Assembly: GCA_012517355.1 (NCBI GenBank)
Contig: JAAYVD010000148.1
Location: 1 to 51,807 of the forward strand
Length of the DNA stretch: 51,807 nucleotides
Reading direction: 5' to 3'
Source of the DNA: Candidatus Rifleibacteriota bacterium
Lineage (GTDB): Bacteria; Muiribacteriota; Ozemobacteria; Ozemobacterales; Ozemobacteraceae
Under the pieces are notes generated by a model, which searched no databases, was not told where the DNA came from, and saw only the letters and a list, made by a program, of their open reading frames with translations. Positions within the stretch are counted from its first letter, which is position 1. Each line of letters begins with the position of its first letter. Both the position numbers and the translations under genes were made by a program. Shown here piece by piece: positions 1 through 51,807 of this stretch.

Positions 1-130
1 CGGTTCCAAGGTAGATCTGCTTGGTCTTGACGCGGCCCTTTCCCTTCTGGCCGGGCTCCTTGGCCCGGTAGGAATGGGAGAGATAGTAGTAGGTGCCCCC
101 GGCGATCTTTCTCTTGATGATGGTTGCCAT
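1..130 (-). CDS. IS1634-like transposase, N-terminal fragment (runs off the window)
   Basis: The minus strand opens with an ATG at 130 and reads MATIIKRKIAGGTYYYLSHS..., followed by a basic stretch ending near KTKQIYLGT, and then leaves the window. The pattern 'short basic start, YYYL..SYR, KTKQIYLG' is typical of the N-terminus of IS1634/IS4-type DDE transposases. Only 43 residues are visible, so no catalytic residue can be checked. No clear Shine-Dalgarno site lies upstream. The next gene on the right begins inside a PAS domain, so this element may have caused that truncation. Family assignment rests on the N-terminal pattern alone. Confidence 0.65.
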   Translation of the reverse strand, partial: MATIIKRKIAGGTYYYLSHSYRAKEPGQKGKGRVKTKQIYLGT

Positions 131-258
131 ATGCTTACACCGTCAATATATCACACCGCCATGCCCCGCGTCCATAGCCAATTACAAAATTTACAGTTAC
201 CCGCGGTGCTCGCGGAAATCCTCATGGATAGCCGATTTGCCCGGGGGAGAAAATCCTA

Positions 259-1620
259 TTGGCGAAAGTCAGGGAAATGGTTGACGCCAAGGGGCGTTCA
301 TTCCCCGTCGATGTGCGGACCCGGCGGACGCTCCTCGGCGACCGGCCCGCAATCGTGGTCTGCGTCCGGGATCTGACCAGACAGAAGGAAGCGGAAGAGG
401 ACCGCCGGCGATTCGAACGGCGGGTGCAGCATGCCCAGAAGATGGAAAGCCTCGGCATGCTGGCCGGTGGCATCGCCCACGATTTCAACAACCTCCTGAC
501 CGGGATCCTGGGCTTCGCCGACCTTGCCCTGCAGGAGATGCCCGCCGAGGCCCCCGGCCGCGACAGGGTCTCCCGCATCATGACCGCGGCCCGCCGGGCT
601 GCCGACCTGACCTCACAGATGCTCGCCTACACGGGGAAGGCAAAGACCCAGGTCATTCCCGTACACCTGCCCGACCTGGTTCGGGAGATGGGCCACCTGC
701 TCGAGGTCAGCATGTCCCGCAAGCACCGGCTCGAAGTGGTCACCGGCCACGGGTTGTCGCCCGTCGAGGCGGACCCGACCCAGATCCGGCAGGTGGTCAT
801 GAACCTCATCATCAACGCCTCGGAGGCCATCGGTGACCGCCCGGGAACGATCCAGGTGTCCCTCGGCCAGCGAACCTGCCGGTCGGAGGATCTGGCCGCG
901 GGGGAGATCCACGATCCGCTGCCGGCCGGCGAATATGCCTTCCTCGAGGTGGCCGATCCCGGAGCGGGCATTCCGCCGGAGATCCTGCCCAGGATCTTCG
1001 AACCGTTCTTCTCGACGAAGTTCGCCGGGCGAGGGCTGGGACTGGCCGCCGTCATGGGGATCGTCCGGGCCCACCGGGGGACCATCCAGGTGGAAAGCCG
1101 GCCGGGAAAAGGCTCCACCTTCCGCGTCTGGCTTCCCGTCCTTCGCCACATCGCCAGGACGGAGGCCACCCGGACACCGGCCAGACGGGCGGACGCGCCC
1201 GCCTCCTGGACCGGCCACGGCACCGTACTGGTCATCGACGACGAGGCCCCCATCCGCGACCTGGCCTGCTCGATGCTCGGCCGCCTGGGCTTCGAGGTCG
1301 TGGTGGGCCGCGACGGGCTGGAGGGGCTGGAGGTTTTCCAGGCGTTGTCCGGGCAGATCGTAGCCGTGCTGCTCGATCTCACCATGCCGAAGCTCGACGG
1401 CCGGGAAACCCTGGCCCGCCTGCGCCGGCTCGACCCGGGTATTCCCGTCCTGTTGTGCAGCGGGTTCCACCAGACCCAGGCGCGGGCCGGCCTGAACCGG
1501 GACGGACAAACAGGCTTCCTGCCGAAACCGTTCACCGCGGAGGAGTTGGGGGCGGCGCTGCAGCGCCTGCTGACCCGCCACGGGAAGCGACGACCGGCCA
1601 CTCGGCGCGGCGTTCCCTGA
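259..1620 (+). CDS. Hybrid histidine kinase (PAS remnant-HisKA-HATPase-REC), probably 5'-truncated
   Basis: Sensor kinase that would autophosphorylate a histidine and pass phosphate to its own receiver domain. Residues 8-45 look like the last strands of a PAS domain (GRSFPVDVRTRR...VVCVRDLTRQK). HisKA follows with GMLAGGIAHDFNN (His74), then an N box NLIINASEA, G1 VADPGAGIP, F box and G2 GRGLGLAAV. The C-terminal receiver begins near TVLVIDDE, has LLDLTMP with the phospho-acceptor Asp, and LPKPF. The start used is TTG at 259, with GGGGGAGA upstream; ATG at 277 is the alternative. An in-frame stop at 229-231 prevents extension, so most of a normal PAS domain and any upstream sensor are missing. 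There is no membrane segment. The gene is probably the 3' part of a longer kinase cut by the neighbouring mobile element; it may still be expressed as a soluble protein. Confidence 0.85.
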   Translation: MAKVREMVDAKGRSFPVDVRTRRTLLGDRPAIVVCVRDLTRQKEAEEDRRRFERRVQHAQKMESLGMLAGGIAHDFNNLLTGILGFADLALQEMPAEAPGRDRVSRIMTAARRAADLTSQMLAYTGKAKTQVIPVHLPDLVREMGHLLEVSMSRKHRLEVVTGHGLSPVEADPTQIRQVVMNLIINASEAIGDRPGTIQVSLGQRTCRSEDLAAGEIHDPLPAGEYAFLEVADPGAGIPPEILPRIFEPFFSTKFAGRGLGLAAVMGIVRAHRGTIQVESRPGKGSTFRVWLPVLRHIARTEATRTPARRADAPASWTGHGTVLVIDDEAPIRDLACSMLGRLGFEVVVGRDGLEGLEVFQALSGQIVAVLLDLTMPKLDGRETLARLRRLDPGIPVLLCSGFHQTQARAGLNRDGQTGFLPKPFTAEELGAALQRLLTRHGKRRPATRRGVP

Positions 1621-1654
1621 GACGGCCAGACCGGACCGGGGAACCGGACCGGTC

Positions 1655-4257
1655 CATCACCGGGGCCGGCGGACGACGCCGCGCTGGGGGGGCGCGGTCA
1701 GCGGATCTTCCGGCCAGGGGTGGCGCGGATACTGGCCGCGCATCTCGCGACGCAAGGCAGGATAGCCGTTCTGCCAGAAGCTGTGCAGGTCCTGGGTGAT
1801 CTGCAGGGGCCGGCCCGCGGGCGACAGCAGGTGGATGAGGACGGGCACGCGTCCTCCGACCAGGCGTGGGGTCTCGACGAGCCCGAACAGTTCCTGCAGC
1901 TTGACGCGCAGGATGGGGGGGCCGGCGGCCTGGTAGATGAGGCGGACGCGGCTGCCGGTGGGGACGGCCAGGCGCTCGGGCACGTGCGTATCGAGGGCCC
2001 GACGGGCGGCGGGCTCCAATTCCCGCTCGACGAACCGCACCAGGTCGAGCCCGCGCAGGTCGGCGAGGCTGCGGCAGCCTTCGACCAGGCGGTCGAGGTG
2101 TTCCAGGAACCAGGCCTGGTCGAGGGCGGGCAGGCGGTCGAAGCCGCCCGCCGAGCGCAGCAGGGCCAGCCGCCAACGGAGCTGGTCGAAGGCCTCGGAA
2201 CCGGCCAGGACGGCGGCGGGGTCGCGCCGGACCTCGGCGGCGAGGGCGGCCTCGACGGCCGGCCCGTCCTCGGGGCGCAGGGCGGTCACCTGTTCCTCGA
2301 GCACGAGGTCGGCGAACCAGGCGCGGCGCCGGGCGACGACCGCCTGCCGGTCGCGGTCGAAGAAGACCTCCCGGTCCCGCCGGAGCAGGTGGGGAAAGGC
2401 CTCTTCGAGCCATTCCCGCTCGATGTGGCTGGCCCAGCGGATCAGGGCCTCGTTCCCGTAGCCGTGGCCCGCGCCGTCGGCGGCCACCACGATCACCAGC
2501 TCGGAGTCGCGCACCGAGCTGCCGGGGTCGAGCCGCAACCCGCGACCGCCGACCATCACGTACTGGATGACCTCGCCCCCTCCGGCGCGGGGGCGGCGGC
2601 GGGCCACCCGGTCGGGGAAGCCGTAGAGCAACAGTTTCAGCAGGCGGTCCTCGTACGACCGGCGGTCGGCGGGGGGGTCCCCGGCGGGGCGGATCCCGGC
2701 TCCACCGGCGGGGCGGCGACGGACGATCCGTTCCAGCTGGCGGGCGATCTCGTCGACCCGGCGGGCGACGCGCAGGTCGACGGTGGCAGAGCGGCCCTGG
2801 AAGTTGGCGGAACGGGCCTCCTGCAGCAGGTCGAGCCGCCACAGGAAGTCGCTGCGGCCGAGGAAGGGGGAGGCACGGCGCTCGTCGGGACGCAGGGCCA
2901 GGTCGCGTTCGCCGAGGAGGGCGGCGAGATCGGCGGCATCGCGGCCCAGCCCCTGGTCGGCGGCCGCCACCAGCATCCGGGCCAGGCGCGGGGCGATGGG
3001 CAGCTCGAGCATGCGGCGGCCCAGCGGGGTGATGGCGCCGGCCGGATCGATGGCGCCGAGGCCGGCCAGGACCTGCCGGGCGGCGGCCAGGGCGGGGGCG
3101 GGCGGGGGCTGGAACCACCCGAAGGCGGCCGGATCGTGGGTTCCCCACCCGGCCAGTTCCAGCACCACCTCGCCCAGGTCGACGCGCAGGATCTCGGGGG
3201 TGGGGGCGGCGGGCAACTGCCGGTGTTCCGCCTCGGTCCAGAGGCGCAGCACCCGCCCCGGCCCGGTGCGGCCGGCCCGGCCGGCGCGCTGGTCGGCGTT
3301 GGCGCGGCTGATCCGCTCCAGTTCGAGCTTTTCGAGACCGGTGGTGGGATCGAGGCGCACCGTGCGGCACCAACCCGTGTCGATGACGGCGGTGATCCCC
3401 TCGATGGTCAGCGAGGTCTCGGCGATGTTGGTGGCCAGCACCACCTTGCGCCGGCCCTGGGGCCGGATCGCCTGGTCCTGCCGGTCGAGGGGAAGGCTGC
3501 CGTGCAGCGGGGTCACGGCCAGGGCCCGCATGGCGGGGTCCTCGTCGAGCAGGTCCTGGGTGCGGGCGATTTCGCCGGCGCCCGGCAGGAAGACCAGCAG
3601 GTCGCCCCCAGCGGGGTCGGCGGCCAGCACCCGGCGCACCGCGGCGGCCGCGGCGCGGGGAATGGAGGGATCGGCGGGCCGGTCGAGCCAGCCGATCGTG
3701 ACGGGATGCAGGAACCCGTGGCCGGTGACGAGGGGGCAGTCTCCGAGGAAGCGGCGGACCGGTTCGGCCTCGAGGGTGGCCGACATGACCAGGATCTTCA
3801 GGTCGGGCCGCACGGTCTGCTGCACCTCGCGGGCCATGGCCAGGCCGAGGTCGGAATGGATGCTGCGTTCGTGGAATTCGTCGAAGACGAGCAGGCCGAC
3901 CCCCTCGAGGAAGGGATCGCGTTGCAGGCGGCGGGTCAGCAGCCCTTCCGTCACCACCTCGATCCGGGTTCGCGGGCCCAGGCATTTCTGGAACCGCACC
4001 TGGTAGCCGACCGTCTCGCCGAGCGTGGATCCGTGCAAAGCCGCCATGCGGCGGGCGGCATTGAGGGCGGCGAGCCGCCGCGGCTGCAGCATCAGGATGC
4101 GGCCTTGGCCCAGCCACGGTTCCCCCAGCAGGGCCAGGGGAACGACGGTGGTCTTGCCGGCGCCGGGCGAGGCGACCAGCACGGCGGCGGGGCCCTGGCG
4201 CAGGGCCGCCCGCAAGGCGGGGATCTCGGTTTCGATGGGGAGGATCGGAATGGTCAT
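1655..4257 (-). CDS. hrpB: ATP-dependent helicase HrpB
   Basis: DEAH-family RNA-helicase-like protein of unsettled cellular role; the reading frame ends with the stop near 1657. Visible motifs: Walker A SPGAGKTT (about residues 30-37), RILMLQPRR, DEFHER (about 126-131), SATLEAEP, LATNIAETSLTIEGI and QRAGRAGRTGPG, followed by the long HrpB C-terminal region ending GVVRRPR. At about 866 residues it is slightly longer than usual for the family (about 810-850). The ATG at 4257 is chosen because it opens MTIPILPIETEIPALR and has AGGAG nine bases upstream; the frame extends further upstream only through a REP-like repeat. The ATG overlaps the stop of the upstream phosphatase as ATGA, so the two are probably translationally coupled. 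It converges with the histidine kinase at 1620. Confidence 0.93.
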
Positions 4258-7232
4258 GGGGTGGGGCTCCTGGAGGGCCCCCTTGCGATGCGCGAACCGG
4301 GCGTTTCGCGCCGCCATCCGTGGCGGCAAGGGGGCACTTCCGACGTCGTGTCGGTCGGATCGGCCGTCGGGCGGCGCGCCACGACGAGCACGGTGATGTC
4401 ATCGGCTTGGGGGGAGGTTCCCACCAGCCCCCGCTGCCAGGCCAGGACCCGATCGATGGTCTCGGCGGGGGTTGGGGCGAGACGGGCCTGGACGGCGGGA
4501 ACCATGGTTTCCAGGCCGATCTGTTCCCCACCGGTCTCGGCCTCGATGAGGCCGTCGGAGTAGACGAACAACTGATCGCCGGGGGCGAAGGCGATGGTGA
4601 AGGACTGGAAGATGGCTCGGCTCCAGCTGCCCAGCGGCATCGAGGACCCTTCCAGGATCTCGGCGGCCCCTCCCTGCCGGAAGACGATGGGGTAGTTGTG
4701 GCCGGCGTTGACGCAGTCGAGCACCTGGCGGGCCGGGTCGAGCAGGCCCAGCAGGCAGGTCATCATGCGGCGCCGGGCCATGGTGCGCAGCAGGATGCGG
4801 TGCAGGGGCTGGATGAACTGCACCGGATCGGCGGCCTGCCCGATCTCCCGGGCGATGGCGGCCTTGGCCATCGCCATGACCAGCGCCGCCGGCACCCCGT
4901 GGCCGGTCACGTCGCCGACCAGAACCAGCAGCCGCCGGTCGGGAAGCACCTGCAGGTCGAAATAATCCCCCGAGAGGGCACCGGCCGGCAGGGTGCGGCC
5001 CTCGATCCGGAATTCCCCGCAGGTGACCCCCCGGTCCGGGAACAGGCTTTCCTGCACGATGCGGCCGACCTCGAGATCGGACAGGCCGGCCATGACGCGA
5101 TTGAAGGTGGCGGCCAGCCCGCCCAGCTCATCACGGCCGGAAACCGGCAACCGGACCTGGAAATCGCGGCGTTTGATCGCCGCCACCCCTTCCGCCAGGT
5201 CGGCGATGGGGGTGAGGAACCGCCGTCCGAGATCGAGACCGAGGAAGATGCCGATCCCCGCGCACAAGAGGGTGAATCCCAGCAGCCGGCCGCGGACCCG
5301 CTCCAGCTCGGCCCGGATCGGCCGATCGTCCTGGAAGGCGACCACCGTGATGCCGCCCAGGCCGCCCAGCCGCCGGGCAAGGGCCAGGTACCGGCGGCCG
5401 CCCCACCGGAACCAGTCTCGCCAGGCGACCTGTCCGGCCTGGGTGATGGAGACCAGCCGGTTCAGGCGGGCCCGGAAGGGAAGCGGCTGGACGGCGACCG
5501 ATTCGTTCCGGCTCGGCAGGGCGGCGTACAACCCCAGGTCGGGGGCGCGGCGACGCCATGCCCGCATCTCCCGGCGCAGGAAGGCCTGCTCGAACTCGCC
5601 CCGTTGCCAGTGGAGCGCCAGGAGGCACCGGAACCGGTCCTGGTCACGGTGGATGGGCAGGAAGAAGGCCCAACTCTGCTGCACCTCCCGGGCCATGCTC
5701 ATGATGGTGCCGACCGATTCCGCGATCTGGGCGATGGGATCGGCCAGCCCGCTGATGGCTTCCATCACGAAGCCGGCCGAGGGCCCTCCGTCCTCGTCCT
5801 CGCTGCGGTTGATCCGGTCGAGGACCCCCTTGATCAGCAGGCCCAGGAACCGCTGGTTGTTCTTGTCCCCGTAGCGGCCACTGCCGCCGGACTCCCACAG
5901 GAATCTCCCCCGGGAATCGATCACCGCCCCGCTGAAGATATCCAGCCGATCGATCACCCGGCGCACCCGGCGGACGGCGGCGGCGCGTTCGGCAGGCGTG
6001 CCGAACCGGAGGCCCCGCAACCGCCGGGTCATGAACCGTTCCATGAGGGCCTTGCGTTCGAGGAACCGCCGGTCGAGTTCGACGAGCACCCGGTCGGCCC
6101 GGTCGAGGGATTCGGTGGTCCGGCGGGTCCGCAGGTCACGCAGGTAGTCCCGGCCCGCCACCTGGATGACCAGCAACGGCAGGCCGACCGCGAAGACGAA
6201 CAGGAGCAGGAGCCGCCAGCGCAGGGGAAGGACCTCCTGGCGCCAGGTCGCCCCCAGCAACAGGATCACCACCAGCCCGGCCACCGACCGGAGGAGAAGC
6301 CGGCGCCCCGTCAGGGAAAAGGCCGGCGGGCGGGTCCCACCCACCCAGACCCGTCCGGTGCCGGTCACGGCATACACGCTGAAGAGGCGGCCGCCCTCGG
6401 TGAAGTGGCGCCAACCGGCCTCCGCCATCCCGCCCGCTTCCCCGTCCCCGGCACCTTCCATGGCGGGTGAGGGGGGAAGGCGGCCGGCCGCGAGGTCGTA
6501 GACCCCGGCCTGCACCCCCTGCCGCTCGAGGCGCGGGGCCAGCCGGCGCAGGAGGTCGCCGAGGGCGACGATGCCCCAATCGGGGGTCTCGTGCACGAAG
6601 GCCAGAACGAACGCCTTCCGCATCGACAAGGGAAGGAAGTATCGGCGGTCGTTGCCGGCCCCGGCGAATCGCAGGATCCGGCGGTTGGTGACCAGCATGT
6701 CCCGGCCGGTACAAGGACCGATGAACCGCAGGGTGCCCGTGGCCAGCCGGGCGAGGGTTGCCGCCTCGGACAGCCGTTCCTGCCGGAACCCCCAGGTCAC
6801 GTCGGCCACGTTGCGCAGGGCTTCGAGATCCTCGGTGGGGTCGGAAAACGGCAGCAGGCGGCCGGCGGGCCAATCGATGGCCTGGAATTCGAACTGGCCG
6901 GGGAACAGGCGGCGCAGCCGGTCGAGTTCGGCTTCCAGGCGGCCGGCGCCGTCGCGGGCCCGGTCGGCCCGGTCGGCCCGGTCGGCCGCCTCGTTCAGCT
7001 GGTCGAGCAGGTAGACTTCCGTGTCGGACCGGTCGAGCAGGCTCAGGATGACATCGTCGAGGCGCTTGAACCCGATGGCCAGTTCCTCCTGCTCCCGCGC
7101 CTCCCATTCCCGCTCCAGGCCAGCGACCAGGCCGAGGCCCGGAACCACGAGGAACACCAGGCCCGACACCAGCCAGGCCAGGAGACGGTTCTCTTGCCAC
7201 GCGGGAAACCGGCGTGCCGAGCCGCCTGCCAC
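4254..7232 (-). CDS. Membrane SpoIIE/PP2C-type phosphatase with two-part sensor and HAMP domain
   Basis: Predicted Ser/Thr phosphatase that would reset a phosphorylated partner such as an anti-sigma antagonist. Order: one N-terminal membrane segment (about 17-38); an extracytoplasmic region containing RLFPGQFEFQAID; two close membrane segments (about 310-360, ending WRLLLLFVFAVGLPLLVI); a second sensor region of about 280 residues; a membrane segment near 650; HAMP (about 667-710); then PP2C (about 725-965) with SGDYFDL, GDVTGHG, SDG and QADDITVL supplying metal-binding aspartates. The GTG start at 7232 lies 15 bases after the stop of the paralogue upstream and has no clear Shine-Dalgarno site, which suggests re-initiation. 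The last 30 or so residues are encoded by a REP-like repeat, and the stop overlaps the hrpB start. A 9-bp tandem repeat encodes ADRADRADRA near residue 85. Confidence 0.85.
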   Translation of the reverse strand: MAGGSARRFPAWQENRLLAWLVSGLVFLVVPGLGLVAGLEREWEAREQEELAIGFKRLDDVILSLLDRSDTEVYLLDQLNEAADRADRADRARDGAGRLEAELDRLRRLFPGQFEFQAIDWPAGRLLPFSDPTEDLEALRNVADVTWGFRQERLSEAATLARLATGTLRFIGPCTGRDMLVTNRRILRFAGAGNDRRYFLPLSMRKAFVLAFVHETPDWGIVALGDLLRRLAPRLERQGVQAGVYDLAAGRLPPSPAMEGAGDGEAGGMAEAGWRHFTEGGRLFSVYAVTGTGRVWVGGTRPPAFSLTGRRLLLRSVAGLVVILLLGATWRQEVLPLRWRLLLLFVFAVGLPLLVIQVAGRDYLRDLRTRRTTESLDRADRVLVELDRRFLERKALMERFMTRRLRGLRFGTPAERAAAVRRVRRVIDRLDIFSGAVIDSRGRFLWESGGSGRYGDKNNQRFLGLLIKGVLDRINRSEDEDGGPSAGFVMEAISGLADPIAQIAESVGTIMSMAREVQQSWAFFLPIHRDQDRFRCLLALHWQRGEFEQAFLRREMRAWRRRAPDLGLYAALPSRNESVAVQPLPFRARLNRLVSITQAGQVAWRDWFRWGGRRYLALARRLGGLGGITVVAFQDDRPIRAELERVRGRLLGFTLLCAGIGIFLGLDLGRRFLTPIADLAEGVAAIKRRDFQVRLPVSGRDELGGLAATFNRVMAGLSDLEVGRIVQESLFPDRGVTCGEFRIEGRTLPAGALSGDYFDLQVLPDRRLLVLVGDVTGHGVPAALVMAMAKAAIAREIGQAADPVQFIQPLHRILLRTMARRRMMTCLLGLLDPARQVLDCVNAGHNYPIVFRQGGAAEILEGSSMPLGSWSRAIFQSFTIAFAPGDQLFVYSDGLIEAETGGEQIGLETMVPAVQARLAPTPAETIDRVLAWQRGLVGTSPQADDITVLVVARRPTADPTDTTSEVPPCRHGWRRETPGSRIARGPSRSPTP
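4275..4358 (-). repeat. REP-like repeat at the phosphatase-hrpB junction
   Basis: Minus-orientation copy with the CCGCCACGGATGGCGG and GCGAAACGCCCGGTTCGC hairpins, one mismatch in the second. It encodes the C-terminal tail of the phosphatase and ends directly before the hrpB Shine-Dalgarno site. Confidence 0.85.
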
Positions 7233-7247
7233 GGTGGGCCCGGTCGC

Positions 7248-10139
7248 TCAGGCGGTGGCCGGCGGCGACCCCGCCGGGGCGCCGCTGGCCGGTGACGCGA
7301 CGCCGCTGCAGGTGACCAGCACGATGGTGATATCGTCCTCCTGCGGGCCGCCGCCGGTCAGTCCGACGTGCCAGGTCAGGATCCGGCGGCAGCTGGCCTG
7401 GGGATCGTCATCCAACAAGGGCGTGACGCCGTCGACCATGCGGGTATACCCGATCGCCTCCCCACCCCGGACTTTCGCCTCGACGAGGCCGTCGGTGTAG
7501 AGCAGGATGCGGTCGCCGGGCTGCATGGTCTCCCGGTCGGTCTGGAACTGGTTTTTCTTCATGCTGCCGAGCGGCAGGGCCTTGTTCTCGAAGAACCGGG
7601 CCCGCTCCCCCGCCCGGAACAGATAGGGGAAGTTGTGGCCGGCGTTGGCATACGAGAACACGCGGGTGACCGGCTCGAGCAGGCCGAGGAAACAGGTCAT
7701 CATGCGCCGCCGTTTGAGGGTGCGGTAGAAGACGCGATGGACGTTGGCGAGCAGCACGTCGGGGGTGGCATCGATCTCGCACTCGCGTTCGACCAGGGCC
7801 TTGGCCATGGCCATGACCAGGGCGGCGGGAACGCCGTGCCCGGAGACGTCGCCGATCAGCACCAGCATGCGGCCATCGGGCAGGACCTGCAGGTCGTAGT
7901 AGTCGCCGCCCAGCTCGCTGGCCGAGGTGGTGGTACCGAAGATCCGGAAGCTGCCGGCCCGCACCTCCTGGCTGGGGAACAGGCTTTCCTGGACGATCCG
8001 ACCGACTTCCAGGTCGGAGAGGCCTTCCATCACGCGGTTGAAGGTGGCGGCCAGCTCGCCCAGTTCGTCGGGTTCGCCAAGAGGCACCCGGTGCTGGAAG
8101 GCGCGCTTCTGGATGGCGGTGACGCCGTCGGACAGGTGGCCGATCGGGGTCAGGAACCGCTGCGACAGGATGAACCCCAGGAACACGCTGATGCCGGCGC
8201 TCAGGAAGGTGAACAACCAGAGCTGCCGCTGCATGGTGGCGATCTCCTCCTTGATGGCGGTGTCGGGCAGCATCGCCATCAACAGCTGGAAACCCATCTC
8301 CTTGGGCTTGACCCCGGTCACCAGGAACCGGATGTTGCCGGCACGCACCCGCCCGATGGTGGTGGACTGCCGCAAGGCCAGATCGCGGTGGAAGCGGCGC
8401 AGCTGGGTCTTGTAAGGGAACCCGGCAGGAGTCCAGTCGTCGGCCTTTTCGCCGACCGAGACCAGGCGAACCCCGGGCATGGCTTTCTGGGCGGTGATCA
8501 GTTCCCGTTGCAGGTACAACTGTTCCAGCGCCTGTTTTCGCCAGTTGGCCATCACCATGTGGGTCGAGCGGCCGTCGCGGTCCATCAGGGGGTTGATGAA
8601 GGTCCAGGTGGAGGCACCGGCCAGGGTGAAGTCGAACACCCGGCCGAGATTGCGCGTCATGTGGGAGATCGGGCTCTCGCCACCGGTGAAGGACTCGACG
8701 AACATGACGCCGGCGTCGGCCTTCCCCTGATAGGACTCGCGGTTCAGGTTCGCCAGGATCTGGCCGGCGATGCTTCCCATCATCTTCCGGCCCCGATCGC
8801 CTTTGATGCTGGTCTTCTTTTCCGCGTCCCAGGAGACCCCTCCCCGACTGTCGTACATGATCAGGTCGCCGGCGAGGAACCGCTCGCGGAACCGGTTCAG
8901 GACCCGCACCGTCCGCCGCATCTGGGCCTCGGTGTCGAACCGGCAGGCCTTCAATTCCCGGACGAAGGTGACCTCCAGCTTCCCACGCATCTGGGGGAAC
9001 CGCGCGTCGAAGGCCAGCAACAGGCGTTCCATCTCGTCGTGCGACTGCCGCACCCGGGTGTTGTACTTCTGGTTGAGGTAGTCCCAACCGGCGAGGATGA
9101 CCACCGCCAGTGGCAAGCCGCTGGCAAACCCGAACAGCACCACCAGCCGCCACCGGATGGAGATGGGGAAGGGGCGCCCTCCCACCATCACGGAGTGGCT
9201 GAAAATGGTCAGCAGGGCGAAGACCGCGATGCCGGCGAAGGTGAACGCCTGCCGGGTGCGGCTGAGATCGAGGGCGTCGGCCCGGGGGCGCCGGGCCCAG
9301 AGGCGGGCAGTGGTGAGGAACGGCATGACGGTGAACAACTGGTCGGCCGCCTGGATGTGCTGGCGGTTGGTCCGCTGATACGCGCCGAGGGCGATGGCCA
9401 GCGGCCCGACCACGGTCTCCCGGGTGGCGATGTCGTGCAATCCGACTTCGACCCCGAACCCGGATCGGAGGGTGTTGAACCGCCGGCACTGGTCCTGCAT
9501 CCCCAGCACCCCCCAGCCCGGAACCTCGGTGGCATGCACCAGGATCCCGAACCGGCCGGGCCGGCAGTCGTACAGGAAGTAGCGATCGGTCTCGTAGAAC
9601 GAACACCGCCGGAACCCCTGCCGCATGGCATCGATATGGTCGGGCGAAATTTCGTTGCCGATGAAGCTCTTGAACAGACCCACCTTCGAGGCGAACCGCT
9701 CCCGGACCTCCCGGTGGATCGTGCCGCTGGTCACCGTTTCAAAAAACCGCCTGACCACCATGCGTGGGGGATTCCCGTCGGTCATCTCGGACAGCATCTT
9801 CCCTTCCCCGTCGCAGATCGTCACCCGCAGCACTCCGGGGAACCGCTGTTTCAGTTCACGGAAGCCGCGCCGCAGGATGCCAAAGGGATCGGAGGCCTTG
9901 CCCGCCTGGTTCGCCAGCGTCATGATCTGGTTCTGGATGTACTCGCCCGTGTCCTCCCGTTTGCGCAAGGCGAGCAGGACCGCGTCGAGCCCGCCGAAGG
10001 CCCGCTCGATCGATTCCTCCTCCTGGATGTTCCAGCGGGCGTCGAGCCCGTACGAGATGAGCAGGAAGGGAAGGGCATAGAAGACCAGGCAGGTCAACGC
10101 CCACTTGAGCCGCAGGCCCCAATAATCGAAGGCGATCAT
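7248..10139 (-). CDS. Membrane SpoIIE/PP2C-type phosphatase, paralogue of the next gene
   Basis: Same layout as its downstream neighbour and clearly related along its length. N-terminal membrane segment (about 11-32), extracytoplasmic part with QRFPGVLRVTICDGEG, membrane pair with IRWRLVVLFGFASGLPLAVV, a second sensor region, membrane segment near 640-655, HAMP (about 658-703, with the QRFLTPIGHLSDGV entry), conserved linker LSDLEVGRIVQESLFP, then PP2C with LGGDYYDL, GDVSGHG, YTDG and QEDDITIV. All expected metal-binding aspartates are present, so it should be active. ATG at 10139 has GGAG and AAGGGG upstream. It forms a tandem pair with the next gene, probably by duplication. The ligand and the phosphoprotein substrate are unknown; no anti-anti-sigma gene is nearby. 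Confidence 0.86.
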   Translation of the reverse strand: MIAFDYWGLRLKWALTCLVFYALPFLLISYGLDARWNIQEEESIERAFGGLDAVLLALRKREDTGEYIQNQIMTLANQAGKASDPFGILRRGFRELKQRFPGVLRVTICDGEGKMLSEMTDGNPPRMVVRRFFETVTSGTIHREVRERFASKVGLFKSFIGNEISPDHIDAMRQGFRRCSFYETDRYFLYDCRPGRFGILVHATEVPGWGVLGMQDQCRRFNTLRSGFGVEVGLHDIATRETVVGPLAIALGAYQRTNRQHIQAADQLFTVMPFLTTARLWARRPRADALDLSRTRQAFTFAGIAVFALLTIFSHSVMVGGRPFPISIRWRLVVLFGFASGLPLAVVILAGWDYLNQKYNTRVRQSHDEMERLLLAFDARFPQMRGKLEVTFVRELKACRFDTEAQMRRTVRVLNRFRERFLAGDLIMYDSRGGVSWDAEKKTSIKGDRGRKMMGSIAGQILANLNRESYQGKADAGVMFVESFTGGESPISHMTRNLGRVFDFTLAGASTWTFINPLMDRDGRSTHMVMANWRKQALEQLYLQRELITAQKAMPGVRLVSVGEKADDWTPAGFPYKTQLRRFHRDLALRQSTTIGRVRAGNIRFLVTGVKPKEMGFQLLMAMLPDTAIKEEIATMQRQLWLFTFLSAGISVFLGFILSQRFLTPIGHLSDGVTAIQKRAFQHRVPLGEPDELGELAATFNRVMEGLSDLEVGRIVQESLFPSQEVRAGSFRIFGTTTSASELGGDYYDLQVLPDGRMLVLIGDVSGHGVPAALVMAMAKALVERECEIDATPDVLLANVHRVFYRTLKRRRMMTCFLGLLEPVTRVFSYANAGHNFPYLFRAGERARFFENKALPLGSMKKNQFQTDRETMQPGDRILLYTDGLVEAKVRGGEAIGYTRMVDGVTPLLDDDPQASCRRILTWHVGLTGGGPQEDDITIVLVTCSGVASPASGAPAGSPPATA

Positions 10140-10185
10140 CGGCTCCGGCCCCTTCCCCCAACATTCCTCATCGGGAACCGCTCAT

Positions 10186-10272
10186 CCGACCGGCACGGTG
10201 TCGGAAGGGCTTCCCCCGTGCCGCCACCGGTGGCCGAGGGAAAAACCCGTTCTCCGGGCGGCAGCAGGATCA
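10186..10272 (+). repeat. Degenerate REP-like repeat copy
   Basis: Recognisable by CGACCGGCACGGTGTCGGAAGGGCTT..CCCGTGCCGCCACCGGTGGC. The second hairpin is lost. It lies between aspS and the first phosphatase gene. Confidence 0.6.
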
Positions 10273-10351
10273 TCGGGAAGCCCCGATCCGTCGGGGGGAC
10301 CCCCCGTGGCCGCCCCAGGCCTGGGCCACCCGGCCCACGCCGCCCGGCCGG

Positions 10352-12136
10352 TCACGCCTTCTTCTCGGGCAGGACGATCTTCAGGTGCAGCTCGTCGAGC
10401 TGCTTCTGGGTCACCTCGCAGGGGGCGCCCATCAGCAGGTCCTGGGCGTTCTGGTTCATCGGGAAGGCGATGACCTCGCGGATGTTGCGCTCGTCGGCCA
10501 GCAGCATGACGATGCGGTCGATGCCGGGCGCGATGCCGCCGTGGGGCGGGGCGCCGAACTTGAAGGCGCGGATCATGCCGCCGAACCGGGCGTCGACCTC
10601 TTCCTGGCTGTAGCCGGCGATGGCGAACGCCTTGTACATGATGTCGGGGCGGTGGTTGCGGATGGCCCCCGAACTGAGTTCGACGCCGTTGCAGACGAGG
10701 TCGTACTGGTAGGCCTTGATGGTCAGCGGGTCCTGCGTCAGCAGGGCCTCGAGGCCCCCCTGCGGCATCGAGAAGGGATTGTGGCTGAAGATGGTCTGGC
10801 CGGTCTCGGGGTCCTTTTCATACATGGGGAAGTCGGTGATCCAGCACAGCTTGAACACATTCTTCGCGCGCAGGTCGAGCAGGTCGGCGAGCCGGACGCG
10901 GACCTTGCCGAGCAGTACCGAGGCCTGCACGGGCACCGGCTCGGCGATGAACAGCAGGGCGCTGCCGGCGGGGGCCTGCAGTTTCGCCTGGAGTTCGTCC
11001 TTCATGGCGGGCGGCAGCGGCTTGGCGAGGGTGCCCTTGGGATCGGCGCCGGCGGGGAAGATCAGCGTGGCCAGGCCCTTGGCGCCCTGCTCCTTGGCGA
11101 AAGCCTCCAGGTCGTCGAAGAACTTGCGCGACTTGTCGGCGGCGCCGGGCACGCACAGGGCCCGCACCGCACCGCCCGCCTCGACCACGCCGCGGAAGGC
11201 CCTGAACTCGCCGCGGGCGAAGATGTCCGAAACGTCCTCGATCTCGAGGCCGAAGCGCAGGTCGGGCTTGTCGCTGCCGTAGCGGCGCATGGCGTCGTCG
11301 AACTTCAGCCGCACGAACGGGGTGGGGGAGACCTCGGCCTTGCTGAACTCGGTGAACACGCCGTGGATGACCCGTTCGACGGTGGCGAAGACGTCGTCCT
11401 GGGTGACGAACGACATCTCCAGGTCGAGCTGGTAGAACTCGCCCGGCGAGCGGTCGGCGCGGGCGTCCTCGTCGCGGAAGCAGGGGGCGATCTGGAAATA
11501 CCGGTCGAAGCCCGAGACCATCAGCAGCTGCTTGAACTGCTGCGGGGCCTGCGGCAGGGCGTAGAACTTCCCCGGGTAGAGGCGGCTCGGCACGAGATAG
11601 TCGCGGGCCCCCTCGGGAGAGCTGCTGGTCAGGATCGGCGTCTGGAACTCGTTGAACCCCTCGGCGATCATGCGGCGCCGGATGCTGGCGATGACGCGCG
11701 ACCGCAGCAGGATGTTCTCGTGCAGCTTGTGGGTGCGCAGGTCGAGGAACCGGAAGGTCAGCCGCGTCGCTTCGGGAGTCGTGCCGTCTTCGTGGAGCGG
11801 GAAGGGAAGCACCTCGGCCGGCCCCTGCAGGGTGACCTGGGCGGCCTCGACCTCGATCTCGCCGGTGGACATCTTCGGGTTCACGTTCCCCTCGCCGCGG
11901 TGCCGAACCACCCCCTCGACGGTGACCACCGACTCGAGCCGGATGGGCTCGAACGCCTGGTGGGAGGCCGATCCCGGCGGCACCAGGACCTGCGTCAGGC
12001 CGTAGTTGTCGCGCAGGGTGACGAACAGGACCCCGCCCAGGTCGCGCTTGTGCTGGACCCAGCCGGAAACCCGGACGGTCTGGCCGACGTGGGAACCGCG
12101 CAGTTCCCCGCAGTGGTGGGTGCGATACTGATGCAT
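10352..12136 (-). CDS. aspS: Aspartyl-tRNA synthetase
   Basis: Charges tRNA-Asp in the cytoplasm. The N-terminal OB fold reads [19 protein letters not shown], followed by class II motif 1/2 sequences ([37 protein letters not shown]), a bacterial GAD insertion in the middle, and motif 3 [12 protein letters not shown] near the C-terminus. Length of 594 residues is normal for bacterial AspRS. The stretch KRDLGG carries Leu where many non-discriminating enzymes have His, which hints at a tRNA-Asp-specific enzyme; this is suggestive only. The ATG at 12136 is chosen because the protein then begins [20 protein letters not shown] lies upstream. Longer in-frame starts would add non-homologous sequence. 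Confidence 0.97.
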
Positions 12137-12266
12137 GGATGACCCTTTCTCGATCTCGAAGTGGCAACGCGGCGCCGGGGCGCGGGGCAAGTGTACCGCA
12201 CCGGGCCGGCGATTGGCAAGCTTTCCCCCGTCCGAAAGTCCTGTCCTGATGGGGGTCGGAGCAGGA

Positions 12267-12509
12267 TCATCCACGGTTGGACGAAACCGGAGGCGAAGGA
12301 GGCTTCGGCTTTCCGGGTGGCGACAGGGGGAAGGGGAACGGGATGTCCTGGACCTCCGCCCGTCCGGGCCGCTCGGCGTCGCCGATGCCGCCGAACACGT
12401 CGATCCGGTCATTCGTCCTCCCCTCGTGGAGAGTGATGCGCAACCGAAGGGCTGACCCGCAGATCCCGAGGTTCTCTTCGAGCACCCCGTCGCGTTCCGA
12501 AACCGGCAT
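12267..12509 (-). pseudogene. Possible small coding remnant upstream of aspS
   Basis: An 80-codon minus-strand frame with high third-position GC in its central part reads like real protein ([16 protein letters not shown]..., then [19 protein letters not shown]) before a proline-rich end. There is no Shine-Dalgarno site at its ATG and I do not recognise a family. It could be the tail of a decayed secreted or structural protein gene, or chance. Reported only because the codon pattern differs from the surrounding intergenic sequence. Confidence 0.25.
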
Positions 12510-12599
12510 CGAAGCCGAAGGCGCCGGGTCGGGGAATGGCCGTACCCGCTCCGTCAGGAGCCTTGGTCCCGCCAGAGGCCTTTGGCCACTCTTCGGGAG

Positions 12600-12605
12600 T
12601 ATAAT
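12600..12605 (+). promoter_or_regulatory. Putative -10 box for the phosphodiesterase gene
   Basis: Perfect TATAAT about 45 bases before the ATG at 12651. No good -35 hexamer is present at 16-18 bp, so the promoter may need an activator or may be coincidental. Confidence 0.4.
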
Positions 12606-12650
12606 GGGGGAAGACCCTCAGGTCAGAACACCCCGATCGAGGTGAACGCC

Positions 12651-13790
12651 ATGATCGCCACAACCCGAAGGTTCCGCCTGCTCGTCCTGGTCCTCGTGAC
12701 CCTGGCACTGGCCCCTGGCCTCGCCGGGTTCTGGGCGGCCCGGGCCGCCACCGGGTCCTCGCCCTTCGGCGAGGGAGACCTTGCGCCAGCCCCTCTTCGG
12801 GAAGGCAACGGTGGAGAGGACGCCGGGGCGGTCGCTCCCGCGCCGCCGGTGGTCCGACTGGCCAGCGGCCCGCCGCCGGGGTTCCTGGTCATCGGCCACA
12901 TGGGGGCCCCCAACGAGGAGGTCGAGAACACCATCCCCTCTTTCCAGAAAGCCCTCGACCTGGGGGCCAACGCCATCGAGACCGACCTGTGCCTGACGAA
13001 GGACGGCGTGGTCGTCCACTGGCACGACTGGAGCCCCAACGACCTCATCGCCAAGTTCCGCCAGTTGGGCCAGCAGGGGCTGAAATACCGGCCCTACAAC
13101 CCCAACCTGCTCTCGAAGTGGCGCCGGAAGGTCTGCCAGTTGACGCTGGCCGAACTGCGGAAACACTACGGCTACACGCGGCGCGGCAACCCCCTCGGCA
13201 CCTCGTCCCGCAGCGCGACCCCCATCAACACCCTGGCCGAGGTCGCCGCCTGGGCCCGCCAGGAGCCTCGCCTGCAGAAGATCTTCCTCGACGTGAAGAT
13301 CCCCAAGGACGGCGAACGGTTCGTGGCGCCGCTGATGCGCAGCGCCCTGGCCATCCTGCGCCGGAACGGCCTCGAGGAAAAGACCATCTTCATGGTCGCC
13401 AACGAGAACATCGCCCGCCTGGTGCAGGCCGCGCTGGCCGGTTCTTCCGCCGGGCTGACCTTCGACCGTGAGCTGGTGCCCGGCATCATCATCCATCCGG
13501 GCAAGTTCTCGGCGGTGAAGAACGCCCTGGCGCTGCAGGTGCCCTACGCCTCGGTGGGCAAGCCGGTGGCCACCCTGCTGGGCTGGACGATCTACCGCAG
13601 GATCGTCGCCAACGACCTGCAGGCCCTCGCCGCCCACAACGCCCGCCGGCCGGCCGTTCCCCTGCGCGGCTACTTTCCCTGGACGATCGACGATCCGACC
13701 GAGATGAAGACATTGATCGAGATGGGCGTCCACGGCATCATCACCAACCACCCCGAGCGCCTGCACGCCCTGGTGGCCCAGGAGCCTTGA
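12651..13790 (+). CDS. Secreted glycerophosphodiester phosphodiesterase family protein
   Basis: Expected to hydrolyse glycerophosphodiesters to glycerol-3-phosphate and an alcohol outside the cytoplasm. ATG at 12651 has GAGGTG upstream and starts a signal peptide (RRFRLLVLVLVTLALAPGLAG, cleavage near ARAA). A low-complexity linker of about 40 residues leads to the GDPD domain: IGHMGAPNEEVENTIPSF, GANAIETDLCLTKDGVVVHWHD, IFLDVKIPK and a C-terminal GVHGIITNHPERL. The family motif is normally HRG...ENT; here the Arg is Met (GHMG), while the later E-x-D and HD residues are present. Length 379 residues is larger than simple GDPDs because of the linker and an insert around residues 130-190. It converges on the hydrogenase gene with a perfect palindrome between them. 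Confidence 0.85.
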   Translation: MIATTRRFRLLVLVLVTLALAPGLAGFWAARAATGSSPFGEGDLAPAPLREGNGGEDAGAVAPAPPVVRLASGPPPGFLVIGHMGAPNEEVENTIPSFQKALDLGANAIETDLCLTKDGVVVHWHDWSPNDLIAKFRQLGQQGLKYRPYNPNLLSKWRRKVCQLTLAELRKHYGYTRRGNPLGTSSRSATPINTLAEVAAWARQEPRLQKIFLDVKIPKDGERFVAPLMRSALAILRRNGLEEKTIFMVANENIARLVQAALAGSSAGLTFDRELVPGIIIHPGKFSAVKNALALQVPYASVGKPVATLLGWTIYRRIVANDLQALAAHNARRPAVPLRGYFPWTIDDPTEMKTLIEMGVHGIITNHPERLHALVAQEP

Positions 13791-13816
13791 CCCAGGCCAG
13801 ACCGTTTTCCGGCAAA

Positions 13817-13836
13817 CGACCGTTGGCCAACGGTCG
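13817..13836. terminator. Palindrome between convergent genes
   Basis: Perfect 20-nt palindrome CGACCGTTGG/CCAACGGTCG between the stops of the convergent phosphodiesterase and hydrogenase genes. No T tract follows on either strand, so it is at best a weak bidirectional terminator or mRNA-end hairpin. Confidence 0.4.
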
Positions 13837-13848
13837 ATAGGCCCACTC

Positions 13849-15294
13849 TCAGGCCGGGGGAGTGGCCTTGACCAGCGCCTTGATCTTCGCGGCGGTGACC
13901 TTGGGGTTGCCGACAACGTTGGCCCCGCCCACGCAGCCGCCCACGCAGGCCATCACCTCGACGAGCGTGCCCGGGCAGGTCGCGGTGGCGGCGAACTGCT
14001 CCAGCTGTTTCACCGAGGCCCGGGTCAGGCCGTCGATGCAGACCGGCTGCACGCCCGCCTCGGGGCCGGCCTGGGCCTGGATGGCGGCCGCCACCCCGCC
14101 CGTCACCGGGAACCCCCGGCCACCGGCCAGGCCCGAGCGGGCGGGAACGTAGGGTTCCGTCTTCGCGGGGTCGATGTCACGCGCGGAGAAGAGGGCGGCC
14201 AGTTCCTCGAACGAGAGGTAGTGATCGACGATCGGGTCGTCGAGGATCTCCCGGCGCTTGCCGACGCACGGCCCCACGAAGACCACCAGCGCCTCGGGGT
14301 CGCTTTCCCGTACCAGCCGGGCGGTGAAGTGCATGGGGGTGTTGGCCTCGGACCGGAACCGCTTCATGGCCGGCAGGTGCTTTTCCACCAGCTGGTTGTA
14401 GGACGGGCAGCACGAGGTGGTCATGAACGGCTCGCCCCGTTCGCGGCGTTCCCGGAACTCCTGGGCCTCCTGCACGGCGGCGACGTCGGCACCCCGGGCC
14501 ACCTCGATGACGTCGGCGAAGCCAAGGCTGTTGATGGCCGCCATGAGGCGGGGAAGGTCGCCTGGGAACTGGCCGACGATGGCGGGGGCCACCATGGCCA
14601 CGATCCGTTTTCCGCTCTGGAGCAGGCGGAGGATGTCGATCAGGTGCGAGACGTCCATGACCGCGCCGAAGGGGCACCCGTCGACGCAGTTGCCGCAGAA
14701 CACGCACTTGCCGAAATCGATGTCCTGGAAGCCTTCGGCGTCGCGCGTGATCGCCCCGACCGGGCAGGACTCCTCGCAGGGGATGGGCACGTAGACGATG
14801 GCGTGATAGGGGCAGACCTTCTGGCAGATGCCACAGTTGACGCACTTCGTGTGGTCGATGTGGGCGCGTTCGCGGAAAAACTCGATGGCGTGCTTCGGGC
14901 AGTTGGCCGAGCAGGGGCGGGCCACGCATTTCCGGCAGACGTCGGTCACCTGGTACTGCACCTGGACGCAGGAACTGCACGCCTCGTCGATGACGGTCAG
15001 CACCTCGCCGGGGGGTTCGGTGCGGGCCAGGGCCTGGCGGGCGAAGCCGGCCAGGCCGCCGGCGTCGAGATCGTCGCGGGCCCCCTCCACGCGGATGCCG
15101 AGGATCGCCAGCAGCCGGTTCCGGACGACCGCCCGGTCCTTGTGGATGCAGCATCGATAGGAGGTTCCCTGGCGGGGAACCGCCTCGATGGGGATCCGGT
15201 CGATCTTCTCGACCAGGGTGCCGGCGTCGAACAGCCGGATGACGCGGGTCATCAGGTCGCGCACGATGAGCGAGGCGTTGTTCTCACAGTACAT
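13849..15294 (-). CDS. Monomeric [FeFe] hydrogenase, group-B-like
   Basis: Proton/H2 oxidoreductase with an H-cluster, consistent with fermentative hydrogen metabolism with ferredoxin as likely partner. The first third has Cys-rich cluster-binding motifs (CSSCVQVQYQVTDVCRKC...CSANCPKHAI), then two 4Fe-4S ferredoxin motifs (CVNCGICQKVCPYHAI and CVFCGNCVDGCPFGAV). The H-cluster domain has L1 TSCCPSY (about 291-297), L2 VGPCVGKRRE (about 340) and L3 ACVGGCVGGANVVGNPK (about 449). The L2 motif has GPC rather than MPC and GKR in place of the common AKK. Together with the N-terminal Cys pattern this matches the monomeric B-type family (TIGR04105-like) rather than classical group A. ATG at 15294 follows AGGAGG. 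No maturases HydE/F/G lie in the window. Confidence 0.88.
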   Translation of the reverse strand: MYCENNASLIVRDLMTRVIRLFDAGTLVEKIDRIPIEAVPRQGTSYRCCIHKDRAVVRNRLLAILGIRVEGARDDLDAGGLAGFARQALARTEPPGEVLTVIDEACSSCVQVQYQVTDVCRKCVARPCSANCPKHAIEFFRERAHIDHTKCVNCGICQKVCPYHAIVYVPIPCEESCPVGAITRDAEGFQDIDFGKCVFCGNCVDGCPFGAVMDVSHLIDILRLLQSGKRIVAMVAPAIVGQFPGDLPRLMAAINSLGFADVIEVARGADVAAVQEAQEFRERRERGEPFMTTSCCPSYNQLVEKHLPAMKRFRSEANTPMHFTARLVRESDPEALVVFVGPCVGKRREILDDPIVDHYLSFEELAALFSARDIDPAKTEPYVPARSGLAGGRGFPVTGGVAAAIQAQAGPEAGVQPVCIDGLTRASVKQLEQFAATATCPGTLVEVMACVGGCVGGANVVGNPKVTAAKIKALVKATPPA

Positions 15295-15440
15295 CCGATC
15301 CTCCTGAGGGCGGGAGCCGCCCCGCCGTGGTCTGTCGTCAGCAGCATAGCCCGCGGGAACCGAGCGCGCAAGCGGGTGGAGGAAACCCCCGGCGCTTGCC
15401 AGTCCGCGGGGCATGGGATACCATGGCCCCTCGGAGACAC

Positions 15441-17675
15441 ATGACGCCAGAGCTTCCGAGAGAGTCCAGCGAGCCCGCCCCGCCCGGCGGCCCCACTCCG
15501 GGAGGGACCACCGCGCCGGCCGGTTCCGGACCGGCGGGCCCCGACGGGAAGGGCCCTTCCGACCCGGCCGGGGCGGTCGAGACGGTCGCCCCGGTCACGC
15601 CCGCTTTGGAGGCGGAGACCGCCGTCCCGCCGGCCGCGCGACGGATCCCGCTGCGTCACCGCATCCAGGTCAAGTTCTGGGCCGGCATCTTCCTCGTCTC
15701 GATTGTTCCCCTCGCCGTCCTGGGGGTCTACTCGTTCGGCATCCTGACCCGCATCACGCGCGACCTGCTGATCAAGAGCAACCTGCAGGCGGTGCAGCAG
15801 GTCAAGACGGCGGTCGATCAGGAGGTCAACCTCTACATCAACCTGATCTCCTTCCTGCAGGGCGACCGGCGCCTGGCCGACCCGGCCGCCCCCGCCGCCG
15901 CCGAAGCCCTTCGCCAGATGCACATCGGCTACGAGTTCATCGAGCGGATCGTCCTCTGCGCCTCGGACGGCGCCCTGCTCGCCCACTCGGCCAAGACGCC
16001 CGGGGAGATCACCGCCCTGACCGCCCTCGAGCAGGCCGCCCGGCAAGCCCCGGCCGCTCTCACCTTCGGCGCCGGCCGGTTCCTCATCAGGGCGCCGGTG
16101 GGGGATCGGCCAGGCGCGCCGTCCCTGGTGGCCACCATCTCCTTCCACAAGCTGCGCAAGACCCTCGAGGGCATGGCCTTCGGCACCTCCTTCCGGTTCT
16201 TCCTGGTCACCCGCGACGGCATCAACATCCTCGAGCAGCCGGGGTTTCCGGCCGGCCTCGTCCGCCAGCTGCTGGAGCGGCCGTTCGGCGGCTACGACAT
16301 CGGCGCGGCCGGGAACGGGGCCCCGACCCAGGTGGCGGTCATCCTGCCCATCCTGCCGTTCGGCCTGCGGCTGATCGTCATGCAGGACGCCGGCGAGGTC
16401 TACGCGGCGGTGGGCACCATCAAGCGCAACATCTACCTGGTCATCCTCGTCGTCATGGTCATCGCCTTCCTGGTCGGGACCGCCTTCAGCTTCCGCATCA
16501 CCAGCCCGATCATCGCCATCGCCGACAAGGCGAACCAGATCTCGGGCGGCAACCTCGCCGTCAACATCATCTCCGACCGGCGCGACGAGATCGGTTTTCT
16601 GGCCACCTGCTTCAACCACATGACCAGCCGGGTACGCCGCAAGGTCTTCGAGCTGAGCGCCCTGTTCCGCATCTCGCAGATCGTCAACCAGGCCGCCAGC
16701 TACCAGAAGGCCCTCGACGACACCATGACCTACATCGTCACCGCCTTCCTCGCCCAGCGCGGTTCCATCCAGCTCGTGGCCGAGCCGGGCGACCACCTCC
16801 AGCTCCGCAGCGTCCGGTTCTTCGGGGGCCTCAACCCGACCGGCGAGGAACCGCGCGAACGCATCGCCCTTCGCCTCACCGAGGGCATCGCCGGCCTCGC
16901 CATGTCCACCGGCCGACCGGTGCTGTGCGAGGACTGCCGGGCCGACCCGCGGTTCAAACCCTACCCCGCCGATCTCGCCGACCTCACCCCCCACCGCCTC
17001 CTGTCGGTGCCTCTCGTCGTGCAGGGCAAGGCGGTCGGGGTCATCAACCTGGCCGACCGCGCCAACAACCAGCCCTTCACCGACGAGGACCAGGAGGTCC
17101 TGCTGGCCATCGCCACCCAGGTGGCCATGTCGATCGACAACGCCAAACTGCACGAGCTGGCCATCACCGACGGACTGACCCAGCTGTTCATCCACCGGTT
17201 CTTCCAGCTCAAGCTCGACGACGAACTGAAGCGGGCGCGGCGCTACGGGGAGCCCCTGGCTCTGATCCTGTTCGACATCGACCACTTCAAGAAGTTCAAC
17301 GACACCTGGGGACACCAGCTCGGCGACCAGGTCCTGCGCGAGACCGCCCGGCTGCTGCGCAACGCGGTGCGCGCCTCCGACATCCCCTGCCGCTACGGCG
17401 GCGAGGAGTTCACCGTCATCCTGCCGCACACCACCGCCGAACAGGCCTACATCTTCGCCGAGCGGTTCCGGCAGAAGGTGGCCAACCACCCGATCGGCAC
17501 CGGGGGCGACGCCGAGGTCAAAATCACCATCAGCATCGGCATCGCCGAGTTCCCCGCCATGGCCGCCGACAAGGTGGGCCTCATCCGCAAGGCCGATATC
17601 GCGCTCTACCACTGCAAGGAAAAGGGCCGGAACTGCACGAGCCTGTACCTGGAGGGCATGGGTGACAAGACCTAG
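15441..17675 (+). CDS. Membrane diguanylate cyclase (Cache-like sensor, HAMP, GAF, GGDEF)
   Basis: Makes cyclic di-GMP from two GTP. Order: proline/glycine-rich cytoplasmic start (1-65), membrane segment (about 78-101), extracytoplasmic Cache-like sensor, membrane segment (about 330-353), HAMP, GAF (about 407-570) and GGDEF. The active-site loop is YGGEEF (about 652-657), and RASD lies five residues before it, the expected inhibitory I-site, so the enzyme looks active and feedback-inhibited. The upstream DHFKKFNDTWGHQLGD motif is intact. Start chosen at ATG 15441 (GGAGA just upstream); ATG 15423 is the alternative. It is divergent from the hydrogenase gene. Four copies of the REP-like repeat follow immediately downstream. 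Confidence 0.9.
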   Translation: MTPELPRESSEPAPPGGPTPGGTTAPAGSGPAGPDGKGPSDPAGAVETVAPVTPALEAETAVPPAARRIPLRHRIQVKFWAGIFLVSIVPLAVLGVYSFGILTRITRDLLIKSNLQAVQQVKTAVDQEVNLYINLISFLQGDRRLADPAAPAAAEALRQMHIGYEFIERIVLCASDGALLAHSAKTPGEITALTALEQAARQAPAALTFGAGRFLIRAPVGDRPGAPSLVATISFHKLRKTLEGMAFGTSFRFFLVTRDGINILEQPGFPAGLVRQLLERPFGGYDIGAAGNGAPTQVAVILPILPFGLRLIVMQDAGEVYAAVGTIKRNIYLVILVVMVIAFLVGTAFSFRITSPIIAIADKANQISGGNLAVNIISDRRDEIGFLATCFNHMTSRVRRKVFELSALFRISQIVNQAASYQKALDDTMTYIVTAFLAQRGSIQLVAEPGDHLQLRSVRFFGGLNPTGEEPRERIALRLTEGIAGLAMSTGRPVLCEDCRADPRFKPYPADLADLTPHRLLSVPLVVQGKAVGVINLADRANNQPFTDEDQEVLLAIATQVAMSIDNAKLHELAITDGLTQLFIHRFFQLKLDDELKRARRYGEPLALILFDIDHFKKFNDTWGHQLGDQVLRETARLLRNAVRASDIPCRYGGEEFTVILPHTTAEQAYIFAERFRQKVANHPIGTGGDAEVKITISIGIAEFPAMAADKVGLIRKADIALYHCKEKGRNCTSLYLEGMGDKT

Positions 17676-17689
17676 AACCGGCCGGCCAG

Positions 17690-18012
17690 CCGACCGGCAC
17701 GACGTCGAAAGGGCTTCTCCCTTGCCGCCACGGATGGCGGCGCGAAACGGCTGTTTCCCGCACCGCAGGGGGGCCGACCGACAGGACGTCGGAAGTGCCC
17801 CTTTGCCGCCACGGATGGCGGCGCGAAACGCCTGTTTTGCGCCTCGCCAAGGGGCCGACCGGCGCCAACCCGGAAGGGCCGGCCTGCCGCCGGGGAGGGA
17901 AGGACGAAATCGGCGTTTCGCGCCCCACGAAGGGGCCGACCGACCCGATGCCGGCCACATCTCCATGCAACGGCGCCAGGTGGCACGAAACGCCCGTTTC
18001 GCGAAAGCCCGG
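17690..18012 (+). repeat. Tandem array of four REP-like repeat units
   Basis: Four diverged copies of an approximately 80-bp unit lie head to tail (about 17690, 17772, 17852 and 17933). Each has a CCGCCACGG/ATGGCGG hairpin and a GCGAAACG...CGTTTCGC hairpin followed by CAAGGGGCCGACCG-like sequence. The third unit is the most diverged in its first half. The array fills the space between the diguanylate cyclase and the TAXI gene, and its last unit runs into the predicted signal peptide. Units abut without unique spacers, so this is not a CRISPR array. Confidence 0.85.
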
Positions 18013-19008
18013 GGGCCCGGTCTCCCTTTCCTGCTGACCTTCCTGCTGACCCTGACCGCCCTCACGGCCAACGCCGCGGCCGGCCCCGAGGCCACCGGTT
18101 CGTTCGACATCCGGCTCGTCAAGAGGTTCTTCTCGATCGGCACCGGCAGCATCAGCGGCACCTACTACCCGCTGGGCAGCGCCATGTCGCGCCTGTTCAA
18201 CTCGCGACTCGACGGCATCGTGACCATTCCCGAACCGACCCGGGGATCGGTCGAGAACATCGAGTTCCTGCGCGGCGGCGAGATCGCCCTCGGCCTGGTG
18301 CAAAACGACGTGGCCTTCAACGCATACTACGGGAAGGGCTCGTTCGACGGCCGTCCCTGGCCCGGTCTGCGGGTGCTCGCCTCCCTGTATTCCGAGGTCA
18401 TGCACGTGGCGGTGCGCCGGGACGCGGCCATCGCCTCCCTGTCCGATCTCCGCGGGAAGGTGCTGGCCCTCGGGGAGGAGGGCAGCGGCACCGCCCTCAA
18501 CGCCCGGATCATCCTCGAACAGTTGGGGTTGGGGCCGACGGAATTCACCCCGAGCTTTTTGGGCCTGACCAAGGCCCTCGCCGCGCTCGAGGGCGGCTAC
18601 GTCGACGCCGTCTTCTTCACGGGCGGGCTGCCGATCGAGGGGTTCGCCCTCCTCGGCGAGCGCCTGCCTATCCGGCTGCTCGAGTTCCCCCCCGAATTCT
18701 GCCGGCACCTGATCACCGCCTGCCCCTTCCTGGCCGAGGAGGTGATCCCGGCCGGCACCTATCCCGGCCAGGCCGGGCCGGTCGCCACGGTCGGGCTGCG
18801 GGCCCTGCTCTGCACCACCGACGCTTTCGACCCCGCGCTGGCCGAGCGGATGCTGGGCCTGGTCTTCGACCACGCCGGCTACCTGGCCGGCATGAGCCAG
18901 GCCGCCGCCAGCCTGGGCCTCGACACCGCCGTCAAGGGCGTGCCCGCCGAGATGCTCCATCCCGCCGTCCGGTCGTTCCTGGCCGCCCGAGGCATCCGCC
19001 TGCCCTGA
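17965..19008 (+). CDS. TAXI-family TRAP-type solute-binding protein, orphan
   Basis: Predicted periplasmic binding protein of the TRAP-associated extracytoplasmic immunogenic (TAXI) family. After a signal peptide (hydrophobic core LPFLLTFLLTLTALTANA), the mature part starts FFSIGTGSISGTYYPLGSAMSRLFN and continues ARGSVENI-like (TRGSVENIEFLRGGEIALGLVQND), both family hallmarks. No TRAP permease gene lies in the window, so the partner is elsewhere or the protein is a sensor. The start is uncertain: ATG 17965 lacks a Shine-Dalgarno site, and the frame is open back to a GTG at 17662 overlapping the upstream stop, but that stretch is repeat-encoded. Even with the ATG, the n-region (VARNARFAKARG) is repeat sequence. 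Confidence 0.8.
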   Translation: MQRRQVARNARFAKARGPGLPFLLTFLLTLTALTANAAAGPEATGSFDIRLVKRFFSIGTGSISGTYYPLGSAMSRLFNSRLDGIVTIPEPTRGSVENIEFLRGGEIALGLVQNDVAFNAYYGKGSFDGRPWPGLRVLASLYSEVMHVAVRRDAAIASLSDLRGKVLALGEEGSGTALNARIILEQLGLGPTEFTPSFLGLTKALAALEGGYVDAVFFTGGLPIEGFALLGERLPIRLLEFPPEFCRHLITACPFLAEEVIPAGTYPGQAGPVATVGLRALLCTTDAFDPALAERMLGLVFDHAGYLAGMSQAAASLGLDTAVKGVPAEMLHPAVRSFLAARGIRLP

Positions 19009-19011
19009 CCC

Positions 19012-19097
19012 GACTGGCAGGCCATCGGCAGGGCTTCCCCTTTGCCGCCCCGGATGGCGGTGCGAAACGCCCGTTTCGCTCATCGCCAGGGGGCGGG
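19012..19097 (+). repeat. REP-like repeat copy after the TAXI gene
   Basis: Well-preserved copy containing the perfect hairpin GCGAAACGCCCGTTTCGC and a CCGCCCCGGATGGCGG stem. It lies between the stop of the TAXI gene and the convergent cyclase gene. Confidence 0.85.
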
Positions 19098-19132
19098 TCA
19101 CGGATCGAGGCTGGAGGCCGATCGCCCCCCGG

Positions 19133-22100
19133 TCACCCGCGCGCGACGCCCTTCCCCCAGCCGACCACCTCGAACATCCGGACCGCCTGGTGCTTCCCCT
19201 TCACGGCGGTGACCGCCATCTCCTCGGTCTCCACCAGGCCGGCGGTCAACCGCCAGGTCTGCTCGGACAGCACGATGTGGGTGTGGCGGCCCTCTTTCGA
19301 CGCACTCTCCAGGCGGGCGGCGAGGTTGACCTCGTCGCCGATGACGGTCAGGTCCTTGCGCCGCTCGTTGCCGATGTCGCCCTGCAACACGCGGCCGGTG
19401 GCGATGCCGATGCCGATCCTGATGGGGAACAGGCCCGCCCCTTCGCGATGGGCGTTGAACCCGCGCAAAAACTCCCGCATGGCCATGGCGGCGCGTGTGG
19501 CTTGCGCGGCCTGTTCGGGGCCCGGCTGTCGGAACACGGCCATCACGGCGTCGCCGATGAACTTGTCGACCTGCCCGCCGAACCGCCGGATCTCCTCCTC
19601 GATGCCGCCCAGGAAGGCATTGAGCAGCGAGAAGATGGCCTCGGGGGAATGGCTCTCGCACAGGGTGGTGAACCCGCGGATGTCGGAGAACAACACGGTC
19701 GCCTCGATCGCCGCGCCGCTGCGCCACCCCGTGTCGGCCCCGTCGCGCACCGCCGCCAGCACCGATTCCGAGACGTAGGCCTGCATGCGGCGGCGCTCGC
19801 GCAAGCCCTCCACCATCCGGTTGAAGGTGCGGCTGATGTGGCCGATCTCGTCCTCGCCGTCGACGGCCAGGCTGACCTGGAGATCGCCGCCGTGCACCAG
19901 CGCCAGGGCGTGGTCGACCCGGCGGATGGGGGTCAGCAGCCGTCCCGCCAGCACCCCGCCCAGCACCAGGGCGACCAGCAGGCCGGCCAGGCCCAGCAGG
20001 TGCCAACGCCGCCGCCGGGCCTCCGCCAGCCGCCAGGCCTGCGTCAGGGAACTGACCAGCACCGGCCGGTAGAACCGGTCGAACCGAGGGGGGGAATAGA
20101 CGGCCAGCCGTTCCCCAGGCCGGCCGATCTCGGTGAAGACCTCGTGGTCCTTGCTCAACAACCCCCGCAGGGAACGGTCGACCGGGAAGGCGCCCCGCGG
20201 AGCCAGGTGGGGCCAGGGAAGGGACTCCTTGGAGAAGAACAGGAGGTCCAGGCTGTCTGCCCCGGCCCCCCGGGCGAACCGCTGCCGCGCCGTCTCGTCG
20301 ACGCCGAAGGCATGCTCGAGATGGGTCTTGCCGGCTTGCAGGATCAGGGTGAAGGGCCGGCCGCCGAGCCGGACGACGGCCCGGGCGGTGAACAGGTCGG
20401 CCCGGTTGAGGCGGAACCGGTTCCACCGCCCCGGCCGCGAGAGCGGCTTCCCCTCTTCGGAATCGTGCTGCATCCAGCCGGTGTCGACCCCGTCGAGCAG
20501 GGCTTCGACCGCCTGGGCGCGCCGGAGGTCGGCCCCGACCTTCACCTCGGTGGCTTCGGTCTGCAGCATGGTCCGGATCACAGTGTAGAGCGCTTTTTCC
20601 GGCCGGGCCCCGCCTTCGGCGACGAGGTTCCCGTCCTGGTCGCCCAGGAAGAACCGCTCGAACCGCCGTTGGGCGACGAGACGCTGCAATCCCGCCGCCA
20701 GGGCGGGCGGGTCCGGACTGGCGGTGACCAACCCCGCCACCTCCCCCATCACCGTCTGGGCGTGGACGGGGATGAACTCCTCATACCGCTCCTGCAAGAG
20801 GTTGGCGGCATCCCGCAACCGTTTCCAGGCTTCGTCCCGCTCCCGGGCCAGCTGGTGCCGGCCGACCACCGCGGTGGACTGGACCAGGCCGATCATCGGC
20901 ACCCCGACCGCCAGCAGGAACAGGCCCACGATCCGCCAGTGGAGGGAGACGTTTCGGCCGGCGCCGCTTCGGAAGGCCAGCACCAGCAGGAGACCCGCCC
21001 CCAGAAAGCCCAGCAACCCCCGCTGCAGCCGGAGGCGGAGACCCTCGCCCTGCCGGAGGAGGTTCCGGACCGAGGTGAACAGGACCAGCTGCTCGCTCTT
21101 CTCGGCGGAGTTGCCGACCACCACGCCCATCCAGTCGCCCACCAGGAACCAGGGCTCCCGCCGCTGGTCGAGCGCCGTCAGCAGCCGCCGGCCGAAACCG
21201 GGGGTCGCGGGAAGGGGCCTGCCCAAAACCAGGCGCGTCTGGGAGCCCGGGGCGACCCGACGGCGGAAGTCCACCCTTGCCCCCACGGATGGCGGCGCGA
21301 ACCCCCCGTCTGGCGACCCGCCCGGGGGCCGTCCCCGATCCGCCCCGGAAGAGGCCATCGGGACGGCCGGTTCGCGCAGCACTGCGCCGAGGGGGGTCCG
21401 CCGGTCCCGCGCGGCCACGCCGCAACACCCTTCCAGAGCCAGGCGGCTCCAGAAATGGGGGGGAAGGCGGTCCAGGAGGAAGATCCCCAGAATCCCCCCG
21501 AGGGGTTGGGGGGAGCGCTGGGCGGGGCCGTTGCGCAGGGAATTCCAGAAGACCAGGCACGGGTGGCCCAGCCATTCCCCGAAATACGGCGTCCGGTGGG
21601 CGCGCAGCAGGTCGATGGCCCGCAGCATGGGCCCGATCAGGCTCTGCAGCGATTCCTGGGCGTTGATCGAGTCTTTCTGGGTGATGGCCTGCTTCTCAAC
21701 GTGCAGGAGGAAACAGGACCCGATCACCTTCTCCCATCGCCGGACGCCGGGCAGGGCGGCCCCGGCTGGCAGGGGGACCAGCTGGCCGGCGCGGTCCCAG
21801 GCCACCCACCGCACCGCGCCGGGAAAGCGCTTCTCCCAAGCCCGGACGAAGGCCTGGAACCGGCGGGGGTCGCGCTCCAGGAAACGGGAGGTCAGCTCGC
21901 CCAGGACCGCCCCCGGCCGGGCATCCTCGCGGGCCAGGATGGCGCGGGCCTCCAGGGTCCGGCTGACGGATCGCAGGCGGGCGGTGAGCTCCTCGCCCCC
22001 CCCTTCGCGAAGCTGCCAGTAGACGACGACCCCGGGCAGGACGACCAGGGCGAGATACAGGTAGAGCCAGAGCAGCCAGCCTTCCCCGCCCGACCTCGCG

Positions 22101-22156
22101 GAGGAAGACGGCATGTCGCGGGGGGGAAATGGAACTGGTCGTTCCCCTGGTTGCAT
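19133..22156 (-). CDS. Membrane class III adenylate/guanylate cyclase with two-part sensor and HAMP domain
   Basis: Predicted to make a cyclic nucleotide. It starts with a membrane segment (about 28-47) and an extracytoplasmic region containing KRFPGAVRWVAWDRAG, then a membrane pair ending HWRIVGLFLLAVGVPMIGLV, a second sensor region, a membrane segment near 715-737, HAMP, and a class III cyclase domain from about residue 800 with FSDIRGFT, VDKFIGDAVMAVF and RKDLTVIGDEVNLAARLE. Both metal Asp residues are present. The front two-thirds has the same layout as the two PP2C phosphatases in this window. About 30 residues near 270-300 (SPDGGFAPPSVGARVDFRR) are encoded by a REP-like repeat in frame. 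ATG at 22156 has no strong Shine-Dalgarno site; ATG at 22114 is possible. Confidence 0.86.
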   Translation of the reverse strand: MQPGERPVPFPPRDMPSSSARSGGEGWLLWLYLYLALVVLPGVVVYWQLREGGGEELTARLRSVSRTLEARAILAREDARPGAVLGELTSRFLERDPRRFQAFVRAWEKRFPGAVRWVAWDRAGQLVPLPAGAALPGVRRWEKVIGSCFLLHVEKQAITQKDSINAQESLQSLIGPMLRAIDLLRAHRTPYFGEWLGHPCLVFWNSLRNGPAQRSPQPLGGILGIFLLDRLPPHFWSRLALEGCCGVAARDRRTPLGAVLREPAVPMASSGADRGRPPGGSPDGGFAPPSVGARVDFRRRVAPGSQTRLVLGRPLPATPGFGRRLLTALDQRREPWFLVGDWMGVVVGNSAEKSEQLVLFTSVRNLLRQGEGLRLRLQRGLLGFLGAGLLLVLAFRSGAGRNVSLHWRIVGLFLLAVGVPMIGLVQSTAVVGRHQLARERDEAWKRLRDAANLLQERYEEFIPVHAQTVMGEVAGLVTASPDPPALAAGLQRLVAQRRFERFFLGDQDGNLVAEGGARPEKALYTVIRTMLQTEATEVKVGADLRRAQAVEALLDGVDTGWMQHDSEEGKPLSRPGRWNRFRLNRADLFTARAVVRLGGRPFTLILQAGKTHLEHAFGVDETARQRFARGAGADSLDLLFFSKESLPWPHLAPRGAFPVDRSLRGLLSKDHEVFTEIGRPGERLAVYSPPRFDRFYRPVLVSSLTQAWRLAEARRRRWHLLGLAGLLVALVLGGVLAGRLLTPIRRVDHALALVHGGDLQVSLAVDGEDEIGHISRTFNRMVEGLRERRRMQAYVSESVLAAVRDGADTGWRSGAAIEATVLFSDIRGFTTLCESHSPEAIFSLLNAFLGGIEEEIRRFGGQVDKFIGDAVMAVFRQPGPEQAAQATRAAMAMREFLRGFNAHREGAGLFPIRIGIGIATGRVLQGDIGNERRKDLTVIGDEVNLAARLESASKEGRHTHIVLSEQTWRLTAGLVETEEMAVTAVKGKHQAVRMFEVVGWGKGVARG
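21255..21345 (+). repeat. REP-like repeat inside the cyclase gene
   Basis: Copy of the window-wide repeat family lying entirely within the cyclase coding sequence and keeping its frame. It has CCCCCACGGATGGCGGCGCGAA-like sequence, but its second hairpin is degraded. Confidence 0.75.
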
Positions 22157-22316
22157 GGCCCGTTCATCTTACGGGCGTCCACCCTGGTTTGTCCAGGACC
22201 TCTCCCGGCGAATCCAGGCCTGCCCGATCGCCGAGTCTCGACCTCTCCGCGAACGCCCTCCCAGGCGCCCTTTCCAGGGGGGAGGATTTTCCCGAAACCT
22301 CCCTGGCAGGAAGGGG

Positions 22317-22351
22317 CGGGCGCCGCCCACCGGTGAACGGCGCCCGCTTTT
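22317..22351 (+). terminator. GC-rich stem-loop with short T tract
   Basis: Nine-base stem CGGGCGCCG/CGGCGCCCG with a 12-nt loop, followed by CTTTTG on the plus strand. No plus-strand gene precedes it, so it may stop antisense transcription or act as an mRNA-end hairpin for the minus-strand gene at 22406. Confidence 0.4.
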
Positions 22352-22405
22352 GTATGATGAACTGCAGGACCGCCCGGCTCGCGGCCGGGATCGGGCCCGC
22401 AGGGA

Positions 22406-22984
22406 TCACTCGTCGGTCTGGCGGACGAACACGATGGTCACCCGGTCACGCTGTTGCCCCATGCCGAACCGGAAGAGGACGGGGTTGACGTCGAGACCGC
22501 TGCAGTAGGACCCCTTGTCGTCCTTGTAGTCGAGGTAGGCCTCCAACTTGTACAGCTTCAGGAAATTGCTATTCTGCTGCAAGTACAAAGCCATCTCCCG
22601 CTGGCCGGCCTTTCCCCAGGCCGGGGTCACGAAACCGGTGCCGACCAGGTGGCGGATCTCCTGGGGGGTGGACGGCTGCAGGTTGGTCTCGTCGAGATAC
22701 TTGCCCTTGTCCTCGTATTCTTCGGTGATGACGCGGCGGACGACCTGGGCCAGGATCAGGTCGAGGTCCTGTTCCTTCTCGGCACGCCCCGGGAAGACTT
22801 CGAAGGGTTTCCCGTCGAGATCTTTCAGGTAGGTGAGTTCGAAGCAGATGCTGTTTTCGAACCGGTCGGGGGGGCTGACCCGGTCCAGGCCGAGCTGCGT
22901 GAAACTCTGGGCGGCGGCCGACAAGGGAAGAACCCCGAACAGGATGGCAAAAACGATGGACAGAAGGGAGCGGGAGCGGGACAT
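22406..22984 (-). CDS. Secreted protein of unknown function, 192 residues
   Basis: ATG at 22984 follows AGAGGT and begins a signal peptide (MSRSRSLLSIVFAILFGVLP, cleavage near SAAAQS). The mature part is polar and mixed, with KDLDGKPFEVFPGRAEKEQD, KLEAYLDYKDDKGSYCSGLD and an even-spaced C-terminal strand pattern (RVTIVFVRQTDE). Two cysteines (in SICFEL and SYCSGL) could form a disulfide. I do not recognise the family. It lies upstream of the cyclase in the same direction with a gap of about 250 bases, so a shared transcript is not clear. Confidence 0.7.
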   Translation of the reverse strand: MSRSRSLLSIVFAILFGVLPLSAAAQSFTQLGLDRVSPPDRFENSICFELTYLKDLDGKPFEVFPGRAEKEQDLDLILAQVVRRVITEEYEDKGKYLDETNLQPSTPQEIRHLVGTGFVTPAWGKAGQREMALYLQQNSNFLKLYKLEAYLDYKDDKGSYCSGLDVNPVLFRFGMGQQRDRVTIVFVRQTDE

Positions 22985-23406
22985 GGGAAAAACCTCTAAG
23001 TCTGAGAACTTCCGGACGGTTTGCCCTGACGGGTTGCTCCGGATGGTCGGATTCGCTTCACGCAAATCCCATACCACCTTCGGCAGTTGGCCATTCCCCG
23101 CTTAGGGGGCCAATCTGCCCATTGGTTGCACATTCGACCGCGCGGCGCCTGGGCATTTTTTGAGCAACGATCACCGGGAAACCGGCGAAGCCGTCCGGGA
23201 AAACGCTTCAGAGCTCGCAATGAGGATTCCTGTCGACCTTCCCGGCCGATTGACAACCCTGCCGGCCTCCCGTATGATCGGCCAATCCCCACCTGGTTCG
23301 GCCCCGACCACCCGCCAACCCCTTCCCTCGCCACCGGCCTCCCGCTCTGCCGCGCCGGGAAGCGGTGATCACCGGACCAGGCAAGCGGGGCAAAGGAGGA
23401 GAACCC
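22985..23406. other. Divergent intergenic region
   Basis: About 420 bases between a minus-strand secreted-protein gene and a plus-strand 79-residue gene. It contains the sigma-70 promoter at 23250-23278 and both Shine-Dalgarno sites. Nothing else recognisable. Confidence 0.5.
23250..23278 (+). promoter_or_regulatory. Strong sigma-70-type promoter
   Basis: TTGACA at 23250-23255, 17-bp spacer, TATGAT at 23273-23278. It predicts a transcript start near 23285 and a leader of about 120 nt before the ATG at 23407. Confidence 0.7.
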
Positions 23407-23646
23407 ATGAAAAGCGTTCGTATCGAGTTCGCCGGCCCACAATCGGAAGCGATGGCCCGCCGGTTCTTTTCCTACCTGGTCGACGGTGGCCTCGAGGACC
23501 ACCTGATCCAGAACCTGTCAGGGGCCGGATCCACCCTCGAGATCACCGACAGCCACGCGGGCGACCTCACCGTCCTCTTCCAGTGCCGCGAAGGCCAGGA
23601 AGCGACCGGCAAAACCCCCAAAACCCGCCGCCTCCGCGCCCTGTAG
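23407..23646 (+). CDS. Small protein of unknown function, 79 residues
   Basis: ATG at 23407 is preceded by a near-perfect AAAGGAGG, so translation is likely to be strong. The protein (MKSVRIEFAGPQSEAMARRF..., then LVDGGLEDHLIQNLS and LTVLFQCREGQE) is predicted alpha/beta, soluble and without signal peptide or membrane segment; the end is basic (KTPKTRRLRAL). It is alone on its strand behind a strong promoter with a long leader. I do not recognise the family. Confidence 0.75.
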   Translation: MKSVRIEFAGPQSEAMARRFFSYLVDGGLEDHLIQNLSGAGSTLEITDSHAGDLTVLFQCREGQEATGKTPKTRRLRAL

Positions 23647-23781
23647 GAGGTTTCCGACCCGGCCGGGGCGGGTCCCCTGCCCCCCGGGGAAGCCCGCCAG
23701 ACCAGGCCATCGTGGTCATCCTGGCTCAGCCGTGATTCAGGCTCCCCCCTGATTTCTCTACCAGAGCCCGATCAGGAGAAG

Positions 23782-23805
23782 CCCCCCGCGCTGACGCGCG
23801 GGGGG
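23782..23805. terminator. GC-rich hairpin between convergent genes
   Basis: Stem CCCCCCGCG/CGCGGGGGG with a 6-nt loop between the stops of the 79-residue gene and the ABC exporter operon. No T tract. Confidence 0.45.
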
Positions 23806-23831
23806 CGGGTCGATCAGGACCGGCGCGGGGC

Positions 23832-25763
23832 TCAGGCGGCCAGCCGGGCGGGGGCCTGGGAGGTCGGGCCCGACGAGGACAGTTCCCGGTAGAGCGGGCA
23901 GGTGCGCTGCAGGTCGGCGTGCGAACCCACCCCCAGCACCCGGCCCCGGTCGAGGACGACGATCCGGTCGGCCACCCGGGCGGTCGCCGCCCGGTGGGTG
24001 ACGATCAGGCAGGTCAGGTCGGGGGCCGCCGCCCGCAACCGGCGCCACAGGCGCCGCTCGTTGGCCGCGTCGAGGCCGGCCGTCACGTCGTCCATCAGCA
24101 GCAACTCCGGCCGGCCCGCCAGGGCGCGGGCCAGCGACAGCCGCTGCTTCTGGCCACCGGACAGGCCGGTGCCGCGCGGGCCGAGCCGTTCCCCGAACCC
24201 GCCCGGGAGCCGCTCGATCTCCTCGCGCACCTGGGCCAGTTCGGTGGCCCAGACCACCCGTTCCTCGCCGAGGCCGCGCCAGAAGTCGATGTTCCCCCGG
24301 ACGGTCTCCGAAAAGACCACCGGCTCCTGCTGGACCAGGCCGATCCTCTCCCGCCAGGCCCGCCGATCGAGCCCGGCCAGAGGCCAGCCGTCGACCAGGA
24401 TCTCACCCGCCGCCGGGTCGAGCAGCCCGGCAGCCAGGTGTAGAACGGTGCTCTTCCCGGCCCCGATCGGCCCGACCACCGCCACCTTCTCGCCGCGCCG
24501 GACGGTGAAGCTCACCCCCTGCAGCCGGAAGGCATGCCGCCCCTCGCCGGCCGGTTCCGGATAGGCGAACCGGACGTCGCGGAAGGCAAGCTCGGTGAAC
24601 GGCCGATGGAGCGAAGCTCCGCCGGCAGGAAGCGCGGGAATCGCACCCGGAGCCCCGGTGGTCGGTTCCGGTGCCGGGAACCTGGCCTCGCAGCCAGGGA
24701 CTGCCGCACCGGTGACCGCAGCCGCCGACCCGCTTCCCTCGACCTCTTCGAGACGGTCGATGATCACGCAGGCCTGCGACAACGTCACCAGAAGCATGGG
24801 GATGTCCATCACGGTGGGCAGGATCATCCCCAGGTAGCCGAAGAACGCGTAGTAGGCTCCGAGGCTCAGGGCGCCGCGCGCCACCAGCACGCCGCCCCCG
24901 ACCAGCACCAGGATCTCCCCGAGGTAGGTCAGGAACTCGAAGTAGATCTGGAACAGCCCTTCGGTGCGGGCCTGCTCGAACTCGTGCCCCTGCCGCCGCG
25001 TCAGCAGCCCGGCGAACCCGGAACGCTGAGGCTCCTCGGCGGTGAAGGCTTTCAGGATGCGGATCCCGGTGAAGGTCGCCTCGAGGAAGGCGGTCGTTTC
25101 GGACACCTGCTCCTGCACCGCCTCCACCCGGCCCTCCATCGTGGTCTGCAGCCGCCAGAACAGCAGCAGCATCAGCGGCAGCGGCACCACCGCCGCCAGG
25201 GCCAGCCAGGGGTGCAGCAGGAACATGCCTGCCACGCAGCTGACAATGACGGCCGCGGCGGTGATCGCCCGGAAGATGCCGGAACAGCACAGCCAGGGCA
25301 GACCCGAGGGGCCGTTGCGGAGGTTGTCGGTGAGCCGGGTCACCAGGTCCCCCGTGCGGAAGCGCAGGAAGAAGTCGGGCTCCCGCGCCAGGGCCGCCCG
25401 GACGAACCGCTCCCGGAACCGGCGTTCGAAGAACAGGTTCAGCAGCGACCGCACCCAGGGGTAGACGGCCCCGACCAGCGGGCCGAACCCCAGGGCCAGC
25501 AGCAGCAGCAGGTCGCGGTTGCGGCCGGCAAGGGCCTGGTCGAGCCCCAGCCGTCCCGCCTGGAAGGCGGCCAGCCCGGCGGTCAGGCCGTCGAGGACCC
25601 GGCTGAACAGCAGGGGAAGCAGGACGGCGGCGGCGGCCGACAGGCCGGTCAGGACGAACAGACCGGCCGCCGGCCAGCCGAGGCCGCGGTACTGGCCGGC
25701 GATCCAGGCCAGGTAGTAGCGGCGGGGGTGCCGCCGTTCGGGGTTCTGGGTCATCGAAGACAT
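23832..25763 (-). CDS. ABC exporter half-transporter (second subunit), degenerate Walker B Glu
   Basis: Fused six-helix membrane domain and ATPase of the multidrug/lipid/peptide exporter type. The membrane part covers about 1-330, followed by a low-complexity Ala/Pro/Gly linker of about 60 residues and the nucleotide-binding domain: Walker A VGPIGAGKST (about 429-438), Q-loop VQQEPVVF, signature LSGGQKQRLSLARAL, Walker B LLLMDDVTAGLDA, H-loop VTHRAAT. The catalytic Glu after Walker B is Asp (MDD instead of LDE), a hallmark of the non-canonical ATP site of heterodimeric exporters. ATG at 25763 has GAGGA upstream. The frame start overlaps the end of the preceding small ORF. The partner is the gene at 26143-28137; no peptidase domain is present. 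Confidence 0.93.
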   Translation of the reverse strand: MSSMTQNPERRHPRRYYLAWIAGQYRGLGWPAAGLFVLTGLSAAAAVLLPLLFSRVLDGLTAGLAAFQAGRLGLDQALAGRNRDLLLLLALGFGPLVGAVYPWVRSLLNLFFERRFRERFVRAALAREPDFFLRFRTGDLVTRLTDNLRNGPSGLPWLCCSGIFRAITAAAVIVSCVAGMFLLHPWLALAAVVPLPLMLLLFWRLQTTMEGRVEAVQEQVSETTAFLEATFTGIRILKAFTAEEPQRSGFAGLLTRRQGHEFEQARTEGLFQIYFEFLTYLGEILVLVGGGVLVARGALSLGAYYAFFGYLGMILPTVMDIPMLLVTLSQACVIIDRLEEVEGSGSAAAVTGAAVPGCEARFPAPEPTTGAPGAIPALPAGGASLHRPFTELAFRDVRFAYPEPAGEGRHAFRLQGVSFTVRRGEKVAVVGPIGAGKSTVLHLAAGLLDPAAGEILVDGWPLAGLDRRAWRERIGLVQQEPVVFSETVRGNIDFWRGLGEERVVWATELAQVREEIERLPGGFGERLGPRGTGLSGGQKQRLSLARALAGRPELLLMDDVTAGLDAANERRLWRRLRAAAPDLTCLIVTHRAATARVADRIVVLDRGRVLGVGSHADLQRTCPLYRELSSSGPTSQAPARLAA

Positions 25764-26131
25764 GTGTGGATTCCTCGCTCCGAGGGGAGCTGCCAGGCGG
25801 GCCGCGGGTCATCCGCGACAACGCCGATGCGGAAAGGCCCCCGGCCGGCAATGCCAGTTGCTGCCAGGGTGGCCTTGACCGGGAGCGGCCATGCCCGAGG
25901 GTGCCGGACCTGACGCCGCCACGCCGATGGTGGCCCGGCCTGACAGGAGCCAGCCTCACCTCGTCCGGCCTGAGGCCGCCAGGGGTGAAGCGGCCCACTG
26001 TTGGCCGGTCGCGCCTGATCCGGTCGGGCACCCGCCATCCAGGCGGCGAACAGCCGGCCGGGGGATTCCTCTTCGAGCCGGGCCAGGTCGGCCCAGACAC
26101 GGCGGGTCCAGCGGTCCATGACGAACTCCAT
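25751..26131 (-). CDS. Small ORF between the two ABC subunits, unknown
   Basis: A 126-codon frame opens with ATG at 26131 behind a perfect AAGGAGGTGA site, 11 bases after the first ABC subunit stops. It ends by overlapping the first codons of the second subunit, with its TGA inside GATGACC. The start (MEFVMDRWTRRVWADLARLE) looks helical and protein-like. The middle is Arg/Pro/Ala-rich and overlies imperfect direct repeats of about 31 bp, which do not keep the reading frame. So translation start and coupling are well supported, but only the first 35 or so residues look selected. It could be an exporter accessory or substrate peptide, or mainly a translational coupling device. Confidence 0.5.
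   Translation of the reverse strand: MEFVMDRWTRRVWADLARLEEESPGRLFAAWMAGARPDQARPANSGPLHPWRPQAGRGEAGSCQAGPPSAWRRQVRHPRAWPLPVKATLAATGIAGRGPFRIGVVADDPRPAWQLPSERGIHTCLR
25871..25982 (-). repeat. Imperfect ~31-bp direct repeats
   Basis: The motif GGCCTTGACCGGGAGC / CCGGACCTGACGCCGCC / CCGGCCTGACAGGAGCC / CCGGCCTGAGGCCGCC recurs at about 25871, 25904, 25935 and 25965. Spacing of about 31 bp is not a multiple of three. Confidence 0.45.
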
Positions 26132-26142
26132 GGGTCACCTCC

Positions 26143-28137
26143 TTACGCGGCCGCGGGCGCCGACAGGGCCGGGCCCGGCCGCTGGGCAGGCCGGGCTGCC
26201 GCCCGGTCTGCCCGACGTTCACGCCGTCCGCGCCGGCCGGCCCGGGCCCCGAGGTCGAGGCCCTGCATGGCCGCCAGGGTCCGGTAGGGCCCCGGCCGGC
26301 CGACGAGCTCGGCGTGGGTCCCCGCTTCCGCCAGCCGCCCGCGTTCCAGCACCAGGATGCGGTCGGCGGCCACCACGGTGGTCAGCCGGTGGGCGATGAT
26401 GACCGCGGTGCGGCCCGCCATCAGCCGTTCCATGGCCTGCTGCAGCCGCCGCTCGGTCACCGCGTCCACCGCCGAGGTGGCCTCGTCCAGGATCAGCAGG
26501 TCCGGGTTCCGAACCAGGGCCCGCACGTAGCACAACAACTGCCGCTCGCCCAGCGAGAGGTTGGCCCCCCGCTCGGCCAGCACCGTGGCATACCCGGCGG
26601 GCAGCCGCCGGATGAACCGGTCGGCCCCCAGCTCGCGGGCCGCCGCCAACACCCGGCCGTCGTGGATCCCGGGAGCGAAGGCCTTCAGGTTCTCCATCAC
26701 CGTACCGGGGAACAGATGGATCTCCTGCAGGACCAGAGCCACCTTCCGACGCCAGGCACGAGGGTCGAAGGCGCGCAGGTCGCACCCGTCGATCTCGATC
26801 GCCCCGGCCGTCGGGTCGTAGAACCGCAGCAACAGGTTGATGCAGGTGCTCTTCCCCGATCCCGAGGCGCCGACGATGCCGATCCGCTGCCCGCACCGCA
26901 CCGCGAACGACAGGTCGTGCAACACCGGCTCCGCCCCGTAGGCAAACCGAACTTCCCGGAAGGCGATCTCCCGGAACCGGGACGGCACGGGCACCAGGCC
27001 GGAACCGCCAGCGACCGCCGCTCCGGTCTGGCCACCGCCCGCCGTGGCCGCCACCCGAAGCGGCAGGACCGACGAGGCGGCGGCGGCCGCACCGGGAGGC
27101 ACGGGCTGCCCCCCGGTCGTCCCCTGGTCGCCGGCCACCAGGCCGGTTCCCGCCCCTTCGGGCCGCAGGTCGAACAGCCCGAAGACCCGTCCCGTGGCGG
27201 CCAGCCCCGACTGCAGGGCGACGAACACCTCGGCCAGATCGCGCAGGGGCCCGAAGAACCGGCGCAGCAGCTCGAGGAACATGACCAGGGTGCCGACGGT
27301 CAGCCGGCCGGCGAACACCTCGCCGGTGCCGTACCAGAGCACCGCGGCCAGGCCGCCGATCTCGGCCAGGAAGGTGAACCCGCCGTAGAACAGGACGGCA
27401 TCGTAGAACACCCCGCGGGCCTCGAGGTCGGTGCGGGAGCGGGTGGCGGCCGCCACCCGTTCGACGGCGGCCTCCTCGCGTCCGAACAGCCGGAGCAGCG
27501 AGACCCCCTGCACGAACTCGGTGACCCGCGCCGCCATCTCGGAGTCGCGTTCCCGCACCTCGTGCCAGAGCTGCCGGATGAACCGGGCGTAGACCGCCAC
27601 CGCCACCCCGCCACCGATGACTACCAGCAGCAGCCAGCGGCCGAGCACGGGCGCCTGCCACCAGGTCAGGACGGTGATGCCCGCCAGCAGCAGGGCGTTG
27701 GCGGCAAGTTGGGCCGCCGCCCCCGAGACGAGCCCGCGCATCTGCTCGATGTCGTTCTCGACCCGGCTGATGAGCTTGCCGGGCGGATGCCCATCGAAGA
27801 ACCGCAGGTCCTGGGCCAGCAGGTGGCCGAAGACCGCGCCCTTCAACCGGGCCATGACCGAGGTCGCCACGCCCGCCAGCAGCACCGCGCGGGTATAGAG
27901 GGCACCCGCCCCCAGGGCCAGGGCTCCGACGAAGGCGAGGCCGAGCCGGAGCGCCAACCCGGCATCGCGGGCCGGCAGGGCGGTATCGATCAGTTCACGC
28001 AGGATCAGTGGCCGGGCCAGGTGGATGCCGGTCACCAGCAGCATGGTCAGCGCCGCCCCGGCCAGGCCGGCCAGGTGGGGTCGCAGGAAGGTCGACAGGG
28101 TGCGCGCCGCGCGCAGGAAGGGGGACGGCCGAAGCAT
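26143..28137 (-). CDS. ABC exporter half-transporter (first subunit)
   Basis: Membrane domain (about 1-330) plus ATPase, partner of the gene downstream. The nucleotide-binding domain has Walker A GASGSGKST (about 420-428), Q-loop VLQEIHLF, signature LSLGERQLLCYVRAL, Walker B LLILDEATSAVDA with canonical Glu, and H-loop IIAHRL. The signature motif is LSLGE rather than LSGGQ, so it is this subunit's signature and the partner's Walker B that are altered, fitting one degenerate and one active ATP site. A glycine/alanine-rich linker of about 70 residues precedes the ATPase. ATG at 28137 has AAAGGA upstream. It is the first large gene of an operon led by a promoter, a tiny ORF and a terminator. Confidence 0.93.
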   Translation of the reverse strand: MLRPSPFLRAARTLSTFLRPHLAGLAGAALTMLLVTGIHLARPLILRELIDTALPARDAGLALRLGLAFVGALALGAGALYTRAVLLAGVATSVMARLKGAVFGHLLAQDLRFFDGHPPGKLISRVENDIEQMRGLVSGAAAQLAANALLLAGITVLTWWQAPVLGRWLLLVVIGGGVAVAVYARFIRQLWHEVRERDSEMAARVTEFVQGVSLLRLFGREEAAVERVAAATRSRTDLEARGVFYDAVLFYGGFTFLAEIGGLAAVLWYGTGEVFAGRLTVGTLVMFLELLRRFFGPLRDLAEVFVALQSGLAATGRVFGLFDLRPEGAGTGLVAGDQGTTGGQPVPPGAAAAASSVLPLRVAATAGGGQTGAAVAGGSGLVPVPSRFREIAFREVRFAYGAEPVLHDLSFAVRCGQRIGIVGASGSGKSTCINLLLRFYDPTAGAIEIDGCDLRAFDPRAWRRKVALVLQEIHLFPGTVMENLKAFAPGIHDGRVLAAARELGADRFIRRLPAGYATVLAERGANLSLGERQLLCYVRALVRNPDLLILDEATSAVDAVTERRLQQAMERLMAGRTAVIIAHRLTTVVAADRILVLERGRLAEAGTHAELVGRPGPYRTLAAMQGLDLGARAGRRGRRERRADRAAARPAQRPGPALSAPAAA

Positions 28138-28465
28138 GACGGGGTCCTTTCACAGGTTCCGGGGCTCCGGCGGGGCGGGGCGGGGGGCTGGCCCCCCGCT
28201 GGCCGACGGCCGCCGTCATGGGGGAGAGGGGATGGTCATGGTCGCGACGGCGGCGCCGGGAAGACGCGCGGCCGCCCATGACCGGCTTCCGGGTGCGGAA
28301 AGCCTGGTCGTGGAGGGTGAGGATCGGAGTCATGGAGGGTCCTCCTTCCGGCCCGGGGGCCGGGGTCATGAAGCGGTTGCCCGCGCGCAGGGAAAATGGG
28401 TGATCCGGGGCCGGTCTGGCCCGGAACGTGAGACAATGGGAAGATACAGAGGGGAGATAAAGGTT
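28138..28465 (-). other. Leader region between attenuator-like terminator and ABC operon
   Basis: About 330 bases of transcribed leader. It contains an ATG at 28333 with an excellent AAGGAGG site (frame MTPILTLHDQAFRTRKPV...), open to 27995 and therefore overlapping the ABC start by about 140 bases. This may be a second regulatory ORF or a chance frame. Confidence 0.35.
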
Positions 28466-28491
28466 CCGGGCCGCCCTTGCGGACGGCCCGG
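28466..28491 (-). terminator. Intrinsic-terminator-like hairpin in the ABC operon leader
   Basis: On the minus strand an 11-bp stem (CCGGGCCGTCC with GGGCGGCCCGG) closes a GCAA tetraloop and is followed by AACCTTTATCT, a modest T-rich tail. It lies 40 bases after the stop of the 17-codon leader ORF and before the ABC genes. A second hairpin (GGGTCG/CGACCC) sits directly at the leader stop, which would suit alternative folding. Confidence 0.6.
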
Positions 28492-28531
28492 TGGTGATCG
28501 GTTAAGCGATCGGGGGTCGGGAACGACCCGG

Positions 28532-28585
28532 TCAGGCGCGACCCAAGGGAGGTGATGCCGGCTGGCGGCGGCTGTCTTTCGTCAT
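28532..28585 (-). CDS. 17-codon leader peptide of the ABC exporter operon
   Basis: ATG at 28585 follows GAAGGGAG at good spacing and encodes MTKDSRRQPASPPLGRA, ending TGA at 28532. It starts about 40 bases after the predicted transcript start of a strong promoter and is followed at once by a small hairpin and then by an intrinsic-terminator-like hairpin. The peptide contains a Pro-Pro pair after SPP, a context known in general to slow ribosomes. The arrangement promoter, short ORF, terminator, heterodimeric exporter matches ribosome-mediated attenuation as known for bmrB-bmrCD in Bacillus. The peptide has no recognisable relatives from what I can see; the role is inferred. Confidence 0.55.
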   Translation of the reverse strand: MTKDSRRQPASPPLGRA

Positions 28586-28964
28586 CGGCGTTTCTCCCTT
28601 CGTGAAATCGGTGGGTCGGTCAGTGACCGCAATAAATGTATGCAGAACCATCCGTCGTGTCAAGAGCCATCTTCCGGATGCGGAAAAGCCGCGCATCCTG
28701 ACCGGTGTTCCCTCGGCCACGAAATCCGGTTCCCTCATTCACATACAGTTTGTACAATACTAAGGTTTTGCACGGATTCTCAGACGTCTTGTCCCATCCA
28801 CCAGGTGCGGCAGGAGGGTCCAGGGTCTTCCGGATGTCCTGCCCCCCCGGCCGATCGCGGACACGGCCACAACCGGCGGGTCGGAGGCCTTTCCGGGACC
28901 CGTGCTCCGGTCCCGGAATGCCCCTTCGCCGGACGTTCCCCCGCCTGGGTGCCGGTCTCCCGCG
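28586..28964. other. Intergenic region upstream of the ABC operon promoter
   Basis: About 380 bases with an AT-richer patch near 28735-28790. It holds the ABC operon promoter (28635-28663) and the end of the lipoprotein transcript. No terminator with a good T tract or RNA gene was recognised. Confidence 0.45.
28635..28663 (-). promoter_or_regulatory. Strong sigma-70-type promoter of the ABC exporter operon
   Basis: On the minus strand TTGACA (28658-28663), 17-bp spacer, TACATT (28635-28640). Predicted transcript start near 28628, giving a 5' leader with the 17-codon ORF. Confidence 0.7.
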
Positions 28965-30416
28965 TCAGAACCTGTTCTCGCCGGGGACCCGGTTGACCTT
29001 GTAATCCACCGTGATGGTCGTGGCGGTGATTTCCTTGATCTTGACCAGGGCATAGTGACCGGTGACGGGGAAATACACCGCGAACACGTCCCCTACCTGC
29101 GGCGCGGCCGTCATTCCCATCGCCACGCGGGCGCCCGCCATGTGTGGGGCATACAGGGCATCCCCGACCTGGTAGGGGTCGGCGAAATTCTTGGTGGTCA
29201 GATCCGGGGCGCCGTCATACGCCCTGACCATATGGGCGGTGCCGAGGGTCGATCCCAGACCGGTGGTGAGGCTGGCCAGGCTCAGGGTCCCGGTTCCAGG
29301 AGCGCCGTCGGTCAGGAAGTCGGACCCCAGGACCGCCCCCTCGACGGACGCCGCACCGGAGGCCAGGAAGGTCTTGGTGCCGGTGGCCACCGCCGTGGCG
29401 GTGGCGGTGACATACTGGTACTCGGCGACCACCCCGCGAAAATCTCCGCTGACCAGGTCGATGCGCTTGACGAACAGCTTCAGGTATTTGTCGCCGGCCG
29501 CGCTCCGTTTGAAGAAACAGCCGAGGGCGAAATCCTTCTTGGTAGCGTTGAAATACGACTCCTGGCTGACGTTGCCGGCCGCGAAGTCGGCCAGCAGCTG
29601 GTCGCCGGTGTACTCGCTGATGGAGGCCAGACCGCTCTTCAGCGAGGTCGATGCCGACAGGGCGGTATAGAACCGGATGGCGGTGAGGTTGTCGTTGGTG
29701 GTGATCTGCAGGTCGGTGACGCCGTCCCCGTCCAGGTCGTTGGCCAGCCCGAGGTAGGCCACCATGGCGGCCGGGTCGAAGCCGGTGTTGTTCTTCAGAA
29801 AGTCGGCCTGGCTGGCCACCTCGGCGGTGACCGAAGCCAGGTCGAAGATGGTGCCGGGAACCAGGTCGGAATCGGTCATCCAGGCCTTCTCCAGCTGCCG
29901 GGCGACCAACCCCACGGCTGCCGGGAAGGTGGCCAGCAGGGCATCGGCCGTGAGGCCGGAGGACTGGGCCAGCAGGGCGGCCGCCGTCGTCCGGCTGTCG
30001 ATCGTGAAGGCCGACCGGTCGGCCTCCCTGACCCAGGCCTTCAGCCCGACCTTCTTGACGTTCACCTCGATCTTGTACCACCCGTTGGCCGCCTGCGGCA
30101 CCTGCTGGAGCTTGAACTCCCAGGTGGCGGAGATGGTCGAGGTGGCCAGGCTGAAGGTGGTGACCGCCTGGTCGTTCACCGCCACCGCGGGAGCCGACCA
30201 GGCCCGGCCGGTCGTGGTGTCGGTGTTGCTGACCTGGTTGACCGAGGCCATCAGGTTGGAGTTGATGGCGGCCGGCAGGGTCAGTGTCCCGACCAGGTCC
30301 ACGGTCGGCACCGGGGCGGCGGGCGACGAATCACCGTCACCCTTGCCGAAACAGCCGGTCATCCCGATCACGGCGACCAACACGCATCCCAACAGGATCA
30401 CTGAACGACGTTGCAT
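28965..30416 (-). CDS. Predicted lipoprotein of unknown function, 483 residues
   Basis: ATG at 30416 has GGAGG seven bases upstream and opens a lipoprotein signal (hydrophobic run then VIGMTGC), so Cys would be lipidated. The mature protein is Ala/Thr/Ser-rich, acidic and moderately hydrophobic. It contains a DLDGDGVTD stretch that could bind calcium like a dockerin/EF-hand loop, and an even strand pattern toward the C-terminus (VFAVYFPVTGHYALVKIKEITATTITVDYKV). I do not recognise the family; a surface-attached beta-rich protein is the safest description. Two REP-like copies lie upstream, between it and the next minus-strand gene. Confidence 0.75.
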   Translation of the reverse strand: MQRRSVILLGCVLVAVIGMTGCFGKGDGDSSPAAPVPTVDLVGTLTLPAAINSNLMASVNQVSNTDTTTGRAWSAPAVAVNDQAVTTFSLATSTISATWEFKLQQVPQAANGWYKIEVNVKKVGLKAWVREADRSAFTIDSRTTAAALLAQSSGLTADALLATFPAAVGLVARQLEKAWMTDSDLVPGTIFDLASVTAEVASQADFLKNNTGFDPAAMVAYLGLANDLDGDGVTDLQITTNDNLTAIRFYTALSASTSLKSGLASISEYTGDQLLADFAAGNVSQESYFNATKKDFALGCFFKRSAAGDKYLKLFVKRIDLVSGDFRGVVAEYQYVTATATAVATGTKTFLASGAASVEGAVLGSDFLTDGAPGTGTLSLASLTTGLGSTLGTAHMVRAYDGAPDLTTKNFADPYQVGDALYAPHMAGARVAMGMTAAPQVGDVFAVYFPVTGHYALVKIKEITATTITVDYKVNRVPGENRF

Positions 30417-30459
30417 GACTTTCCTCCGAACCAACTGGTTGTTCTGTCCTCCGCACCCG

Positions 30460-30612
30460 GGGGGGATCCCCCGGCGATGCGCGAAACGGGGATTTGACAC
30501 GACCATCCGTGGCGGCCGACGGTGCCGGTTGGCCCCTTGTCGGGACGAGAACCGGGGGTTTCGCGCCACCATCGGTGTCGGGTGTCGGCAAAGGGACCTT
30601 TCCGGCGCCCGG
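30460..30612 (-). repeat. Two REP-like repeat copies
   Basis: Two tandem minus-orientation copies (about 30460-30527 and 30528-30612), recognised by GATGCGCGAAACGGGG..CCATCCGTGGCGG and GGGTTTCGCGCCACCATCGGTG. Both are diverged. They separate two minus-strand genes for exported proteins. Confidence 0.7.
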
Positions 30613-30666
30613 GCGGTCGGCTTCCCACTCCTGACCAAGACAGGATTCCCGGCGACCGCCCGGAAC

Positions 30667-31167
30667 TCATCGCCCCGGACCCCGCCCGCCCGTACCGAGC
30701 CGGTAGGCTTCCTGCAGCAGGGCGAAGACCGGTGGGCCGGCGGTGTCGGCCTCTCCGGCGGCCACCACCCCCCGGGCGAGCACCAGCCCCCCGGGAGCCT
30801 GGAAGATGACCGCGATGATCTTGCGGGTCTCATCGATCGTCATTCCTCCGAGATAGAGCAGGGGCATTTCGTCCTGGAAGTCGGTGTCGTCCTCCTTCCA
30901 GGAGACCGGCCCGACCGCGGCGGCGACGAGGGCCATCGCCCGCTCCCGGGCTTCCGCGGGGTCCTTCCCTTCGATCAGGTCGAATGATACCAGGGCTCCC
31001 CGGCAGGACAGGTTCAGGGAACCGCTGCCCGGAACGACTTTCCAGGGGTCGGCCGACCGGAAGGCGATCAGGCCGGGCACGAAGGTGGCCACCGTCTCCA
31101 TCCCGCGAGCCCCGTTTGCCGCGCCCAAGCAGAAGAGCACGAGCAGGGCCACCCACCATTGCCGCAT
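30667..31167 (-). CDS. Secreted protein of unknown function, 166 residues
   Basis: ATG at 31167 (a GTG directly before it at 31170 is possible) follows GGAGG at good spacing and begins a short signal peptide (RQWWVALLVLFCLGAANGARG). The mature part has SLNLSCRGALVSFDLIEGKDPAEARERAMALV and a LLYLGGMTIDETRKIIAVIFQ stretch. This looks like a compact alpha/beta domain with a possible disulfide involving SLNLSC. I do not recognise a family. It is divergent from tnaA and upstream of the lipoprotein gene in the same direction. Confidence 0.7.
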   Translation of the reverse strand: MRQWWVALLVLFCLGAANGARGMETVATFVPGLIAFRSADPWKVVPGSGSLNLSCRGALVSFDLIEGKDPAEARERAMALVAAAVGPVSWKEDDTDFQDEMPLLYLGGMTIDETRKIIAVIFQAPGGLVLARGVVAAGEADTAGPPVFALLQEAYRLGTGGRGPGR

Positions 31168-31562
31168 CACGGTCTGCCTCCAGGAAATTCCGATCGGCCC
31201 ATCGTACCGTCAATGTCCCTTCCCCGCAACCCCTGCCCCGACTCCGCAGGAATTCTCACTCCGCGCTCCCAGGCTTCTCTGATGAATAGAGATTTCCGCA
31301 GACCTTGCCCCACTCAGGAAGTCAGACCGAAGCAACCCGGAGAACCGCTTCAGCAGCCATGGTGAGAATTGCTTCCGACTCCGAACCGACCCGACCCTGT
31401 CACCCTACCCCAGGCGAGGTTCGAATCACCCCCGCCTTCCCGGCCGAACATCCGTCCTGGCCGGCCGCCCCGTGCCCATGCGCCTTGCATTCTCCCGCCC
31501 GTTGCTCTACCCTTTCCTGCGACGGCCGGAAGACCGGCATCTCGAACCGGGAGAAGAATGCC
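31168..31562. other. Divergent intergenic region upstream of tnaA
   Basis: About 395 bases. It contains a possible tnaA promoter at 31485-31513 (TTGCAT, 17 bp, TACCCT) and a 27-codon frame ending Trp-stop at 31282-31365 that lacks a Shine-Dalgarno site. No clear catabolite-repression site or RNA structure seen. Confidence 0.4.
31485..31513 (+). promoter_or_regulatory. Possible tnaA promoter
   Basis: TTGCAT, 17-bp spacer, TACCCT, about 50 bases before the tnaA ATG. The -10 is weak, so this is tentative. Confidence 0.3.
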
Positions 31563-32912
31563 ATGAAGACCCTCATCGAACCCTTCAAGATCAAGATGGT
31601 GGAACCCATCCGCCAGACGACCGAGGCGCAGCGCCTCACCATCCTGAAGAAGGCCCACTACAACCCCTTCACCATCCGCGCCGAGGACATCCTGATCGAT
31701 TTCCTGACCGACAGCGGCACCGGCGCCATGAGCGATGCCCAGTGGGGCGCCATCATGACCGGCGACGAGGCTTACGCCGGCAGCCGGAGCTTCTTCCAGT
31801 TCGAGAAGGCGGTGCGCGACATCACCGGCCTGAAGCACATCATCCCCACCCACCAGGGCCGGGCCGCCGAGAAGATCCTGTTCTCGCTGGTCGGCGGCAA
31901 GGGGAAGCTGATCCCCAACAACACCCACTTCGACACCACCCGCGCTAACATCGAGTATTCCGGGGCGGAAGCGGTCGACCTGGTCATCCCCGAGGGGAAG
32001 ATCCCCTCCTGCGTGCATCCGTTCAAGGGGAACATGGACCTCGGCAAGCTCGCCGCCTTCCTCGCGAAGCATCACAAGAGCGTCCCCATCGGCATGATGA
32101 CCGTCACCAACAACTCGGGCGGCGGCCAGCCGGTGTCCATGGAGAACATCCGCGAAACCGCACGCCTCTACCGGAAGTACAAGATCCCCTTCTTCCTCGA
32201 CGTCTGCCGGTTCGCCGAGAATGCCTGGTTCATCAAGATCCGCGAGAAGGGCTACGCGAAGAAGTCCGTCCTCGAGATCGCCCGCGAGATGTTCTCCTAC
32301 GCCGACGGCTGCACCATGAGCGCCAAGAAGGACGGCATGGTCAACATCGGCGGTTTCCTGGCCCTCAACGACGACGCCCTGGCCATGCAGGCCCGCAACC
32401 TGCTGATCCTCACCGAGGGCTTCCCCAGCTACGGCGGGCTCGCCGGCCGCGACCTGGCCGCCCTGGCCGTCGGCCTCTACGAGGCTCTCGACGAGGACTA
32501 CCTCCGCTACCGCATCCGCACCGCCGAGTACATGGGCGAGCGCCTGCTGGCGGGCGGCGTCAGCATCATCCGCCCGACCGGCGGCCACGCCGTCTACATC
32601 GATGCCAAGGCCTTCTATCCCGACATCCCGCCCGCCCAGTTCCCGGGGCAGGTGCTGGCCTGCGAATTGTACAAGAAAGGCGGCCTGCGCGGCGTCGAGA
32701 TCGGATCGGTCATGTTCGGGAAGAACGCCACCATGGAACTGGTGCGGCTGGCCTTCCCGCGGCGGGTCTACACCCAAAGTCATTTCGACTACGCCATCGA
32801 AGTCATTCTCGAGACCTTCGCCGACCGCAAGAAGGCGAAGGGCCTGAAGATCACCTGGGAACCGCCGTTCCTGCGCCACTTCACCGCCCGCTTCGCCCCC
32901 GTCGGGAAGTGA
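31563..32912 (+). CDS. tnaA: Tryptophanase
   Basis: PLP enzyme splitting L-tryptophan to indole, pyruvate and ammonia. The sequence follows the tryptophanase/tyrosine phenol-lyase family throughout: EPFKIKMVEPIRQTTEAQR, LLTDSGTGAMS-like FLTDSGTGAMSD, GDEAYAGSRSF, IPTHQGRAAEKI, NNSGGGQPVSMENI and MSAKKDGMVNIGG with the PLP lysine at about 255/256. The stretch ACELYKKGGLRGVEIGSVMF matches tryptophanase rather than tyrosine phenol-lyase, which has RSMERG here. At 449 residues it lacks two short surface inserts found in the E. coli enzyme. ATG at 31563 has GGAGA upstream. The downstream gene starts with GTGA overlapping its stop. Confidence 0.95.
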   Translation: MKTLIEPFKIKMVEPIRQTTEAQRLTILKKAHYNPFTIRAEDILIDFLTDSGTGAMSDAQWGAIMTGDEAYAGSRSFFQFEKAVRDITGLKHIIPTHQGRAAEKILFSLVGGKGKLIPNNTHFDTTRANIEYSGAEAVDLVIPEGKIPSCVHPFKGNMDLGKLAAFLAKHHKSVPIGMMTVTNNSGGGQPVSMENIRETARLYRKYKIPFFLDVCRFAENAWFIKIREKGYAKKSVLEIAREMFSYADGCTMSAKKDGMVNIGGFLALNDDALAMQARNLLILTEGFPSYGGLAGRDLAALAVGLYEALDEDYLRYRIRTAEYMGERLLAGGVSIIRPTGGHAVYIDAKAFYPDIPPAQFPGQVLACELYKKGGLRGVEIGSVMFGKNATMELVRLAFPRRVYTQSHFDYAIEVILETFADRKKAKGLKITWEPPFLRHFTARFAPVGK

Positions 32913-33430
32913 CCGTTCCCGCCGGCCGGAGCGGAAACCGCGAACCAGCCGGGACACCCCGGGCCCCGGGCCTGCCGGCCGCCGACGCTGCGGTTCCCGA
33001 GGCGGGCGGGGGCCCGGCCCCTGCCCTTCCTCCCCACCCGCCACCCGCCACCGGGTGGCGGGCCAGGCTCCGCGCCTGGGCCCGGGCCCTGAAGCGGGAC
33101 GCCATCGCCATCCTCCTGGCCCTGCGCGACCCCCGCACCCCGCTCCTGGCGAAGGTGACCGGCTTTCTGACCTGTGCCTACGCCTTCAGCCCCATCGACC
33201 TGATCCCCGATTTCATCCCCGTCCTCGGCCAGCTCGACGACCTGCTGCTGGTGCCGTTGGGCATCCTGCTCACCCGCCGCCTCATTCCCGATCGGCTCTG
33301 GACAGAATTCCGCACCCAGGCCGAGGCGGTCCAGGACAAGCCCCTGTTCCCCGGCAGCCTGCCCGTGGTCCTCCTGACCTGGCTCCTCGCCGTCGCCCTC
33401 TGCGCCTGGGTGGCGGCCCGCTTCTGGTAA
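32909..33430 (+). CDS. DUF1232 (YkvA-like) membrane protein coupled to tnaA
   Basis: The GTG start at 32909 overlaps the tnaA stop (GTGA), so translation is probably coupled. The first 50 residues are a Pro/Ala/Gly-rich tail; then a basic segment and the DUF1232 core (KVTGFLTCAYAFSPIDLIPDFIPVLGQLDDLLLVPLGILL) with its typical SPIDLIPDFIP motif. A C-terminal hydrophobic helix (LPVVLLTWLLAVALCAWVAA) anchors it in the membrane. The molecular function of DUF1232 proteins is poorly defined. Coupling to tryptophanase is unusual and could reflect indole or tryptophan handling, or be accidental. Confidence 0.85.
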   Translation: MTVPAGRSGNREPAGTPRAPGLPAADAAVPEAGGGPAPALPPHPPPATGWRARLRAWARALKRDAIAILLALRDPRTPLLAKVTGFLTCAYAFSPIDLIPDFIPVLGQLDDLLLVPLGILLTRRLIPDRLWTEFRTQAEAVQDKPLFPGSLPVVLLTWLLAVALCAWVAARFW

Positions 33431-33463
33431 GAACACACCGGCCACAAACCCGCCCGCAAGGAA

Positions 33464-33491
33464 CCGACCCCGCCAGGGACGGCGGGGTCGG
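33464..33491. terminator. Bidirectional hairpin between convergent genes
   Basis: Perfect 11-bp stem CCGACCCCGCC/GGCGGGGTCGG with 6-nt loop between the stops of the DUF1232 gene and the HEAT-CheR gene. Confidence 0.6.
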
Positions 33492-33517
33492 CTCGGAACG
33501 GACGTTGGGTTCGGGGC

Positions 33518-36500
33518 TTACAGCTTGCGGTAGACGACGACCTTCTCGTAGGTCTGCAGCCGGTACGCCTTGGTGACGTTGTAGAGGGATTCCTTCGACC
33601 CGATGAACAGGGCGCCGCCGGGGGTCAGGATGTTGTAGATGTTCTCGGCCAGCCGCTCGCGCTGCCGCTGCGAGAAGGACGAGAAGATGTTGCGGGCGAC
33701 CACGACGTCGAACTCGCCGAGGCCCTCCATCTCCTTGGTTGAACTGGCGTTCACGTATTTGAACTCCACCAGGTTCTTCACGTCGTCCTTGATGCGCAGG
33801 TCGCCACGGTCGTCCTCGAAATACAGGTCGAGGTACTTCTGGTCGACGTGCCGCAACATCTCGCGCTTGTAGATGCCGCGCTTGGCGGTGTTGAGACAGA
33901 TGTGCGAGATGTCGACGCCGGTCACCACCACCTTGACCCGGTCGGAATGCACTTCCTCGAGGATGCTCATGGCCAGCGAGTAGGCCTCGGGGCCGAACGA
34001 GGAACCGATCGACAGGATCTTCAGGGTGTTCTTGCCGTGCTTCACGCACTCCTCGATCAGCTCGGGAATGGTCGTGCTGATCAACACCTTGTTCTGGTCG
34101 GGCTCGGAGAAGAAGGTGGTGCGGGGGTCGGTGATCGAGTCGTAGAGGCTGATGTGGATGTTCTGGTCGTCCGCCCCGTACCGGAGGCAGTGGTAGTATT
34201 CCATCCACGAGGTGATGTAGAAGCGGTCGAGGTTCCGTTTGAGGGCGCGCTCCAGGGCGCGGCGGTCGGTGAGGCCGATGCCGCACCGCTCGGCGATGAT
34301 CTCCTTCAGCAGGTAGGCCTCTTCCGCGTTCAGGGCGCCGGCCGACTCGGGCTTGCCGGCCTGGCGTTCGAGCCTGGCCAGTTCGCGAGGGGTGGCCACC
34401 GCCTGCAGGACGGTGTCGAGCAGGGGGCACTTGTTGTTCTGGTAGGAGGCGAGGAAGTAGGCCCGCGCCCAGGGGTGCGCCTGCAGGATGCCCTTCAGCT
34501 TTCCTTCGAGGTCGGCCACCTCGGGGTTCTGGAAGGTCAGGAAGAACTTGATCGCCGCGACGATGAGGTCGCGGTCCTCGTGTTCGAGCATGGCCAGGGC
34601 GGTCTTGACCGACTTCTTGTCGTTGATACGGGCCAGCGCGAGCAGCGCCTTGGCACGCACGCCGTTGTTGACGTCGGTCTCGGCGATCTTGATCAGGGTG
34701 TCGACGGCCTTCTGGCTCTTGATCTTGCCGAGGGCCTTGACGATCTGGTACCGGACCTCCCACTTGGGGTGGGACAGGAAGTTGCGGAAGGTGTCGTCGA
34801 GGGCCCGGTCCTCCAGCTCGCTGAGGGCCACCACGGCGAGCTTGGCCACCTGCTGGTTGCCGTCGCCCAGCAACGGCACGAAGAACTGCTTCAGTTCCTT
34901 GCTGCGGAAGGCGCGCAACGCCGACAGGGCGGCGATACGGATCTGCCAGTCGTCATGCTTGAGCAGTTCCTTGAGAGGGAAGATGGACTTGAGGTCCTTC
35001 ATGTTCTCGAGGGACTGGCAGGCGTTGACGACGACGCGCCACTCCTTGTCCTTCAGTTTGTTGATCAGGGAATCGACGGCCAGCGTGGAACCGCACTGCC
35101 AGATGGTCTTGGTGATCGTCTCGCGGACGCGCGAGTTGTCGCTCTCCAGCATCTCGAGCAGGCGCTTGGTGATGTCGGGATCCTTGCGGGCGGCCAGCAC
35201 GGCGGCCCCGGCCTCGCGGACGTCGCCGTAGGGCTCCTGCAGCAGGACGTTGAACAGGGGTTCCTCGATCTGCCGCGAGGTGGTGCCGGTCATGGCGAAG
35301 GCCGCCTCGCGCCGGACGTGGCCGTTGATGTCTTTCAAAGCCCCGATCAGGGCGGTGAGCGCCCCGTCGTAGGTCAGCATCTGCCGCAGGCCCATGACGG
35401 CCGACTTGCGGACGATCTCGTCGGGGTCGTGCAGCAGCTCACGCAGGGCGTTGAACGAGGTGTCGGACGGGTTGGCGCCCAGGGTGCGGGCCAACGCCTG
35501 CCGGACGGCGTCCTCGGGATTGCGGGTGAACGGCACCACGCCCTTGGCGGTGTCGGGGTGCGGCACCTTTTCGAGGAACTCGAGGATGCGGATGCAGACG
35601 GGGGGGGTGACCCGGCCGATCTTTTCCAGGGCTGGCTTGACGCACTTGGCGCCCAGGCTGACCAGGCCCTGGAAGGCGATCTCGACGATCTCGGGCTCGG
35701 CGTTCTCGAGGGAGGTCAGCAGGGCCGGGCCGTAGCATTCCTCTTTCAGGGCGGCCGCGATCCGGACCAGGAAGATGTACTCGGCCGCATCCTGTTGCTC
35801 GAGCAGTTCGAGCAGGATCGGCTTGAGGGAGTCGTGCGGGAGTTTCTTGATCGCTCCGGGGTTGGCTTCCTCGATCTGGGCGATCGACTTGAGGATCAGC
35901 CGGCGGGTGCCGCCGTCCTCCTCTTTCAGGAGCTTCTTGAACAGGGCGTCCAGGCAGTCGGCCTTTTCCATGGCGCCCATCGCCCCGATGGCCGAGAAAT
36001 ACTCGAGCACGTCCTCGGACTCGAGGGCGCTCATGACCACCGGCAGGACGTCCTTGGTGGCGATGTTGCCCAGGGCCTCGACGATCGAGTATTTCAGGAT
36101 GTCGGTCTGGTGGTAGGTGTTGATCAGGGTTTTGACCGCCTTGGGGTCCTGGATCTTGCCCAGGGCCTCGACCGCGGTGGTCTTGACGTTGTCGTCGTCG
36201 TGGGCCACGTATTTCAGGCAGGTGTCGGTGGCCAGCGAGGACTGGACGTTGCCGAGCACGACCAGCACCTGGATGATCTCGTCGACGTCGGTGGCCTCAG
36301 TGACGGCCTTGATCAGGTGGGACACGGCGGCGGGGCCGTATTCCTTCAGGATCGTCATGCCGGCGTTGCGCGTGTTCAGGTCCGAGCCGCGGATGACCGG
36401 CAGCAGGGCCTGGATGACGTTGGGGTGGCGGATCTGCGACAGGGTCTCGACGGCGGTGTTCTGCACGCCCTTGTTGGGGTCGCCCAGAGCCTCGCACAGA

Positions 36501-36613
36501 CCTTCGATGGCCTCCTTGTCGGTGAACGCGCCCAGGTCGCGGACCGCCCGGCGACGGACGCCGGCATCCGCATCCCGCAACTTCTCGAGGAAAACGGCGG
36601 GTGAGTTCGTCAT
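33518..36613 (-). CDS. HEAT-repeat protein fused to a CheR-like methyltransferase domain
   Basis: Residues 1 to about 740 are a continuous series of HEAT-type helical repeats (for example DPNKGVQNTAVETLSQIRHPNVIQAL and HPKWEVRYQIVKALGKIKS), a protein-binding solenoid. Residues about 755-1031 resemble CheR, the SAM-dependent glutamate methyltransferase of chemoreceptors: TTFFSEP (about 830), ILSIGSSFGPEAYSLAM (about 864-880), GVDIS..CLNTAKRGIYKREML, FDVVVARNIFSSFS and LTPGGALFIGSKESL. The canonical FFR arginine is Ser, and the usual GCSTGEEPYS and RNVLIYF motifs are altered, so catalysis is doubtful. ATG at 36613 lies 3 bases after the cheY-like stop; the two form an operon. It may be a scaffold that couples a receiver to methyltransfer or to another partner. 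Confidence 0.9.
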   Translation of the reverse strand: MTNSPAVFLEKLRDADAGVRRRAVRDLGAFTDKEAIEGLCEALGDPNKGVQNTAVETLSQIRHPNVIQALLPVIRGSDLNTRNAGMTILKEYGPAAVSHLIKAVTEATDVDEIIQVLVVLGNVQSSLATDTCLKYVAHDDDNVKTTAVEALGKIQDPKAVKTLINTYHQTDILKYSIVEALGNIATKDVLPVVMSALESEDVLEYFSAIGAMGAMEKADCLDALFKKLLKEEDGGTRRLILKSIAQIEEANPGAIKKLPHDSLKPILLELLEQQDAAEYIFLVRIAAALKEECYGPALLTSLENAEPEIVEIAFQGLVSLGAKCVKPALEKIGRVTPPVCIRILEFLEKVPHPDTAKGVVPFTRNPEDAVRQALARTLGANPSDTSFNALRELLHDPDEIVRKSAVMGLRQMLTYDGALTALIGALKDINGHVRREAAFAMTGTTSRQIEEPLFNVLLQEPYGDVREAGAAVLAARKDPDITKRLLEMLESDNSRVRETITKTIWQCGSTLAVDSLINKLKDKEWRVVVNACQSLENMKDLKSIFPLKELLKHDDWQIRIAALSALRAFRSKELKQFFVPLLGDGNQQVAKLAVVALSELEDRALDDTFRNFLSHPKWEVRYQIVKALGKIKSQKAVDTLIKIAETDVNNGVRAKALLALARINDKKSVKTALAMLEHEDRDLIVAAIKFFLTFQNPEVADLEGKLKGILQAHPWARAYFLASYQNNKCPLLDTVLQAVATPRELARLERQAGKPESAGALNAEEAYLLKEIIAERCGIGLTDRRALERALKRNLDRFYITSWMEYYHCLRYGADDQNIHISLYDSITDPRTTFFSEPDQNKVLISTTIPELIEECVKHGKNTLKILSIGSSFGPEAYSLAMSILEEVHSDRVKVVVTGVDISHICLNTAKRGIYKREMLRHVDQKYLDLYFEDDRGDLRIKDDVKNLVEFKYVNASSTKEMEGLGEFDVVVARNIFSSFSQRQRERLAENIYNILTPGGALFIGSKESLYNVTKAYRLQTYEKVVVYRKL

Positions 36614-36616
36614 GGC

Positions 36617-37012
36617 TCAGGCCCCCTTTCCCGGCCCACCGGCCTTCTTGCCGAGAAGACGCTCGACTTCCTGCAGCATCAGGTCGGGCTTGATCGGTTT
36701 CTGCAGGAAGGAGTTGGCGCCCAGCGTCAAACCCTTCATCACCATGTCCTTCTTCCCTTCGGTGGTCAGGATGATGATGGGGATGTGCTTGAACTTCTCG
36801 TTCTCCTTGACCTGGGTGATCAGCTCGAAGCCATCCATGCCAGGCATGTTCAGGTCGGTGATGATGATGTCGACTTCGTTCTTGGACATCGCTTCGATCG
36901 CCTCGATCCCGTTGTTGGCCTCGAGAACCTTGTAACCGGCCTTCTCGAGCGGGAAACAGGCGACCTTCCGCAACATCAAGGAGTCTTCAGCCACCAGGAC
37001 GGTTTTGGCCAT
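36617..37012 (-). CDS. CheY-like single-domain response regulator
   Basis: Receiver domain of 131 residues: acidic pair VAEDS (Glu9/Asp10), phospho-acceptor in ITDLNMPGMDG (Asp53), LTTEG and QKPIKP with the conserved Lys. There is no output domain, so it would act by protein contact; the HEAT-CheR protein encoded 3 bases downstream is the obvious candidate partner. It has a good Shine-Dalgarno site (GGAGG) and a recognisable promoter. No cheA or chemoreceptor gene is in the window. Confidence 0.93.
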   Translation of the reverse strand: MAKTVLVAEDSLMLRKVACFPLEKAGYKVLEANNGIEAIEAMSKNEVDIIITDLNMPGMDGFELITQVKENEKFKHIPIIILTTEGKKDMVMKGLTLGANSFLQKPIKPDLMLQEVERLLGKKAGGPGKGA

Positions 37013-37053
37013 GTCAGAATCCTCCGGTAAGTTACAGGATGCACTGGTAGCAG

Positions 37054-37083
37054 ATTATACCGGGAGCAGGGAACCAATTGCAA
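37054..37083 (-). promoter_or_regulatory. Promoter of the cheY-like/HEAT-CheR operon
   Basis: On the minus strand TTGCAA (37078-37083), 18-bp spacer, TATAAT (37054-37059), about 42 bases before the ATG. Confidence 0.6.
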
Positions 37084-37508
37084 CCGGCGAATAAATCCCC
37101 CGGTCAGGTCCCGGGAGAATTGCCCGCAGGAGGGTTCCGGACCCGGAGGATGACCTTTGGCCGGCTTCACCCTGGGTGGATCGGGCGCCTGCACCGGGTA
37201 CAGGACGCCTGACAGGGATGCCTGACAGCGGCGGGGACTGGCCGGACCGGCGGTAGCGCCCTTCCCGACTGACGGGGAATCCAGAGGAAATCCGGGCGAT
37301 CCCGGCTCGTCGCTTCTCCGCCATGGCCATCGCCCCGAGCCGCGATCGCCCACCATCCCCCCCGGCGGGGCGCCGGCAAAAGAGGCCTGGCGGCCGCCGG
37401 GTCGGCCACGGGGGCTGGAAAGGGGGAACCGGGGGAAGTCCCCGGCCGCCCGCGGGCGCTCAGCCCCCCCGGCCGCCCTGTTCCCCGGCCGCCAGGGCGG
37501 TCATCCGC
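37060..37508. other. Intergenic region between the cheY operon and the TPR gene
   Basis: About 450 bases. Apart from the cheY promoter at its left edge I see only GC-rich sequence with local inverted repeats (for example around 37440-37500) and no credible gene. Confidence 0.45.
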
Positions 37509-39428
37509 TCAGCCTTTCACCTTCGCATAGAGCAGGCGAAGGTGCCGACGGGTGCTCGCCTCGGCCTGGGCTTTCAACCCCGCCTCCACATAGGTGCGGG
37601 CGGGAGCCTCGTCGCGTCGTTCGAAGTGGTACAAGGCCAGGTAGAGATTGGCCCGCCCCGACTGGGGGTTTTTCTTCAACTCCTCGCGCAGGGCTTTCAG
37701 CCCGAACCCCGCGGCGAGAGCGCTGGTTTCCGGATCGCCGCCGGCGAACAGGTGGGTGGCCAGGGCCAGGTAGGCCCGGCCGATCTCGGCCAGGTCCCGG
37801 GCTTCGTGAAAGCACTTCAAGGCCAGGAAGTACGAACCTCGCTTCAGGAAGTCCTCGCCGATCGCCTTCTGGTCCTCGGCATTGCTGCCGCGGCTGCCGG
37901 GAAGGCTCAACATGGCGGCGTAATCGACCTTCCCACCCTTCCTGGCCGCGTCGTCAGCCACCTCCAGGATCCGGCGGACCAGGATCTGGACCTGGGGATC
38001 GCGCACCTTCGCCAAACCCTGGCGCAGGCTGTCCAGGCCTTCCCGGCTCCGGCCCTGGACGAGGGCGATCAGGGACCGCAGCACGGGAACCCGCTGGTCG
38101 CCCGGGTCGAGACGGGCGACCAACTCGAGATGCTTCGCCGCCGCCGCCGGGTCGAACCGGGCGGTCAGGTAGAACTTGGCCAGGTTCATCGCCCCTTCCG
38201 CATAGGTCGGATGGGCACGCAGGGTCTGCACCAGGGTCCGCTCGGCCGCCGGGTAGTCGCGCATCCCGATCTGGGCTTCCGCCAGCAACCGGGACACGAA
38301 CAGGTCGTCGGGGTTGGTCTGCAGGATGCTTCCGAACAGGCCGGCCGCCACCGCATGATGCTCGGCCCCCAGAGCCACCCCGCCCACCAGGCGGGCGACC
38401 TCCTGGGGCGAGGAGGCGGTGTTGGCCCGGTTGTAGACCTCGAGAAAGGAGGTGTAGGTCTCCTTCGACAGCAGGGGCTTGATCCGCAGCAGCTGCTGCC
38501 CGAACTCCCGGATGTTGCTCTGGTAGAGATTGAGCAGGCTGCGATGGATCTGCGTTTCCAGGAACCGCCGGGTGTCCCGGTCCTTGAGGGCGGCGGCTTC
38601 GGCCTGGTCGAGGTAGTCGCCCGCCTTGTCGAGGTCACCCTTTTCCATGCAGAACTTGGCATACTCCAGCGAAACGCCGAACACGCCCTTGGTCTGCTCG
38701 AGGAACTCGCTCACCTTCCACCCGGAAGCCTGACGGGCGGGCGGCGGCACGGGAAGGGCGGACGCCTCGCGGGCCCCGCCTTTCCGGCCCGCATCGGCCC
38801 CCGCCACCGGTTTCGCCGACCGGGTCGGACCCGGCGGGAGGTTCCCATCGGCGCCCTCCGTCTCGGCCAGAATCACTCCGGGCCGCATGGGAAGAGGTTG
38901 GAAGCCGGCCGGAACCACCTCCCGGCCATCGCCCGACGGGCCGGCGGGCCCTGCCGCCGTGGCCGCCGCCATGGAGGAACCGCCACCGAGGGAGGCCAGC
39001 AGGCGACCGGCCTCGGCATGCTCCGGTTCCACCTGCAGGATCCATTCGAGCTGCCGACGGGCGTCCTCGGCCCGGCCGATGTTGATCAGCCCCTGGGCCA
39101 GGCCCACCCGGGCCATGATGTGGTTGGGGTTCTTCTCCAGCAGGGCGTGGAACTGCCGCACGCTTTCCTCGTTCCGGCCCAGAGCCTGCAGGGCCTGCCC
39201 CAACCGGAACCGGGGCCGCACCTGGTCGGGGTTCACCGTGAGGGCGTCCTGGAAACAGGTCACCGCCTCGTCGAACCGCTTTTCCCCGAAGGCGGCCTCC
39301 CCGGCCTGGAAATCGGCCAGGTACCTCTCCCGGCTGGCGGGGGAGATGGCGGCGGATACCGGAAGGACGGCGCCGGCCCCGCATGCCACCAGAAGGATCA
39401 GGACGCCGGCCGTGATCTGCTTGTGCAT
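37509..39428 (-). CDS. Exported TPR-repeat protein, 639 residues
   Basis: ATG at 39428 follows GAGGTGA and opens a signal peptide (ITAGVLILLVACGAGAVLPVSA). The N-terminal third has TPR repeats (RYLADFQAGEAAFGEKRFDEAVTCFQDALTVNPDQ; NPNHIMARVGLAQGLINIGRAEDA), then a Gly/Ala/Pro-rich linker of about 90 residues (150-240), then more TPR-like helices to the C-terminus. It probably acts as a periplasmic or surface scaffold. An internal VACGAG could be read as a lipobox, but the surrounding pattern suits type I cleavage at least as well. No catalytic motif is visible. Confidence 0.85.
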   Translation of the reverse strand: MHKQITAGVLILLVACGAGAVLPVSAAISPASRERYLADFQAGEAAFGEKRFDEAVTCFQDALTVNPDQVRPRFRLGQALQALGRNEESVRQFHALLEKNPNHIMARVGLAQGLINIGRAEDARRQLEWILQVEPEHAEAGRLLASLGGGSSMAAATAAGPAGPSGDGREVVPAGFQPLPMRPGVILAETEGADGNLPPGPTRSAKPVAGADAGRKGGAREASALPVPPPARQASGWKVSEFLEQTKGVFGVSLEYAKFCMEKGDLDKAGDYLDQAEAAALKDRDTRRFLETQIHRSLLNLYQSNIREFGQQLLRIKPLLSKETYTSFLEVYNRANTASSPQEVARLVGGVALGAEHHAVAAGLFGSILQTNPDDLFVSRLLAEAQIGMRDYPAAERTLVQTLRAHPTYAEGAMNLAKFYLTARFDPAAAAKHLELVARLDPGDQRVPVLRSLIALVQGRSREGLDSLRQGLAKVRDPQVQILVRRILEVADDAARKGGKVDYAAMLSLPGSRGSNAEDQKAIGEDFLKRGSYFLALKCFHEARDLAEIGRAYLALATHLFAGGDPETSALAAGFGLKALREELKKNPQSGRANLYLALYHFERRDEAPARTYVEAGLKAQAEASTRRHLRLLYAKVKG

Positions 39429-39587
39429 CTCGCTTCACCTCGTTCCCGTTCCGGAACGTACCGATCGGTGAGGAAAACGGGCCCACCCGGCACGTCAGAA
39501 CGGCGGTCTCTCTATACCCATCGACCGGGGAGGGGAAACCTTCCACCTTGCCCGTTGGGAATTCCCATCTTTTTTCCGCCCGGGGGG

Positions 39588-39614
39588 TCAACTTTTCGCC
39601 CGTTTTGCCGATAA
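39588..39614 (+). promoter_or_regulatory. Sigma-28 (FliA-type) flagellar promoter
   Basis: TCAACTTT (39588-39595), exactly 11 bp, then GCCGATAA (39607-39614). This compares with the sigma-28 consensus TAAAGTTT-N11-GCCGATAA: the -10 is perfect and the -35 matches six of eight. It precedes the FlgM-like gene by 70 bases, as expected for a class III flagellar gene. Confidence 0.65.
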
Positions 39615-39683
39615 TGAAAGTAGGAAGCGGGAAACTAGGCCCAAAAAGGGCGCACTTTACACGGATGTACGAGGGAGTTGGAT

Positions 39684-40187
39684 ATGGTAGACCCCATCAA
39701 AGGTCCGGGGCAGAAGCCCATTGCCGTCGACAAACCCCAGGGGAAGGACAAGGCCGACAAGGCCGGCCGGTCCAAGGAAGGGGATTTCGACCAGCGGTTG
39801 GCCGGCAAAGACAAGGCCGGCGAGGTCGATGCCCCCAAGGCCGCCCAGGTCCGCACCGCGGGCGACCAGACCGCCCGGCTGCTCCAGCAGCAGCAGCTGG
39901 CGCGCATGCAGCGCATCGCCGAGATCACCCGGCAGGTCCAGGAAGGCACCTACCAGATGGCCGATCCCAAGGTGCTGGCCGACCGCATCTACCACCTGCT
40001 GACCGACCGTAAGAGCCGGGACAAGTTCATCAAGAAGGTGCTGGCGGAAGAGGCGGAATCGCTCGAAACCAAGGGAAAGTCCCTGACCAAGCTCGAGCTG
40101 AAGAAGCTGATCTTCCTGGTGAAGAACGCCTCGGATGAGGAATTCTCGGATGCCCAGCTGGAAGCCCTGCTGAAGGAACTGACCTGA
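39684..40187 (+). CDS. FlgM-like protein (possible anti-sigma-28 factor), 167 residues
   Basis: The segment RIAEITRQVQEGTYQMADPKVLADRIYHLL (about residues 77-106) resembles the C-terminal sigma-28-binding part of FlgM (R.aEIk..i..GtY.vd...vAd.l...). Classical FlgM is about 90-100 residues; here an additional lysine-rich helical tail of about 60 residues follows (KFIKKVLAEEAESLETKGKSLTKLELKKLIFLV...). The N-terminal 65 residues are Lys/Asp/Gly-rich and probably disordered, as in FlgM. ATG at 39684 has GGGAG upstream. The sigma-28-type promoter in front supports the reading, because flgM is itself a sigma-28 target in enterics. No flagellar structural gene is in the window; the assignment is inferred. 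Confidence 0.6.
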   Translation: MVDPIKGPGQKPIAVDKPQGKDKADKAGRSKEGDFDQRLAGKDKAGEVDAPKAAQVRTAGDQTARLLQQQQLARMQRIAEITRQVQEGTYQMADPKVLADRIYHLLTDRKSRDKFIKKVLAEEAESLETKGKSLTKLELKKLIFLVKNASDEEFSDAQLEALLKELT

Positions 40188-40235
40188 CGGACGACGACCA
40201 CCCCGCCAGCCGCCACTCCCGTTCCCCGCGCGAAA

Positions 40236-40267
40236 ACCGGCCCGAGGGACAACGCCCCCGGGCCGGT
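40236..40267 (-). terminator. Intrinsic terminator of the metalloprotease gene
   Basis: Stem ACCGGCCCG/CGGGCCGGT with a 14-nt loop; on the minus strand it is followed by TTTTCGCG. It sits between convergent genes. Confidence 0.55.
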
Positions 40268-40296
40268 CAGGTCGGCGATTGTCGTCAGCCCGGACT

Positions 40297-41571
40297 CTAT
40301 TCGCGGAAGGGGTTGCTCCCTCCACCCACGATGACGGGCCTGGTCAGATCGATGAGGGGCACCCGGTCGGCGGTTTCCGCGGCCGGCGCGGGAGCCGAGG
40401 CGTTCACCGTTCGCAACGCGGCGACGGCTTCCCTGGTCACGTCGGAATCCCCGAGGAAATCCAGCAGTTCCTTGTCGGAAAGCTTGCCCAGCGTGGCCTG
40501 GTCGAGGATCCCCGCCACGGCCGCGGCATCGCCGGGATTGGCCTTGACCAGGGCCCGCACCAGGTGCCGCAGGTTGCGCCACGGATAGTTGCTCTTCTGG
40601 AACGCGGCGAACACCTTGCCGCGGCCGTCGGGAAGCTTCGTGGCCATCTCGTACATGATGTTGGCGTTGATGCCCTCGACCTCGGTCAACTGAAGGCCGG
40701 TCAGGTCCTTGGCCTCGAGGGTCTTGTATTTCCCTTCCTCGGACGTGCTCTCGATCCTGATCCAGCCGATCGAGTTGCGGACGTAGTTCGCTTCGCTCTT
40801 CGATTCGAGCATCTCGTTGAACTCGGCCCAACCCTCGACGAACGCCGCCCGCTTGCCGGTCTTCTCGTTGACGAAGTGCGACCCGTCCTTGCCATACGGG
40901 TTGCGGAACTCCTTGAACGTGTTGTCGAGCGAGTGACAGAACTCGTGGAGCATCGTCGAGGTGGCATCGGCCTCCGACCCCGAGTAGTCGTACAAAAAGC
41001 TCGCCATCTGGATGGTGCGCCCGGTCGAGCGGGGCCAGAAATCCTCCCGCATGCTCTGGTACTTCGGATCAGAAGTGTCGATGCCGGTCGTGTCGGTCAG
41101 GTGAACCACGATCGTCGATCGGAACTGGTTCAGGGCCATCCGGTCCTTGATCGCCTTCGACGAGGCCGCCCGATACGAGGCCAGCAACGCCTTCTGCCCG
41201 TCGGACAGCTTGGATTCGTCACCCTTGGCCCCCATCAACTCGAGCAGATGGGCCTCGCTGCGCACCTTGACCCGGGTCACCCGGTAGGCGATATCGTGGT
41301 CGTCCTTCGAATACCAGGTCTTCGCCCCTTCCCCCGGAAAGTAGGGGCGAACGACCGTCTCCTCCCATAGCCGCTTGGCTCCGTTCCAGACGCTCTTGCC
41401 GAAGGCCTTGGTCTTCTCCCACCACCCCTGGGGTTCGGGATTGTTGATCTGCACGACCTCATCGACCTTCTGGTAATAGAAATCGAACCCGACATCCTTG
41501 GCCGCCGCCGGCGAGGGGATGACCGCCAGCACCCCAACGATGACGATCAACATCCACCAACGTCTGTTCAT
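40297..41571 (-). CDS. Secreted HExxH metalloprotease-like protein
   Basis: ATG at 41571 follows AGGAGG and begins a signal peptide (RRWWMLIVIVGVLAVIPSPAAA). The zinc motif HEFCH is at about 209-213 in STMLHEFCHSLDNTF; FVEGWAEFNE (Glu246/Glu250) lies about 35 residues later and could supply the third ligand, as in gluzincin-type enzymes. The region before the motif (GFDFYYQKVDEVVQINNPEPQGWWEKTKAF) may be a propeptide or substrate-binding part. The C-terminal 130 residues are helical (LVKANPGDAAAVAGILDQATLGKLSDKELLDFLGDSD) and end in SNPFRE. No family name is certain. The reading frame is also open far upstream antisense to the next gene, but that extension is spurious. Confidence 0.75.
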   Translation of the reverse strand: MNRRWWMLIVIVGVLAVIPSPAAAKDVGFDFYYQKVDEVVQINNPEPQGWWEKTKAFGKSVWNGAKRLWEETVVRPYFPGEGAKTWYSKDDHDIAYRVTRVKVRSEAHLLELMGAKGDESKLSDGQKALLASYRAASSKAIKDRMALNQFRSTIVVHLTDTTGIDTSDPKYQSMREDFWPRSTGRTIQMASFLYDYSGSEADATSTMLHEFCHSLDNTFKEFRNPYGKDGSHFVNEKTGKRAAFVEGWAEFNEMLESKSEANYVRNSIGWIRIESTSEEGKYKTLEAKDLTGLQLTEVEGINANIMYEMATKLPDGRGKVFAAFQKSNYPWRNLRHLVRALVKANPGDAAAVAGILDQATLGKLSDKELLDFLGDSDVTREAVAALRTVNASAPAPAAETADRVPLIDLTRPVIVGGGSNPFRE

Positions 41572-41633
41572 GAGCGTATTCCTCCTGGCTGGGATCCGAG
41601 AACAACCATGGGTGCCTTCAATGGCCTCTCCTA

Positions 41634-41639
41634 AGTATA
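41634..41639 (-). promoter_or_regulatory. Possible -10 box of the metalloprotease gene
   Basis: TATACT on the minus strand about 65 bases before the ATG at 41571. No good -35 hexamer at the usual distance. Confidence 0.3.
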
Positions 41640-41732
41640 CCGGAAATCCCCGGGATAGTTTCCAGGGCGCCCTCGAGGCCGAAGTGCCTCCAGGAAAATT
41701 CGGGTCTCGAGATTTCCTTTCACATTTCCTTC

Positions 41733-41761
41733 TTGCCAACCGGACTTCTTTATAGTAAATT
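41733..41761 (+). promoter_or_regulatory. Promoter of the arsR-like gene, overlapping its operator
   Basis: TTGCCA (41733-41738), 17-bp spacer, TAAATT (41756-41761). The predicted transcript start falls at about 41768-41770, that is at the ATG. The -10 lies inside the palindrome 41749-41786. Confidence 0.5.
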
Positions 41762-41786
41762 TCATATATATGAAATTTACTATAAA
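41749..41786. promoter_or_regulatory. Perfect 38-bp palindrome, probable ArsR-type operator
   Basis: Left arm TTTATAGTAAATTTCATAT is followed without gap by its exact reverse complement. The sequence is very AT-rich in a GC-rich genome and contains the ATG of the regulator gene at 41770. AT-rich inverted repeats near the start of their own gene are usual operators of ArsR/SmtB repressors. Confidence 0.75.
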
Positions 41787-42096
41787 AAAGCTGGAGCCGG
41801 CTCTGCTGCCACGGATCGCCCGGGTCCTGAAGGCCGTCGGCCACCCGCTCCGCCTCCAATTGCTGGAGGGCCTGGCCGCGGGTCCCTGCTCCGTCCAGGC
41901 TCTGGTGACCCGCCTTGGCCAGCCACAGGCCATCGTCTCGCAGCATCTGAAGGTCATGCGGACGGGCGGCGTGGTGGTCCCCCGGCGGAAAGGCACGCAC
42001 GTCATCTATTCCCTGGCCTATCCCGGCCTGACCAATCTCCTGAACTGCCTGGCCTCCTGCCAGGACCACTGCCGGGTCTCCATCAGCCCCCGGTAG
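41770..42096 (+). CDS. ArsR/SmtB-family repressor, probably persulfide- or thiol-responsive
   Basis: Winged-helix protein of 108 residues: LKAVGHPLRLQLLEGLAAGPCSVQ, recognition helix QPQAIVSQHLKVMR, wing GVVVPRRKGTHVIYSL. Cysteines are at 40, 93, 97 and 101. The Cys40/Cys101 pair is placed much like the Cys pair of the persulfide sensors SqrR/BigR, and the next gene encodes a persulfide/CoA-disulfide enzyme, so sulfur sensing is the best inference. Metal sensing is the alternative (C-terminal NCLASCQDHC). The ATG has no Shine-Dalgarno site, and the predicted transcript begins at about the start codon, so the mRNA may be leaderless. The start codon lies inside the operator palindrome, implying direct autorepression. 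Confidence 0.85.
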   Translation: MKFTIKKLEPALLPRIARVLKAVGHPLRLQLLEGLAAGPCSVQALVTRLGQPQAIVSQHLKVMRTGGVVVPRRKGTHVIYSLAYPGLTNLLNCLASCQDHCRVSISPR

Positions 42097-42132
42097 CCAT
42101 CCGACACACCCATTGCGAGGAGGAAACCATCC

Positions 42133-44613
42133 ATGTCCAGACGCATCGTGATCATCGGCGGAGTCGCCGGCGGGGCCTCGGCCGCCACCCGGGCCCGCCG
42201 TCTCGACGAGGAGGCCGAGATCGTCGTTCTCGAACGCGGTCCGTTCGTCAGTTTCGCCAACTGCGGCCTGCCGTATCACATCGGGGGGATCATCAAGAAC
42301 CGGGATGATCTCCTCCTGCAGACTCCCGAGTCCCTGCGCCAGCGGTTCAACCTCGACGTGCGGGTTCGCTGCGAGGCGGTGAAGATCCTGCCCGACCGCC
42401 ACCAGGTGGTCGTCATGGACCTGGAGAAGAACCGGGAATACACCCTCGACTACGACGACCTGATCCTGGCCCCGGGCGCCGAGCCCTTCCGCCCCCCCCT
42501 GCCCGGGATCGACCAGCCCAACGTCTTCACGCTCCGCACCATCCCCGACATGGACCGGATCATCGGATGGCTCGACAGCCACCCGGTGCGGCACGTTGCC
42601 GTGGTCGGCGCGGGCTTCATCGGCCTCGAGATCGTGGAAAACCTCCGGCACCGCGGCCTGGCCGTCAGCCTGATCGAAAAGGAGAAACAGGTCATGCCGC
42701 CGCTCGACGCGGAAATGGCCTCCCTTCTCCACAAGCATCTCCGGTTCCACGGCGTCGACCTGCGCCTGGGCCAGACCGTGACCAGCATCACCAGCGGCGG
42801 CCAGCGCACCTCCATCACCTTCGCCGACGCCTCCCCGCTCGAGACCGACGCCATCGTCATGGCCATCGGGGTCCGGGCCGAGGTCAAGCTGGCGAAGGAA
42901 GCCGGCCTCGCCCTCGGCAAGCGCGGCGGCATCCAGGTCGATGCCCACCTGCGCACGTCCGACCCCCACATCTACGCCGTCGGCGACACCATCGAGACGG
43001 TTGACATCGTGTCTGGGGAACCGACGATGGTCTGGTTGGCGGGGCCGGCCAACCGCCAGGGTCGCCTGGCCGCCGATGCGATCTGCGGGGAGACCCCCGA
43101 GCCTTTCCGCGGCACGCAGGCGACCTGGATCTGCAAGGTGTTCGACCTGACCGTGGCCGCCACCGGGCATTCCGAAAAACTGCTCAAGCGCCTGGGCCGC
43201 TCCTTCGCCAAGGTCTACACCCACCCCGCCAGCCATGCGGGCTATTACCCCGGCGCCTTCCCCATGAGCCTCAAGCTGCTCTACGATCCGGCCGACGGCA
43301 AGGTCCTGGGCTGTTCGGCGGTCGGCAGCGAAGGCGTCGACAAGCGCATCGACGTGGTGGCCACCGCCATCTTCGGCCGGATGACGGTGCAGGACCTGGC
43401 AAGCCTCGAACTGGCCTATGCCCCGCCCTACGGGTCGGCCAAGGACCCGGTCAACATGGCCGGCATGGTGGCCGCCAACATCATGGCGGGAACCCACCAG
43501 GCCATCACCGTCGACCAGATCCCTGCCCTCCCCCCCGATTCCTACCTCCTGGTCGACACCCGCACCCTCACCGAGCACGAGGCCGGCTACATCCCGGGAT
43601 CTCTGCACATCCCGCTGGACGACCTGCGCGCCCGCCTCGACGAGCTGCCGCGCGACAAGGAGATCATCCTCTACTGCCAGGTCGGGCTGCGGGGCTACCT
43701 CGCCAACCGCATCCTCGCCCAGAAGGGGTTCCGGTCGCGGAACCTGCTGGGAGGTTACAAGACCTGGAGCATGTTCCACGAGGAGGCCTTGCGCGGCACC
43801 CCTGAGCCCAAGCCGGTCGGGGAATCCTTCTGCAGCACCCCCAAGACCATGCCCCAGCCGCCGGGCGACGTCTTCGACCTCGACGCCTGCGGCCTGCAGT
43901 GCCCGGGCCCCCTTCTCAAGATGCGGGAACGCATGGACCAGCTGGCCGTCGGCCAGTATCTGCGGGTCACCGCCACCGATCCGGGGTTCCCGGCCGACGC
44001 GGCCGCCTGGTGCAACCGTTCGGGGAACCGCCTGGTTTCTGCCACGCCCGAGGGCGGCCGCTACGTCGCCCTCCTCGAGAAGACCGCGGCCGGCCTGTCT
44101 CCCGCGGTGGCCTGCCCGACCCCGGCGGCAGGGGCGCGGGGGAAGAACCGTCTCACCATGGTCGTGTTCAGCGCCGATCTCGACCGCGCCTTCGCCACCT
44201 TCATCATCGCCAACGGCGCGGCGGCCATGGGCATGGAGGTGACGCTGTTCTTCACGTTCTGGGGCCTGAACATCCTGCGCCGGAAGGACCCGCCCACCGT
44301 CGAGAAGACGGCCCTGGAATCGATGTTCGGGATGATGATGCCCCGCGGCCCGGAGGCGCTGGGCCTGTCGAAGATGCACTTCGCCGGCCTGGGCACGGCC
44401 ATGATGAAGCATGTCATGGACACCAAGAAGGTCACCCCCCTTCCCGAGTTGATCGCCTCCGCCAAGGCGGCGGGAGTCAAACTGGTGGCCTGCACCATGA
44501 GCATGGACGTTATGGGCCTGAAGAAGTCGGAACTGATCGACGGCGTGGAGGAAGGCGGCGTGGCGGCCTACCTCGACTCGGCGGCCGCCTCCGGCATCAA
44601 CCTGTTCGTCTGA
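42133..44613 (+). CDS. CoA-disulfide reductase-rhodanese-TusA-DsrE2 fusion enzyme
   Basis: Four sulfur-handling domains in one chain of 826 residues. Residues 1-450: FAD/NAD(P)-dependent CoA-disulfide or CoA-persulfide reductase (IIGGVAGGASAATRARR, redox Cys44 in SFANCGLPY, VVGAGFIGLEIVENL). About 470-560: rhodanese domain with Cys515 in LYCQVGLRGY. About 580-655: TusA domain with the CPxP motif (CGLQCPGPLLKM, Cys590). About 670-826: DsrE2-type domain with Cys787 in VACTMSMDVMG. All four catalytic or carrier cysteines are present, so sulfur can be relayed between domains, probably for polysulfide/persulfide reduction or trafficking in the cytoplasm. ATG at 42133 follows GAGGAGG. It lies 36 bases after the ArsR gene and is almost certainly its target. 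Confidence 0.93.
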   Translation: MSRRIVIIGGVAGGASAATRARRLDEEAEIVVLERGPFVSFANCGLPYHIGGIIKNRDDLLLQTPESLRQRFNLDVRVRCEAVKILPDRHQVVVMDLEKNREYTLDYDDLILAPGAEPFRPPLPGIDQPNVFTLRTIPDMDRIIGWLDSHPVRHVAVVGAGFIGLEIVENLRHRGLAVSLIEKEKQVMPPLDAEMASLLHKHLRFHGVDLRLGQTVTSITSGGQRTSITFADASPLETDAIVMAIGVRAEVKLAKEAGLALGKRGGIQVDAHLRTSDPHIYAVGDTIETVDIVSGEPTMVWLAGPANRQGRLAADAICGETPEPFRGTQATWICKVFDLTVAATGHSEKLLKRLGRSFAKVYTHPASHAGYYPGAFPMSLKLLYDPADGKVLGCSAVGSEGVDKRIDVVATAIFGRMTVQDLASLELAYAPPYGSAKDPVNMAGMVAANIMAGTHQAITVDQIPALPPDSYLLVDTRTLTEHEAGYIPGSLHIPLDDLRARLDELPRDKEIILYCQVGLRGYLANRILAQKGFRSRNLLGGYKTWSMFHEEALRGTPEPKPVGESFCSTPKTMPQPPGDVFDLDACGLQCPGPLLKMRERMDQLAVGQYLRVTATDPGFPADAAAWCNRSGNRLVSATPEGGRYVALLEKTAAGLSPAVACPTPAAGARGKNRLTMVVFSADLDRAFATFIIANGAAAMGMEVTLFFTFWGLNILRRKDPPTVEKTALESMFGMMMPRGPEALGLSKMHFAGLGTAMMKHVMDTKKVTPLPELIASAKAAGVKLVACTMSMDVMGLKKSELIDGVEEGGVAAYLDSAAASGINLFV

Positions 44614-44632
44614 CCCTGGCAGGATCTTCATC

Positions 44633-44654
44633 GGGGCGGGGGAAACCCCGCCCC
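44633..44654 (+). terminator. Terminator of the arsR-CoA-disulfide reductase operon
   Basis: Nine-base stem GGGGCGGGG/CCCCGCCCC with GAAA tetraloop, then TCCTGTTTCC. It lies 20 bases after the stop. Confidence 0.6.
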
Positions 44655-45527
44655 TCCTGTTTCCGGCATCAGCAGGAGGTCATCCCCTGCCCAAGGGATT
44701 GGCACCCCCTTCCGTTCGGCCCGCCTCCTCGGGGGCACTCTCCAGGACGTCCCCCCCGCATCAGACCTTTGCCGAGCCGCCATCGACCCGCAGAAAAGAA
44801 GGTACAGTCACGCCCGACAGCCTGGAGAGCGGATGAGACCAGTGCAATCCCCGCTCATGCAGCTTTCAGAGGGGCTGTCAAGGGGGCACCAGAAATTGTT
44901 TTTCCACCATCCGAACCCCTGTCGGAATCATTATCCCCAAGGTTTTCCACATTCTCCACCGAAAATTTTGTACCACGATGTTGATCGACGGAGGGCAGGG
45001 AATGACGCCGGGATGGTCACCTCCGCCCCTGTTTTGCCGGTGTTTTTCCAGGTTTGCCGACGTTGGGGAAATACCCTCCGCGGGATTTTGCTTATCATCT
45101 ATCTGATAATAATATGGGGCGACTGGGGAAAACCCCGAGAACCCTTTCTGGGCCTTGATTCTGAGCCCAGAGCGTCCGGGAACCTGGAATTCGCCTGACG
45201 GGGTTTGCCTTCACCCTGGATGGCTGAATGCCCTCAGTCCACGAGGGATTACCGGTGTTTCGTGGATGCCCCCCGGGAGAGATCGGAAGGCCCCGGCCGT
45301 CTCCCGCGCCGGGATCTGCTGCTCGCCCGGCCTGGAGATCTGCGCCCTTTCGCGCCCATTCGCGCTCACCCGTGGCCGGGTCCACCTGGCCATTTCCCGG
45401 CAGGATTCCATGGCAAGGGCGGGAGCGGCGGGGTTGGCCGCCCGGAGCAAACCCCAACCCCGGGAGTGGGCTCAGGGCGCTGTGGAAGGGCGACGCGGGG
45501 AAGGGAAATCCTTCTTCTGAAGGCGGG
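44655..45527. other. Long AT-richer gene-free region with DnaA-box-like motifs
   Basis: About 870 bases without a credible gene, upstream of nothing obvious because dnaX converges on it. Within it are TTATCCCCA (44931-44939) and TTTTCCACA (44943-44951), each one mismatch from the DnaA box TTATCCACA, further TTTTCCACC (about 44900) and reverse-strand TTTTCCCCA (about 45124-45132), and an AT-rich patch at 45085-45115 with the inverted repeat TTATCA-N6-TGATAA. This could be an origin-like or other protein-binding region; the evidence is only motif-level. Confidence 0.35.
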
Positions 45528-47321
45528 TCAGGGCTTCTCCACCTGGGTGACCTCTCCCCCGAAGACGCTGAGGGCTTCAGAGACGGCCGGCTTGTCGATG
45601 ATGGCCTGGCGGGCCGCCCGGTCGATTTTGGCGATCTCCTCCTGGTGGTTGATCCGGGGCGGGGGGGCCGCGCCGGCAGGGGGTGGGTTCCCCACCGTGG
45701 TACCCGGCAGGCCCGCCGGTCCAGCCGGCCCGGTCGCCGGCTCCCGCCCCGGGGAACCAGTCGCCTGCCGATCGGCCGGACCGATGAGCCGGAGGGTCTG
45801 GAACGCTCCCAGGTCGGCCTCCAGGTGGGCCCTGAGGGTCTCCAGGGTCTTGGGCTCGCGGCATTTGACCACCGCGAAATCGCTTTCGAGACCGATCGTC
45901 AGCACCCCGTTCTGCAACCCCTCCAGCGCGGCATTCTGGAACAACGCGCCGAGAATCCGGGAGGACCGGGACAGGCGGCTTTTCGAGTCGCGGAACCGCT
46001 CGGCCAGCGAAGGCTCGGCCGACCGCCCCGGGGTGGGCCTGGGTTCGGCGACGGTGGGGGCGCGCAGCGGCAGGGGGGTGGGGCGGGTTTCCACCGTGGC
46101 CGGCCGGGGCGCCGCCAGCAGCGGCGATTTCAGGCGGCCCTCGACCTGGTCGAGCCGCCGCTCGAGCCCCTCGTTTCCCACCGAGATCTCGCGCAGGGCC
46201 ATCCGCACCAGCTCGACCTCGAACAGGATCCGCGGGGACACGGAGTGGCGCAGGCCGGTGAGGGAGCGCTCGAGACGGGTCACCACCCCGACCAGGAATT
46301 CCACGGGGACGGCCGCCACCTGTTCCTGCATCTCCCGGGCATGCTCGGGAACCACCTCGAGGAATCCCGCGGCGGTGGCGTCGAGCTTCAGCAGCAGGCA
46401 CTTGCGCAGGTATTCGAGCAGGTCGCGGCCGATCGGGCCGACGTCGTAGCCCCCGTAGAACAGGTCGTTGAGCTGCCGCAGCAGGCCCGGCACGTCGCGG
46501 GTCAGCAGGCTGCCGGCCAGCCCACGCAGGACCGGGTAGCCGAGACGGCGGGTGATGGCCAGCACATCATCGACCGTGGCCACGCCGGTGGTCTGGAAGG
46601 AGGTGACCTGGTCGAGCAGCCCGAGGGCATCGCGGAACCCGCCCTGGGCGCACTCGGCGATCAGGTGCAGGGCTTCCGGCTTCACCTCGGGGAACTGGTC
46701 GGGATGCTCGGTCCGCTCGCGCCCCACCACGTCGGCCAGCCGGCTGATGATGACTTTCTGCGGGATGGGGTGGAAATCGAAACACTGGCAGCGCGAGATG
46801 ATCGTGGCCGGCACCTTCTGCTGCTCGGTGGTGGCCAGCACGAAGATCACCCGGGGGGGCGGCTCCTCGAGGGTCTTGAGGAAGGCGTTGAAGGCCGACC
46901 CCGACAGCATGTGGACCTCGTCGATGATGTAGACCTTGTACTGGCCCTCCACCGGCATGAACTTCACCTTCTCGCGCATCTGCCGGATGTCCTCGACGCT
47001 GTTGTTGCTGGCCGCGTCGATCTCGATGATGTCCATGAAGTTCAGTTCCTCGATGCGCTGGCAGACATCGCAGGTGCGGCAGCAGTCGACCGGCCCCTTG
47101 CCCTGGGTGACCGGCTGCCGGCAGTTCAGGATCTTGGCCAGCAGCCGCGCCGCCGAGGTCTTGCCGGTGCCGCGCGGACCGGAGAACAGGTAGGCATGGG
47201 CGATCCGGCTGGACGAAACGGCCGCCTGGAGGGTGCGGGTGATGTGATCCTGGCCCAGCAGTTCGGAGAAGGACTGCGGGCGATACTTGCGATAGAGGTT
47301 CTGCTTGGCGAGCTGCTGCAT
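45528..47321 (-). CDS. dnaX: DNA polymerase III subunit gamma/tau
   Basis: Clamp-loader ATPase. MQQLAKQNLYRKYRPQSFSELLGQDHI at the start, Walker A GPRGTGKTS (about 50), zinc-binding cysteines CCRTCDVC, DEVHML, LEEPPPRVIFVLATTEQQKVP with SRCQCF sensor, then AAA+ lid and collar domains and a long Pro/Arg-rich tau-type linker from about residue 400. A C-terminal domain follows (RILGALFQNAALEGLQNGVLTIGLESDFAVVK...). Length 597 residues fits full tau. No A-rich slippery site was noticed, so a frameshifted gamma form is not predicted. ATG at 47321 has GGAGG six bases upstream. Confidence 0.96.
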   Translation of the reverse strand: MQQLAKQNLYRKYRPQSFSELLGQDHITRTLQAAVSSSRIAHAYLFSGPRGTGKTSAARLLAKILNCRQPVTQGKGPVDCCRTCDVCQRIEELNFMDIIEIDAASNNSVEDIRQMREKVKFMPVEGQYKVYIIDEVHMLSGSAFNAFLKTLEEPPPRVIFVLATTEQQKVPATIISRCQCFDFHPIPQKVIISRLADVVGRERTEHPDQFPEVKPEALHLIAECAQGGFRDALGLLDQVTSFQTTGVATVDDVLAITRRLGYPVLRGLAGSLLTRDVPGLLRQLNDLFYGGYDVGPIGRDLLEYLRKCLLLKLDATAAGFLEVVPEHAREMQEQVAAVPVEFLVGVVTRLERSLTGLRHSVSPRILFEVELVRMALREISVGNEGLERRLDQVEGRLKSPLLAAPRPATVETRPTPLPLRAPTVAEPRPTPGRSAEPSLAERFRDSKSRLSRSSRILGALFQNAALEGLQNGVLTIGLESDFAVVKCREPKTLETLRAHLEADLGAFQTLRLIGPADRQATGSPGREPATGPAGPAGLPGTTVGNPPPAGAAPPPRINHQEEIAKIDRAARQAIIDKPAVSEALSVFGGEVTQVEKP

Positions 47322-47357
47322 GGAGGGCCTCCCACGCCATCGGTTCGGAATGGGCCC

Positions 47358-47386
47358 ATTCTACCGGAATCCGCCTCTTTTGAGAA
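47358..47386 (-). promoter_or_regulatory. Possible dnaX promoter
   Basis: On the minus strand TTCTCA, 17-bp spacer, TAGAAT (47358-47363), about 37 bases before the ATG. Confidence 0.4.
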
Positions 47387-47462
47387 CCGCCCGGGCCACC
47401 CGGGTTTTCCCCGCCCGGCGGTCCGGTGACCTCCCGCAGGACCGGTCTCCCGACCGGGACTC

Positions 47463-50192
47463 TCAGGACCTGGCTTTGGCCAGGATCCGCCGCAGGTCGA
47501 TCCGCGAGTAGCCCAGGTGGCTGGCGAGGGTCATCAGGGCCCGCTCCTCGTCGACGGACACCTCCCCGTCGGCCCAGGCCATCCGGGCGGCGGCGGACAG
47601 CAGATTGAGGGCTTCGCGAGGGGTCGCCGGCACCGGCAGCCGGACTTCGCCGCGCCGCACCGCCGCGATCATGGCCCGCAACCGGGCTTCGCCCACCCCG
47701 AATGAGGCGGCCATCCGGGCCAGGAGGTCCAGTTCGGCGGGAGACTCCTTCCCGTCGGCCAGCAGGACCTGGACCGCCACCTGGAGGACATCCAGGCCGG
47801 CCGGCGGCCCTCCGTCCGGGGCTCCATCACTGGTGGGTTCCCGGCCGGCGGACGCCGGTTCGGATCCCCCTGCCGCGGGAAGGGGCGGGGCACCGGCCTT
47901 TCCCGGGTCGGCGGCGGCCTGGGCCACGCCGGCCTGGTATTTCCGTTTCCATTCCTGCCCCAGGATCTGCTTCACATCGGCCTCCGAGTAGCCGAGCAGC
48001 TTCGCCAGGCGATGGAAGGACTGTTCCTCGGCCGGGTCGAGCGTCCCGTCGGCGAGGGCGACCCGGGCTGCCGCCTGCAGAAAGCCCTTGGCGGCTTCGG
48101 GCGAGCCGACCTCGGGAACGTGGACCCGCCCCGCCTGCATTTCGCGGATCATGGCCTGCAGGCGGGGTTCCCGGATCCCGCAACCGGCCGCCGCCTCGCG
48201 CAGGAGCTTCATCTCCGGCGGGTCGATCCGGCCGTCGGCCAGGGCCATCTGGATCATCACGAAGACCAGGTCGGTCCCCCGGTCGGACACGAGCCCCGGG
48301 GAGGCCGACGGCGCCCCGGGAGAAGGGGTGGCGGCCGCCGCCGCGGCCCGCAGCCGTTGCACCTCGGGGTCGAACTCGGAGGCGACCCGTTCCAGGATCC
48401 AACCGGCCTCCCCTTCGTTCAGGATGGTGCTGCAGTAGGGGCATTGCACCGAGAAGGTCGAGGCGAGCGGTCCCCCGCACTGCGGGCAGTGGGCGCTCGA
48501 CAGGGTCATGCGGTCGTCGGTCTTCCGCCCGTGCCGACGGCCCAGGATGAACACGTCACGCATCAGGCAGGGGGTCTGGCTGTCGCGATCGACCTGCCCG
48601 TCGGGCTTCACGAACACCGGGATGCCGCTCCAGACCACCAGCAGAAACACCCGGTCGAGATCGGGGGCCAGGGTCGCCCCGCGCAGCCGGACCGACCCCA
48701 GGGCCACGTTTTCGTGGAAACACCACCCCTGCGGGTCGGGATGCTGCAGCCGGGCGGCGAACCGGTCACGGAAGGCCGGCAGGGCGAACCGGGCGATCGC
48801 TTCGGCCTTCCGCTCCCGTTCCGCCTGCCGGAACATCCAGAACAGGACGCCGCCGCGGTCCTCGATCTGCTGGATCGACAGGGCCGGATCGGCCGTCACC
48901 AGGTCGCGCCACCCTGGCAGGGAATCGGGTTCGAGGTATTCCCACTCGCAGGCCTGGGTGATCTTGGCCAGCACCCAGTCGTGGGCTCCCGACCGGATGA
49001 ACGAACCGCAGACCCGACAGACCGTGGCCTGGCCGATCTCGAGAGGGGCGCTGCAGTTGGGACAGTGACCTTCCAGCAGCCCTGGCCGGGCCAGGGTCTG
49101 GGCCGACGGCCGGCGGATGAAGGTCCAGTATTCGCTGAACTGGCGGCGATGCTCCTCCTCGGCGAGGGTCTCCCCGGTCTTCAGGTCGATGAGGGAATCG
49201 GCGGAACTGGCCCGCAGGTAGACGTGGACGATGTCGAAGTTCGGGTCGGTGTTGACCTGGACGGCCCGGTTCTCGTAGATGGTCATCGCCTGGTGCCGGA
49301 ACCGGATGCCGGCGGCCTGCTGTTCGGCCACCTGCAACCGGAACTGCTCGAAAAGGGCATCGGCGATCACCGGCTCGAGGGCCCCGATCTGCTGGTCATA
49401 CCAGGCGTTCTGCACCTTCCAGAACAACTGGTCGACCCGCTTGAGGAAGTCCTCGATGCGGAAGGCGGGGTCGCGGCGGGTGAGATCGGTCAGGGCGCGC
49501 GACATGAGGGCGGCCTTCTGCAGGTGCAGCAGCCCGGCGTTCGGCCCCTTCTCCTCGTCCGCGTCCTGCCGCGGCGTGTCGCCGGTCAGCCCCTGCCAGA
49601 CCTCGGCGACCCGCTGGGGGAACTTCTCGAACTCGACCTGCAGCAGGTCGAACCAGTCGCCTTCCTCGCGCCAGCCCCGGTTGCCCAGCTGCTTCCGCTG
49701 GGCGTGACTGAGGCTGACCCCCAGGTCGCAGGTGAACCGGGTGTAGCGGGGCCGGACGCGCCCCGCCACCCGCGTGGCCACGAGCTGCAACACGGGGAAC
49801 AGCAGGAACGGCACGGCCGGCCGCCGGATCACCAGCCAGCAGAGCGCTGACAGGCCGAGACCGCACAGGGCGAAAGGCCTTCCCTTGAGGCGTTTCTTCT
49901 GCCAGAGGTAGGTCGGCCAGAAGAACAGCGCCAACAGCACCGGCGCTTCCAGCGGAGCGACCAGGAGATAGAAGAAGACGAACAGGAGCGACCCGGCATA
50001 GACGCTGACCAGCGCCCCGACCCAGAATTCGGCCCGCAGGCAGAGCACCACGACCATGCCCAGCCCGAACAGGTAGGCGATGTCGGCGGGCATCTCGCGG
50101 GACATCTCCTGCTGATACCAGAAGGCCATCAGCCCCGCCAGCGCGAACAACAGCACCAGCAGGATCTTGAACTGACCGCGGGTCAGACGCAT
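47463..50192 (-). CDS. TIM44-like/zinc-ribbon membrane protein with tandem TerB-like domains
   Basis: ATG at 50192 follows AGGAGA. The first 145 residues hold several membrane helices (ILLVLLFALAGLMAFWY; AYLFGLGMVVVLCL; YAGSLLFVFFYLLVAPL; LCGLGLSALCWLVI). Residues about 240-370 form a TIM44-like domain (FRIEDFLKRVDQLFWKVQNAWYDQQ...), followed by a zinc ribbon CPNCSAPL...CRVCG (about 376-395) and a second CPQCGGPL...CPYC (about 568-585). The C-terminal third has four TerB-like helical units in two pairs (QMALADGRIDPPE, RVALADGTLDPAEE, QVLLADGKESPAEL, RMAWADGEVSVDEE), with ADG acidic loops that could bind metal. The function is unknown; the mix suggests a membrane assembly scaffold responding to metal or stress. 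Confidence 0.85.
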   Translation of the reverse strand: MRLTRGQFKILLVLLFALAGLMAFWYQQEMSREMPADIAYLFGLGMVVVLCLRAEFWVGALVSVYAGSLLFVFFYLLVAPLEAPVLLALFFWPTYLWQKKRLKGRPFALCGLGLSALCWLVIRRPAVPFLLFPVLQLVATRVAGRVRPRYTRFTCDLGVSLSHAQRKQLGNRGWREEGDWFDLLQVEFEKFPQRVAEVWQGLTGDTPRQDADEEKGPNAGLLHLQKAALMSRALTDLTRRDPAFRIEDFLKRVDQLFWKVQNAWYDQQIGALEPVIADALFEQFRLQVAEQQAAGIRFRHQAMTIYENRAVQVNTDPNFDIVHVYLRASSADSLIDLKTGETLAEEEHRRQFSEYWTFIRRPSAQTLARPGLLEGHCPNCSAPLEIGQATVCRVCGSFIRSGAHDWVLAKITQACEWEYLEPDSLPGWRDLVTADPALSIQQIEDRGGVLFWMFRQAERERKAEAIARFALPAFRDRFAARLQHPDPQGWCFHENVALGSVRLRGATLAPDLDRVFLLVVWSGIPVFVKPDGQVDRDSQTPCLMRDVFILGRRHGRKTDDRMTLSSAHCPQCGGPLASTFSVQCPYCSTILNEGEAGWILERVASEFDPEVQRLRAAAAAATPSPGAPSASPGLVSDRGTDLVFVMIQMALADGRIDPPEMKLLREAAAGCGIREPRLQAMIREMQAGRVHVPEVGSPEAAKGFLQAAARVALADGTLDPAEEQSFHRLAKLLGYSEADVKQILGQEWKRKYQAGVAQAAADPGKAGAPPLPAAGGSEPASAGREPTSDGAPDGGPPAGLDVLQVAVQVLLADGKESPAELDLLARMAASFGVGEARLRAMIAAVRRGEVRLPVPATPREALNLLSAAARMAWADGEVSVDEERALMTLASHLGYSRIDLRRILAKARS

Positions 50193-50626
50193 CGCCCGAT
50201 TCTCCTGTCGGCCGACTGCCACGCCGGCTTCCCTGCCGGCCGGCCCGGCAGGGGGGGGGAACACTCATCGAAACCACGGGACCGGCCGTCCCCCCTTCCC
50301 AGACTATCAACCCTTGCCCGTCAGGACAAGCCATTCCGGCCATCCTCCCCACGGTCTCATGGCCGCGCGTCGCCAAGCCACCCTCTCCTCGGCCATCCGG
50401 GGCGTTCCTGATGGATGCCCATGGTCGCAGGCCTTCTCTCCATCCGGGAAACAGGCCGGGCAAGGCCGGGAAGCAGCTTCAACGCGCCAAGGGTGAGTTC
50501 CTGCTCTTCGCCGACAGGGATTGGGTTTCCCTGGCCAACCGTGGTAGGATGGGGTGGTCCGCCACAGGCGGGCCGATGGCTGGTCGTTTCCAGGACCGGT
50601 CATCCGACGGGAAGGCGACCCCCGGG
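50193..50626. other. Divergent intergenic region before the cNMP-binding gene
   Basis: About 430 bases. It contains a possible promoter for the downstream gene (50521-50550). No RNA gene or repeat copy was recognised. Confidence 0.45.
50521..50550 (+). promoter_or_regulatory. Possible promoter of the cNMP-binding gene
   Basis: TTGGGT (50521-50526), 18-bp spacer, TAGGAT (50545-50550), about 75 bases before the ATG at 50627. Confidence 0.35.
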
Positions 50627-51662
50627 ATGCTCAACTTCAATTACGGCAAAAAGCTCGCATTCAAACCAAGAACGGTGTTGTATGCCGAGAATTCCCCCAT
50701 TCCACCGAAGGGGGAGAACGTCTACTTCGTGATTTCGGGAAAGGTCATGCTCGCCCGCAAGACGGCCGAATCCTACTTCCGGATGGGGATGGCCGAGAAC
50801 ACCCTGTTCGGCCTCCAGGACGCCGTGAACTCGGAAGCCCGCATCACCAGTGCCATGACCCTGGAGCCTTCCGAGATCTACCGTTGGAAGGTCGAGGATT
50901 TCTTCCGGAACATCTCGGTGGACATCGTCCTGGCCAAGGCCGCCACGTTCTCGCTGTGCAAGGAACTGCGGTATCTGAACGAGAAGCGGGAACGGTCCTT
51001 CGCCTCGCCCGAGGAGGAGGTCGACGGCAAGATCGAAACGACCGAGGACATGGCGGCGGCCGGCGCCCTCTACGGGATGGCCTTCCAGAAGGAGAGCGAG
51101 AAGATCCCCGACGAGATCGTCAACATGTTCGGCCTGACCTGTGCGCCGGGGGAGACGATCATCGCCGAGAACGACCAGACCGACGACATCTACATCCTGT
51201 TCGAGGGGAAGGTCGAGGTCTTCCGGGGCGGCAAGAGCCTTGCCACCATGGGGGCCGGCGAGATCTTCGGCGAGATGTCCCACTTCGAGAAGAAACCGCG
51301 CGCCGCCACCATCAAGGCCCAATGCGAGTCCCGGCTGCTCAAGCTCGCCCCGAAGAACTTCAACGTCCTGTACCAGTTGCACCCCAACTGGTCGATCAAC
51401 CTGCTCAAATCCCTCTGCCGCCGGATCAAGGCCGCCTACCAGAAGATGAAGGAACGGAGGGCGCCTCCTCGCGGCGCGCGAAATGGGTGTTTCGCGCCGC
51501 CATCCGTGGCGACAAAGGGGGCACTCCCAACGTCGTGTCGGTCGGGCCGCCCGGCCGGGAGGGGGCCCCGGCTCGCCGGTTGGGTGGACACCTCGGGAAC
51601 CCCGGAGCGGAGTTTCAGGAACCTCCGGAAAAAGAAAAAACCCGTCTTTCGACGGGTTTTTT
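50627..51662 (+). CDS. Two-domain cyclic-nucleotide-binding protein without a stop codon before its terminator
   Basis: Starting at ATG 50627 the frame encodes two cNMP-binding beta barrels: a divergent one (about 1-110, GENVYFVISGKVMLAR) and a canonical one (about 160-275, DDIYILFEGKVEVFRGG, phosphate-binding cassette FGEMSHFEKKPRAATI with its Arg). The folded part ends at about KAAYQKMKERR (51461). Immediately after, a REP-like copy is read in frame (RNGCFAPPSVATKGALPTS), and the frame has no stop through the intrinsic terminator at 51635-51662 and on to the window end. There is no DNA-binding helix-turn-helix, so it is a sensor or effector, possibly reading the product of the cyclase in this window. 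The end given is the terminator, not a stop codon. Confidence 0.75.
51463..51553 (-). repeat. REP-like repeat at the 3' end of the cNMP gene
   Basis: Minus-orientation copy with GCGCGAAATGGGTGTTTCGCGC and CCATCCGTGGCG hairpins, followed by CAACGTCGTGTCGGTCGG as in the copy at 4275-4358. It replaces the expected stop region of the cNMP gene. Confidence 0.85.
51635..51662. terminator. Bidirectional intrinsic terminator
   Basis: Stem CCCGTC/GACGGG, loop TTTC, preceded by AAAAAA and followed by TTTTTT. Usable on both strands: for the cNMP gene (plus) and for the SRP RNA (minus, where TTTTTTCTTTTT follows). Confidence 0.85.
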
Positions 51663-51723
51663 CAAGAAGGCCGTGCACCCACCTTCGAACCCTGACAATG
51701 ACCCATTTCCCTAACCTTCCGCT

Positions 51724-51807
51724 CGGGACAGGCGCCTCCACATCACCCGGAAACTGGCGCTTACCGTTGCTTCCTTCCGGATCTGGCGGGGTTCACGGGT
51801 TTCCGCC
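51724..51807 (-). ncRNA. ffs: Signal recognition particle RNA (4.5S type), 3' part
   Basis: The minus strand carries the universally conserved SRP apical domain: CCGCCAGATCCGGAAGGAAGCA followed by ACGGTAAGC, matching the GGTCMGGTCCGGAAGGAAGCAGC core that binds Ffh and includes the GGAA loop. Flanking arms (AAACCCGTGAACC and GGGTGATGTGGAGGCGCC) give the long hairpin, and CCTGTCCCG at the 3' end should pair with a 5' strand lying just outside the window. It looks like the short bacterial form without an Alu domain. SRP RNA near dnaX is a recurrent bacterial arrangement. Confidence 0.9.

What the first reader, a model, noticed from the sequence alone, without database searches (positions are those of the whole stretch)
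28138..28663. Leader peptide plus terminator controlling a heterodimeric ABC exporter
Seen directly: sigma-70 promoter (TTGACA-17-TACATT), then a 17-codon ORF with good ribosome site and a Pro-Pro pair (MTKDSRRQPASPPLGRA), a small hairpin at its stop, an 11-bp terminator-like hairpin with GCAA loop, then a 330-base leader and two ABC half-transporters. Established: Bacillus bmrB-bmrCD uses a leader ORF and terminator so that ribosome-targeting drugs induce a heterodimeric exporter. Inference: this operon is induced by ribosome stalling on the leader. The peptide sequence and the extra leader ORF at 28333 appear unlike the known case.
Basis: partly seen in the sequence, partly recalled or inferred. 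Interest (0 to 1): 0.65.

Follow-up and report, generated by a model that had tools for sequence, protein, structure and literature searches.

The report
Leader-peptide attenuator before ABC exporter
Upstream of a two-gene drug-type export pump in an uncultured bacterium lies a promoter, a 17-codon mini-gene whose ribosome-binding site is masked by its own message, and a terminator-like hairpin; the same layout sits before the related pump in other genera of the family, which points to a switch that raises pump production when ribosomes falter, much as in Bacillus, although the switching step itself could not be shown.

Summary
On the minus strand: TTGACA-17-TACATT promoter, SD AAGGGAG, a 17-codon ORF (MTKDSRRQPASPPLGRA), two small hairpins, an 11-bp GC-rich hairpin with a weak U tail, a 328-nt leader, then two ABC half-exporters. 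In 51.8 kb this promoter + small ORF + hairpin set occurs once, and in 0 of 100 randomised windows. The pump is a heterodimeric exporter by motif: E and LSLGE in one subunit, D and LSGGQ in the other.

New evidence: related pump operons in the same family carry the same layout. All six genomes of genus g4 and a decayed copy in g8 have promoter, 17-21 codon ORF with SD, then hairpin; three of these hairpins have strong U tails. A more distant pump in another family has a 78-codon leader ORF and a canonical terminator. In every short leader the ORF contains a segment that can pair with its own SD. The same-genome paralogue and its orthologues lack the leader.

Not shown: a working antiterminator. 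Folding predicts that the terminator forms wherever a ribosome sits. Drug induction, and sequence homology between the window leader and the g4 leaders, are unproven. Most likely a ribosome-controlled transcription attenuator of the bmrBCD kind, evolved separately: a variant of a known kind.

The parts
28635..28663 (-). sigma-70-type promoter TTGACA-17-TACATT
   Evidence: 10/12; expected 0.1 in 3.1 kb; one of three promoters of at least 10/12 in the window. Function inferred.
28594..28600 (-). Shine-Dalgarno AAGGGAG of the leader ORF
   Evidence: Sequence
28532..28585 (-). 17-codon leader ORF, MTKDSRRQPASPPLGRA*
   Evidence: Sequence; ORFs of 17-21 codons in the same position before related pumps. 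Translation not shown.
28545..28551 (-). CTCCCTT inside the ORF, complementary to its SD; with TGGGTCG 28545-28539 pairing CGACCCA 28618-28612 it forms helix P1
   Evidence: MFE fold; SD:ORF duplex p = 0.017 against shuffles
28514..28529 (-). hairpin H1, GGGTCG-TTCC-CGACCC, directly after the stop codon
28496..28511 (-). hairpin H2, GATCG-CTTAAC-CGATC
28466..28491 (-). terminator-like hairpin T, 11 bp, GCAA loop, -25.4 kcal/mol; tail AACCTTTATC at 28465-28456
   Evidence: counterparts in relatives, three with strong U tracts
28138..28465 (-). 328-nt leader between T and ABC1, holding an SD-preceded ATG at 28333 (ORF runs to 27995, overlapping ABC1)
   Evidence: no Pfam match; no counterpart in relatives
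26143..28137 (-). ABC1: ABC exporter half, Walker-B LILDEATSAVD, signature LSLGE (TM288/BmrD-like role)
23832..25763 (-). ABC2: ABC exporter half, Walker-B LLMDDVTAGLD (D replaces E), signature LSGGQ (TM287-like role)
23781..23806 (-). GC-rich terminator-like hairpin after ABC2 with weak tail TTCTCCTGAT

Best explanation
The segment is a translation-sensing transcription-attenuation leader for a heterodimeric ABC exporter. Shown by sequence: a near-consensus promoter, a 17-codon ORF whose SD is complementary to a segment of the ORF, and a strong GC-rich hairpin before a long leader and the two pump genes; the same layout before related pumps. Inferred: transcription from the promoter mostly ends at hairpin T while ribosomes pass normally through the small ORF. 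When ribosomes stall early on it (drug or other translation block) they hold the SD open and free the ORF's anti-SD segment, which lowers T's efficiency, and the pump genes are read. Least certain step: how the freed segment defeats T. In the g4 relatives the anti-SD segment matches T's loop and 3' arm over 10 nt; in the window the match is 8 of 9 and not above chance.
For: Layout complete and unlikely by chance. Same layout before the exporter pair in six g4 genomes, including G023 on another contig, and a decayed g8 copy, found by covariance model; no convincing other gene carried it. T has strong U tracts in G022, G023 and G009. A more distant pump (G031, family f5) has promoter, 78-codon ORF, canonical terminator and a 9-bp antiterminator match to the terminator's 5' arm, p = 0.002. 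SD:ORF pairing in all short leaders; nominal p 0.017 window, 0.013 G022, 0.017 G023, 0.05-0.14 in the g4 four, 0.33 G009. Ala-Ser followed by six residues and the stop is shared by the window and all six g4 peptides, with different codons in the window (and the G023 sequence). Heterodimer motifs. Precedent: bmrB controls BmrC/BmrD by ribosome-mediated attenuation (PMC4191407).
Against: T is predicted to form whatever the ribosome position in every leader tested; candidate antiterminators in the window are at chance level (p 0.17-0.67; 0.27). T's U tail is weak in the window and in four g4 leaders. The g4 covariance model does not find the window leader, so the likeness is of layout, not of sequence, and could be convergent. 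The leader is absent from the closest paralogues and from g5, g6, f2 and f4 pairs. The p values are from few, partly related lineages and are not corrected for the choice of segments. No expression data exist.
Confidence: 0.5

Rival explanations
1. T is a constitutive partial terminator, like a fixed brake. The small ORF is translated but senses nothing; pump level is set by fixed read-through and rises by mutation or other control.
For: T is predicted always to form. Precedent for a terminator setting pump level before patAB, where mutations that weaken it raise expression (PMC4319486).
Against: An SD-bearing ORF of 17-21 codons with self-complementary SD kept just before T in several genera is not needed for a fixed brake.
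Confidence: 0.25
2. Control acts on translation or RNA stability: the helix around the small ORF's SD and the row of hairpins protect the 5' end or limit ribosome loading, and T does not terminate.
For: Weak U tail in the window and four g4 leaders; P1 is the predicted minimum-energy fold.
Against: Strong U tracts after T in G022, G023 and G009; no structure at the ABC1 start was seen to be shared.
Confidence: 0.12
3. Amino-acid attenuation as in trp or his leaders: the ORF senses a charged tRNA.
For: Short ORF followed by a terminator-like hairpin.
Against: No run of one regulatory amino acid shared by the eight peptides; the regulated genes are exporters, not biosynthetic enzymes.
Confidence: 0.04
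4. Chance: a promoter and hairpin in the space before the pump, with a meaningless 17-codon frame.
For: The window leader is not found by the g4 model; short ORFs are common.
Against: 0 of 100 randomised windows; the same layout before related pumps.
Confidence: 0.09

Closest known systems
bmrB-bmrCD leader, Bacillus subtilis (PMC4191407)
   Same: Leader ORF and terminator between one promoter and a heterodimeric ABC exporter; PDB search puts YheH (BmrD) among the relatives of ABC1.
   Different: bmrB is 162 bp with the terminator inside the ORF and has predicted antiterminator and anti-antiterminator. Here the ORF is 17 codons, T starts 43 nt from the stop codon, the SD is masked by the ORF itself, and no competitive antiterminator was found.
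patAB attenuator, Streptococcus pneumoniae (PMC4319486)
   Same: Terminator before a heterodimeric ABC exporter (heterodimer from own knowledge).
   Different: Its analysis rests on the terminator and RibEx loops; no leader ORF was described in the passages read.
Leaders of erm, msrD, vmlR and tlrB/yxjB type
   Same: Drug-stalled ribosome on a short ORF switches RNA structure (PMC10314930, PMC9226507, PMC6851288; titles and abstracts).
   Different: They control rRNA methylases or ABC-F proteins, in Firmicutes; peptide sequences unrelated (own knowledge).
ABC-leaders of Naville and Gautheret (PMC2965389)
   Same: Predicted premature terminators before ABC transporter operons, including a multidrug export operon in lactobacilli.
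   Different: Different lineages and elements; sensing mechanism not defined there.

Membership tests
Ribosome-mediated transcription attenuator (bmrB type) | One promoter upstream of leader ORF, terminator and exporter | tested here: met
   promoter activity not tested
Ribosome-mediated transcription attenuator (bmrB type) | Translatable leader ORF with SD | tested here: met
   By sequence, and position kept in relatives; translation not tested
Ribosome-mediated transcription attenuator (bmrB type) | Intrinsic terminator (stem + U tract) before the structural genes | tested here: inconclusive
   Strong stem, weak U tail in window; strong U tracts in three relatives
Ribosome-mediated transcription attenuator (bmrB type) | Mutually exclusive antiterminator released by a stalled ribosome | tested here: inconclusive
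   Window candidates at chance; T predicted to win for all ribosome positions, but equilibrium folding cannot exclude kinetic control
Ribosome-mediated transcription attenuator (bmrB type) | Induction by ribosome-targeting antibiotics, lost when the ORF is not translated | not testable with these tools
   Needs expression data
Heterodimeric ABC exporter (TM287/288, BmrCD) | Two neighbouring half-transporters, TMD+NBD each | tested here: met
   Pfam ABC_membrane + ABC_tran in both; tandem pairs across the phylum
Heterodimeric ABC exporter (TM287/288, BmrCD) | Asymmetric ATP sites (one degenerate Walker-B Glu, one degenerate signature) | tested here: met
   ABC1 E + LSLGE, ABC2 D + LSGGQ
Any Rfam family | Score above gathering cut-off | tested here: not met
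   Window region and five g4 loci: no match at the gathering score

The most novel reading that the evidence does not exclude
A separate, lineage-specific class of antibiotic-responsive attenuator in which the leader ORF's own anti-SD segment is the switch strand: paired to the SD when no ribosome is present, and to the terminator's loop and 3' arm when a ribosome stalls early, with the terminator loop copying the SD sequence.
Probability: 0.15. Interest if true: 0.6.

Novelty: new variant of a known kind. Interest (0 to 1): 0.4.

Why it matters
Ribosome-sensing leaders for drug pumps are best known in Firmicutes. A kept promoter - mini-ORF - hairpin layout before a heterodimeric exporter in an uncultured phylum suggests the strategy arose or spread more widely, and gives a small, testable RNA (about 200 nt) that can be moved into a reporter strain. 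It also hints that these bacteria meet ribosome-targeting compounds.

Tried and rejected
DNA search with the window leader in 57 relatives: only short low-scoring hits, no homologue. Rfam: nothing above cut-off. The g4 covariance model on the window: only hairpin T at E about 0.4-0.6 on either strand; its weak hits elsewhere look like ordinary terminators after unrelated genes. Swap matrix (ORF of one leader against T of another): own pairs not consistently best, so no covariation claim for anti-SD:T. A cascade in the window (repeat GGGTCG/CGACCC, H1 5' side mimicking T's 5' arm, -20.6 against -25.4 kcal/mol) looked attractive but is at chance (p 0.17). Pro-Pro stalling: not shared by relatives. 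The ORF at 28333: no Pfam match, no counterpart. Verrucomicrobial and other distant homologues: no comparable leader. Literature: no description of such a leader in this group was found in the searches made.

Full report
What is there. The minus strand carries, in order, TTGACA-17-TACATT (28663-28635), SD AAGGGAG (28600-28594), a 17-codon ORF (28585-28532), hairpins H1 (28529-28514) and H2 (28511-28496), an 11-bp hairpin T with a GCAA loop (28491-28466), a 328-nt leader and the ABC1 gene at 28137, followed by ABC2. The promoter is one of three at 10/12 or better in the 51.8-kb window (0.25 expected), and the set promoter + SD-ORF of 8-40 codons + hairpin of at least 10 bp occurs once against 0 in 100 randomised windows. 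T's tail (AACCTTTATC) is too poor for the standard scan, but the hairpin right after ABC2 has a weak tail as well.

The pump. Both proteins have the exporter TMD and NBD. ABC1 keeps the catalytic Glu but has an LSLGE signature; ABC2 has Asp in place of Glu and a normal LSGGQ. That is the asymmetric pattern of heterodimeric exporters such as TM287/288; the PDB search finds TM288 and YheH among relatives of ABC1 and TM287 among those of ABC2. Tandem pairs about 40-53% identical occur across the phylum. The same genome has a second pair (C168), whose orthologues are in both other genomes of the genus (78-82% identical). The window pair is a long branch: ABC1 groups with that genus set, ABC2 with g4/g5, so its exact ancestry is unsure.

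Relatives' leaders. Upstream of the g4 pairs lies a consensus promoter (TTGACA-17-TATAAT in G005, G012, G017, G021), AGGAGGC, an ORF of 17-18 codons (MYKHPNICVIASICAADL and similar; MNNIFFHRIASICAYSH in G022), and a 12-bp hairpin AAGCGGGTTGCC/GGCAACCCGCTT. A covariance model of these five, run on all 40 held genomes of the phylum, added G023 (MIINYIPQVDASLCATDL, strong U tract) and G009 of genus g8 (MLNKAVVFDYSFAFVCASFLR), where ABC1 is broken by stops. No other convincing carrier appeared, so the element is tied to this pump. G031, in another family, has a 78-codon leader ORF, a canonical terminator (TTTTTTT) and an upstream 9-bp match to the terminator's 5' arm (p = 0.002). Pairs in g5, g6, f2, f4 and the C168 set lack a leader of this form.

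Is the window leader one of them? By layout, yes; by sequence, not shown: the model sees only T. Shared register: Ala-Ser at residues 10-11 (11-12 in five g4 peptides) and six residues to the stop in the window and all g4 peptides. In the window these codons (GCA TCA) are not part of the anti-SD segment. This was noticed after the fact and is one motif of two residues, so it is weak evidence.

RNA switching. In every short leader the ORF holds a segment complementary to its SD (7 bp in the window, extended by CGACCCA:TGGGTCG). Nominal shuffle p values are 0.017 (window), 0.013 (G022), 0.017 (G023), 0.05-0.14 (the other four g4) and 0.33 (G009); the lineages are not independent. The same segment can pair T's loop and 3' arm in the four g4 leaders (8-10 bp, p 0.002-0.02) but at chance level in G022, G023, G009 and the window. 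Equilibrium folding with a blocked ribosome footprint gives T a probability of 0.91 to 1.0 for all positions in all six leaders tested. This argues against a simple thermodynamic antiterminator; it does not exclude kinetic control, and the bmrB authors also call their antiterminator less favourable than the terminator.

Known systems. BmrB of Bacillus is a 162-bp ORF with the terminator inside it; drugs that hit ribosomes raise bmrCD and this is lost on ribosome methylation (PMC4191407). The present leader works, if at all, like that, but its parts differ: a shorter ORF, T beyond the stop, SD masked by the ORF. I therefore call it a variant of a known kind, with the switching step and drug induction inferred.

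The organism. The genome is an unnamed 7.1-Mb, 184-contig assembly; its phylum has 40 held genomes. I could not name it with these tools.

Noticed in passing
25764-26142 (-): The two ABC genes are separated by 379 nt, while the homologous pairs overlap or nearly touch (gap -20 to +15). The gap holds an SD-preceded ORF at 26131 (126 codons, no Pfam match), whose first 40 or so codons look coding.
   Followed up: partly
28333-27995 (-): ORF with strong SD (GGAAGGAGG) and third-position GC of 0.82 upstream of ABC1, running some 48 codons into ABC1 in another frame; no Pfam match.
   Followed up: partly
L136, L138, L139, L141 and L189, between hairpin T and ABC1: A second short ORF of 9-10 codons (MNNSDKNRYS, MNITNKTRYG, MNKKGTQKG) follows T in four g4 genomes and G009, but not in G022 or G023.
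   Followed up: partly
L147 1-440 (G031): Leader ORF of 78 codons, canonical terminator, and a 9-bp antiterminator match (CGGCCCCGC to GCGGGGCCG) before a more distant ABC pair: a cleaner attenuator candidate than the window.
   Followed up: partly
L189 (G009): The exporter genes after a well-kept leader are broken by stops and frame changes, which suggests recent loss.
   Followed up: no
23250 (+): Near-consensus promoter TTGACA-17-TATGAT (11/12) before a small plus-strand ORF (23365-23646).
   Followed up: no
window 23832-28137: The window's exporter pair sits on long branches (1.6 and 2.1 changes per column), far more diverged than the C168 pair of the same genome.
   Followed up: partly
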